Source of the DNA: a bacterium
GTDB taxonomy: Bacteria; Chloroflexota; Chloroflexia; Chloroflexales; Kallotenuaceae
Direction: 5' to 3'
Length of the DNA: 38,899 bases
Assembly: GCA_016781505.1 (NCBI GenBank)
Contig: JADDQF010000123.1
Coordinates: 1-38,899 of the forward strand
The position numbers and the translations under genes are program-made. Shown here one piece after another: positions 1 to 38,899 of the stretch. Position 1 is the stretch's first letter. Every line of letters starts with the position of its first letter. Under the pieces are notes generated by a model that saw only the letters and a program-made list of their open reading frames with translations, ran no database searches and was not told the origin of the DNA.

Positions 1-2
1 TA

Positions 3-920
3 GGCACGGATGCTATTCGCTGGATACCAGTAGACAATCGCCAACGCGTGGACCTAGCGGCGCTCCGTAAAGCCCTTGACCAGGATCTCGCAATGCATGA
101 CCTTCCCTTTTTGGTCATTGGCACGGCAGGAACAGTGAGTACTGGCGCTGTTGATCCCTTGCCGGAGCTTGCCGCCATAGCCCGCGAGTATAACCTCTGG
201 TTTCATGTCGATGGCGCGTATGGTGGCCTAGCAGCCCTCTTGTTGGATGGAGCCGACGAGGTGGCCGTGCCTGCCGATCTGCTGGGATTACGTGAAGCCG
301 ACTCGGTGGCAGTCGATCCCCATAAGTGGCTGTATGCGCCCCTCGAGGCTGGTTGTGTACTGGTTCGGAGCAAAACGGCACTGCACGATGCATTCAGTTA
401 CCATCCGCCTTATTATCACTTCGACGAGGAGGGACACGAACCCGGCATCAATTACTACGAATATGGTCCACAAAACTCGCGCGGGTTTCGTGCCCTAAAG
501 GTGTGGCTCGGGCTGCGACAGGCAGGTCGTCAAGGCTACCGACGCATGCTCACGGACGATATTCGGCTGGCCATGGAATTGCATCGGTATGTACAGGCCG
601 AGCCCGAATTGCAAGCCTTAACCCAAAGCTTAAGCATCACAACGTTTCGCTACGTGCCCCCCGATCTGCGGCCCGGCCAAGACGACGTTGAAGCTTACCT
701 CAATCGTTTGAACACGGAGATCTTGGAGCGGCTGAACCAGAGTGGGGCAGCGTTTGTGTCGAATGCAGTGCTTGGTGAAACGTTTGTGTTACGGGCCTGC
801 ATTGTAAACTTCCGTACCACAGTTCACGACGTAGCCGCGTTGCCAGGAATGGTGATCCGCATTGGACGGGAGACCGACGCGGCATTGCGTGTTAACCACT
901 TCAGGCCAGTCTCGTCATAG
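3..920 (+). CDS. PLP-dependent group II amino-acid decarboxylase, 5' truncated by window edge
   Basis: The reading frame is open from base 3, so the gene begins before the window; an internal GTG at 48 is not the real start. It belongs to the pyridoxal-phosphate group II decarboxylases (aromatic-amino-acid, glutamate and related decarboxylases). The visible motifs are HVDGAYGG near base 204, where the Asp pairs with the PLP pyridine nitrogen, and DPHKW near base 315, whose Lys should form the Schiff base with PLP. The C-terminal small domain follows and ends naturally at TAG 918-920. Substrate specificity cannot be read from this part; the general reaction is decarboxylation of an L-amino acid to an amine. 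The missing N-terminus is probably about 150-200 residues. The family call is secure, the substrate is unknown. Confidence 0.9.
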   Translation, partial: GTDAIRWIPVDNRQRVDLAALRKALDQDLAMHDLPFLVIGTAGTVSTGAVDPLPELAAIAREYNLWFHVDGAYGGLAALLLDGADEVAVPADLLGLREADSVAVDPHKWLYAPLEAGCVLVRSKTALHDAFSYHPPYYHFDEEGHEPGINYYEYGPQNSRGFRALKVWLGLRQAGRQGYRRMLTDDIRLAMELHRYVQAEPELQALTQSLSITTFRYVPPDLRPGQDDVEAYLNRLNTEILERLNQSGAAFVSNAVLGETFVLRACIVNFRTTVHDVAALPGMVIRIGRETDAALRVNHFRPVSS

Positions 921-938
921 TCAATCGTTGCCCAACTA

Positions 939-1103
939 TCAGTCGTAAGCACAGCATCCCACTTGAGTCTCGGCCGATTGCCGCAAGCTCGCCAGCAGAA
1001 ACGGATCGATCTGACCATCGCGCAGCACCGCCACGACGTCGGTGAGGCGCACGCTGGTCCGTGGATCGCGGACGAAGCGATGACGACCCTCAGGAACCCA
1101 CAA
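939..1103 (-). pseudogene. Fossil of a peptide chain release factor 2 C-terminus
   Basis: On the minus strand a 54-residue open stretch (TTG at 1103, stop at 939) reads VRDPRT followed eleven residues later by AVLRDGQIDPF and an LASLR ending. This matches the order of conserved elements at the C-terminus of RF2-type release factors, V-K-D-x-R-T then AVLDGDIDPF then a short helix. The GGQ catalytic domain and everything before it are missing, because an in-frame TGA lies at 1112-1110. It is therefore read as a decayed or deletion-truncated remnant of a prfB or prfB-like gene. It sits tail-to-tail with the decarboxylase and has no ribosome-binding site. Homology is from motif recognition only. 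Confidence 0.5.
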
Positions 1104-1126
1104 TTTTAGTCAACACAGGATAGATT

Positions 1127-3397
1127 ATGCACACTAGCGTATTATCGCGCTCGATGCCAAATCAATTCCAGCGCAGCAGCGTCGTACTGCTAGGCATGCT
1201 CAGCGTCGCGCTGCTGGCGCAGGTCTGGTCTCAGGCGCTGCCTACAGGTAGCCTGATCGACACAGCCGGTGACCGGCTGAAGCTACCGCTCCAATTCACG
1301 CCCAACGTTGGTCACAGCGATCCCACCGTCAAGATGACAGCACGCGGGATGAGTGGAACGCTCGCATTCACCGACCGGCAGGTGGTGCTGGCACTCCCCA
1401 GTGCAGGGAACCGGAATCAAGGGTCAGGCACTCGTGAAGCGCCATCCCAAGCCCCAACCCCGACGGTGGTGCGGCTCCAGTTTGACGGCGCACACCTCAC
1501 GCCCACCATCGTCGGCGGTGAACCACTTGGTGTTATGCATTCGTATGTTGGAAACGATCCTACGCGCTGGCGCAGCAATGTTCCAGCCTATGCAAGCCTG
1601 ACCTACCATGCGTTGTATCCTGGCATCGATCTGCGCTACGACGGCTACGACGGCGGGCTCAAAGGCACGTACCTTGTCGCTCCGCGTGTTGATCCTGCCC
1701 AGATCGGTTGGCGCTACAACGGTGCCCAAACCGTGGAGATCGACGCGAAGACGGGCGACCTCCATATCACGTTGCCGAACGGCATGACGCTGATCGAGCA
1801 AGCGCCGGTCGCGTGGCAGGAGCTCATGGTTTCCGGGCAACGGGTACGGCGCGTACCGGTCGAGGTTCGCTTCGCCAAGTCCGCCGACGGCCGGATCGGT
1901 TTTGCGCTGGGACACTATGACCAGATGCAGCCGCTCACGATCGACCCGACGCTGGTGTACAGCACCTATCTCGGCGGTGGTAGCGCCGACTACGCTCATG
2001 CCGTTGCAGTTGACAAGAACGGAAACGTGTATGTCACCGGCCATACCTACTCTGCAAACTTTCCCGGCGCGAGCGGCCCTCGCCTGGGTAGCACCGACGT
2101 TTTTGTGACCAAGTTGAACGCGCAAGGCAGCAGGCTCCTGTACACCACGATCTTGGCCGGCGAAGACGACGAAGAAAGTAACAGCATCGTCGTTGACAGC
2201 ATAGGTAATATCTGGATTGCCGGGGGTACTCAGTCCAACCAATTTCCCACGCGCAATCCCATCAAAGGCACCTTCAGTGGTGGCAATCGCGACACCTTCG
2301 CCACGAAACTCGCGCCGGATGGCGTGCTCACTGCTAGTACCTACCTGGGGGAGGAGTGGGATGACCTTGCCTACGGCATTGCCGTGGACCAGGGCGGCAA
2401 TCCGTATCTGGTTGGCCATGTCGAGGTTAGCGGCCCCGTGGCGTTCGTCCGCAGGCTCACAGCCGATGGTGGCACCCAAGTGTACCAGGCATTCTTCGGC
2501 CAGGCCGATCAGGGCTTTAACCGTGGCACCAGTGCTCGCGCTGTCGCCGTGGACGCCCAGGGCAACTCCTACATCACGGGTCAGACCGACGCGGTGTTCA
2601 ACACGGTCAACGGCTACAAACCCGCCTGTCCCCAAACGAACCCGGGGTACTGTGATGACAAGGAGGCTTTTGTATTCAAGGTTAATCCCGAAGGTACCCG
2701 CGCCCTGTACAGCACCTACCTGGGTGGTGACGACGGTGGGAGCGGGACAGGCAGCGGCAGTGATATCGGCACCGGCATCGCGCTTGACAACGACGGCAAT
2801 ATCCTGGTCACGGGCTACACCCTCTCGCCCAACTTCCCTACCAAGAACGCCGCACAGGCGACCAAACGGGGCGCGGACAACTTCGCGGACGCCTTTGTGA
2901 CCAAGTTCACGCCGCAGGGCAACGCGCTGGTCTACTCGACCTACCTCGGTGGCGCGGGGTGGGAACAGTCGCAGGGCATCGTCGTTGATCGCGCGGGCAA
3001 TGCCCATGTCGCGGGCTTTACCGGTTCGGAGGACTTTCCCGTGACCGCCGATGCCGCTCAGCCCATGATCGGCCGAGGCATCTGCATTGTCGGCAGTACT
3101 GAGCGCTTTTGCTATGACGGCTTTGTTACGACGTTGAGCGCTACCGGCAGCCGCGTGTGGAGCACGTATCTCGGCGGCAAAAACGACGATCTGATCAATG
3201 GCATCGCGCTTGACGACGCTGCTAACCTTTTACTGGCGGGCAAAACCGAGTCGTTCGACTTTCCGACGACGACGGGTGTCTTGCAGCCCAACAAGGCGCT
3301 CAACGACGATGCCTTTGTAGTCAAGAGCAGGACGGGGAGTGGCAGCACCAATCCAGTGCTACCGTACAAGGTGTATTTGCCGATGACCACTCGCTAA
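1127..3397 (+). CDS. Secreted SBBP-repeat beta-propeller protein with YLP-type C-terminal tail
   Basis: This 756-aa exported protein starts with a basic n-region and a hydrophobic segment at about residues 18-36, likely a Sec signal. Residues about 45-260 resemble the domain that usually precedes SBBP repeats (F-x-x-N-x-G, then a 'LYPGIDLRYDG' stretch). From about residue 275 to the end there are tandem SBBP repeats, each with a YSTYLGG strand, an AVD..GN.YVTG strand and an FP turn, forecasting a beta-propeller. A low-complexity linker lies at about residues 96-112. The last residues, VLPYKVYLPMTTR, resemble the short YLP-containing tails I recall on many exported Chloroflexota proteins. No enzymatic residues are evident; a surface or matrix role is inference. 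There is no clear Shine-Dalgarno before the ATG. Confidence 0.85.
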   Translation: MHTSVLSRSMPNQFQRSSVVLLGMLSVALLAQVWSQALPTGSLIDTAGDRLKLPLQFTPNVGHSDPTVKMTARGMSGTLAFTDRQVVLALPSAGNRNQGSGTREAPSQAPTPTVVRLQFDGAHLTPTIVGGEPLGVMHSYVGNDPTRWRSNVPAYASLTYHALYPGIDLRYDGYDGGLKGTYLVAPRVDPAQIGWRYNGAQTVEIDAKTGDLHITLPNGMTLIEQAPVAWQELMVSGQRVRRVPVEVRFAKSADGRIGFALGHYDQMQPLTIDPTLVYSTYLGGGSADYAHAVAVDKNGNVYVTGHTYSANFPGASGPRLGSTDVFVTKLNAQGSRLLYTTILAGEDDEESNSIVVDSIGNIWIAGGTQSNQFPTRNPIKGTFSGGNRDTFATKLAPDGVLTASTYLGEEWDDLAYGIAVDQGGNPYLVGHVEVSGPVAFVRRLTADGGTQVYQAFFGQADQGFNRGTSARAVAVDAQGNSYITGQTDAVFNTVNGYKPACPQTNPGYCDDKEAFVFKVNPEGTRALYSTYLGGDDGGSGTGSGSDIGTGIALDNDGNILVTGYTLSPNFPTKNAAQATKRGADNFADAFVTKFTPQGNALVYSTYLGGAGWEQSQGIVVDRAGNAHVAGFTGSEDFPVTADAAQPMIGRGICIVGSTERFCYDGFVTTLSATGSRVWSTYLGGKNDDLINGIALDDAANLLLAGKTESFDFPTTTGVLQPNKALNDDAFVVKSRTGSGSTNPVLPYKVYLPMTTR

Positions 3398-3414
3398 ACG
3401 TTGTCCAGGGCTAG

Positions 3415-3633
3415 AATGTTCGCCGTACCTTGGTTTCTCGTCGATGCTTGCGGCAAGCACGAGGATACAAACAATCTTCAACCACGTTCGAACGGGACAC
3501 ATGCCTGGTTCCAGCGCGCCATGTACGGCGGATTGGGGGCGATAGCGGCGCTCCCTGGTTCTATGGGAACACCGTGTACGGTATTGTTGGTGGCAGTCTG
3601 CAGTGCCAGGCATGTTGCGTGTCGGCGGATTAG
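3415..3633 (+). pseudogene. Fossil of a trypsin-like (S1) serine protease C-terminus
   Basis: Downstream of the SBBP gene one frame, open from after the TAG at 3412 to TAG at 3631, contains GGDSGAPWFYGNTVYGIVGG. This is the active-site serine block of chymotrypsin-fold peptidases (GDSGxP followed by a hydrophobic strand and a G-I-x-G-G turn); the nucleophile Ser codon is 3544-3546. The His and Asp parts of the triad and any signal peptide are absent, so this is about one quarter of such an enzyme. It has no start codon with a ribosome-binding site. I read it as a decayed gene rather than a functional small protein. Confidence 0.55.
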
Positions 3634-3652
3634 CGGAAGGCTGTGCCTGCCC

Positions 3653-3988
3653 CTATTCATCCACGCTCGGCCGGCGCCGTGCCAGCTTAACCGCCGAGCG
3701 TTGGCGCTTAACGTCCACACGCCGCCGCTGACTGGCCAGGGTTGGCCGGGTGGCATAGCGCGTTTGGGGTACCACAGCCGCCTGCGCCAGCCGCTCCGCC
3801 AAGCGTTCCAGGGCTACCCGCCGATTCGCAGCCTGCGAACGTCGCTCGGTGGCGGTGACCACAGTCCCCGTTGGTATATGGCGCAGGCGCACGCCGGTGG
3901 CTACCCGGTTCCGATGCTGGCCGCCGGGACCACCCGCCGTAAAAAACTCGACCTCACACTCTTGCTCAAGCGCCGCGTGCTTGTTCAT
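3653..3988 (-). CDS. ArfB/C12orf65-like ribosome-rescue peptidyl-tRNA hydrolase (GGQ domain only)
   Basis: This 111-aa protein has the catalytic loop GGPGGQHRNRV at about residues 19-29, the peptidyl-tRNA-hydrolysing GGQ of class I release factors, but no stop-codon recognition domain. The last ~35 residues are strongly basic and follow the pattern TRPT..S..RR...K...S..K..RR. That resembles the tail ArfB (YaeJ) inserts into the empty mRNA channel of stalled ribosomes. Predicted role: release of peptide from non-stop ribosomes, a backup to tmRNA-SmpB (smpB is in this window). The ATG lies only 6 nt after the stop of the winged-helix gene upstream and lacks its own strong Shine-Dalgarno, so translational coupling is likely. 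It could also be an uncharacterised release-factor-like paralogue. Confidence 0.85.
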   Translation of the reverse strand: MNKHAALEQECEVEFFTAGGPGGQHRNRVATGVRLRHIPTGTVVTATERRSQAANRRVALERLAERLAQAAVVPQTRYATRPTLASQRRRVDVKRQRSAVKLARRRPSVDE

Positions 3989-3994
3989 GCCGTG

Positions 3995-4255
3995 TTAATG
4001 ATCCTGCGAGGATGGGTTGGGCTCGCGCAGCCGTACATTGTGCGCGGCGCTCATCACGCCTTCGCCGGCCCACTCCGGCTCGAAGTCGAGCTCGCCACTA
4101 TGTCGGAGCATCCGGAGCGCGCTGATTACGTCCTCAAACGGCAAGCCTGTCGCCTGCACAAGGGTGTCGCTGCTGTGCGCTGTGTCGGTTTGTAACACGC
4201 GCAGAATTTGGGCTTTGATCTCGGGAAATGGCCGGCTCCATTCGCGGCGTGGCAT
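3995..4255 (-). CDS. Small winged-helix protein, first gene of a two-gene unit
   Basis: An 86-aa protein behind an excellent ribosome-binding site (AAGGAGGAG one base before the ATG region). Residues about 14-58 form a predicted helix-turn-helix with a short wing (EIKAQILRVLQ, then TGLPFEDVISALRMLRHSGELDFE), as in MarR/DUF-type winged helices. The remainder is polar and probably disordered. No ligand or metal site is visible. It precedes the ArfB-like gene by 6 nt, so the two are almost certainly co-transcribed, from an extended -10 at 4294-4301. It could be an autoregulator or a nucleic-acid-binding partner of the rescue factor; neither is shown by sequence. Confidence 0.75.
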   Translation of the reverse strand: MPRREWSRPFPEIKAQILRVLQTDTAHSSDTLVQATGLPFEDVISALRMLRHSGELDFEPEWAGEGVMSAAHNVRLREPNPSSQDH

Positions 4256-4293
4256 TGCATGCTCCTCCTTACCAACGACTCATTCAAATTGTA

Positions 4294-4301
4294 ACAATAG
4301 C
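4294..4301 (-). promoter_or_regulatory. Extended -10 for the winged-helix/ArfB-like unit
   Basis: On the minus strand TG-C-TATTGT lies about 39 bases before the ATG at 4255. There is no good -35. It diverges from the ppa promoter about 40 bp away. Confidence 0.4.
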
Positions 4302-4340
4302 ACGCAATGTGGGGTGTATTTGGGGCGAATGGCCGCGATG

Positions 4341-4349
4341 TGCTATCGT
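4341..4349 (+). promoter_or_regulatory. Extended -10 for inorganic pyrophosphatase
   Basis: TG-C-TATCGT lies about 48 bases before the ATG at 4397. There is no recognisable -35 hexamer at the right distance, as is typical of extended -10 promoters. Confidence 0.4.
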
Positions 4350-4396
4350 ACCATTCGGCGCGATGCACGTGGAGCTCGACGGCTCCAAGGAGGAGT

Positions 4397-5014
4397 ATGG
4401 CTATGGCACAGCAACCAATGTTTGAACGATGGCGTCCGCATCCCTGGCATGGCCTGACGCCCGGCAGCGACCCGCCGCGGCTGATCCATGCGTATATCGA
4501 AATAACGCCGTTCGATCCGGTCAAGTATGAGATCGACAAGGCGACCGGCTACCTCCGGGTTGATCGTCCGCAGCGGAGCTCCGCCCTACCCCCGGCCCTG
4601 TATGGCTTTATCCCGCGCACCTATTGCGGTCCGCTGGTTGCCGCGCTGTCGCCCGGCACCACCGAAGGCGACGGCGATCCGCTCGACATTTGTGTGCTCA
4701 GCGAACGGCCAATTACGCGCTCCGAAGTCATCCTGAACGCTCGGGTTGTGGGTGGTCTGCGCCAGATCGATCATGGCGTCGCGGACGATAAAATCATTGC
4801 CGTGCTGCATAACGATAATATCTGGGGTGAGGCGACCGATATTACAGCGATCCCCGAACGGCTGATCGAGCGTCTGCGCCACTATTTTGCCACCTATAAG
4901 CTGATCCCCGGCGATGATTCGCCTGTTGTGGTCCAAGATATCTACGACGTAGCGCACGCCGAGCAAGTGGTCGCGGCTGCTCTGCAGGATTACACCGCTA
5001 TGTTTGGCGTGTAG
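4397..5014 (+). CDS. ppa: Inorganic pyrophosphatase, family I
   Basis: The 205-aa soluble enzyme hydrolyses PPi to two phosphates, pulling biosynthetic reactions forward. The family I signature DGDPLDI is present at about residues 91-97, with the Asp residues that bind Mg2+. Upstream is the substrate-site pattern around [17 protein letters not shown], and further down the DDKIIAV strand. The ATG at 4397 is chosen because AAGGAGGA lies just before it and homology begins soon after; a longer in-frame ATG at 4307 has no ribosome-binding site and lies upstream of the putative promoter. Length is slightly above the usual 170-185 residues because of a ~20-residue N-terminal extension. It is divergent from the winged-helix gene. 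Confidence 0.95.
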
Positions 5015-5019
5015 AGGAC

Positions 5020-5199
5020 GTTGGCTTTGCCCGGTTGCCACAGTTGCAGTTGCATGGTATGGTCAGGGCGGCCGTCTGCTATGAGGCAGCCAATATGGCG
5101 GCTGCCCAGCTGTATGAGGCAGTAGGCTTTGTGCCGCGTTCGGCGATCTATACCTATCGGAAAGCAATGCAAGGCCAGAAGTTTTGTGCCCGCGCGTAA
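5020..5199 (+). pseudogene. Fossil of a GNAT acetyltransferase C-terminus
   Basis: Immediately after ppa, in another frame, an open stretch ending at TAA 5197-5199 reads CYEAANMAAAQLYEAVGF followed by a strand ending IYTYRKAM. This is the characteristic end of GNAT N-acetyltransferases (V-x-x-x-N-x-x-A-x-x-LYE-x-x-GF, then a Y-x-K-x-M ending). The acetyl-CoA-binding Q/R-x-x-G-x-G loop and the N-terminal half are missing. No ribosome-binding site precedes the possible ATG at 5059. It is most likely a relic left by a deletion whose other end is near the ppa stop codon. Confidence 0.6.
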
Positions 5200-5202
5200 A
5201 CA

Positions 5203-5241
5203 AAAAGGGGGGACGGCGCATAGCCAGTCCCCCGTCCTTTT
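5203..5241. terminator. Bidirectional intrinsic terminator
   Basis: GGGGGAC at 5208-5214 pairs with GTCCCCC at 5227-5233, flanked by an A-run on the left and TTTT on the right. Read on the minus strand, the hairpin is followed by CTTTTTGTTT, a good U-tract for the AIM24 gene. On the plus strand it can end ppa transcripts. Confidence 0.7.
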
Positions 5242-5256
5242 GCTCCGCCTTCGACG

Positions 5257-6246
5257 TTAATCGTTGCCCAGGAAGTTGCCCAGGTTGCCCAAGCCGCCTT
5301 GGCTCCCGCCGCCGCCATTGCCGGTGCGGGGTAGATAGTTGGCGATCTTTTTGGCCAGATTCATGGCTGGCATCGTTTGCAGCCAAACCCGGCCTGGTCC
5401 GCGCAGTGTTGCCAGGAACAAGCCTTCGCCGCCGAACAGGATATTGCGGAAACCGCGCATCATCTCGATGTCGAACTGCACGGTCGGCTCAAACATTGCC
5501 ACGTGGCCGGTATCGACCTTGAGCACCTGTCCGGCTTCCAGCGTGTATTCGACGATTTCGCCATCAAGCTCGGCGAATGCCACGCCGGGACCGGTAACGC
5601 GCTGCATGATGAAGCCCTCGCCACCGAAGATGCCCGAGCCAAGGTTGCGGCGGAAGTGCATCTCCAATGTCACGGTCTTTTCGGCAGCCATAAACGCGTC
5701 GCGCTGCATAATCATCGATTGGCCTGGGCCAAGATGCAGGGGAATGATTTTGCCGGGAAACTCCGAGGCAAAGGCGACCAAGCCGCGACCGCCCTGCACC
5801 GTGTAATCGACGATAAACAGCGACTCGCCCGACACGGCGCGTTTCAGCATACCGCCAATCATGCCGCCTAAACCGCCACCACCGCCGGCGTTGGTGTTCA
5901 TGACGACGTTGCCGCTCATCCAGGCCATGCCGCCTGTTTCGGAAAAGATCGTTTGGCCGGGCTCCAGCTGAATAATTGCTGCCTGCATCGTGGTGCCGAC
6001 AATCTGATAGTCCATGCCCGTCTTGCCTTCACCGCTGGCGATAACTTTGGGATCGGGCAGATCCAGGCGTTGGCCGGCCTGCTGATAAAAGTCGGAGCTG
6101 CCGTCGCCGCCCTGGCTGAACATGCGGGTGGGACCGGTGGCCGCATTGGTTGCCGCGACCGGCTCATTCACCGGCGCGGGCGTGCCACAATTGGTACAAA
6201 ATTTCATGCCGGGCTGAAGGGCAGCGCCACAGTTGGAACATCGCAT
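5257..6246 (-). CDS. Zinc-ribbon AIM24 (TIGR00266-type) family protein
   Basis: This 329-aa protein begins with a zinc ribbon, CSNC at residues 3-6 and CTNC at about 17-20. A short linker follows, then from about residue 65 an AIM24/TIGR00266 beta-barrel domain: a G-rich hinge ([12 protein letters not shown]), [18 protein letters not shown] and repeated GPG turns. The family is widespread and its biochemical role is unsettled; the yeast namesake is a mitochondrial inner-membrane organiser. The C-terminus is a Gly-rich flexible tail. The ATG is supported by AAGGAG seven bases upstream. No signal peptide or membrane span is seen, so it is cytoplasmic. It shares the zinc-ribbon theme with the coiled-coil protein 2.7 kb away. 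Confidence 0.85.
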
Positions 6247-6343
6247 TGCATCACTCCTTGATACGTATGGTCGTGTATGTAAGATTTAATGCAGGTACGT
6301 CGAAATGAATCACAATGTTGCAGACGCGTGAGGATCTGTGGCG

Positions 6344-6352
6344 AGTATAGCA
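6344..6352 (-). promoter_or_regulatory. Extended -10 for the AIM24 gene
   Basis: On the minus strand TG-C-TATACT lies about 100 bases before the AIM24 ATG, giving a leader of about 90 nt. No -35 is evident. Confidence 0.35.
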
Positions 6353-6367
6353 CGGCCGCTTTGTTCT

Positions 6368-6400
6368 GAGAAGCCCTCGGCCAAGGCCAAAGGGCTTCTC
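6368..6400. terminator. Hairpin downstream of adk
   Basis: GAGAAGCCCT at 6368-6377 is perfectly complementary to AGGGCTTCTC at 6391-6400 with a 13-nt loop. It lies about 60 nt beyond the adk stop and upstream of the AIM24 promoter. The U-tract is poor on both strands, so termination would be weak or factor-assisted. Confidence 0.5.
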
Positions 6401-6460
6401 TGCTAGGTGGCGAGCAAAGGCCTGCGGTGAGAGAAGCGTCGGCTGTGTTTGGCGTGGCGG

Positions 6461-7141
6461 TTAGCCTGTGACTGGTGGGTTGGAAGTCTGCTCCAGGATC
6501 TGCACAATCGCTGCCTGCACCTCCTCGGGCGTGCCTTCGGCCGAGATCGTGTGGAGCAAGCCGGCCCGGCGGTAATAGTCGATCAGCGGCGCAGTTTCCG
6601 CCTCGTACATCCGCAGCCGCTCCACGATCACCTCCGGCTCGTCGTCCGGCCGGGTCACAATGCGCCCGCCCAAGCGCAAGCACGCATCTACGCTTGCTTT
6701 GTCGTCGATGTGGAGTGGAAACGGCTCGCCTAGTCCTTCACACATGCGTCGCCCACCCAGCCGCTGAACCACCTGCTTGTCGTCCAAGCTCAAGGCGATC
6801 ACGGCGCTGATCGGCCGCGCGAGGCGTTGGAGTAGCTTGTCCAGCGCCTCGGCTTGGGGCACTGTGCGGGGAAACCCGTCCAGCAAAAATCCTTGATTCG
6901 GTGCCAGCCGGATCAGCCGCTCCGTCACAACGGCGATCATCACATCGTCCGGCAGGAGCGCCCCGGTTTCAAAGTAGGCCTCCGCCAGCAGACCGAGCGC
7001 GCTGCGCTTGGTTACCTCGTCGCGCAGCATTTGCCCGGTAGCAAGCACATGCAGGGGATAGCGCGCCTTGAGCAGCCGCGACTGCGTTGATTTACCGGCG
7101 CCTGGCGCTCCCATCAAAATAATATGTTGCGGCTGTGTCAT
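6461..7141 (-). CDS. adk: Adenylate kinase with degenerate LID zinc site
   Basis: The 226-aa cytoplasmic enzyme catalyses ATP + AMP = 2 ADP. The P-loop GAPGAGKST is at residues 11-19, the AMP-binding TGQMLRDEV follows at about 36-44, and the FLLDGFPRT signature at about 84-92. In the LID, RRMCEGLGEPFPLHI keeps one Cys of the zinc-binding CxxC found in many Gram-positive-type enzymes, and a second Cys occurs further on (VDACLRLGG). The standard four-ligand set is not intact. The gene stands alone, not next to secY and ribosomal-protein genes where bacterial adk usually sits, so it may be a second, divergent copy. The ribosome-binding site is weak. Confidence 0.9.
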   Translation of the reverse strand: MTQPQHIILMGAPGAGKSTQSRLLKARYPLHVLATGQMLRDEVTKRSALGLLAEAYFETGALLPDDVMIAVVTERLIRLAPNQGFLLDGFPRTVPQAEALDKLLQRLARPISAVIALSLDDKQVVQRLGGRRMCEGLGEPFPLHIDDKASVDACLRLGGRIVTRPDDEPEVIVERLRMYEAETAPLIDYYRRAGLLHTISAEGTPEEVQAAIVQILEQTSNPPVTG

Positions 7142-7259
7142 CGAGCTTTGTTTCCCATGGTTTCACAGTTATTGATCAGTCCGGCGGCCCGACCAACGCT
7201 ACGATACCAACCAAGGCCAGGTCCGTCAACTTGTGGTGCAATCTCGTCACGCTGGAACA

Positions 7260-7268
7260 TGCTATCAT
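7260..7268 (+). promoter_or_regulatory. Extended -10 upstream of the EamA transporter
   Basis: TG-C-TATCAT occurs about 100 bases before the preferred ATG (7371) and about 43 bases before an alternative TTG (7311). No -35 is clear. Confidence 0.35.
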
Positions 7269-7370
7269 GCCGTGGCGTTAGGTGTCGGCGTTGCCGGAAA
7301 CGACCACTGATTGCCTCGGGAGGCGCAACAGGCACTCGCACTTAATTATCCGCTTACGAAAGCGACGGGT

Positions 7371-8291
7371 ATGGCTTCTCAACGTTTGGGATTTGTTTGG
7401 GCACTTGCCGCAGCCTTTGTGTGGTCCTTTACCGCACCGGGGCTTAGCTATCTGCTGGATGTGTACAATGTGCCGCGGCTAACTCTGGCATTTTGGCGGG
7501 ATCTGTTTGTGGTGCTGGCTGTTTTGCCGGCGGCACTGATTCGTTTCGGCCTGCCCCGACGGCATGAGCTGGTCCGCTTTGCGCTGGCTGGCGTCGTGTT
7601 TATCGGTCTGTATCATGGCATTTGGGTCTTTTCGGTTGCGTACAACGGCCCGGCCGTGGCCGTGGTGCTGATCTATACGTTTCCAGCGTTTACCACGGTG
7701 GGAGCCTGGTTGCTCTGGCGTGAAATGCCGTCGCGCAGCGCCATACTCGGTCTCGTCCTGGCATTTGTTGGCTGTTTGCTGGTGGTGCAGGCGTACAAGC
7801 CGGAGCTGCTGGTGCTCAATTGGCTGGGCATCGTGTGTGGGATAGCCACAGGCGTATTGCAAGCGGGCTATAGCTTGTTTACTCAGCGCGCCGTCCGCAA
7901 CCGGGAGCCGTGGACTACCCTGGGCTGGTTGATGACCTTTGGTACCCTGGCCTTGTTGCTGACTCAGCGTCCCCAAACGATCTGGACGGTCGGCACTACT
8001 CCATGGCCATGGTTGGTGGTGCTTGGGCTGGCGTTAGGCCCCACCTTAGGCGGGTATGTCCTTTACTCGCTCGCCTTACGCTCCCTGCCAGCGGGTGTGG
8101 CCGGCACGATCGTAACCATGGAAGCTCCGTTTGCGGCGCTCTTGTCCGCGATCACCGTCGGCCAATGGCTGAGCTGGCCGCAGATGCTTGGTCTGCTGCT
8201 GGTGCTGCTTGGCGCCGTTTTGCCGCAGAGCGTGAGCTGGCTGCGCGCCGTCGCGCCTGCCCCGTCTGCGGCCTGCGAGCTGCATTCATAG
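7371..8291 (+). CDS. EamA/DMT-family membrane transporter
   Basis: A 306-aa polytopic protein with about ten hydrophobic helices in two tandem EamA repeats. The first runs from LGFVWALAAAFVWSF, the second from the ILGLVLAFVGCLLVV region onward. Typical drug/metabolite transporter features are the AVAVVLIYTFPAF helix and the GPTLGGYVLYSLALRSLPAGVAGTI stretch with a helix-end proline. Such proteins export metabolites or amino acids; the substrate cannot be inferred. ATG 7371 is chosen because the first membrane helix starts directly after it. A TTG at 7311 would add 20 polar residues, and neither start has a strong ribosome-binding site. Confidence 0.88.
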   Translation: MASQRLGFVWALAAAFVWSFTAPGLSYLLDVYNVPRLTLAFWRDLFVVLAVLPAALIRFGLPRRHELVRFALAGVVFIGLYHGIWVFSVAYNGPAVAVVLIYTFPAFTTVGAWLLWREMPSRSAILGLVLAFVGCLLVVQAYKPELLVLNWLGIVCGIATGVLQAGYSLFTQRAVRNREPWTTLGWLMTFGTLALLLTQRPQTIWTVGTTPWPWLVVLGLALGPTLGGYVLYSLALRSLPAGVAGTIVTMEAPFAALLSAITVGQWLSWPQMLGLLLVLLGAVLPQSVSWLRAVAPAPSAACELHS

Positions 8292-8350
8292 CGGGAGATC
8301 GTGCCGCCGGGAACGGCGCTATGAACGGCTCCAGCCTCGTTTTGTCCCCC

Positions 8351-8389
8351 TTGTTACTGTTGGTAGTCGCATTTAGAATACGCGTATTC
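8351..8389 (+). promoter_or_regulatory. Promoter with palindromic operator-like site
   Basis: TTGTTA (8351-8356), a 17-bp spacer and TAGAAT (8374-8379) make a plausible sigma-70 promoter for the gene at 8406. A perfect 14-bp palindrome, GAATACGCGTATTC (8376-8389), overlaps the -10 and the probable start of transcription, the usual place for a repressor operator. Confidence 0.5.
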
Positions 8390-8405
8390 CCAAGGGGCGC
8401 AGCGC

Positions 8406-8774
8406 ATGCTTGAGCAACTCTCGACGATTATCGACGCATTGGTGGATATTCGGCTGTTACCGCGACGAGCCTTCGAGACGGATGTCCTGTACGGCTACGT
8501 GTTACCCAATCAACTGGAAACAGTTGTGCCCGCGGTTGTGCGCGCACTCGGCGAGCATGGGTATGAGGTGCACCAGTGTATCTGGGAAAACGAGGCGGTC
8601 CTGTTGGCGATTAACAACCCGCCGCAGCCACTGGCCATGCGGCTGACCGCTTCCCCAACCGAGCGGTATAACCTGTACTCGATGTCCCGGCCGCGCAACG
8701 CCCAAACATTGTGGCAGTGGGCCCAAGGCGTCGTGCGGCAGCAGGCGCGCAAGCGCCGCGAGCAACACGACTAA
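8406..8774 (+). CDS. Hypothetical 122-aa protein
   Basis: Not recognised. It is a soluble protein with an N-terminal amphipathic helix (LEQLSTIIDALVDIRLLPRR), a mixed alpha/beta middle and a basic C-terminal helix (WAQGVVRQQARKRREQ). Translation is supported by its own promoter-like element, the absence of stops and an ordinary amino-acid composition. It sits between the EamA gene on the same strand and the convergent zinc-ribbon gene. No catalytic motif, signal peptide or membrane span is visible. Confidence 0.6.
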   Translation: MLEQLSTIIDALVDIRLLPRRAFETDVLYGYVLPNQLETVVPAVVRALGEHGYEVHQCIWENEAVLLAINNPPQPLAMRLTASPTERYNLYSMSRPRNAQTLWQWAQGVVRQQARKRREQHD

Positions 8775-8906
8775 GGTCGCTTGGCGGGAAGCTTCCTGAT
8801 TCATGTGCTGCATGTGCTGCTCCACAGTGCCCTCTGAGCTGTGCAACAAGAAGGTGGGGGCTTTGTGTGCAAAGCGCCCCACCCGCCCAACTGCCGCTTG
8901 TTCCTG

Positions 8907-9605
8907 CTACACCATGCGATTGCCACAGTTTGGGCAAAATGCGGCGGATGCGGGAACGTCATAGCTGCAGTTTGGACATGTTTTGACCGCTGCACTTGAT
9001 TGACCGCCGACCGAGCTGTTGTTCGGCAGCCCACTGCCGGATACATCCGTGCTTTCGGACACGTCATAGGCCCGCCCAGTGAATGATGGCGCTGCCGAAG
9101 TTGCGCTTTGATCGTGGGTGGCACCGCTGGGCACCGCAGAGCTAGGAGTGGTGCTGCGGTCTGCGCTGCTTGAGCTGCTCGTCGTCGGCGTGTAGCCGGT
9201 GCTCGGCTCAGAGCTGCTCGTCGTCGGCGTGTAGCCGGTGCTCGGCTCAGAGCTGATCGGTATGCCCTGGCTCGTTGTGCCTTGGGAAGCTTGTGGCTGC
9301 ATCGCCTGCCATGACTCAAACGTTTCGGCGTTGGCCGCGTTCAGCTCGGCTTCTTTCTGCGTCTGCTGATCGCGTAGTTGGGCAATGATCTGGGCCAGGC
9401 TCGCGATTTCCGGCGCCGTGATCGAGCCCTGCTGGTACAGCTCCAACGCGCGCTCGCCAAGCTGCCGAATGTTGGTGTCAATCTGGCTTTTGATGTTGTT
9501 GATCTCGCCACTCACCCGGCTGGTACGTTGGAATTTGTCGGCCTCAAACTTAGCGCGGTCAACGCCTGACGATAACGTTTTGCTTAGTGAGTCTAGGAAT
9601 CCCAT
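8907..9605 (-). CDS. Coiled-coil protein with C-terminal zinc ribbon
   Basis: The 232-aa protein has three parts. Residues 1-95 are helical and heptad-rich (FLDSLSKTLSSGVDRAKFE onward), a likely coiled coil. Residues about 96-205 are low-complexity Ser/Thr/Pro with two perfect copies of SEPSTGYTPTTSS. The last ~25 residues are a zinc ribbon, CPNC then CPNC separated by 13 residues. The ATG at 9605 is chosen because AAGGAGG lies six bases before it; the longer open frame to 9761 is not supported. A minus-strand TATACT at 9636-9631 is a candidate -10. The function is unknown; a scaffold or adaptor is only a guess. Confidence 0.8.
   Translation of the reverse strand: MGFLDSLSKTLSSGVDRAKFEADKFQRTSRVSGEINNIKSQIDTNIRQLGERALELYQQGSITAPEIASLAQIIAQLRDQQTQKEAELNAANAETFESWQAMQPQASQGTTSQGIPISSEPSTGYTPTTSSSEPSTGYTPTTSSSSSADRSTTPSSAVPSGATHDQSATSAAPSFTGRAYDVSESTDVSGSGLPNNSSVGGQSSAAVKTCPNCSYDVPASAAFCPNCGNRMV
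9172..9249. repeat. Perfect 39-bp tandem repeat, two copies
   Basis: Copies at 9172-9210 and 9211-9249 are identical at the DNA level, with the beginning of a third copy at 9250. The length is 13 codons, so the repeat keeps frame and duplicates a 13-residue linker segment of the zinc-ribbon protein. Base-for-base identity indicates a recent expansion. Confidence 0.95.
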
Positions 9606-9801
9606 TGGATGCCTCCTTGCTGATAGCTTAAGTATAGCCGCTTGGTCAAATATCGGTTGGCGTCGCCGCATCTTGCGATGGTCAAGCATGCACCTTCGAC
9701 GCGAAACGTGTTGTTTTGCAACCTGCGTACCGGCATTTGATTCTGACAGTGAAAGCCCCAAAGTGCGGTATCATAAGGGCCGCATCAGGAGATTGTGCTT
9801 C

Positions 9802-9829
9802 TTGACACAAAGTTGGACGTGATTATAAT
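9802..9829 (+). promoter_or_regulatory. Sigma-70 promoter of the nuo operon
   Basis: TTGACA (9802-9807), a 16-bp spacer and TATAAT (9824-9829): both hexamers match the consensus, with the spacer one base shorter than optimal. It lies about 70 bases before nuoA and is the strongest promoter in the window. The rest of the 9606-9896 gap shows no gene. Confidence 0.85.
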
Positions 9830-9896
9830 TCTCATATGGATGTCATGAAGCTGCCCCGCTGTGGGGCGGCCATGTGTGTCTTAAGTGGAGCGTCAC

Positions 9897-10259
9897 ATGC
9901 AAGCATTGGCCCCTTGGCTGCCAATTCTGATCCTGTTTGTGCTGACAACCGTGCTCGCCTTTGTGGTGATCGGCCTGTCAAGCCTACTTGGACCCAAGCG
10001 CGGCTCACTGCGCAAGTTGATGCCCTACGAGTCGGGCATGAATCCGATCGGCTCGGCGCGGCAGCGTGTTCCGGTGCGCTTTTATCTCGTCGCCATGATC
10101 TTTATCTTGTTCGATATTGAAGTAATCTTTATGTTGCCCTATGCGCTGATTTTCCGCGAGCTGCAGATCTTTGGCCTCGTTGAGATGGGCGTGTTTATTG
10201 CAATTCTGTTCGCGGGCTATCTATACGCGTTGAAGCGGGGAGCGTTCCGATGGGATTAG
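9897..10259 (+). CDS. nuoA: NADH-quinone oxidoreductase subunit A
   Basis: This 120-aa membrane subunit of complex I has three hydrophobic helices (starting [28 protein letters not shown] and [14 protein letters not shown]). The loop between the first two carries the conserved [12 protein letters not shown], part of the quinone-channel entrance. The DIE motif in helix 2 is conserved. ATG 9897 has GGAG six bases upstream; GTG 9885 is less likely. It overlaps nuoB by ten bases, so the two are translationally coupled. First gene of the operon. Confidence 0.95.
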
Positions 10260-10792
10260 AAGAAAAAGCTGGTAATCTTGGTTTCGTGACCACAACGCTG
10301 GAAGCGGCCGTCAACTGGGGCCGTACCAATGCGATGTGGCCGCTGACCTTCGGGCTGGCCTGCTGCGCGATTGAGATGATGGCAGCGCAGGCCAGTGACT
10401 TTGACCTGTCGCGCTTCGGCATGGAGGTCAATCGTCCGTCCCCGCGTCAGGCAGACCTGATGATCGTTGCGGGACGTGTCTCGCGCAAGATGGCGCCGGT
10501 TGTGCGTCAGCTCTACGATCAGATGTCGGACCCGAAGTGGGTGATTGCGATGGGCGACTGTGCCTCAAGCGCAGGTGTCTTCAATAATTACGCTGTGGTT
10601 CAGGGCGTCGACGAGATCGTTCCCGTCGATGTGTATGTGGCGGGCTGCCCACCGCGGCCCGAGTCGCTGATCCATGGCATCATAATGCTGCACGAGAAGG
10701 TCAAGCGCGAAAAGCTTGCTCCACGCAGCAAAGCTAACGCCATCCGGTTTGACGAGTCAGGGCGACAGGTTGATCGGATTGGGAGCCGCTAA
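10250..10792 (+). CDS. nuoB: NADH-quinone oxidoreductase subunit B (N2 cluster)
   Basis: This 180-aa subunit of the Q-module holds the terminal [4Fe-4S] cluster N2, which reduces the quinone. All four ligands are present: the unusual tandem Cys pair C38-C39 ([10 protein letters not shown]), C104 (GDCASS) and C133 (VAGCPPRPE). The ribosome-binding site GGGGAG lies inside nuoA seven bases before the ATG. The C-terminal 25 residues are charged and variable, as in homologues. Confidence 0.97.
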
Positions 10793-10793
10793 C

Positions 10794-11318
10794 ATGGCGC
10801 TTGATAACGAAACGGTGAAAGCGAGGGTGCAGGGGCAGTTTGGCGCTGCGGTGCTGGAAGCTAGCGAGTACCGCGGCGACCTTGCGTTCCGGATCCAGCC
10901 CGACGACCTCCTGCCGATCGTGCTCTTTTTGCGCGACTCCGCTGATCTGCAATATATCTGGCTGGCCAGCATCACGGGTGTCGATTATCTTGGCCGCGAT
11001 CCGCGCTTCGAGGTCGTGTACCACCTGCGCAGCTTGGCCAACCAGCACATGGTTGTGCTGAAGGTCGGCGTGCCCGAAGCCCATCCGCACGTGCCGAGCA
11101 TCGTGCCGCTGTGGCCAACCGCTACGTATCAGGAGCGCGAGGCCTGGGACATGTTTGGGATCGTGTTTGATGGTCATCCCGATCTGCAGCGCATCCTGCT
11201 GCCGGAGGATTGGGACGGCCATGTGCAGCGCAAGGACGAGCCGTTGGTGTACGAGGAAGTCGCTTTCTCGTTCAACCACGACGATGTCGACGCGCAAAAG
11301 CCGTACGCAAAGGAATGA
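10794..11318 (+). CDS. nuoC: NADH-quinone oxidoreductase subunit C
   Basis: A 174-aa hydrophilic Q-module subunit. The family signature EREAWDMFGIVFDGHPDLQRI is at about residues 113-133, and PEDWDGHVQRKDEP follows. It is a separate gene, not a nuoCD fusion. The ATG comes one base after the nuoB stop, with GGGAG about eight bases upstream inside nuoB. A longer open frame starting at 10716 overlaps nuoB and is not preferred. Confidence 0.95.
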   Translation: MALDNETVKARVQGQFGAAVLEASEYRGDLAFRIQPDDLLPIVLFLRDSADLQYIWLASITGVDYLGRDPRFEVVYHLRSLANQHMVVLKVGVPEAHPHVPSIVPLWPTATYQEREAWDMFGIVFDGHPDLQRILLPEDWDGHVQRKDEPLVYEEVAFSFNHDDVDAQKPYAKE

Positions 11319-11390
11319 TCAATTATCAATAACTGATGACCGCACAGCGGTGGCTGGTGGTCATTGTGCGTTGGTCGTTGGTAATTGGAG
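11318..11390 (+). repeat. nuoC-nuoD spacer: heptad-repeat arms ending in the nuoD ribosome-binding site
   Basis: The 78-bp spacer is built of degenerate 7-bp units. The 5' arm (11318-11338) starts on the last base of the nuoC stop with ATCAATT, ATCAATA and ACTGATG. The 3' arm (11349-11390) has six in-phase units of GTTGGTC type, and its last unit, ATTGGAG, is the nuoD Shine-Dalgarno. The two arms are imperfectly complementary. Confidence 0.7.
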
Positions 11391-11396
11391 TTTATT

Positions 11397-12752
11397 ATGG
11401 CTGTTGCTGAAAAAGGCGTTGCCGAGCGTCGCACGGCGATCTTCAACAGTGGCAAGAATGGGCATGTATCGCCTGGGGCGTTTCCAACGCCGCAGCAGGT
11501 CGCCCAGGCCGCTCGTGAGATCACGGTGCCATCGCCGCGCCAGGTGATCGCTGCGAATGCTGAGCGTATGAAGAATTCGTCGGAGTTCGAGCAATCGATG
11601 GTGCTCAACATGGGCCCGCAGCACCCGTCGACCCACGGTGTGTTGCGGCTGGTGGTGGAGCTTGAGGGTGAAGAGGTCGTCCAGCTCGCGCCCGATATTG
11701 GATTTCTGCATACCGGTATCGAGAAGAACATGGAGGCCAAGACCTACCAGCAGGCCCTCGTGATGACCGAGCGCACCGACTATCTCGGCCCGATGATTAA
11801 CAATCTGGTGTATGCGCTGGCCGTCGAGAAGCTGCTCGACTGTCCGATTCCGCCCCGCGCCCAGGTTGGCCGCGTCCTCCTAAGCGAGCTGACGCGGATG
11901 AACAGCTACCTGGTGTGGCTCGGCACGCACGCGCTGGACCTCGCCGCGATGAGCGTGTTCTTGTACTGCTTCCGCGAGCGCGAGATGCTGCTTGATATCT
12001 TTGAGCTGGTGTCGGGCGCGCGCATGCATACGAGCTATATCCGGCCCGGCGGTCTGGCCTGGGACTTTCCCAAAGAGTTCAAGGAGACGGTTCAGCTCTT
12101 TCTGAACATCTTCCCCAGCCGCATCGACGAGTACGAAGCGCTGCTGACGGATAACCCGATCTGGAAAGAGCGCACGGTTGGCGTGGGCAAGCTCAACGCC
12201 GTCGATGCCATTGCACTGGGCGCCTCGGGCGCAAACCTGCGCGCAACGGGCGTGCCCTACGACGTGCGCAAGCTGTTCCCGTACTCGGGCTACGAGAATT
12301 ACGACTTCCGCCTGATCACGGGCACTGAAGGCGATACCTACGAGCGCTACCTTGTCCGCATTGCGGAGATGCGTGAGTCGGTCAAGATCGCCCAACAGGC
12401 GTTGGATAACCTGCCGGATGGGCCGTATGCGACCAGCGACCGCAAGATCTGGCCGCCGCCAAAGGAAGAAATCACCTACTCGATGGAGTCGCTGATCCAC
12501 CACTTCAAGCTGTGGACCGAGGGCTTTAAGCCGCCCAAGGGCGATGCCTACGTCGGCGTCGAGTCGGGGCGTGGTGAGCTGGGCTGCTACATCGTCAGCG
12601 ATGGCTCAAACAAGCCGTACCGGGTGCACTTCCGAGGGCCGTCGTTTATCAATCTGCAAGCGCTGCCGCATATGGCGAAAGGTCAGGTCATCGGCGACCT
12701 GATCGCCATGCTTGCCAGCCTTGATCCGGTGCTTGGCGAGGTCGATCGATAG
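11397..12752 (+). CDS. nuoD: NADH-quinone oxidoreductase subunit D (49-kDa type)
   Basis: This 451-aa Q-module subunit forms most of the quinone site. Conserved stretches are GPQHPSTHGVLRL at about residue 70, IGFLHTGIEK, RMNSYLVWLGTHALDLAAMS, and near the end SGRGELGCYIVSDG. The His of GPQHPSTHG and a Tyr are known quinone-contact residues in the family. The first ~60 residues before the conserved core are basic, Ala-rich and longer than in most homologues. The ATG is supported by GGAG six bases upstream; a TTG at 11385 would add four residues. Confidence 0.96.
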   Translation: MAVAEKGVAERRTAIFNSGKNGHVSPGAFPTPQQVAQAAREITVPSPRQVIAANAERMKNSSEFEQSMVLNMGPQHPSTHGVLRLVVELEGEEVVQLAPDIGFLHTGIEKNMEAKTYQQALVMTERTDYLGPMINNLVYALAVEKLLDCPIPPRAQVGRVLLSELTRMNSYLVWLGTHALDLAAMSVFLYCFREREMLLDIFELVSGARMHTSYIRPGGLAWDFPKEFKETVQLFLNIFPSRIDEYEALLTDNPIWKERTVGVGKLNAVDAIALGASGANLRATGVPYDVRKLFPYSGYENYDFRLITGTEGDTYERYLVRIAEMRESVKIAQQALDNLPDGPYATSDRKIWPPPKEEITYSMESLIHHFKLWTEGFKPPKGDAYVGVESGRGELGCYIVSDGSNKPYRVHFRGPSFINLQALPHMAKGQVIGDLIAMLASLDPVLGEVDR

Positions 12753-12838
12753 CCGCTAGCCGTCAGCTATCAGCCGTCGAGAGTTTTGACGTTTGAAATG
12801 CTCCTGATCGCTGATCGCTGATCGCTGATCGCTAAGAG
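12751..12838 (+). repeat. nuoD-nuoE spacer: heptad-repeat arms
   Basis: The 5' arm at 12751-12778 has four AGCCGTC-type heptamers and overlaps the nuoD TAG. The 3' arm at 12804-12831 has four perfect copies of CTGATCG, followed by CTAAGAGG, which is the nuoE ribosome-binding site. AGC...C units pair with GCTGA units, so a multi-register hairpin is possible. Confidence 0.8.
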
Positions 12839-12844
12839 GTTAAT

Positions 12845-13363
12845 GTGCTTTCAGATAAATACGCCGCCGAGATTGCTGGTGTTCTCGCCCGGTACCCGAT
12901 CAAAAATTCGGCTGTGCTGCCGCTGTGCTATATCGCGCAGGACGAGTACGGCCATTTGAGCATCGACCATATCCAGGAAGTTGCCGACATCCTTGAGATG
13001 CCCTACACCGATGTGTACGAGGTCGCGACCTTCTACTCGCTGTTGTACACCGAACCTGTCGGCCAGTGGGTGCTCCAGGTCTGCGACGACAATCCGTGCT
13101 GCTTTACGGGTACCGAAGAATTGGTGGCCGACCTTGAGGATCGGCTGGGCATTCGGGCGGGCGAGACCACGTCCGACAAGTTATTCACGTTGCAGCGCGT
13201 CAAATGCATCGGCGCGTGCCATCGCGCACCCGTCATGCAGGCCAATCTTGAATTTTTGGGCGATGTAACACCCGACAAAGTGCCCGGCATTCTTGAAGAC
13301 ATGGTCCAAAAGGCCCAGAGCGGCGCGACACTCAGTATCTCAGGCCGGTTCGCGGAACAATAA
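12845..13363 (+). CDS. nuoE: NADH-quinone oxidoreductase subunit E (24-kDa type)
   Basis: A 172-aa N-module subunit with a thioredoxin-like fold binding the [2Fe-2S] cluster N1a. The ligands C80, C85, C121 and C125 give the canonical C-x4-C and C-x3-C pairs (VCDDNPCC and KCIGACHRAP). The helical domain with YEVATFYSLL is upstream. The start is GTG 12845 behind AAGAGG; an ATG two bases earlier is out of frame. Presence of nuoE, F and G means this complex uses NADH rather than ferredoxin. Confidence 0.96.
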   Translation: MLSDKYAAEIAGVLARYPIKNSAVLPLCYIAQDEYGHLSIDHIQEVADILEMPYTDVYEVATFYSLLYTEPVGQWVLQVCDDNPCCFTGTEELVADLEDRLGIRAGETTSDKLFTLQRVKCIGACHRAPVMQANLEFLGDVTPDKVPGILEDMVQKAQSGATLSISGRFAEQ

Positions 13364-13447
13364 AGCATTCAGCACACAGCAGCTAGCAGATGAAGTCGTA
13401 ATGTTTCGATGAGCTGATTGCTGATAGCTGATTGCTGACAGCTAAGG
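13364..13447 (+). repeat. nuoE-nuoF spacer: heptad-repeat arms
   Basis: The 5' arm at 13364-13391 has four in-phase units beginning AGCA, starting on the base after the nuoE stop. The 3' arm at 13412-13446 has five units alternating AGCTGAT and TGCTGAT and ending AGCTAAG, which leads into the AAGGA of the nuoF ribosome-binding region. The arms are imperfectly complementary (AGC versus GCT). Confidence 0.8.
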
Positions 13448-13460
13448 AACAAAGTGACGC

Positions 13461-14888
<1,428 letters not shown>

Positions 14889-14943
14889 GAGCTTCATGTG
14901 CAGGCGCGTTTTGGGAATGCCCTGCCTGGAAATGTAAAGATAT

Positions 14944-17712
14944 ATGCCTGATATTACGCTAACGATCGACGGTGTTGCGGTCACCGTGCCCCAGGGCACC
15001 GGTCTGGTCGAGGCCGCGCGCGAGGCTGGGATCGAGATTCCGGTCTTTTGCCACCATCCCAAGCTCGTCCCCGTCGGCATGTGCCGCATGTGCTTGGTGG
15101 AAATCGGCACGCCCAAGATCGATCCGGCGACCAAGCAGCCGGTGCTGGACGAGAACGGCAAGCCGGTGATCGCGATGCAGCCCAACCTGCAGGTGGCGTG
15201 TACCAATCCGGTCTCCAACGGCATGGTGGTTAAAACCAACACGGCCGAGGTAGAGTTTGCCCGCAAAGGCGTGCTCGAATTTCTGCTGACATCGCATCCG
15301 TTGGACTGCCCGGTCTGCATCAAAGGCGGCGAGTGCCCCCTGCAAAACCTGACCATGGGCTATGGTCCCTCGGTTAGCCGCTTTGACTATGACGACAAAG
15401 TGCACTTCGAAAAGCCGATTCCGCTGGGTCCGCTGATCGACCTTGACCGCGAGCGCTGCATTCTGTGCTCGCGCTGCGTGCGCTTCGAGGATGAGATTGC
15501 GGGCGACAGCGTGCTGGGCTTTGCCAACCGTGGCCGGGCCTGGATGATCCAGTCCAAGTCCAATCCGCCGTTCAACTCGAAGTTTTCCGGCAACACGGTC
15601 GATATTTGTCCGGTCGGCGCGCTGATGAACGGCGAGTTCCGCTATGCCGGCCGCGTGTGGGAGATCAAGCCGGTTCCCACGGTCTGCCCGCACTGCCCGG
15701 TCGGCTGCAACATGACGCTGGATATGCGCTACCGCGATATCAAGCGGGTGCAGCCCCGCAGCAATGAGTGGGTCAACGAGATTTGGCTGTGCGACCGGGG
15801 CCGCTGGGGCTTCCACTTCGTCACCAGCGACAAGCGCTTGACCAAGCCATTGGTGCGGCGCGGCGGCGAGCTGGTCGAGACTACCTGGCAGGAAGCGCTG
15901 GAAGATATTGCGCAGCGCCTCCATGGCGTGGTGCAAAACTTTGGCGGCAATGCCGTCGGCGGTCTGGCTGGTGGCCGGCTGGCCAACGAAGATTTGTATC
16001 TGTTCCAGAAGCTGTTCCGTGAGCTGCTGCAGTCGCCCAATATCGACTCGCGCAACGGCACGCTGGACGAGCCGGAGCATGACGACCTCGCCTATGCGTT
16101 TGGCCTGGCGAGCGGCACCGACCTCGGCCAGCTGGGTAAGGGCACAACCGTGCTGGTGGTTGGCGCCGATCCCGAGGAAGAAGCGCCCGTTCATCTACTG
16201 CGGCTGCGGGGCATTAAGCGCCGCGGCGGCGAGCTGATCGTCGCCAACGGCCGCCCGACCAAGCTGGATGCCAGCGCCACGCGCACCGTTCGCTACCAGT
16301 ACGGCCACGAAGCCCACTTTGTGCTTGGCCTGCTGTCGGCGGTGCTGGAAGGCGGCAGCGAAAACAAAGAATTTGTGCGGAGCCGTACCAAAAACCTGGA
16401 TGCGCTGCGGACCGCCCTACGGCCGTTTGGTGTTGCAGCGGTTGCCGAGCAGATCGGCGTTGCCGCCGATGTGTTTCAAGCGGTCGCCCAGAGCGTGGCC
16501 GGTGCCGAAAATCTGGTGATCGTCTATGGTCGTGAGGCGTTTGCGGCGGGTACGCCCCTGCTCCAGGCGCTTGGCAATCTGGCGCTGATCACCGGTCATG
16601 TCGGCCGGCCCGGCAATGGCGTGCTGCCGATCATGCGCTACAACAACAGCCGCGGCGCGCTTGATATGGGCGTGCGGCCGGGCAAAGGTCCGGGCTACAC
16701 CAACGTGGTCAAGGAAGGCCTGACGGCGCAGCAGATGGTGCAGGCAGCTGGCAACGGCAAGCTGCAGGCGTTGTATATCGCGGGTCTCGATCCCGTCGCC
16801 GCCAATCCGGCCTCACGCGCTGCACTCGAAAAGGTGGGGCTGCTGATTGTGCAGGATTTGTTTTTGACGCCTACGGCGCAAATCGCTGACTACGTGCTGC
16901 CGGCGTCGTCGTTTGCCGAGCGGGATGGCACCTACACCAACGCCGAGCGGCGCGTCCAGCGCTTCCGGGCAGCGCGCAACAACTTGGGCGATAGCCGGCC
17001 TGACTGGCAAATTTTTGCCGGGCTGGGCCGTGCGCTCGCGGCTATGGTGCGCCAGCCAGCACTGGACACGGTGGCTGCCAGCGCGGGCAAGCCGACCGGT
17101 AAGCGGCCGGCTCCGGCGCAGCCAGTAGCCACGGCTCGGACTTGGCTGTATCGCTCCACGGATGATATCAACGCGGAGATTGTGCAGCAGGTGGCCATTT
17201 ACAAGGGCGCCAGCTACGCCCAGCTCAAGTCATCGCACGGCACCTGGGGTCGCCAGGCAGCGGACGACCCGGTCTTCTACGATGGCACAAGTTATACCAA
17301 TACCGAGGGCTTTGGCGTGCAATGGCCAACATTAGCGGAACAGACCAATGTTGTTTTCGATCTGGTCTTTTCCCAGCCGACCACACCCCAGCCGCGTAAT
17401 GGGGAGCTGCTGTTGGTGGCGGCGCCGCGGCTGTACGATGGCGGAACGTTGATGCAAAACGCGGAAGGTCTTAGCTTCTGGGTGGCGCAGCCCTACGTCG
17501 GCGTGGCAAAAGCAGACGCCGAGCGGCTGGGCATCGCCTCGGGCGACCGCCTGCGGCTTTCGTCGGCGCAGGGCAACGTCGAGCTGTATGCCAAGGTCGA
17601 TGGCCTGGTAGGGCCGGGTACGCTCCTGGTGCCGGATCTAGCTGAGATTCCGCTGGGTCAGGTCCAAACCGGCGTGCTCACGCCGGTCAGGGTTGAGAAG
17701 GTCGAGGGGTAG
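14944..17712 (+). CDS. nuoG: NADH-quinone oxidoreductase subunit G (75-kDa)
   Basis: This 922-aa N-module subunit carries the Fe-S chain. An N-terminal ferredoxin domain binds [2Fe-2S] N1b through C36, C47, C50 and C86. H118, C122, C125 and C131 bind N5. C172, C175, C178 and C222 bind N4. C248, C251, C255 and C283 form the extra N7 site seen in E. coli and Thermus. A molybdopterin-oxidoreductase-like domain follows without signs of a functional Mo site. Residues about 700-720 are a low-complexity linker. The ribosome-binding site before ATG 14944 is poor. It ends one base before nuoH. Confidence 0.97.
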   Translation: MPDITLTIDGVAVTVPQGTGLVEAAREAGIEIPVFCHHPKLVPVGMCRMCLVEIGTPKIDPATKQPVLDENGKPVIAMQPNLQVACTNPVSNGMVVKTNTAEVEFARKGVLEFLLTSHPLDCPVCIKGGECPLQNLTMGYGPSVSRFDYDDKVHFEKPIPLGPLIDLDRERCILCSRCVRFEDEIAGDSVLGFANRGRAWMIQSKSNPPFNSKFSGNTVDICPVGALMNGEFRYAGRVWEIKPVPTVCPHCPVGCNMTLDMRYRDIKRVQPRSNEWVNEIWLCDRGRWGFHFVTSDKRLTKPLVRRGGELVETTWQEALEDIAQRLHGVVQNFGGNAVGGLAGGRLANEDLYLFQKLFRELLQSPNIDSRNGTLDEPEHDDLAYAFGLASGTDLGQLGKGTTVLVVGADPEEEAPVHLLRLRGIKRRGGELIVANGRPTKLDASATRTVRYQYGHEAHFVLGLLSAVLEGGSENKEFVRSRTKNLDALRTALRPFGVAAVAEQIGVAADVFQAVAQSVAGAENLVIVYGREAFAAGTPLLQALGNLALITGHVGRPGNGVLPIMRYNNSRGALDMGVRPGKGPGYTNVVKEGLTAQQMVQAAGNGKLQALYIAGLDPVAANPASRAALEKVGLLIVQDLFLTPTAQIADYVLPASSFAERDGTYTNAERRVQRFRAARNNLGDSRPDWQIFAGLGRALAAMVRQPALDTVAASAGKPTGKRPAPAQPVATARTWLYRSTDDINAEIVQQVAIYKGASYAQLKSSHGTWGRQAADDPVFYDGTSYTNTEGFGVQWPTLAEQTNVVFDLVFSQPTTPQPRNGELLLVAAPRLYDGGTLMQNAEGLSFWVAQPYVGVAKADAERLGIASGDRLRLSSAQGNVELYAKVDGLVGPGTLLVPDLAEIPLGQVQTGVLTPVRVEKVEG

Positions 17713-17713
17713 C

Positions 17714-18892
17714 ATGAATATTTGGGTTCGGCTGATTACGCTGCTGTTCGTCTCCTTGATTTTGTTTCTGGCGACGACGACGGCCTTTGCGTATCTGACG
17801 TTGTTTGAGCGTCGGATCCTGGCGCGGTTGCAAAACCGCGTGGGGCCTAACCGGGCCGGTCCTGGCGGTTTTTTCCAGCCGCTGGCCGACGCGCTTAAGC
17901 TCTTTTTCAAGGAAGAGATCACGCCCGCGCAGGCTGATAAGGCTGTTTACACCATTGCGCCAGCGCTAGCGATGATCCCGGCAATTGTGCTCTTTGCCGT
18001 GATCCCGTTCGGCGCGTATCTGGATCTGTCATTTTTGCTGGGCGAGGCAGCGCGTTACGTGCCGATACAGCTGGCGGATGTTAACGTCGGCGTGTTGTTT
18101 CTGCTGGCCGTCACATCGATCGGTGTGTACGGCGTCACGCTCGGTGGATGGTCGTCCAATAACAAGTATTCGATGTTGGGCGGGATCCGCGCGGCGGCCC
18201 AGATGGTTTCGTATGAGCTGGCGCTTGGCCTGTCGATCTTGGTTGCGATTATGCTCACGACCACGCCCACGACCCAGGAGGCGGCCAACGCATCGCTCTG
18301 CTCGTTGATGTTTGGCCAGCAGCCGGTAGCCGAGATCAGTGCGCTTAGCACCTGCCGGATCGTGGAAAGCCAAGGGGGCTGGTGGAACATCTTTAAGCCG
18401 ACGGGCCTGCTTGCCTTTGGCATCTTCTGGCTGGCATCCACCGCGGAGGTGGTGCGCGCGCCCTTCGACCTGGTAGAGGCGGAGCAGGAGCTGGTCGGTG
18501 GCTTTAACACCGAGTACTCGTCGATGAAGTTCGCGCTCTTCTTCATGGCCGAATACATCAAGCTGATCGCGATTTCAGCAATCGGTGTCGTTTTGTTCCT
18601 GGGTGGTTGGCGCGGCCCCGGCGTCGACCTGCTGTACAGCTTGGGCTATCCCAACGTTGCAGGCTTGGTCTCGCTTGGCTACTTCCTGCTGAAGCTGATC
18701 GCCTTCTTGTTCTTTAGCATCTGGGTTCGTGCAACACTGCCGCGCTTCAAGTACAACCAGCTGATGGACCTCGGCTGGAAGCGGCTGCTGCCGATCTCGC
18801 TCGGACTCGTCGCCGTGACGGCGGTCTTTGCCGTTGTGACCCAGGACATGAATCCATACATTGCCGGACTCTTCGGCGGGTTCCGAAGGTAG
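17714..18892 (+). CDS. nuoH: NADH-quinone oxidoreductase subunit H
   Basis: This 392-aa membrane subunit joins the peripheral arm to the pump modules and lines the quinone chamber. The family marks are ARLQNRVGPNRAGPGG at about residues 36-51, FFKEEITPAQADK and the acidic APFDLVEAEQELVGG loop. About eight hydrophobic helices are visible. A loop of about 45 residues containing two Cys (SLCSLM and STCRI) is longer than usual. The ATG lies one base after the nuoG stop with GAGGGG upstream; a GTG-type extension at 17693 inside nuoG is not needed. Confidence 0.96.
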   Translation: MNIWVRLITLLFVSLILFLATTTAFAYLTLFERRILARLQNRVGPNRAGPGGFFQPLADALKLFFKEEITPAQADKAVYTIAPALAMIPAIVLFAVIPFGAYLDLSFLLGEAARYVPIQLADVNVGVLFLLAVTSIGVYGVTLGGWSSNNKYSMLGGIRAAAQMVSYELALGLSILVAIMLTTTPTTQEAANASLCSLMFGQQPVAEISALSTCRIVESQGGWWNIFKPTGLLAFGIFWLASTAEVVRAPFDLVEAEQELVGGFNTEYSSMKFALFFMAEYIKLIAISAIGVVLFLGGWRGPGVDLLYSLGYPNVAGLVSLGYFLLKLIAFLFFSIWVRATLPRFKYNQLMDLGWKRLLPISLGLVAVTAVFAVVTQDMNPYIAGLFGGFRR

Positions 18893-18901
18893 GAGCTAGA
18901 A

Positions 18902-19396
18902 ATGTTTGATTTGATTAAGGGCTTGCGCACCACCGCCAAGTATTTGTTCACCAAGCCCGTCACGATCTCGTATCCCGAGGTCAAGCGGCCGGTGCGTGAG
19001 CGGTTCCGGGGCAAGCATGAGCTCAAGCGCTATGCCGATGGCAAAGAACGCTGTATCGGCTGTTCGCTCTGTGCCGCCGCTTGTCCGGCCGATGCCATCT
19101 ATGTCGAGCCGGCTGAGAACAATCCACAGAATCCGGTCGGCTACGGCGAGCGCTATGCAGCCAAGTACGAGATCAACATGATCCGTTGTATCTACTGCGG
19201 CTACTGCGAAGATGCCTGCCCCACCAATGCGATTGTGCTGGAGCATCAGTACGAGCTCTCGTTCTATGATCGCAAGGCGGCAGTGTTTACCAAAGAGATC
19301 CTGCTGCAGCCGGTTGATAAAGGTTGGGGTGAGCCGCCGCCGATTCTGCAAAACCTCAATCGTCCGCCGAATCCTCCGGCCCAAATGGAACTGTAG
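18902..19396 (+). CDS. nuoI: NADH-quinone oxidoreductase subunit I (8Fe ferredoxin type)
   Basis: A 164-aa Q-module subunit holding clusters N6a and N6b. Two CxxCxxCxxxCP motifs are intact: C51, C54, C57, C61 and C96, C99, C102, C106. An N-terminal amphipathic helix (FDLIKGLRTTAKYLF) anchors it at the membrane. The ribosome-binding site AGGAG sits seven bases before the ATG. The Pro-rich C-terminus (PPPILQNLNRPPNPP) is species-specific. It is the last gene before the 171-bp spacer. Confidence 0.97.
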   Translation: MFDLIKGLRTTAKYLFTKPVTISYPEVKRPVRERFRGKHELKRYADGKERCIGCSLCAAACPADAIYVEPAENNPQNPVGYGERYAAKYEINMIRCIYCGYCEDACPTNAIVLEHQYELSFYDRKAAVFTKEILLQPVDKGWGEPPPILQNLNRPPNPPAQMEL

Positions 19397-19404
19397 GTTT
19401 CCAG

Positions 19405-19480
19405 CGCAAGGACGGACAGGAGCAAGGACGTAAAGAGCTAGCCCATTTTTCTTTGCGTCACTCCCCGTCCTTGCGTTTTT
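19405..19480 (+). terminator. Terminator-like hairpin between nuoI and nuoJ
   Basis: CGCAAGGACGG (19405-19415) is a perfect inverted copy of CCGTCCTTGCG (19465-19475), and TTTTT follows at 19476-19480. The 49-nt loop is long for an intrinsic terminator. A direct repeat of GCAAGGACG begins at 19406 and 19422. It could attenuate transcription in the middle of the operon, or protect the upstream mRNA end. Confidence 0.45.
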
Positions 19481-19493
19481 GTGTTAAGCACCA

Positions 19494-19525
19494 CTGACAA
19501 AGCCGGGCGGCGCTTGTGATAAAAT
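19494..19525 (+). promoter_or_regulatory. Possible internal promoter before nuoJ
   Basis: A CTGACA at 19494-19499 and an extended -10, TG-A-TAAAAT, ending at 19525 lie just after the mid-operon hairpin. The spacing of 20 is long, so the extended -10 would carry the activity. It would let nuoJKLMN be transcribed separately. Confidence 0.35.
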
Positions 19526-19567
19526 GTGCAGTCGTCACTTGTTTGCTCCTGTGGAGAACATAAAATC

Positions 19568-20080
19568 ATGGAAATCGCTTTTTTCATTATCACTGCGCTG
19601 CTGACGATTGGCGCGGCTGTGGCGATGGTGTTAAGCCATAATGCCGTGCATTCGGCGCTGTGGCTGGTGCTTAACTTCTTCGGCGTAGCCGTGTTGTACC
19701 TGCTGCTCAACGCGCCCTTCTTGGCGATGGTGCAAATCACAGTGTATGCGGGCGCCATCATGGTGCTCTTCTTGTTTGTGATTATGCTCCTCGGCTCCGA
19801 GCAAGGCCAGGAAGAGGTCAATGGCCTGCCCTGGCAAACGCCGGTTGCACTGGTGATGGGCCTGCTGCTGGTGGTGATGGCCGGATATGCCCTGTTCTTC
19901 CCGGGCACTCCCGTGCCGACGACGCAGACTCCAAACGAAATTGGCGCTCCCGATATCCTGGCCCGTAAGCTATTTAGCACCTACCTGTTGCCCTTTGAAA
20001 TCACCTCGGTGCTGCTGCTTGTCGCGTTGATCGGCGCTGTGGTGCTCACGATGAAAAGCCGTGAAGGAGACCGTGTCTAA
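19568..20080 (+). CDS. nuoJ: NADH-quinone oxidoreductase subunit J
   Basis: A 170-aa membrane subunit with five hydrophobic helices. The conserved third helix carries a run of small residues and the [17 protein letters not shown] block, the site of the pi-bulge switch in complex I. The first helix starts at residue 2, which favours ATG 19568 over an upstream in-frame ATG at 19526. GGAG lies about 12 bases upstream, a weak spacing. It overlaps nuoK by one base (TAATG). Confidence 0.95.
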
Positions 20081-20382
20081 TGGTGCCCACCGAATACTAT
20101 GTTTTGCTCAGCACTGTGTTGTTTACGATCGGGGTGATTGGGGTGCTGACGCGGCGCAGCGCGCTGGTGGTCTTTATGTCGGTTGAGCTGATGCTGAACT
20201 CGGCCAACCTGGCGCTGGTTGCATTTTCACGGCAATGGAATCATGTCGACGGCCAAATTCTGACCTTCTTTGTGATCACCGTGGCGGCGGCTGAGGTGGC
20301 GGTTGGGCTGGCCTTGCTGGTCGGCATCTTCCGCACCCGCCGCACAACCAATGTCGACGAAGTTAACACGATGCGAGGCTGA
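20080..20382 (+). CDS. nuoK: NADH-quinone oxidoreductase subunit K
   Basis: A 100-aa subunit with three helices related to MnhC/MrpC. The conserved Glu residues in helices 2 and 3 are present ([16 protein letters not shown] and [15 protein letters not shown]); they form part of the hydrophilic axis for proton transfer. Its ATG shares an A with the nuoJ stop, and AAGGAG sits in the nuoJ end. The length matches the family. Confidence 0.96.
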
Positions 20383-20471
20383 GGCAACAGGTATCAGGCA
20401 ACAGGCATCAGGGCGGATAACTGATTGTGGTCAATTCCTGAAACCTGTAACCTGAAGCCTGTAACCTAAAA
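20382..20471 (+). repeat. nuoK-nuoL spacer: inverted heptad-repeat arms
   Basis: The 5' arm (20382-20416) begins on the final A of the nuoK stop and has five 7-bp units of AGGCAAC/AGGTATC type. The 3' arm (20437-20471) has five units, CCTGAAA and CCTGTAA types in alternation, directly before the AAGGA of the nuoL ribosome-binding site. Every unit of one arm starts AGG and every unit of the other starts CCT, so the arms can pair in several registers. Confidence 0.85.
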
Positions 20472-20483
20472 AGAAGGACGTTT

Positions 20484-22427
20484 GTGGAAGAAACACTGTT
20501 TACACTTATCCCGGCGATCATCGTGCTGCCGCTGCTTGGAGCGTTGATTAACACGTTCCTGATTCGCGATGGCCGGCGGGCAGGCATGGTTGCCAGTCTT
20601 GCCTGTGGAGCGGCCTTTGTGGTCGGGCTGGCGGCCTTTGCGCTGCTGGCTGGACTGCCCCACGAAGAGCAGACGCACATCGACCTGACCTTGTGGCAAT
20701 GGATCGACGCCGGTCCGCTCGACGTGCCGTTCGGCTTTCTGTTCGACCCGTTGTCGGCGGTGATGGTGCTGCTGATCACCGGCGTCGGCAGCCTGATCCA
20801 TGTCTTCTCGATCGGCTACATGGCGCACGACGCCCGGCCGGTGCGGTACTTTGTGTACCTTAACCTGTTTGTGGCGGCCATGCTGATCCTGGTGCTGGCG
20901 AACAATTACCTGCTGCTCTTCCTCGGCTGGGAAGGCGTGGGTTTGTGCTCGTACCTATTGATCGGCCACAGCTTTGAGCGCAAGGAAGCGCGCTACGCCT
21001 CGATGAAGGCCTTTGTGATGAACCGCATCGGCGACTTTGGCCTGATGCTGGCGCTCCTGGCCTTGTTCCAGCACTTCGGCTCGCTCAACTACGGCGTCAT
21101 CTTTCCCCGTGCGGCCGAGCTGGCCGGGCAACAGATCAACTGGGTGCTGGGACCGACCGCTCTCGCCTCGGCTATCGCTTTTTGTATGCTGATCGGCGTG
21201 AGCGGCAAGTCGGCGCAGATTCCGCTCTGGACCTGGCTGCCGGACGCGATGGCCGGTCCGACGCCCGCGTCCGCGCTGATCCACGCGGCTACGATGGTGA
21301 CATCGGGCGTCTACCTGATCGTTCGGTCACATTCAATTTTTTTACAGACTCAGGCAATCTCTAATCTCACCGTGTATGTTGGCGTGGCAACCGCCTTTGT
21401 GGCGGCCTCGATTGCAATCGGGCAATACGATATCAAGCGCGTGCTGGCCTTTTCGACGGTGTCGCAGCTGGGCTTCATGGTGGCGGCAGCCGGTATGGGC
21501 GCTTATACCGCGGCGATCTTTCACCTATTGACGCATGGCGTCTTCAAGGCGCTGCTGTTCTTGGGAGCTGGCTCGGTCATCCACGGGGCGCACGACGTGC
21601 AAGATATGCGGCGCATGGGTGGGTTGCGCAGCGCGATGCCCACGACCTTTCTGACCTACATGGCCGGCACCTTGGCGCTGTCTGGCATTCCAATCTGGGC
21701 TGGTTTCTTCTCCAAAGACGAGATCATCGGCTCGGCCTTTCATGGCACGCGCTTTGGGACCTATCCGGTGTCGGGCACGATTTTGATCATCACCGCGGCG
21801 CTGACCGCCTTCTACATGGCGCGCCAGGTCTCGTTGGTCTTCCTGGGCCAGCAGCGCGACACCAGCTACCATGCTCACGAGAGCGAGCCGATCATGACGA
21901 TCCCGCTGTGGATCTTGGCGGTGGGCTCGACGATTGCCGGCATCATCAACTTTCCGGGCTTGCACTTTCTGGACCATTTCCTGGAGCCGGTCTTCGAGGT
22001 CGGGCACGCCGTGCAGGAACCGTTGGAGTTCAATATCCCGCTGGCCATTATCACCGTAGTGCTGGCGCTGGCCGCCGGATGGGTGGCCTACCAGGTGTAT
22101 GGCAAGCGGCAATGGAAGAAGACCTTCCGCGATCCGCTGGCGCGCTACCTGGGCGTCTTCTTTGAAGGCTTTGAGCAGCGCTGGTACGCGGACGATGTGT
22201 ACGACACGATGGTCGTGCGGCCCTTTAAGGCGACTGCCAGCTTTTTGTCGCGCATTCTCGATCCGCTGGGCATTGATGGCCTGGTCAACGGCGCGGCGTG
22301 GCTGGTCGGCTTCGGTGGGCGGGGCCTGCGTAGGGCGCAGACCGGCTATGTGCGCTCGTACACGCTGGTCTTCTTCCTGGGTGTGATCGCGGTGCTGGGC
22401 TACTTTGGCTTTGCTACGGTGCGCTAG
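20484..22427 (+). CDS. nuoL: NADH-quinone oxidoreductase subunit L (antiporter-like)
   Basis: A 647-aa distal proton-pump subunit of the Mrp antiporter-like family with about 16 helices. The core motif is LLFLGWEGVGLCSYLLIGH, containing the conserved Glu at about residue 152. The Lys-bearing GVSGKSAQIPLWTWLPDAMAGPTPASALIHAATMV region follows. The long lateral helix with the final transmembrane anchor is visible after about residue 510. The start is GTG 20484 with AAGGA six to seven bases upstream. Full length. Confidence 0.97.
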   Translation: MEETLFTLIPAIIVLPLLGALINTFLIRDGRRAGMVASLACGAAFVVGLAAFALLAGLPHEEQTHIDLTLWQWIDAGPLDVPFGFLFDPLSAVMVLLITGVGSLIHVFSIGYMAHDARPVRYFVYLNLFVAAMLILVLANNYLLLFLGWEGVGLCSYLLIGHSFERKEARYASMKAFVMNRIGDFGLMLALLALFQHFGSLNYGVIFPRAAELAGQQINWVLGPTALASAIAFCMLIGVSGKSAQIPLWTWLPDAMAGPTPASALIHAATMVTSGVYLIVRSHSIFLQTQAISNLTVYVGVATAFVAASIAIGQYDIKRVLAFSTVSQLGFMVAAAGMGAYTAAIFHLLTHGVFKALLFLGAGSVIHGAHDVQDMRRMGGLRSAMPTTFLTYMAGTLALSGIPIWAGFFSKDEIIGSAFHGTRFGTYPVSGTILIITAALTAFYMARQVSLVFLGQQRDTSYHAHESEPIMTIPLWILAVGSTIAGIINFPGLHFLDHFLEPVFEVGHAVQEPLEFNIPLAIITVVLALAAGWVAYQVYGKRQWKKTFRDPLARYLGVFFEGFEQRWYADDVYDTMVVRPFKATASFLSRILDPLGIDGLVNGAAWLVGFGGRGLRRAQTGYVRSYTLVFFLGVIAVLGYFGFATVR

Positions 22428-22438
22428 GCAGGCGGGGC

Positions 22439-22481
22439 GATGAAGGAGCCGTACGGTAGCCTTCATCCCGCATCCTTCATT
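22439..22481 (+). repeat. nuoL-nuoM spacer: hairpin with heptad units
   Basis: GATGAAGG (22439-22446) pairs perfectly with CCTTCATC (22460-22467). The 3' side continues as in-phase 7-bp units CTTCATC, CCGCATC and CTTCATT (22461-22481), followed by the AAAGG of the nuoM start region. It is a shorter version of the other heptad spacers. Confidence 0.65.
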
Positions 22482-22497
22482 CTTTAAAGGTGTTGCC

Positions 22498-24012
22498 TTG
22501 AATTTTCTGCTTTCCTTGATCGTCTGGCTGCCGCTGCTGGGTGCACTCGTGGTGTTGTTTGCGCCAGGGCTCAGCGACCACACGGCGAAGCGCGTCGCGC
22601 TGGTGTGGAGTTTGGCAGTCTTTGTGCTGTCGCTGCCGCTGATACCAGGTCTCGGCGTGTTTGATGGGGCCAGAGCCGAGCTACAGCTGGTCGAGCGCGT
22701 GCCTTGGATCAGCGCGTTCGGCGTTGATTATTTTCTGGCCGTCGACGGTATTTCGATCTGGCTGGTGCTGCTGACCACGTTTCTGACGCCGATCACCATC
22801 TTGTCGACCTTTGACGCCATCAATACGCGGGTACGGGCGTTTGAAGCGTTTATGCTGGCGCTCCAAACCGGTATGCTGGGCGTCTTTTTGGCGCAGGATC
22901 TGTTTTTGTTCTACATCTTCTGGGAATTTACCCTGGTGCCGATGTATTTCTTGATCGGCATCTGGGGCGGGGCGCGTCGCATCTACGCCACCGTCAAGTT
23001 CTTTTTGTACACTTTTGCCGCCTCGGTCTTGATGCTGCTGGCGATCATCGCGCTGTACGTGCTGTGGGGCCAGAACAGCTTCAGCCTCCCCGACATGGTG
23101 CAGGCGATCAGAAACAACCAGTTCGTGCTTGACCAGAACCTGGGACGCTGGCTGTTCCTGGCGTTCTTTGCGGCGTTCGCCGTGAAGGTGCCGCTATGGC
23201 CGTTTCATTCCTGGCTGCCGGATGCCCACACCGAAGCTCCTACGCCCGGCTCGGTAATCCTGGCGGGCGTGTTGCTCAAGCTGGGCGGCTATGGCTTTAT
23301 CCGCTTCAATTTGCAGCTTTTTCCGGAAGCGTCGCGCTTTTTCGCGCCGGCCATCGGGGTGCTGGCGGTGATCGGCATCATCTACGGCGCGTGGATCGCC
23401 TATGCCCAGACCGATATCAAGAAGCTGGTGGCGTATTCCTCGGTCTCGCACATGGGCTTTGTGGTGCTGGGCATTTTTGCGCTCAATCCCATCGGCATCC
23501 ATGGCGCGATCTTGCAGATGGTTAACCACGGGATTTCAACCGGCGCGCTCTTCTTGATCGTCGGCATGATCTATGAGCGGCGGCACTCACGCGAGATTGA
23601 CGCCTTCGGCGGCCTGTGGCGAGTGATGCCGGTGTACACGTTTTTGTCGCTGCTGATCATCATGTCGTCGATTGGCCTGCCCGCGCTGAACGGCTTTGTG
23701 GGCGAGGCGACGATTATGTTTGGCACCTTTAGCTCGCCCTTTCTTGGCTGGGAATTTGCCGCCTTTGGCTTGATCGGTGTGATTTTGGCGGCGGTGTATC
23801 TGCTGTGGATGTTCCGGCGCGTAATGATGGGCGATGTGACGGAGGCGACTGCCAAAATGCGCGACATCAGCCGACTGGAGCTGAGCATGCTCATACCGTT
23901 GGTGGCGCTGATCCTCCTGATCGGCCTGTATCCGACACCGTTCTTTCGGGCAATGAACGAGTCCGTGACCGCATTGGCGAATGGCCTTGGGCCAGTGCTG
24001 GCGGCGAGGTAA
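22498..24012 (+). CDS. nuoM: NADH-quinone oxidoreductase subunit M (antiporter-like)
   Basis: A 504-aa antiporter-like pump subunit with about 14 helices. The conserved Glu in the FYIFWEFTLVPMYFLIG helix (about residue 143) and the Lys-containing AFAVKVPLWPFHSWLPDAHTEAPTPGSVILAG segment are present, as is the DIKKLVAYSSVSHMGF loop. Translation starts at TTG 22498, preceded by AAAGG; no ATG occurs near the family's normal start. It ends four bases before nuoN. Confidence 0.96.
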   Translation: MNFLLSLIVWLPLLGALVVLFAPGLSDHTAKRVALVWSLAVFVLSLPLIPGLGVFDGARAELQLVERVPWISAFGVDYFLAVDGISIWLVLLTTFLTPITILSTFDAINTRVRAFEAFMLALQTGMLGVFLAQDLFLFYIFWEFTLVPMYFLIGIWGGARRIYATVKFFLYTFAASVLMLLAIIALYVLWGQNSFSLPDMVQAIRNNQFVLDQNLGRWLFLAFFAAFAVKVPLWPFHSWLPDAHTEAPTPGSVILAGVLLKLGGYGFIRFNLQLFPEASRFFAPAIGVLAVIGIIYGAWIAYAQTDIKKLVAYSSVSHMGFVVLGIFALNPIGIHGAILQMVNHGISTGALFLIVGMIYERRHSREIDAFGGLWRVMPVYTFLSLLIIMSSIGLPALNGFVGEATIMFGTFSSPFLGWEFAAFGLIGVILAAVYLLWMFRRVMMGDVTEATAKMRDISRLELSMLIPLVALILLIGLYPTPFFRAMNESVTALANGLGPVLAAR

Positions 24013-24016
24013 CACC

Positions 24017-25474
24017 ATGGAATTTCAAATCCCACAGACCGATTTCACGACCATCGGCCCGCCGCTGGTGCTGTCTGTCTGGGCGACGGCGTTGCTGCTG
24101 ATCGATCTGTTTATCGCAAACAAGCGCACCACAGCTATTCTGGCGCTCGTTGGCCTGGCTGCAGGAGCCGCTGTCGCCTTGCCCTTCTATGGCCAGACGC
24201 CCCGTGTATCATTTGAGGGCATGGCGCTGCTCGACGATACGGCGATCGCCATCGACTGGATTTTGACGCTGGTGACGGCGATTACCATCCTTTTCGCGAT
24301 GGACTATCTTAAGCGTCAAGCGATCGAGATGGGCGAGTTCTACCCCGTTCTGCTGTTCACCACATCGGCGATGATGATGATGGCGCATGGTCGGAACCTG
24401 ATCGTGCTCTTTATCAGCCTGGAGTGGTTGTCGATCGGGCTGTACATCCTGGCGGGCTTCGCCTATCCGCGCATTCGGTCGCAGGAAGCCGCCATGAAGT
24501 ACCTGCTGTATGGCGCGTTCGCCGCCGGCTTCTTGATCTACGGTACCGCGCTGGTCTATGGCGTAACCGGCACGGTCGATATGGCTACCATCGCCGACCA
24601 GCTGCGCGCGAACCAGGCCATGCGTACGTCGCCGCTGTTGCTGGTGGGGCTGGGCCTGCTGCTCATCGGCTTTGGCTACAAAATCTCGATGGTGCCGTTC
24701 CATATGTGGACGCCCGACGTGTATGAAGGTTCGCCAACGCCGGTCTCGGCCTATATGTCGGCGGCGACCAAGGCCGCTGGCTTCGCGGCGCTGTTGCGGG
24801 TGGTGCAGATTGCGTTTCCGGTCGATGTGTTGCCGACCTGGCAGATCATTGTGGCGATCTTAGCGGCCCTGACGATGGTGATCGGCAACATTGCCGCGGT
24901 GGCGCAGAGCAACATCAAGCGGATGTTGGCCTACTCGTCGATTGCGCACGCCGGCTTCATCTTGTGCGCGCTGGTGGCGATCGGCGAGCCAGGCGCGGTG
25001 CAAAGCTACCTGTACTATATTCTGGCCTATGCTCTGACCAACCTGGGCGCTTTCGCCGTTGTGATTGCGCTGGAGCAGGCGGGTGAGGAGCGCTTTGACA
25101 TCGCGGACCTCGCGGGCATTGGCTGGCGGCAGCCGCTGCTGGGTGCGGCTATGGCCGTCTTTATGCTGTCACTGGCCGGCGTGCCTCCATTGGCAGGCTT
25201 TTTTGCAAAGTGGCTCGTCTTTCAGGTGGCCTACCAGGCCGGCTTCTGGTGGCTGGCGCTGATCGGTCTGCTCAGCAGCGTTGTGTCGGCGTTCTACTAC
25301 CTGCGCATCATCGTCAACATGTATATGCGCGAGCGGAGCGAGCCGGTGCCCTCGTTTACCACAGCTCCGCTGTTGCTGGGCGTTGGCGTAGCGGCGCTGC
25401 TGGTGGTGGTGCAAGGCTTTCTGACCAATCCCGTGCTGACGCTGGTCGGCCAAACCGTGGCGGCTGGCCGCTGA
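24017..25474 (+). CDS. nuoN: NADH-quinone oxidoreductase subunit N (antiporter-like)
   Basis: A 485-aa antiporter-like pump subunit, the one nearest the quinone end. The conserved elements are the Glu in the LIVLFISLEWLSIGLYILAG helix, GYKISMVPFHMWTPDVYEGSPTPVSAYMSAATKAAGF with Lys residues, and NIKRMLAYSSIAHAGF. ATG 24017 has GAGGT seven bases upstream in the nuoM end; an upstream start at 23981 would overlap nuoM. Last gene of the operon, followed by a strong hairpin. Confidence 0.96.
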   Translation: MEFQIPQTDFTTIGPPLVLSVWATALLLIDLFIANKRTTAILALVGLAAGAAVALPFYGQTPRVSFEGMALLDDTAIAIDWILTLVTAITILFAMDYLKRQAIEMGEFYPVLLFTTSAMMMMAHGRNLIVLFISLEWLSIGLYILAGFAYPRIRSQEAAMKYLLYGAFAAGFLIYGTALVYGVTGTVDMATIADQLRANQAMRTSPLLLVGLGLLLIGFGYKISMVPFHMWTPDVYEGSPTPVSAYMSAATKAAGFAALLRVVQIAFPVDVLPTWQIIVAILAALTMVIGNIAAVAQSNIKRMLAYSSIAHAGFILCALVAIGEPGAVQSYLYYILAYALTNLGAFAVVIALEQAGEERFDIADLAGIGWRQPLLGAAMAVFMLSLAGVPPLAGFFAKWLVFQVAYQAGFWWLALIGLLSSVVSAFYYLRIIVNMYMRERSEPVPSFTTAPLLLGVGVAALLVVVQGFLTNPVLTLVGQTVAAGR

Positions 25475-25492
25475 AGCGCGAATGGCATAACA

Positions 25493-25531
25493 CAGGGGCG
25501 GAGCGCGTTTCTTGTTCGCGCTCCGCCCCTT
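25493..25531. terminator. Bidirectional terminator between nuoN and smpB
   Basis: A 14-bp perfect stem, AGGGGCGGAGCGCG (25493-25506) with its complement at 25516-25529, and a 9-nt loop. TTT continues on the plus strand. It ends the nuo transcript and serves the convergent smpB gene. Confidence 0.85.
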
Positions 25532-25543
25532 TCGCTGCGCGCC

Positions 25544-26023
25544 TTAGTCGTCGTAGCGGCGCTCTTTGATTACGCGCTGGAGCTGTCGCTGCGATTCGCG
25601 CTCCGCCGTGGCTTCGCGCTTGTCATACAGTTTCTTGCCGCGCGCCACGCCCAGCTTCAGCTTGGCTCGGCGTGACTGAAAATGAATGTCGAGCGGAACC
25701 AGGGTTAACCCTTTTTGCTCCAGCTTGCCGAGCAGCCGGTTGATTTCACGGCGGTGCAGCAGCAATTTGCGGGGCCGCGTCGGCTCGTGCTGGAAATACG
25801 CGCCGGTTTGATCGTTCGGCGAAATATGGGCATCAAAGAGCCATAGCTCGCCGTTTTGGGCGCGCGCATACGCGCCCCGCAGGTTGACCCGGCCAGCTCG
25901 CACGGACTTGATTTCAGAGCCCGTGAGCACGATTCCAGCCTCGTATTCTTCCTCAATAAAGTAATCGTGATATGCTTTCCGGTTGACGGCAACCGGCTGT
26001 TGCGGCGGTGCTTGCTTGGCCAT
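25544..26023 (-). CDS. smpB: SsrA-binding protein SmpB
   Basis: This 159-aa protein partners tmRNA in trans-translation, rescuing ribosomes stalled on mRNAs without stop codons. The OB-fold core is complete: NRKAYHDYFIEEEYEAGIVLTGSEIKSVRAGRVNLRGAYA, then HISPNDQTG and RPRKLLLHRREI. The C-terminal tail GKKLYDKREATAERE is the part that mimics mRNA in the decoding channel. ATG 26023 is preferred (GAGG upstream, homology starts soon after); a longer frame to 26071 passes over the putative promoter. The tmRNA gene itself is not in the window. Confidence 0.96.
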   Translation of the reverse strand: MAKQAPPQQPVAVNRKAYHDYFIEEEYEAGIVLTGSEIKSVRAGRVNLRGAYARAQNGELWLFDAHISPNDQTGAYFQHEPTRPRKLLLHRREINRLLGKLEQKGLTLVPLDIHFQSRRAKLKLGVARGKKLYDKREATAERESQRQLQRVIKERRYDD

Positions 26024-26061
26024 ACTGCCTCGAACTTTGGCGTCTGAACGTGTAGATCGGT

Positions 26062-26070
26062 AGCATACCA
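26062..26070 (-). promoter_or_regulatory. Extended -10 for smpB
   Basis: On the minus strand TG-G-TATGCT lies about 40 bases before the smpB ATG. No -35 is obvious. Confidence 0.35.
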
Positions 26071-26136
26071 TAGAACAGCGGGCGAGGTGGATAACCCCGC
26101 CCGCTCTCCCCGCTCAGCTGCCGCGGCCGTGCCGAA

Positions 26137-26295
26137 CTAGTCTTTCTTGTTCGGCAAGAACTTGGTCATTTTGGTGCCGCACACCTCGCACGTGCCCTTG
26201 GCGGCGCGTCGGCCGTTATCCAACTGCTGCTCTTGCGAGTCCTTCATCGTCCGCTTTTCTTTACACTTCACACAATATGCTTGAACGTCAGCCAC
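26137..26295 (-). CDS. Small zinc-ribbon protein, DUF5679-like
   Basis: A 52-aa protein with two CxxC knuckles, CVKC near the N-terminus and CEVC near the C-terminus, a glycine-rich NGRRAAKG turn between them and a lysine-rich end. This matches the small DUF5679 zinc-ribbon family common in Chloroflexota and Actinobacteria, whose function is unknown. The GTG at 26295 is chosen because AGGGAGGT lies seven bases before it; an ATG at 26355 has no ribosome-binding site. It lies just upstream of smpB on the same strand, 113 bases away. Confidence 0.8.
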   Translation of the reverse strand: MADVQAYCVKCKEKRTMKDSQEQQLDNGRRAAKGTCEVCGTKMTKFLPNKKD

Positions 26296-26433
26296 TGGTC
26301 GCACCTCCCTGTGCAAAAACAACGCCTGAAATAGTTGTACCAAGGCTCGTGCCAAGGCTGACTGGCCAATGTGCCGGTTCCACGCCAGCTTGCGGTGCTT
26401 ATCTTACCAGACGCTCACAATTCTATTAATTGC

Positions 26434-26511
26434 GAGTTAAAAAGGGGTTGACTTTGCCTAGTCCACCCGCTATAGTGTATTAACTCGTGACAGATCGTGC
26501 AATGTTTGCAC
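26434..26511 (+). promoter_or_regulatory. rpoD promoter with flanking inverted repeats
   Basis: TTGACT (26448-26453), a 17-bp spacer and TATAGT (26471-26476) form a good sigma-70 promoter. GAGTTAA (26434-26440) and its inverted copy TTAACTC (26480-26486) bracket the core promoter. In the leader, GTGCAA-TGT-TTGCAC (26497-26511) is a perfect small inverted repeat 13 bases before the GTG start. Both could be regulator sites. Confidence 0.65.
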
Positions 26512-26524
26512 AAGAGAGGGTTCC

Positions 26525-27778
26525 GTGGATCACAACGCGGACCCTCTTGCCTTGTTAGGTGAATGGTTCCCCCACGAACATTCGCCCAAGGTTAAAAATA
26601 CATTATTCGCTTTTTGGAGGACGGACTGCATGTTGGACAAGCTGCTTGAGCTGGGACGCGAGCGCGGCTTTATTACCTGCGATGAAATTTTGGCGTCAGT
26701 TCCAGAGCCCGAACGCAATGTCGAAGACATAGACCAGCTCTATGCTACCTTTGGCGCTGAAGGCATCGCTGTTATCGACTCGTCAGCTAGCTCCGCCCCT
26801 CCTCACGCGCATCCCGGTTCTGGATTTCACCTTGAAGAAGCGCCTGCGCCCCTGCATGAAGCCGTGGAAACGACGATCGACGATCCCGTACGCATGTATC
26901 TGCAAGAGATCGGCCAGGTTTCATTGTTGACGGCCCAACAAGAGGTTGAGCTCGCCAAAGCGATGGAGGCTGGGCAACATGCCCGCCAAGCGTTGCGCTC
27001 CGAGCAGGTGACTCCCGAAACACGCCGTGCGTATCAACGCGTGATCGAAGCGGGCAACGAGGCTCGCCGCCATTTGATCCAGGCAAACCTGCGGCTGGTC
27101 GTCTCGATCGCCAAGAAGTACACCTCGTATGGCTTGACGATGATGGATTTGATCCAAGAGGGTAACATCGGCCTGATGCGGGCCGTCGAAAAGTTCGATT
27201 ACACCAAAGGCCATAAATTTTCTACGTATGCCACCTGGTGGATCCGACAGGCGATTACGCGTGCAATCGCCGATCAAAGCCGCACCATTCGCTTGCCCGT
27301 GCATATGGGCGAGGCTATCTCGCAGGTGAAGCGCGCTTCCCACAAGCTCCAGCAGAGCATGCAGCGCGATCCAACGCCGGAAGAAATCGCCGATACCATG
27401 GGGATCACGGCGGGCAAAGTGCGGCGTACGCTGGAAGCATCGATGCATCCGCTATCGCTCGAAATGCCGGTTGGCCAAGACGGTGAAGGCCGGATGGGCG
27501 ACTTCATCGAGGATGAGCGTCTGGCCACACCGGCCGAGGCTGCCGCCCAGACGATGCTGCGGGAGCAGATCGAGGAAGTGCTTGACAAGCTGCCGGAGCG
27601 TGAGCGCAAGATCATTCAGCTGCGCTATGGCCTGAAAGATGGCAAGTACCGCACGCTGGAGGAAGTTGGCGTCGAGTTCGGCATCACGCGCGAGCGAATC
27701 CGGCAAATTGAGGCTGTCGCCCTCCGTAAGCTCCGGCATCCACACCTGGGTAAGAAACTGCGCGGCTATCTCGACTAA
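26525..27778 (+). CDS. rpoD: Primary sigma factor (sigma-70, RpoD/SigA type)
   Basis: A 417-aa group 1 sigma factor. Region 1.1 ([20 protein letters not shown] onward) is present, then region 1.2 ([18 protein letters not shown]), region 2 ([54 protein letters not shown]), region 3 and region 4 ([29 protein letters not shown]). Region 2.4 supports recognition of TATAAT-type -10 elements. GTG 26525 has AGAGAGGG upstream; an internal ATG at 26630 is preceded by GGAGG and starts exactly at region 1.1, so two isoforms or a later true start are possible. It is followed by a perfect hairpin. Confidence 0.95.
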
Positions 27779-27786
27779 GTTGCTGT

Positions 27787-27820
27787 CCACCCCCCTCATC
27801 CGCCAGGATGAGGGGGGTGG
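27787..27820 (+). terminator. Terminator of rpoD
   Basis: CCACCCCCCTCATCC (27787-27801) pairs along 15 bases with its complement ending at 27820; the loop is only a few bases. The stem is very GC-rich and the following TCTT is a weak U-tract. Confidence 0.7.
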
Positions 27821-27886
27821 TCTTCCCAGCGACAAATCTCCTCCATCCTAGCCGGACCATGTCGGGCCCCACTTCCGCCTGATATT

Positions 27887-27895
27887 TGGTATCAT
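27887..27895 (+). promoter_or_regulatory. Extended -10 next to the lipoprotein start
   Basis: TG-G-TATCAT ends nine bases before the ATG at 27905, and no ribosome-binding site follows. Transcription starting about seven bases after it would give an almost leaderless mRNA. Confidence 0.35.
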
Positions 27896-27904
27896 GCGCA
27901 GCCG

Positions 27905-29725
27905 ATGTTTGCAAAATACATACCGTCTTGGGTCGTCGTACGGCTGGGCGTTGCGGCGCTGCTGCTAAGCTTGTTGCTGAGCTGCACGTTGCAGAACGTT
28001 CCACAACCGCCAGCGGCTGTGGCAGATACGCCGGTACCGGCACCTACCACCATCCAAGCATCACCTGAAGCTTTGCCCGCCGTGACGGAGCAAGGGCCTT
28101 CCAGCTGGACCATCGGCCTGCTTGACGAGCCGTCGAATATCTTGCCGTTCTCGCCGGACGGACGCGCGGCAGCGCCGGTCGTTGAGGCGCTGTTTCCGGC
28201 GCCGGTGCTGGGGCTGAGCTACGCCTTTACCACAACCGGCGTGCTTGAGACGCTTCCGACACCGGCAAATGGTGATGTGAGCATTGCGCCGGTTAGTGGT
28301 TTTCTGGATGCTACCGGCCAATTTACCCTGACCGAGACAACGCAACCGACCACAACTGAGCAGCTAACAGTCACGTTTCACTGGAACAAAAACCTGCGGT
28401 GGGCCGACGGCGAGCCGGTTACAGCGGCCGATTCGGTCTTCGCCTTTGATCTGTTTGGGCAGGTTCAAGCACCACAAGAGGCCGAGGTCATCCTGGCGAT
28501 GGTCGAGCACTATGCACAGGTGGATGAGTTTACCACACGGGCTGTACTGAAGCCTGGTCGAGTCGACCCGAACTACGTGCAAGCTGCCTGGCCACCCCTG
28601 CCGCGTCATCAGTTAGCGGAGCTGCCGCCGGAAGAGGCGCTGGCTAGGCTTAAGCAGCAGCCGCTTGGCTATGGGCCGTTTACCTTTGGCGAGCAGGTGC
28701 CGGACGAGCAAATCGTGCTTGTGCGCAATGACTACTGGCCCGACGCACCGTCGTTGCCTGAGCAGCTGGTGTTCCGCTTCTTTGCCAGCGCCGAGGAGCT
28801 GCGCAGCGCCGTGACGAGCGGTGAGGTCGATGTCGGAGTGTTGGAGCGCGTACCGCAAGAGCTGTATCCTTATCTAGACCAGGATCAGCAGAGCGGGGCC
28901 GCTACGGTTACATATCTGCCGGGGCCGGTCTATGAGCATCTGGATTTGAATTTAGCGGACGAGCGGCTGCAGGATGTGCGGGTGCGGCAAGCGCTCGCGT
29001 ATGCGCTGGATCGCGAGAGCATGAGCGCCGCGCTGTTCGGCGCTAAGGTGCAGCCGCTTCATAGCTGGATTTTGCCGGAGCAAAGCGCCTTTTATGCCGG
29101 CGACGAGCAGCTGGTGCGCTACCCATACGATCCAGCTAAAGCGCAGGCGTTGCTGGACGAGGCCGGCCTAACCGACCGCAACGGCGATGGTGTGCGGGAC
29201 CTGCCGAATGATCAGCCGTTTACCTTATCGGTGCTAACCACCGACACGCCGCTACGGACCGCGCTCGCCCAGCGCATTGTCGACAATTGGACCGCCGTCG
29301 GCATTCAAGCCGAAACTGAAGCGCAGCCGATCGACCAAATGTATAGTCCGACTGGACCCTTGTACCGCCGTACCTTTCAAACAGCGCTGTTTGGGTGGGT
29401 CGCAATGGTGGATCCGGGCGGCCTTCCGTTATGGAGCTGTAACGCAGTGCCGATCCAGGAAAATGGCTACACCGGCAATAATTTCGGTGGCTGGTGCTTC
29501 GAGGCCGCCGAATGGCCACTACGGCGCGCAAACTCGGTACTGGACCAGCGCGTTCGAGCGCAGGAGTACCTGAAGCAGCAACGGCTCTGGACCCGGGAAG
29601 TTCCGGCCATCCCGCTGCTGCAGCGGCCGGTAGCTATTCTGCAGCATGCCCCAATCCAAGGGCTGGCCCCCGATCCGCTGGCCCCGCTTACCTGGAATGT
29701 TGCCAGCTGGCGGCGGGAACCTTAA
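27905..29725 (+). CDS. Lipoprotein solute-binding protein (SBP family 5, peptide/nickel type)
   Basis: A 606-aa extracytoplasmic binding protein. A hydrophobic signal segment ends in the lipobox LLSC with the lipidated Cys at residue 27. A Pro/Thr-rich linker follows to about residue 65, then the family 5 fold: FHWNKNLRWADGEPVTAADSVFAFD is the usual hallmark, and DVRVRQALAYALDRESM occurs in the second half. It would capture oligopeptides or similar ligands for an ABC importer, but no permease or ATPase gene is near. The N-terminal DEPSNILPF block before the hallmark is typical. No Shine-Dalgarno is visible before the ATG. Confidence 0.9.
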   Translation: MFAKYIPSWVVVRLGVAALLLSLLLSCTLQNVPQPPAAVADTPVPAPTTIQASPEALPAVTEQGPSSWTIGLLDEPSNILPFSPDGRAAAPVVEALFPAPVLGLSYAFTTTGVLETLPTPANGDVSIAPVSGFLDATGQFTLTETTQPTTTEQLTVTFHWNKNLRWADGEPVTAADSVFAFDLFGQVQAPQEAEVILAMVEHYAQVDEFTTRAVLKPGRVDPNYVQAAWPPLPRHQLAELPPEEALARLKQQPLGYGPFTFGEQVPDEQIVLVRNDYWPDAPSLPEQLVFRFFASAEELRSAVTSGEVDVGVLERVPQELYPYLDQDQQSGAATVTYLPGPVYEHLDLNLADERLQDVRVRQALAYALDRESMSAALFGAKVQPLHSWILPEQSAFYAGDEQLVRYPYDPAKAQALLDEAGLTDRNGDGVRDLPNDQPFTLSVLTTDTPLRTALAQRIVDNWTAVGIQAETEAQPIDQMYSPTGPLYRRTFQTALFGWVAMVDPGGLPLWSCNAVPIQENGYTGNNFGGWCFEAAEWPLRRANSVLDQRVRAQEYLKQQRLWTREVPAIPLLQRPVAILQHAPIQGLAPDPLAPLTWNVASWRREP

Positions 29726-29730
29726 ACCCA

Positions 29731-29761
29731 GCAGGCAGGGAACATATGGTTCCCTGCCTGC
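29731..29761. terminator. Perfect hairpin between the SBP and vanZ genes
   Basis: GCAGGCAGGGAAC (29731-29743) pairs with GTTCCCTGCCTGC (29749-29761) around a 5-nt loop. There is no U-tract. It lies five bases after the SBP stop and ten before the vanZ start, so it may stop transcription, stabilise the 3' end or limit access to the vanZ start. Confidence 0.6.
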
Positions 29762-29770
29762 CAACTACCA

Positions 29771-30214
29771 ATGAGTGTCATGCCTACGTTCAGTAAACAA
29801 ACCGTTATCAGGTGGCTACCGGCCATTGCCTGGATGACATTAATCTTCTGGTTCTCGGCGCAGCCTGATTTGCCTAAGCCGCCGAGCGCGCTGTTAAATA
29901 TGATACTGCGCAAGAGCGCGCACTTCAGCGAGTACGGCGTGCTGGCGCTCTGTTACCTGTATGGATTAGGAGATCGTCGGCCCTGGCATCGGTGGCTGGC
30001 GCTGCTGCTGGCCATCCTCTACGCCATCAGCGACGAGTATCATCAATCGTGGACGCCCAACCGCTATCCGTCGGCGATTGATGTGCTGATCGATACAGCT
30101 GGCGCGCTCACGGCCGTTGGGCTATGGCACCGCTTTGAGCAGCACGTTATTGTAGGAAAAGCTCGAAGTTGGGCTGCTGGTTTCGGCCAAGCAAGTGGCG
30201 AAAAGCGCGCTTAA
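29771..30214 (+). CDS. VanZ-like membrane protein
   Basis: A 147-aa protein with about four hydrophobic helices. The VanZ family pattern is clear: IAWMTLIFWFSAQP, LRKSAHFSEYGVLALCYLYG and SDEYHQSWTPNRYPSAIDVLIDTAGA, with the conserved H-x-x-EY and D-E-x-x-Q residues. VanZ of enterococci gives low-level teicoplanin resistance; the general biochemical role is unknown. ATG 29771 or 29780 may be the start; neither has a strong ribosome-binding site. Its 3' end overlaps the convergent 63-aa gene by 68 bases. Confidence 0.88.
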   Translation: MSVMPTFSKQTVIRWLPAIAWMTLIFWFSAQPDLPKPPSALLNMILRKSAHFSEYGVLALCYLYGLGDRRPWHRWLALLLAILYAISDEYHQSWTPNRYPSAIDVLIDTAGALTAVGLWHRFEQHVIVGKARSWAAGFGQASGEKRA

Positions 30215-30338
30215 GCCCATCGACAGCTTCGTCGCCAAGCCAGAAACTGATCAACGCCCCAACGACGAGGCCCAAAGCACTGCCGGTCGCAGCACCGAGC
30301 GCAAACAGGACGTAGCGATCTCGTGCGGTGGCCTCCAT
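30147..30338 (-). CDS. Small membrane protein of unknown function
   Basis: A 63-aa protein with one long hydrophobic helix (YVLFALGAATGSALGLVVGALISFWLG) and an amphipathic basic C-terminus. AAGGAAGT lies six bases before ATG 30338. It resembles small YtxH-type gas-vesicle/stress membrane proteins in layout but not enough to name it. It follows rsfS on the same strand by 13 bases, so it is probably its operon partner. Its end is antisense to the end of vanZ. Confidence 0.65.
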   Translation of the reverse strand: MEATARDRYVLFALGAATGSALGLVVGALISFWLGDEAVDGLKRAFRHLLGRNQQPNFELFLQ

Positions 30339-30351
30339 GAACGTACTTCCT

Positions 30352-30696
30352 TTACTGAACGACAACCACGGGCTGGGCTTGCTTCCATAACCGCTCGATC
30401 CGGTAAAACTCGCGCTGCTCAGGCGAAAAAACATGCACAATCACGTCGCTGAAATCCATCAGCACCCAGCCGGTCTCCGGCGAGCCCTCGATCCGTGGCT
30501 GGCGGGCGCCGCCTTTGACCAGCTCCTCATCTATCGCACTGGTAACCGCGCGTAGCTGACGCTCGCTTTCCGCGGTACAGACAACAAAATAATCCGCGAT
30601 TGTGGTCAAACCACGCAGGTCGAGCATCACAATATCGTGCGCCTGCTTATCTTCGGCCAGGGTTACCGCGCGGCGGGCAAGTGTTGCAGGTTCGAT
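30352..30696 (-). CDS. rsfS: Ribosome silencing factor RsfS with apparent AUC start
   Basis: RsfS (YbeB/Iojap) binds ribosomal protein uL14 and blocks subunit joining in starved cells. The family blocks are present: AEDKQAHDIVMLDLRGLTTIADYFVVCTAESERQL, then GWVLMDFSDVIVHVFSPEQREFYRIERLW. The first ATG (30630) would cut off the conserved AEDKxAxDIV segment. Extending the frame upstream gives 22 more residues, I-EPATLARRAVTLAEDKQAHDIV, and a normal length of 114. At that point an ATC codon (30696-30694) sits eight bases after a perfect AGGAGG (30710-30705). No ATG, GTG or TTG exists in frame between the upstream stop and the conserved region. Confidence 0.85.
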   Translation of the reverse strand: MEPATLARRAVTLAEDKQAHDIVMLDLRGLTTIADYFVVCTAESERQLRAVTSAIDEELVKGGARQPRIEGSPETGWVLMDFSDVIVHVFSPEQREFYRIERLWKQAQPVVVVQ

Positions 30697-30736
30697 AGTT
30701 CGTTCCTCCTACCATCATAAACGTCAAAAAGACGCG

Positions 30737-30758
30737 AATAGATATGTCTATTTTACCA
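30737..30758 (-). promoter_or_regulatory. rsfS promoter with palindrome at the start of transcription
   Basis: On the minus strand TG-G-TAAAAT (30758-30750) is an extended -10. The partly overlapping AATAGATATGTCTATT (30737-30752) is an inverted repeat with 6-bp arms placed where transcription should begin. rsfS can thus be transcribed apart from kbl upstream. Confidence 0.45.
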
Positions 30759-30785
30759 CGCTCGTCACAGCTAGCGCAGCGGCCA

Positions 30786-31976
30786 CTAGATCAGGCGCAG
30801 CTCGCGCCCGACGTGCTCAAAGATATTGAGCGCTTCTTCCAAATCGGTCCGGGTATGCGCCGCCGTAACAATCGTGCGGACGCGGCCTTTGTCGCGCGCT
30901 ACGGTTGGAAAAGCGATGCCTTGGGCAAATACGCCGTTCGCGAAGAGTCGGTCCGAGAACTGCATGGCTTTTGCCCCTTCGCCGACGATAACCGGAGTGA
31001 TCGGCGTTTCGGAGATGCCCGTGTTAAAGCCCAGCTCTTGCAGCGCCTGCTTGAAAAAGCGCGTATGCTCCCACATGCGCTCGATCAGCGCCTGGCCTTC
31101 CGCACTTTGCAGCAGCTCCAGCGCGGCGATACAGGTGGCTGTGACCGACGGTGGATGGGCCGTTGAAAACAGGAACGGTCGGGCGCGATGCTCCATCAGC
31201 TCGCGCAGCCCCTGCGAGCAGGCCACATAGCCGCCCACTGCGCCGATCGCTTTGGATAGCGTGCCAATCGATATATCCCAGACCTTTTCTAGTCCAAAGT
31301 GATGCACCGTGCCGCTGCCATGCGGGCCTAGCACGCCCGACGCATGCGCATCGTCCACCATCGTGATCGCGCCAAAGGCCTGGGCGAGCTCGGCAATGCG
31401 CGGCAGCGGCGCAATATCGCCGTCCATGGAAAAGACACCATCGGTCACGATCAGAGTGTTGCGATACTGGCCGCGCGTCGCCTCCAGCACGCGCTCCAAA
31501 TCGTCTGTATCATTGTGCTTGTACACCTTACGGGCCGCTTTCGTCAGCCGAATACCGTCGATGATCGACGCATGGTTAAGCTCGTCCGAGATCACCAGAT
31601 CGCCATCGGCCAGGATCGGTCCAAGCGCCGCCGCGTTAGCGGTAAAACCGCTCTGCAAGACCAGCGTCGCCTCGGTGTGCTTGAACGCTGCCAGCTTCTG
31701 TTCAAGCTCTTCATGAATGTCCATCGTGCCGATGATGGTTCGCACGGCTCCTGCGCCGACGCCGTACTTGTCGATCGCGGCTTTGGCTGCTTCCCGCAGC
31801 TTGGGATGGGTGGTGAGGCCAAGGTAGTTGTTGGACGACAGGTTGATCACCTCCCGCCCGTCGATGGTGGCGCGCGGCCCCTGCTCGCCACCCAAGATGC
31901 GCAGCTTGCGATACAGCCCCTGCTCTTTGAGCTCTTGCAGCTGCGCCTGGACAAATGCATCAAATGCCTTGGACAT
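30786..31976 (-). CDS. kbl: Glycine C-acetyltransferase (2-amino-3-ketobutyrate CoA ligase)
   Basis: A 396-aa PLP enzyme of the alpha-oxoamine synthase family. It cleaves 2-amino-3-ketobutyrate with CoA to glycine and acetyl-CoA, the second step of threonine breakdown. Visible marks are [13 protein letters not shown], the substrate loop [15 protein letters not shown], the PLP-Asp region [16 protein letters not shown] and the Schiff-base Lys in [18 protein letters not shown] 31976 has GGAG upstream. It follows tdh by 69 bases on the same strand, and this pairing supports kbl over the related bioF or hemA. Confidence 0.95.
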
Positions 31977-32045
31977 GGTTGTCTCCGTATAACGACTGTC
32001 GGTTCCCAGGCAGCGAGCTGCACCCATAGCCGATTGGGCTACACA

Positions 32046-33098
32046 TCAGATGCCGCCGGGAAAGAGCGCGACCTTGGCCGCATCGCCCTTGATCATCATC
32101 TCGAATGCTTCCCCAAAGGCGTCGAGCGGCAAGCGATGTGTAATAATCGGCCGAATATCAACCCGTCCTGCGCCCAGCAGTGCCCGCGTCTGGTACCACG
32201 TTTCGTACATCTTTCGGCCCGACACGCCGTACACCATGGCGCCCTTGAAGACGATATGGTTGGCCAGGTCGAAGTTATCGATGGGCCGGCCGGGCAAGCC
32301 CAGCAGTGCCGCATAGCCGCCGTAGCGCAGCGACTGAAACCCCTGGTTGATGGCGACGGCGTTGCCGGACATTTCCAGCAGCACGTCGACGCCGTTGCCA
32401 TCCGTGGCCGCCAAAATCTCGGTCGCTACAGCACCACGGGCATCCAGCGGATCGGTTGCGCCCATCGCGGTGGCCATTTCCAAGCGACCAGGGTTGACAT
32501 CGGTAGCAAAGATGCGGCTCGCGCCGGCTGCCCGGGCGATCCCGACCGCGAACAGACCTATGGGCCCGCAGCCGGTAATCAGGACGGTTTTTGTGGCAAG
32601 ATCGGTTGAAAGGGCGGTATGGACGGCATTGCCGAACGGCTCCTGCGCCGCCGCAATCGCCGGATCGAGCTCGGGCTCGTTGCGCCACGCGTTGGACGCC
32701 GGCAGGGCTACATATTCGGCAAAGCAGCCGGGCCGGTCCACGCCGATGATTTTGACGTTGCGGCAAATATGGTACTGGCCGGTCCGGCACGGGTAGCAAT
32801 GGCCACAAATAATGTGGGTCTCACCCGAAACAAAGTCGCCCACCTTGACGGTGGTCACTTCGTCGCCGACGGCTACAATATCGCCGGCAAACTCATGGCC
32901 AAAGACCAGCGGCGGCCGGATGCGACTTTGCGCCCAAGGGTCCCAGCGATAGATATGCAGATCGGTGCCGCAGATCGTGGTGGCGCGTACCTTAACCAGT
33001 ACATCGCGCGGCCCGATCTTTGGCACCGGCACGGTTTGTAGTTCGGCTCCCGCCTCGGCACGCGCCTTGACGACAGCCCGCATGGTTGGGGGTATCAA
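32046..33098 (-). CDS. tdh: L-threonine 3-dehydrogenase
   Basis: This 350-aa zinc-dependent medium-chain dehydrogenase oxidises L-threonine to 2-amino-3-ketobutyrate with NAD+. The catalytic zinc ligands are in CGTDLHIYRWDPWA and GHEFAG. The structural zinc loop CGHCYPCRTGQYHIC has four Cys, and the nucleotide-binding turn is GCGPIGLFAVGIARAAG. CGTDLHIY is diagnostic for Tdh. Start: TTG 33098 lies seven bases after GAGGAGG, while ATG 33083 is 22 bases away, so TTG is preferred. It forms an operon with kbl. Confidence 0.95.
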   Translation of the reverse strand: MIPPTMRAVVKARAEAGAELQTVPVPKIGPRDVLVKVRATTICGTDLHIYRWDPWAQSRIRPPLVFGHEFAGDIVAVGDEVTTVKVGDFVSGETHIICGHCYPCRTGQYHICRNVKIIGVDRPGCFAEYVALPASNAWRNEPELDPAIAAAQEPFGNAVHTALSTDLATKTVLITGCGPIGLFAVGIARAAGASRIFATDVNPGRLEMATAMGATDPLDARGAVATEILAATDGNGVDVLLEMSGNAVAINQGFQSLRYGGYAALLGLPGRPIDNFDLANHIVFKGAMVYGVSGRKMYETWYQTRALLGAGRVDIRPIITHRLPLDAFGEAFEMMIKGDAAKVALFPGGI

Positions 33099-33142
33099 AC
33101 AAACGCCTCCTCATTGAAGCGATTAGGATGTGTTGCGCTGGA

Positions 33143-33151
33143 AGTATAGCA
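33143..33151 (-). promoter_or_regulatory. Extended -10 for tdh-kbl
   Basis: On the minus strand TG-C-TATACT lies about 45 bases before the tdh start, with no clear -35. Confidence 0.4.
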
Positions 33152-33204
33152 TAGGGTCGGGAAGCAAACCGCCCAGGCGCCAGTCCCTCGCTCCCGTGCT
33201 GCGC

Positions 33205-34287
33205 CTACCCGCCCAGCTCGGACATGCCGCGCAGTGTAGGCTTGATCCCATCGGGCAGGCCATGGCCCCACGGCTTGAGCCAGACTGCCTGGCGCATCAG
33301 GGCGGCCAGGTCGTCGTCGGACGCGCCGCCGCGTAGGGCGCTGCGCAGGTCGAGCTCGTTGTCGCGGAGCAGGCACAGGTGGAGCTTGCCGTCGGCGGTG
33401 AGGCGCATCCGGTTGCAGGTGGAGCAGAACGGCTCGGTGATGGACGAGATAAATCCAAGCGTGCCTTGCCCACCCGGCAGCCGATAGGTGCGCGCCGGAT
33501 CGCTGCCGAACCAGCCCACAAACTCTAATGGACCGTACACCTGCTCCAGCTTGGCAATAATCTCGGTGGTGGGCACCACGCTCTGCTCGGCAAGCTCGCC
33601 CACGCCCGCCAGCGGCATCATTTCGATAAAGCGCAGCTGCCACGGTTGGTCAAGGGTGAGTCGCGCCAGGTCCGCTACCTCGTCGTCGTTCAGGCCGCGC
33701 ACCACCACCGCGTTCAGCTTCATTGGCCGAAAGCCAACCCGTTCCGCCGCCTCGATACCCGCCCAGACGCGCGCGAAGTCGCCGCCGCGGGTCATGGAGC
33801 GAAACTTGGCGGGATCGAGCGAATCGATCGAGATGTTGACGCGGGTCAGGCCGGCATCCTTGAGCTGCTGAGCCGTATCGGCCAGACGCAGTCCGTTGGT
33901 CGTCATCGAGATTTCGCGAATACCGGGCGTGGCCGCGATGCCGCGCACAATCTCGATAATATTTCGCCGCAGAGTTGGCTCGCCCCCCGTCAACCGGATC
34001 TTCTCGAAGCCGACCGCCGCCGCCGCTTGCACCACCCGCAGCAGCTCTGCGTCGGTCAGCAGCTCGTCGCGGGGGGCGAAGTGCGCGCCATGCTCGGGCA
34101 TGCAGTACAAACAGCGGAAGTTGCAGCGATCCGTGAGCGAGATGCGCAAATAATTGATGTGGCGCTGGAAGGAGTCGCGGGCAGGGCCACGCTGCCGGTA
34201 AAATTCGGCCGGCGCTGGAATATAGGTGGCGGTTGGCGCTGGAGCCGTGGCCACGTCTGCCCGTGTTTGGTTGAGTGGAATAATCAT
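33205..34287 (-). CDS. moaA: GTP 3',8-cyclase MoaA (molybdenum cofactor biosynthesis)
   Basis: A 360-aa radical-SAM enzyme converting GTP to 3',8-cyclo-GTP in the first step of molybdopterin synthesis. The SAM cluster is bound by C55, C59 and C62 (CNFRCLYC). The second cluster near the C-terminus is in CSTCNRMRLTADGKLHLC. The protein ends in Gly-Gly, needed for activity in the family. The first ~40 residues before HINYLRISLTDRC are an Ala/Pro-rich extension. ATG 34287 is preferred; a TTG at 34302 has no ribosome-binding site either. No other moa genes are present here. Confidence 0.95.
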   Translation of the reverse strand: MIIPLNQTRADVATAPAPTATYIPAPAEFYRQRGPARDSFQRHINYLRISLTDRCNFRCLYCMPEHGAHFAPRDELLTDAELLRVVQAAAAVGFEKIRLTGGEPTLRRNIIEIVRGIAATPGIREISMTTNGLRLADTAQQLKDAGLTRVNISIDSLDPAKFRSMTRGGDFARVWAGIEAAERVGFRPMKLNAVVVRGLNDDEVADLARLTLDQPWQLRFIEMMPLAGVGELAEQSVVPTTEIIAKLEQVYGPLEFVGWFGSDPARTYRLPGGQGTLGFISSITEPFCSTCNRMRLTADGKLHLCLLRDNELDLRSALRGGASDDDLAALMRQAVWLKPWGHGLPDGIKPTLRGMSELGG

Positions 34288-34309
34288 CGGCGCTGTGCCC
34301 AAAGAGCTG

Positions 34310-34357
34310 CGATGTTGGCTGGTGACTCGCTGTTCAACGGAGTACCAGCCAACATCG
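34310..34357 (-). terminator. 14-bp perfect hairpin between the mrp and moaA genes
   Basis: CGATGTTGGCTGGT (34310-34323) is inverted at 34344-34357, with a 20-nt loop. It lies 14 bases after the mrp-type stop and 22 bases before the moaA start. The U-tract is weak (CTCTTT after the stem on the minus strand). It could be a terminator, an attenuator or part of the moaA leader. It is too short for the known Moco riboswitch. Confidence 0.5.
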
Positions 34358-34371
34358 TACAGTCACAATCG

Positions 34372-35445
34372 TTAAGCGTACGCCTCGACGCTGATCCGTC
34401 CAGCCAGGTTCCGCGCTACCTCACGGAACGCATCGGCAAATGCTTCGGGCTGCGCGCTGGTCACGGCTGGCTGCCCCCGATCGCCGCCTTCGCGAATGGC
34501 CAGGCTGAGCGGAATCTCGCCCAGAAACGGCACGTCAAACTGCTTGCTGGCCCGTGCCGCGCCGCCATGCGAGAAAATATCGGAGCGCTCACCGCAGTGC
34601 GGGCAGCGGAAAAAGCTCATGTTTTCGATCAATCCCAGAATCGGAACGTTGAGCTTCTTGAACATCTCAATGCCGCGCGTCACATCCGCCAGCGCCACGT
34701 CTTGCGGCGTTGTCACAATCACCGAGCCCGACAATGGTATGGCCTGCGCCAGCGTCAGCTGGATGTCGCCGGTGCCGGGCGGCAAGTCAACCACCAGGTA
34801 GTCGAGCTCACCCCACTGGACTTCGTACAAAAATTGCCGCAGCATCGACGAGATGATCGGCCCACGGAAGATCAGCGGCTGGTTTTCCGGCACCATAAAT
34901 CCAACCGAGATCACCTTGACGCCGTGCGCTTCCAGCGGAACCATCTTGCTGTCCTGCACCATCGGCTGCTGATTTTTGAGGTTCAACATCAAGGGCGCCG
35001 AGGGCCCGTACACATCGGCATCCAACATGCCGACGCTCGCGCCGTCTTGGGCCAGCGCTACCGCCAGGTTGGTTGCGACCGTGCTTTTGCCGACGCCGCC
35101 TTTGCCGGATGCGACGGCAATCACATGGGTGACACCCGGAATACCAGCTTTATCAAAAAGACCCGGCCGCTGCTTCACATTGGCGCTGAAATCGACCGCA
35201 ACATCCTGCACGCCCGCCACACCAAGCACTGCGGCGCGTGTTTCGCGCTCGATCTGGTCTTTGAGCGGGCACGCCGGAGTCGTCAGCTCAACCGTGAAGC
35301 TGACCCGACTGCCTTCAATCTTGAGGTCTTTGATCATTTTGCGGCTGACAAGATCGCCGCCCAGCTCCGGTTCTTGGACCGTGCTCAACGCTTGGAGCAC
35401 TGCTTCTTCCGTCACGCCGCTGCTGCGACGAGAAAATATATTCAT
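34372..35445 (-). CDS. Mrp/ApbC/NBP35-family P-loop ATPase (Fe-S cluster carrier)
   Basis: A 357-aa protein. Residues about 8-85 form a MIP18/DUF59-type domain (VLQALSTVQEPELGGDLVS, then PACPLKDQIE). From about residue 105 comes the Mrp ATPase: deviant P-loop GKGGVGKST, DADVYGPSAP, DLPPGTGDIQLT and, near the end, MSFFRCPHCGE with the CxxC that holds a bridging [4Fe-4S] cluster. It probably delivers Fe-S clusters to targets; MoaA and the nine-cluster complex I encoded nearby are possible clients, which is inference. ATG 35445 is chosen because homology starts there; AAGGAG lies upstream at a long spacing. Confidence 0.93.
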   Translation of the reverse strand: MNIFSRRSSGVTEEAVLQALSTVQEPELGGDLVSRKMIKDLKIEGSRVSFTVELTTPACPLKDQIERETRAAVLGVAGVQDVAVDFSANVKQRPGLFDKAGIPGVTHVIAVASGKGGVGKSTVATNLAVALAQDGASVGMLDADVYGPSAPLMLNLKNQQPMVQDSKMVPLEAHGVKVISVGFMVPENQPLIFRGPIISSMLRQFLYEVQWGELDYLVVDLPPGTGDIQLTLAQAIPLSGSVIVTTPQDVALADVTRGIEMFKKLNVPILGLIENMSFFRCPHCGERSDIFSHGGAARASKQFDVPFLGEIPLSLAIREGGDRGQPAVTSAQPEAFADAFREVARNLAGRISVEAYA

Positions 35446-35600
35446 TCCCCAATCAACTCCTTCACAGGGACCAGTCTGTTTCTCAAGGTACAGGGCAGGC
35501 AAACGGCGGTACCAAACCAGACTGAGCAGCGCTGAGCCAATGCAGTCTTGCAAAACGGGCGCTACGCAGCACCTATTATCTTGCATTACCTACTATACAT

Positions 35601-35609
35601 ATTATAGCA
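35601..35609 (-). promoter_or_regulatory. Extended -10 for the mrp-type gene
   Basis: On the minus strand TG-C-TATAAT combines a consensus -10 with the TG extension. It is about 155 bases before the ATG, giving a long leader of unknown content. Confidence 0.5.
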
Positions 35610-35678
35610 CGCGCCGTCTGTTCAGGTGGGTCGAGTACAGGTGTAGCTGCCCTTGCCGCGGATCCGCCAACCTGCTGA

Positions 35679-35762
35679 TTGTGCTTTGGCCTGAAGGCAG
35701 GTGTTCCTGTGGGGCAAACGTTTGTGAAACTTTATTACGCAGGCCGCGCTCCACTAGCTCTG
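35679..35762 (+). pseudogene. Possible relic of a C-terminal CFI-box-like tail
   Basis: A short stretch reads CFGLKAGVPVGQTFVKLYYAGRAPLA. The pattern (Cys, then P-x-G-x-x-F-V-x-x-YY, then PLA) resembles the CFI-box C-terminal tails of some secreted proteins. A TGA lies directly before it and nothing recognisable is upstream. This is a weak call in the 35446-35753 gap, which otherwise holds only the mrp leader and promoter. Confidence 0.2.
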
Positions 35763-36473
35763 CGCCTCACGCAGCCGCACCAATTCCCAAAAATCACTCT
35801 CAAGCTGATCCTTGCCTTCTTCACGCGGCAGATGGGCAAAGAGCGCACGGTACAGCAGCCAGAACGCGAGCCCAAACGCCAGCATCTCTGGAATTGTGAG
35901 TGCAATCCGGGTGATCGCATTGACCCTGGCGACCTGCAGGTTAAACTCCTCCGTGCGTACCGGCGCGGTCACGATGATTAGGTTCAGATAAAAGTTGACC
36001 AGCCCGGCCAGGGCATTGCCGGCGAGAATAACGACGGTGCCGAGCACAAGCGCGCGATGTACCGGTCGTTCGTCCAGCAGCTTGTCCAGCGATGCTTGTT
36101 TCGCTGGGGTGTCGGGATCGAGACTTTGGGCGAGAAAATAACGCATGATTGGCCGCGCGACCAGGATCGAGCCGCCAAAGACGAGTACGGCGACAATGAA
36201 GCCGGCGCTATCCTTGATCGCGAAGAGCAGGCCATCTACCAGCCAAAAGGCCAGCACACCCCGCACAATCGCCGATAGCCCAACATAGCTGGTGATAAAG
36301 TTGAAGCGCCGGGTGATAAACAGCAGGTCGGCGAAGACCCAGGCGACCGGCACCAGCGCCGACAGGATATACGCATTAACCGCGCCCAGGGGCCTGGTCA
36401 GGTAGTTCAGAATCAGGATGGGCACGACGGCGCCCATGGCAATGTCGAGGATCAGTTTGGTCGAACGACTCAT
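35754..36473 (-). CDS. VC0807-like multipass membrane protein
   Basis: This 239-aa protein has about six hydrophobic helices in two blocks, separated by a polar loop with LDPDTPAKQASLDKLLDERP. It matches my recollection of the VC0807 family, an uncharacterised bacterial membrane protein group; the biochemical function is unknown. ATG 36473 starts just before the first helix region (RSTKLILDIAMGAVVPILILNYLT). AAAGGA lies about 12 bases upstream. The final residues (LESDFWELVRLREAQS) form a charged cytoplasmic tail. Confidence 0.7.
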   Translation of the reverse strand: MSRSTKLILDIAMGAVVPILILNYLTRPLGAVNAYILSALVPVAWVFADLLFITRRFNFITSYVGLSAIVRGVLAFWLVDGLLFAIKDSAGFIVAVLVFGGSILVARPIMRYFLAQSLDPDTPAKQASLDKLLDERPVHRALVLGTVVILAGNALAGLVNFYLNLIIVTAPVRTEEFNLQVARVNAITRIALTIPEMLAFGLAFWLLYRALFAHLPREEGKDQLESDFWELVRLREAQS

Positions 36474-36588
36474 GCTGTTGGTTGGTCCTTTGAAACTGAA
36501 ATGGTGTGAAGTTGTGTTCAAGCTTAACACAGCTGGTGCTGGGTGTACAAGGACTATGCCAACCGGTGCTAAGGAAGCTGCGGCCCTA

Positions 36589-36737
<149 letters not shown>

Positions 36738-37815
36738 TACAGGTATGTTCGCCGCGTGTCCAGTTTTGCGGCGGATCCGCGAACGCTCCACTGATGGATC
36801 GAAGGACCAAGTCCAACGAAATTGGAGCGATTGCTGCAACGGCAGCAGCAGTACGCGGCCTATCATATCAACAGGAGCTCGCCACGAGTGAAGCTACCCA
36901 GCTCTCGCTGACCGATCCCGACTGTCGTTCGATGCCGATGTCGCAGGGGACTGAGGTGGGCTACAACATCCAAGTGGCCGTGGATGGCAAGCACAAGCTG
37001 ATCGTCGAGCATGAGGTCACGAACGAAGTCACCGATAGCGCCCAGCTGTCGACGATAGCTATACGGATACAGCAGGTGCTCGCGGTCGATGCGGTGGACG
37101 TGGTCGCTGATGTGGGCTACTACGATGGGGCCGAGGTGAAGAGGTGTTTGGACACTCGGATTACGCCGTATGTGGCGAAGCCCCACACGTCGCGCAACCA
37201 GAAAGCTGGTTTGTTCACCAAAGCGGAGTTCGCCTATGACGCACACCAGGATGCCTATCGCTGTCCCGCTGGGGCCATGTTGACCTATCGATTTACGACC
37301 GATGAATCTGGACGGCTCACACGCTATTACGCGACACCAGCATGCGGAACCTGTCCGATCCGCTCGCAGTGTACACGCAGCGCGAAAGAAGCGCGGAGGA
37401 TCACGCGCAGGGAACATGAAGGCCTCCTCGATGACATGCTGAGCGGGTACGCGACAACCGACAGGTGATGAAACAACGGAAACAGATTGTGGAGCACTCG
37501 TTTGGGACGATCAAACGGGCGATGCGCCAGGGTTACTTCTTGCTCCGTGGGCTGTCAAAAGTGCGGGCTGAGATGAGCTTGACGGTGCTGGCCTACAATC
37601 TGAAGCGGGTGGTGAACATCCTAGGAGTTGAACGGCTGCTGGAGGTGTTCATCCAGGGCCGGGAAGACACCTTTATGATCATGGTTCGGGTACGTATAAA
37701 CATCCTACGGTGGTGTAGGTGCTTCCGCTCACTCTTATTAATCAACTTTTCACATGGTCTGCCGATGCGTCGGACCGCTTTCAGCGGCCGAAAACGCGGC
37801 AAATTTTCCACATGC
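36738..37815 (+). mobile_element. Decayed IS1182-type insertion sequence
   Basis: The stretch begins where the methyltransferase stops and carries the transposase relic below. Candidate ends: GCCGCGT near 36751 on the left and its inverted copy ACGCGGC near 37795 on the right, with partial similarity on either side (TTcGCCGCGTgTcC against TTtGCCGCGTtTtC). Because about 200 N-terminal transposase residues are missing, an internal deletion is also needed. The boundaries are uncertain and no target duplication was identified. Confidence 0.5.
36794..37695 (+). pseudogene. IS1182-family transposase, N-terminally deleted and frameshifted
   Basis: The frame starting at 36794 contains the DDE transposase core SLTDPDCRSMPM, GYNIQVAVDGKHKLIVEHEVTN, VVADVGYYDGAEVK and a CPAG/CGTCPIRSQCT zinc-like segment. 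The C-terminus VMKQRKQIVEHSFGTIKRAM, then GYFLLRGLSKVRAEMSLTVLAYNLKRV, lies in the next frame. Comparing frames places a single missing G at about 37437: with it restored the sequence reads DDM-AERVRDNRQV. The N-terminal DUF772-type domain of about 200 residues is absent. There is no slippery heptamer, so this is decay rather than programmed frameshifting. Confidence 0.8.
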
Positions 37816-37918
37816 TGTGCCATCCGGTCGTCCGTACTCGTGTCGTCGGCTGCCACTGAACTCGGCCGTTGCGACATCAAACGCCCGCTGTCATCGAACT
37901 GTCCACCTACTTCCGCGC
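37696..37918. other. Non-coding IS-derived stretch
   Basis: No gene is recognised here. A small hairpin, CCGCTTTCAGCGG, lies at about 37779-37791, next to the presumed right end of the IS. The long open frames on both strands are shadows without family resemblance. Confidence 0.5.
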
Positions 37919-37947
37919 TTGACACATCCACCGTTTCGGCATATCTC
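37919..37947 (+). promoter_or_regulatory. Promoter of the GNAT gene
   Basis: TTGACA (37919-37924), a 17-bp spacer and TATCTC (37942-37947), about 60 bases before the GNAT ATG: a perfect -35 with a moderate -10. Confidence 0.55.
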
Positions 37948-38006
37948 TCATCCAGACAGGAGTGCATGCGTTCCCAACCGCTCAGGAACAGAATACGGAG
38001 ACCACC

Positions 38007-38609
38007 ATGGCAGAATCCTATACGATCACCCTTGAATCCACTCCCGATCCGGCCGAGGTTGCGCTGGTCCGCGCCGGGCTGTCCACCTTTAATCACCACC
38101 ATGCCGGTGATGACTCCTTTGCACCGATCACGCTCCTGGTGCGCGACGGGTACGGGACCGTGGTGGGCGGCTTGCTCGGCGGGACCTATTGGGGCTGGCT
38201 TTGGGTGGAGATCTTGTGGGTGGCCGAGGCTGCCCGCCACCAGGGTCTCGGTAGTCAACTGCTCCAGCACGCGGAGCAGATCGCGGTCGATCGCGGCTCT
38301 CATGCGGCACACCTCGATACCATGAGTTTCCAAGCCCCTGCTTTCTACCAACAGCACGGCTATACCATCTTTGGCGTCCTGGACGATCTGCCCCGTGGCC
38401 ATCAGCGGTACTTTCTCAAAAAGGACTTGACCGGTCAGAGGGCGTTTGGAAATAGAGTGTTACTTCGAACTGTAATGAGGCGCTTGTCGAGTCAAATACG
38501 CAAATGGACGGATGTATTTCTCTATGGCGTATCCAACCAACTTAACCGACGAACAATAGGCAGTCATCGAGCTAATTGTGACCTACCAAAGCGACGAAGA
38601 TCGCTATAA
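38007..38609 (+). CDS. GNAT N-acetyltransferase with read-through tail into IS DNA
   Basis: The core of about 141 residues is a complete GNAT fold. LLVRDGYGTVVGGLLGGTYWGWLWVEILWVAEAARHQGLGSQLL includes the acetyl-CoA pyrophosphate loop R-H-Q-G-L-G, followed by the AFYQQHGY segment and a final strand ending HQRYFLKKDL, where homologues stop. Here the frame runs on for about 59 unrelated basic residues into insertion-sequence DNA. ATG 38007 has GGAG seven bases upstream and a promoter before it. The acceptor substrate is unknown. The tail overlaps the start of the IS5-type relic. The core is probably functional. Confidence 0.8.
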   Translation: MAESYTITLESTPDPAEVALVRAGLSTFNHHHAGDDSFAPITLLVRDGYGTVVGGLLGGTYWGWLWVEILWVAEAARHQGLGSQLLQHAEQIAVDRGSHAAHLDTMSFQAPAFYQQHGYTIFGVLDDLPRGHQRYFLKKDLTGQRAFGNRVLLRTVMRRLSSQIRKWTDVFLYGVSNQLNRRTIGSHRANCDLPKRRRSL

Positions 38610-38688
38610 AGGCGGCCGACCGCGCACCGTTGATCTTCGCCGTGTCGTGGATGCCTTACGGTATCACGCCTGGACGGGTGTCCAATGT
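38524..38688 (+). pseudogene. IS5-type transposase N-terminus with premature stop
   Basis: It reads MAYPTNLTDEQ-stop-AVIELIV and later GGRPRTVDLRRVVDALRYHAWTG. This is the N-terminal DUF4096-type domain of IS5-group transposases, where DEQW is normal; here the Trp codon is TAG at 38557-38559. Family resemblance stops at about 38688, where the sequence passes into a different transposase. Confidence 0.75.
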
Positions 38689-38899
38689 GCTGTTGTTTTG
38701 CCTCGCGCATCCGCGCTGGCAGTTTGTCTTCCAGCCGAAGTATGCGGCCTACCTCAATCTGATTGAGCCATCGTGGAAAACATTACGATCCTTGGCGCTG
38801 AAGGGACGGCGGTTTGAAACCTGGGATGAGGTCCAGGGAACAATTCGCAGGCCACGAGCTACTGGAATGACCACCGGCATCCGTTTGTGTGGGGGCGAC
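38689..38899 (+). pseudogene. IS630-type transposase C-terminus, frameshifted, runs off the window
   Basis: One frame reads HPRWQFVFQPKYAAYLNLIE then PSWKTLRSLALKGRRFETWDEV. The next frame continues with ATSYWNDHRHPFVWGR. Both are from the C-terminal DDE domain of IS630-type transposases (PKYAxxLNLIE carries the final Glu of the triad). The frame changes at about 38846-38852. The N-terminal and middle parts are absent because the IS5-type relic joins directly. Confidence 0.75.

Follow-up and report, generated by a model that had tools for sequence, protein, structure and literature searches.

In Escherichia coli, infC, which encodes initiation factor IF3, has a start codon of the AUU/AUC/AUA type and is under autogenous control, and conservation of a near-cognate start codon across a whole phylum has until now been a hallmark of this gene. 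The rsfS gene analysed here resembles infC in its codon class, its strong Shine-Dalgarno sequence and its deep conservation. The two differ in that the infC product is itself the discriminator of start codons, whereas the control proposed for rsfS would act in trans, and in that CUG is common in rsfS and not in infC. Conserved, expression-limiting near-cognate starts with extended Shine-Dalgarno sequences, like that of rsfS, are also found in pcnB (AUU) of E. coli and in ccpN (AUA) and cvfC1 (AUU) of Staphylococcus aureus (PMC13009471), but these are other genes in other lineages, and their products are not ribosome anti-association factors. The rsfS gene of E. coli (ybeB) belongs to the same family as the Chloroflexota genes and likewise has a weak start, but that start is UUG (PMC10917681; TTG in the sequence that we read), one of the canonical codons, which escape rejection by IF3. 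Near-cognate starts are already known from infC, pcnB and ccpN, and rsfS adds to these an unusual depth of conservation and a suggestive partner. We did not find an rsfS gene with a near-cognate start described in the open-access literature; an arXiv survey of non-AUG-preferring genes that lay outside this search (2008.10758, cited in PMC9845219) may touch on the topic.

The rsfS start site in the window

The window, that is, the whole stretch of 38,899 nucleotides that was analysed, carries rsfS on its minus strand at 30352-30696, as a coding sequence of 114 codons that runs from an AUC codon (30694-30696) to a TAA stop codon (30352-30354). The minus-strand start region reads ttATGATGG-TAG-GAG-GAA-CGA-ACT-ATC-GAA-CCT-GCA. 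A Shine-Dalgarno sequence, AGGAGG (30710-30705; anti-Shine-Dalgarno duplex energy -10.2 kcal/mol), is followed by 8 bases (30704-30697) and then by ATC, directly after which the conserved RsfS N-terminus begins (GAA CCT GCA ACA CTT GCC). An in-frame TAG (30711-30709) lies five codons upstream of ATC, separated from it only by GAG GAA CGA ACT, and rules out any start farther upstream. From this stop there was no ATG, GTG or TTG in frame up to a GTG at codon 23 (30628-30630), which is the sole start that a mechanical ORF caller can give to rsfS and the use of which would drop the conserved, selected N-terminus. A sequence-only reading of this DNA had placed the ATC eight bases behind a perfect AGGAGG and had seen no canonical codon between the upstream stop and the conserved N-terminus, and our reading of the minus strand agrees on both points.

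Translation from the codon next to ATC onward gives a protein that was identified as RsfS (RsfA, YbeB) by a full-length match to TIGR00090 at 113.8 bits (cut-off 56.9; profile positions 2-99 of 99) and a match to PF02410 at 114.9 bits (cut-off 21.6). The gene is single-copy in its own 4.18 Mb assembly. RsfS homologues of S. aureus and E. coli bind uL14 and block subunit joining (PMC13246957).

To compare substitutions, we aligned rsfS from eight f1 and f2 species and analysed codons 2-22 separately from codons 23-108; family and genus codes, here and below, are those of the search tool. In codons 2-22, pS was 0.4-0.9, near saturation, and pN was 0.04-0.32, and the same regime was observed in codons 23-108. 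The stretch from ATC to GTG is under purifying selection and is therefore translated; with an in-frame stop so close before it, initiation must take place at a near-cognate codon. On these sequence grounds, the assignment of AUC as the rsfS start codon here is solid.

Several other features surround this site. Upstream of rsfS lies a gene of the PLP-dependent aminotransferase fold (30786-32027, minus strand; PF00155, 218 bits), whose product is probably a glycine C-acetyltransferase, the sub-family name being taken from a reading of the sequence. Two tandem ATGs at 30718 and 30715 (30718-30713, minus strand) lie out of frame with rsfS and begin an ORF of 23 codons, which overlaps the start of rsfS. 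Just 3' of rsfS, about 68 bases are shared by a 63-residue ORF for a putative membrane protein (30147-30338, minus strand) and by the 3' end of a VanZ-family gene that converges on it (29771-30214, plus strand). A scan of the window for further ORFs lacking a canonical start yielded matches mostly in non-coding frames.

Conservation of the start codon class

Among 60 relatives searched, rsfS was recovered in 58. In genomes of the same genus and the same family, the aligned rsfS start codon was ATC in four cases and ATT in one, each behind its own Shine-Dalgarno sequence, and bases -60 to -21 were diverged, identity there being down to roughly 10-40% for almost every pair. The start codon has been kept although the upstream flanks have diverged, and neither chance nor a local error accounts for it. 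The sequence-only reading had named an ATG or GTG at this position in close relatives as one of the observations that would speak against it; ATC or ATT was found instead.

In the rest of the order, most f1, f2 and f4 genomes had ATC at this position, and genera g6, g13 and g15 had ATA. In genera g7 and g11, CTG and ATC stand side by side immediately after AAGGAGG, at distances of 5 and 8 bases from it. This pair was seen before rsfS in L019, L020, L021, L024, L027 and L028, and L032, recorded as Roseiflexus, carries the g7-type start sequence. Genus g5 is the only user of ATG for rsfS within the order, and its Shine-Dalgarno sequences are weak (-5.6 to -5.9 kcal/mol), which makes this genus a natural comparison of codon with Shine-Dalgarno strength. 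The g5 loci with ATG are L104-L106, L108, L110 and L112-L115; infC stays ATA where it was checked.

We then read 137 rsfS start regions, comprising 57 from the order, 20 from the class and 60 from a wider sample of the phylum, under a uniform rule by which all ATG/GTG/TTG and CTG/ATT/ATC/ATA codons from the upstream in-frame stop to the conserved sixth residue were recorded and their Shine-Dalgarno matches scored. No canonical start was present between the stop and the conserved domain in 31 of the 137 loci, drawn from 19 families, and 29 of these 31 have ATC (14), CTG (13) or ATA (2) at the aligned codon. The best Shine-Dalgarno sequence precedes a near-cognate codon in 62 further loci and a canonical codon in 27, with 17 loci not assignable. 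About a fifth of the Chloroflexota loci thus look canonical, several of them with an N-terminal extension.

The near-cognate codons observed at rsfS in the phylum were ATC, ATA, ATT and CTG, and CTG is the usual start codon beyond the class. Examples are TGA-AAC-CTG immediately behind GAGG (L075), TAA-ACA-GGA-GTA-TCC-GGT-CTG (L063) and TGA-ATT-CTA-GGA-GGA-AAT-ACT-CTG (L121), and family f24 seemingly uses GTG or an adjacent CTG. As in infC, the rsfS start is a codon other than AUG, GUG or UUG with no canonical in-frame alternative, the codon class is kept in relatives, and a Shine-Dalgarno sequence lies 5-9 bases away. Judged from these alignments, the near-cognate start of rsfS is a deep trait, order-wide as AUC, AUA or AUU and phylum-wide as one of AUC, AUA, AUU or CUG, and one of these four codons appears to begin rsfS in most of Chloroflexota. 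The AUC start that the sequence-only reading had proposed is strongly supported; what that reading took for a peculiarity of this genome's rsfS is a deep lineage trait.

Outside Chloroflexota, samples from the phyla of L055 (recorded as Polyangiaceae) and L053 (recorded as Nitrospirae) contained rsfS regions without a canonical codon that offered ATA or CTG, as judged by eye, the Shine-Dalgarno scoring rule having been applied to Chloroflexota loci only. Two of them read GAGGAGGTCCCA-ATA (L283) and AGGAGGAAAAAGGACG-ATA (L293), and the other near-cognate regions without a canonical codon in these phyla are those of L291, L298, L303 and L311. These observations suggest that near-cognate rsfS starts arose repeatedly across phyla. 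A near-cognate codon was also seen in the rsfS start region of L315 from these samples, where most such regions showed no canonical alternative.

Comparison with other genes showed that this codon use is not general. As a positive control, infC starts with ATA in the genome under study (AGGAGA-ACAGCC-ATA; L158, contig C67, about 22400), and with ATA, ATC or ATT in 53 of 59 loci from the order and from deep CTG-type genomes, the remainder being five uncalled loci and one GTG. An infC ATA behind AGGAGA was also observed in the nearest relatives (L163, L165 and L169), and in all of these genomes a canonical gene caller would misplace the start. The negative controls were canonical: frr in 30/30 loci (24 ATG, 5 GTG, 1 TTG) and hpf/yfiA, by inspection, in 18/18 (ATG or GTG). 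In a simple motif scan beside infC, rpmI had ATG in 26 of 27 loci and rplT in all 8. Near-cognate starts were confined to infC and rsfS among the six genes examined, and the frr, hpf, rpmI and rplT controls rule out general near-cognate start use in these genomes. Shine-Dalgarno strength did not differ significantly between near-cognate rsfS and frr (median -10.2 vs -8.85 kcal/mol, p = 0.20).

IF3 and alternative explanations of the start codon

Only AUG, GUG and UUG escape discrimination by IF3, and other start codons are rejected (reviewed in PMC4611024). Loss of rimM in E. coli raises both IF3 and RsfS, and each occupies its subunit and acts as an anti-association factor (PMC13246957). Because IF3 discriminates against exactly the codons found at rsfS, and because RsfS, like IF3, is a subunit anti-association factor, the reading to which we incline is that rsfS does start at AUC, that selection maintains this codon as a member of the IF3-discriminated class, and that rsfS output is thereby under the control of IF3.

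Under this model, the AUC of rsfS would be read by the ordinary initiator tRNA, aided by the strong Shine-Dalgarno sequence, and selection would keep the codon inside the IF3-discriminated set (AUC, AUA, AUU, CUG) and away from AUG, GUG and UUG. IF3 would reject 30S complexes formed on such codons, so that rsfS would be poorly translated as long as IF3 is abundant in relation to 30S subunits. A drop in free IF3, caused for instance by its titration by many or immature 30S subunits, would release rsfS and would likewise de-repress infC, whose start codon in these genomes is of the same class. IF3 on the 30S subunit and RsfS on the 50S subunit, both of which prevent 30S-50S joining, would in this way rise and fall together. 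The codon set, the sharing of its class by infC and its absence from two other translation genes lend new circumstantial support to the tie between rsfS synthesis and initiation-factor levels that the sequence-only reading had proposed, and make a link to IF3 plausible; we infer that the IF3 level is what is sensed and that the coupling is of consequence to the cell. Against the link stand genus g5, in which rsfS has ATG with a weak Shine-Dalgarno sequence while infC keeps ATA, so that a low level of expression may count for more than the identity of the codon, and the canonical appearance of about a fifth of Chloroflexota rsfS loci. The UUG of E. coli rsfS is tolerated by IF3, and the joint rise of IF3 and RsfS in that species must therefore arise otherwise.

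The main rival to the IF3 link accepts the AUC start as real but sees in it a constant brake: an excess of RsfS would be harmful, a poor codon combined with a strong Shine-Dalgarno sequence would hold its level low, and IF3 would carry no signal. This explanation is possible, though we consider it the less probable of the two. It agrees with genus g5, where ATC is exchanged for ATG with a weak Shine-Dalgarno sequence as if total strength were conserved, with the UUG or similar weak canonical starts of rsfS in E. coli and in Deltaproteobacteria/Binatia loci, and with the finding that non-canonical starts in S. aureus give about 10% of AUG expression (PMC13009471). However, a weak Shine-Dalgarno sequence with AUG or GUG, or a UUG or GUG start, would do equally well as a brake, and the codons are nearly confined to the IF3-discriminated set in at least 19 families, with strong Shine-Dalgarno sequences and with the same class in infC. 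A plain brake does not readily account for the rarity of codons outside this set.

Two further explanations, which deny the AUC start, are very improbable. Initiation at a canonical codon upstream and out of frame followed by a frameshift into rsfS, or else a wrong base call, might be suggested by the two ATGs just upstream of AGGAGG in the window, but this ATGATG is not conserved, being absent from the same-genus relative L002 and from others, which rules it out as a leader. ATC stands behind its own Shine-Dalgarno sequence in many independent assemblies, several of the relatives with a near-cognate rsfS start being single-contig genomes (for example L023 and L017, with ATC), so that a sequencing error or frameshift at ATC is ruled out as well; the frameshift that the sequence-only reading had itself raised as an alternative is not needed by the rsfS reading frame. 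Production of RsfS from GTG 30630 with the upstream part untranslated, for which it speaks that no canonical start precedes this GTG in the frame, is scarcely credible, and is ruled out by selection on codons 2-22, which are constrained like the rest of the gene, and by the match to the RsfS profile from position 2.

Possible meaning of a shared start codon class

More tentatively than the IF3 link itself, infC and rsfS may form a two-gene translational regulon that senses initiation fidelity, in which IF3 represses both genes through the start codon alone, and which would be ancestral in Chloroflexota and have re-arisen in other phyla.

Gene callers limited to ATG, GTG and TTG would cut 22 residues off rsfS here, or would miss the gene elsewhere in Chloroflexota. 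With rsfS, a second translation factor has a near-cognate start conserved across the depth of a phylum, and RsfS does on the 50S subunit what IF3 does on the 30S subunit. Taken together with rsfS, infC is no longer an isolated autoregulatory curiosity but may be part of a circuit that controls the joining of the subunits. If infC and rsfS do form such a regulon, the supply of both subunit-separating proteins would track the amount of free 30S subunits relative to IF3.
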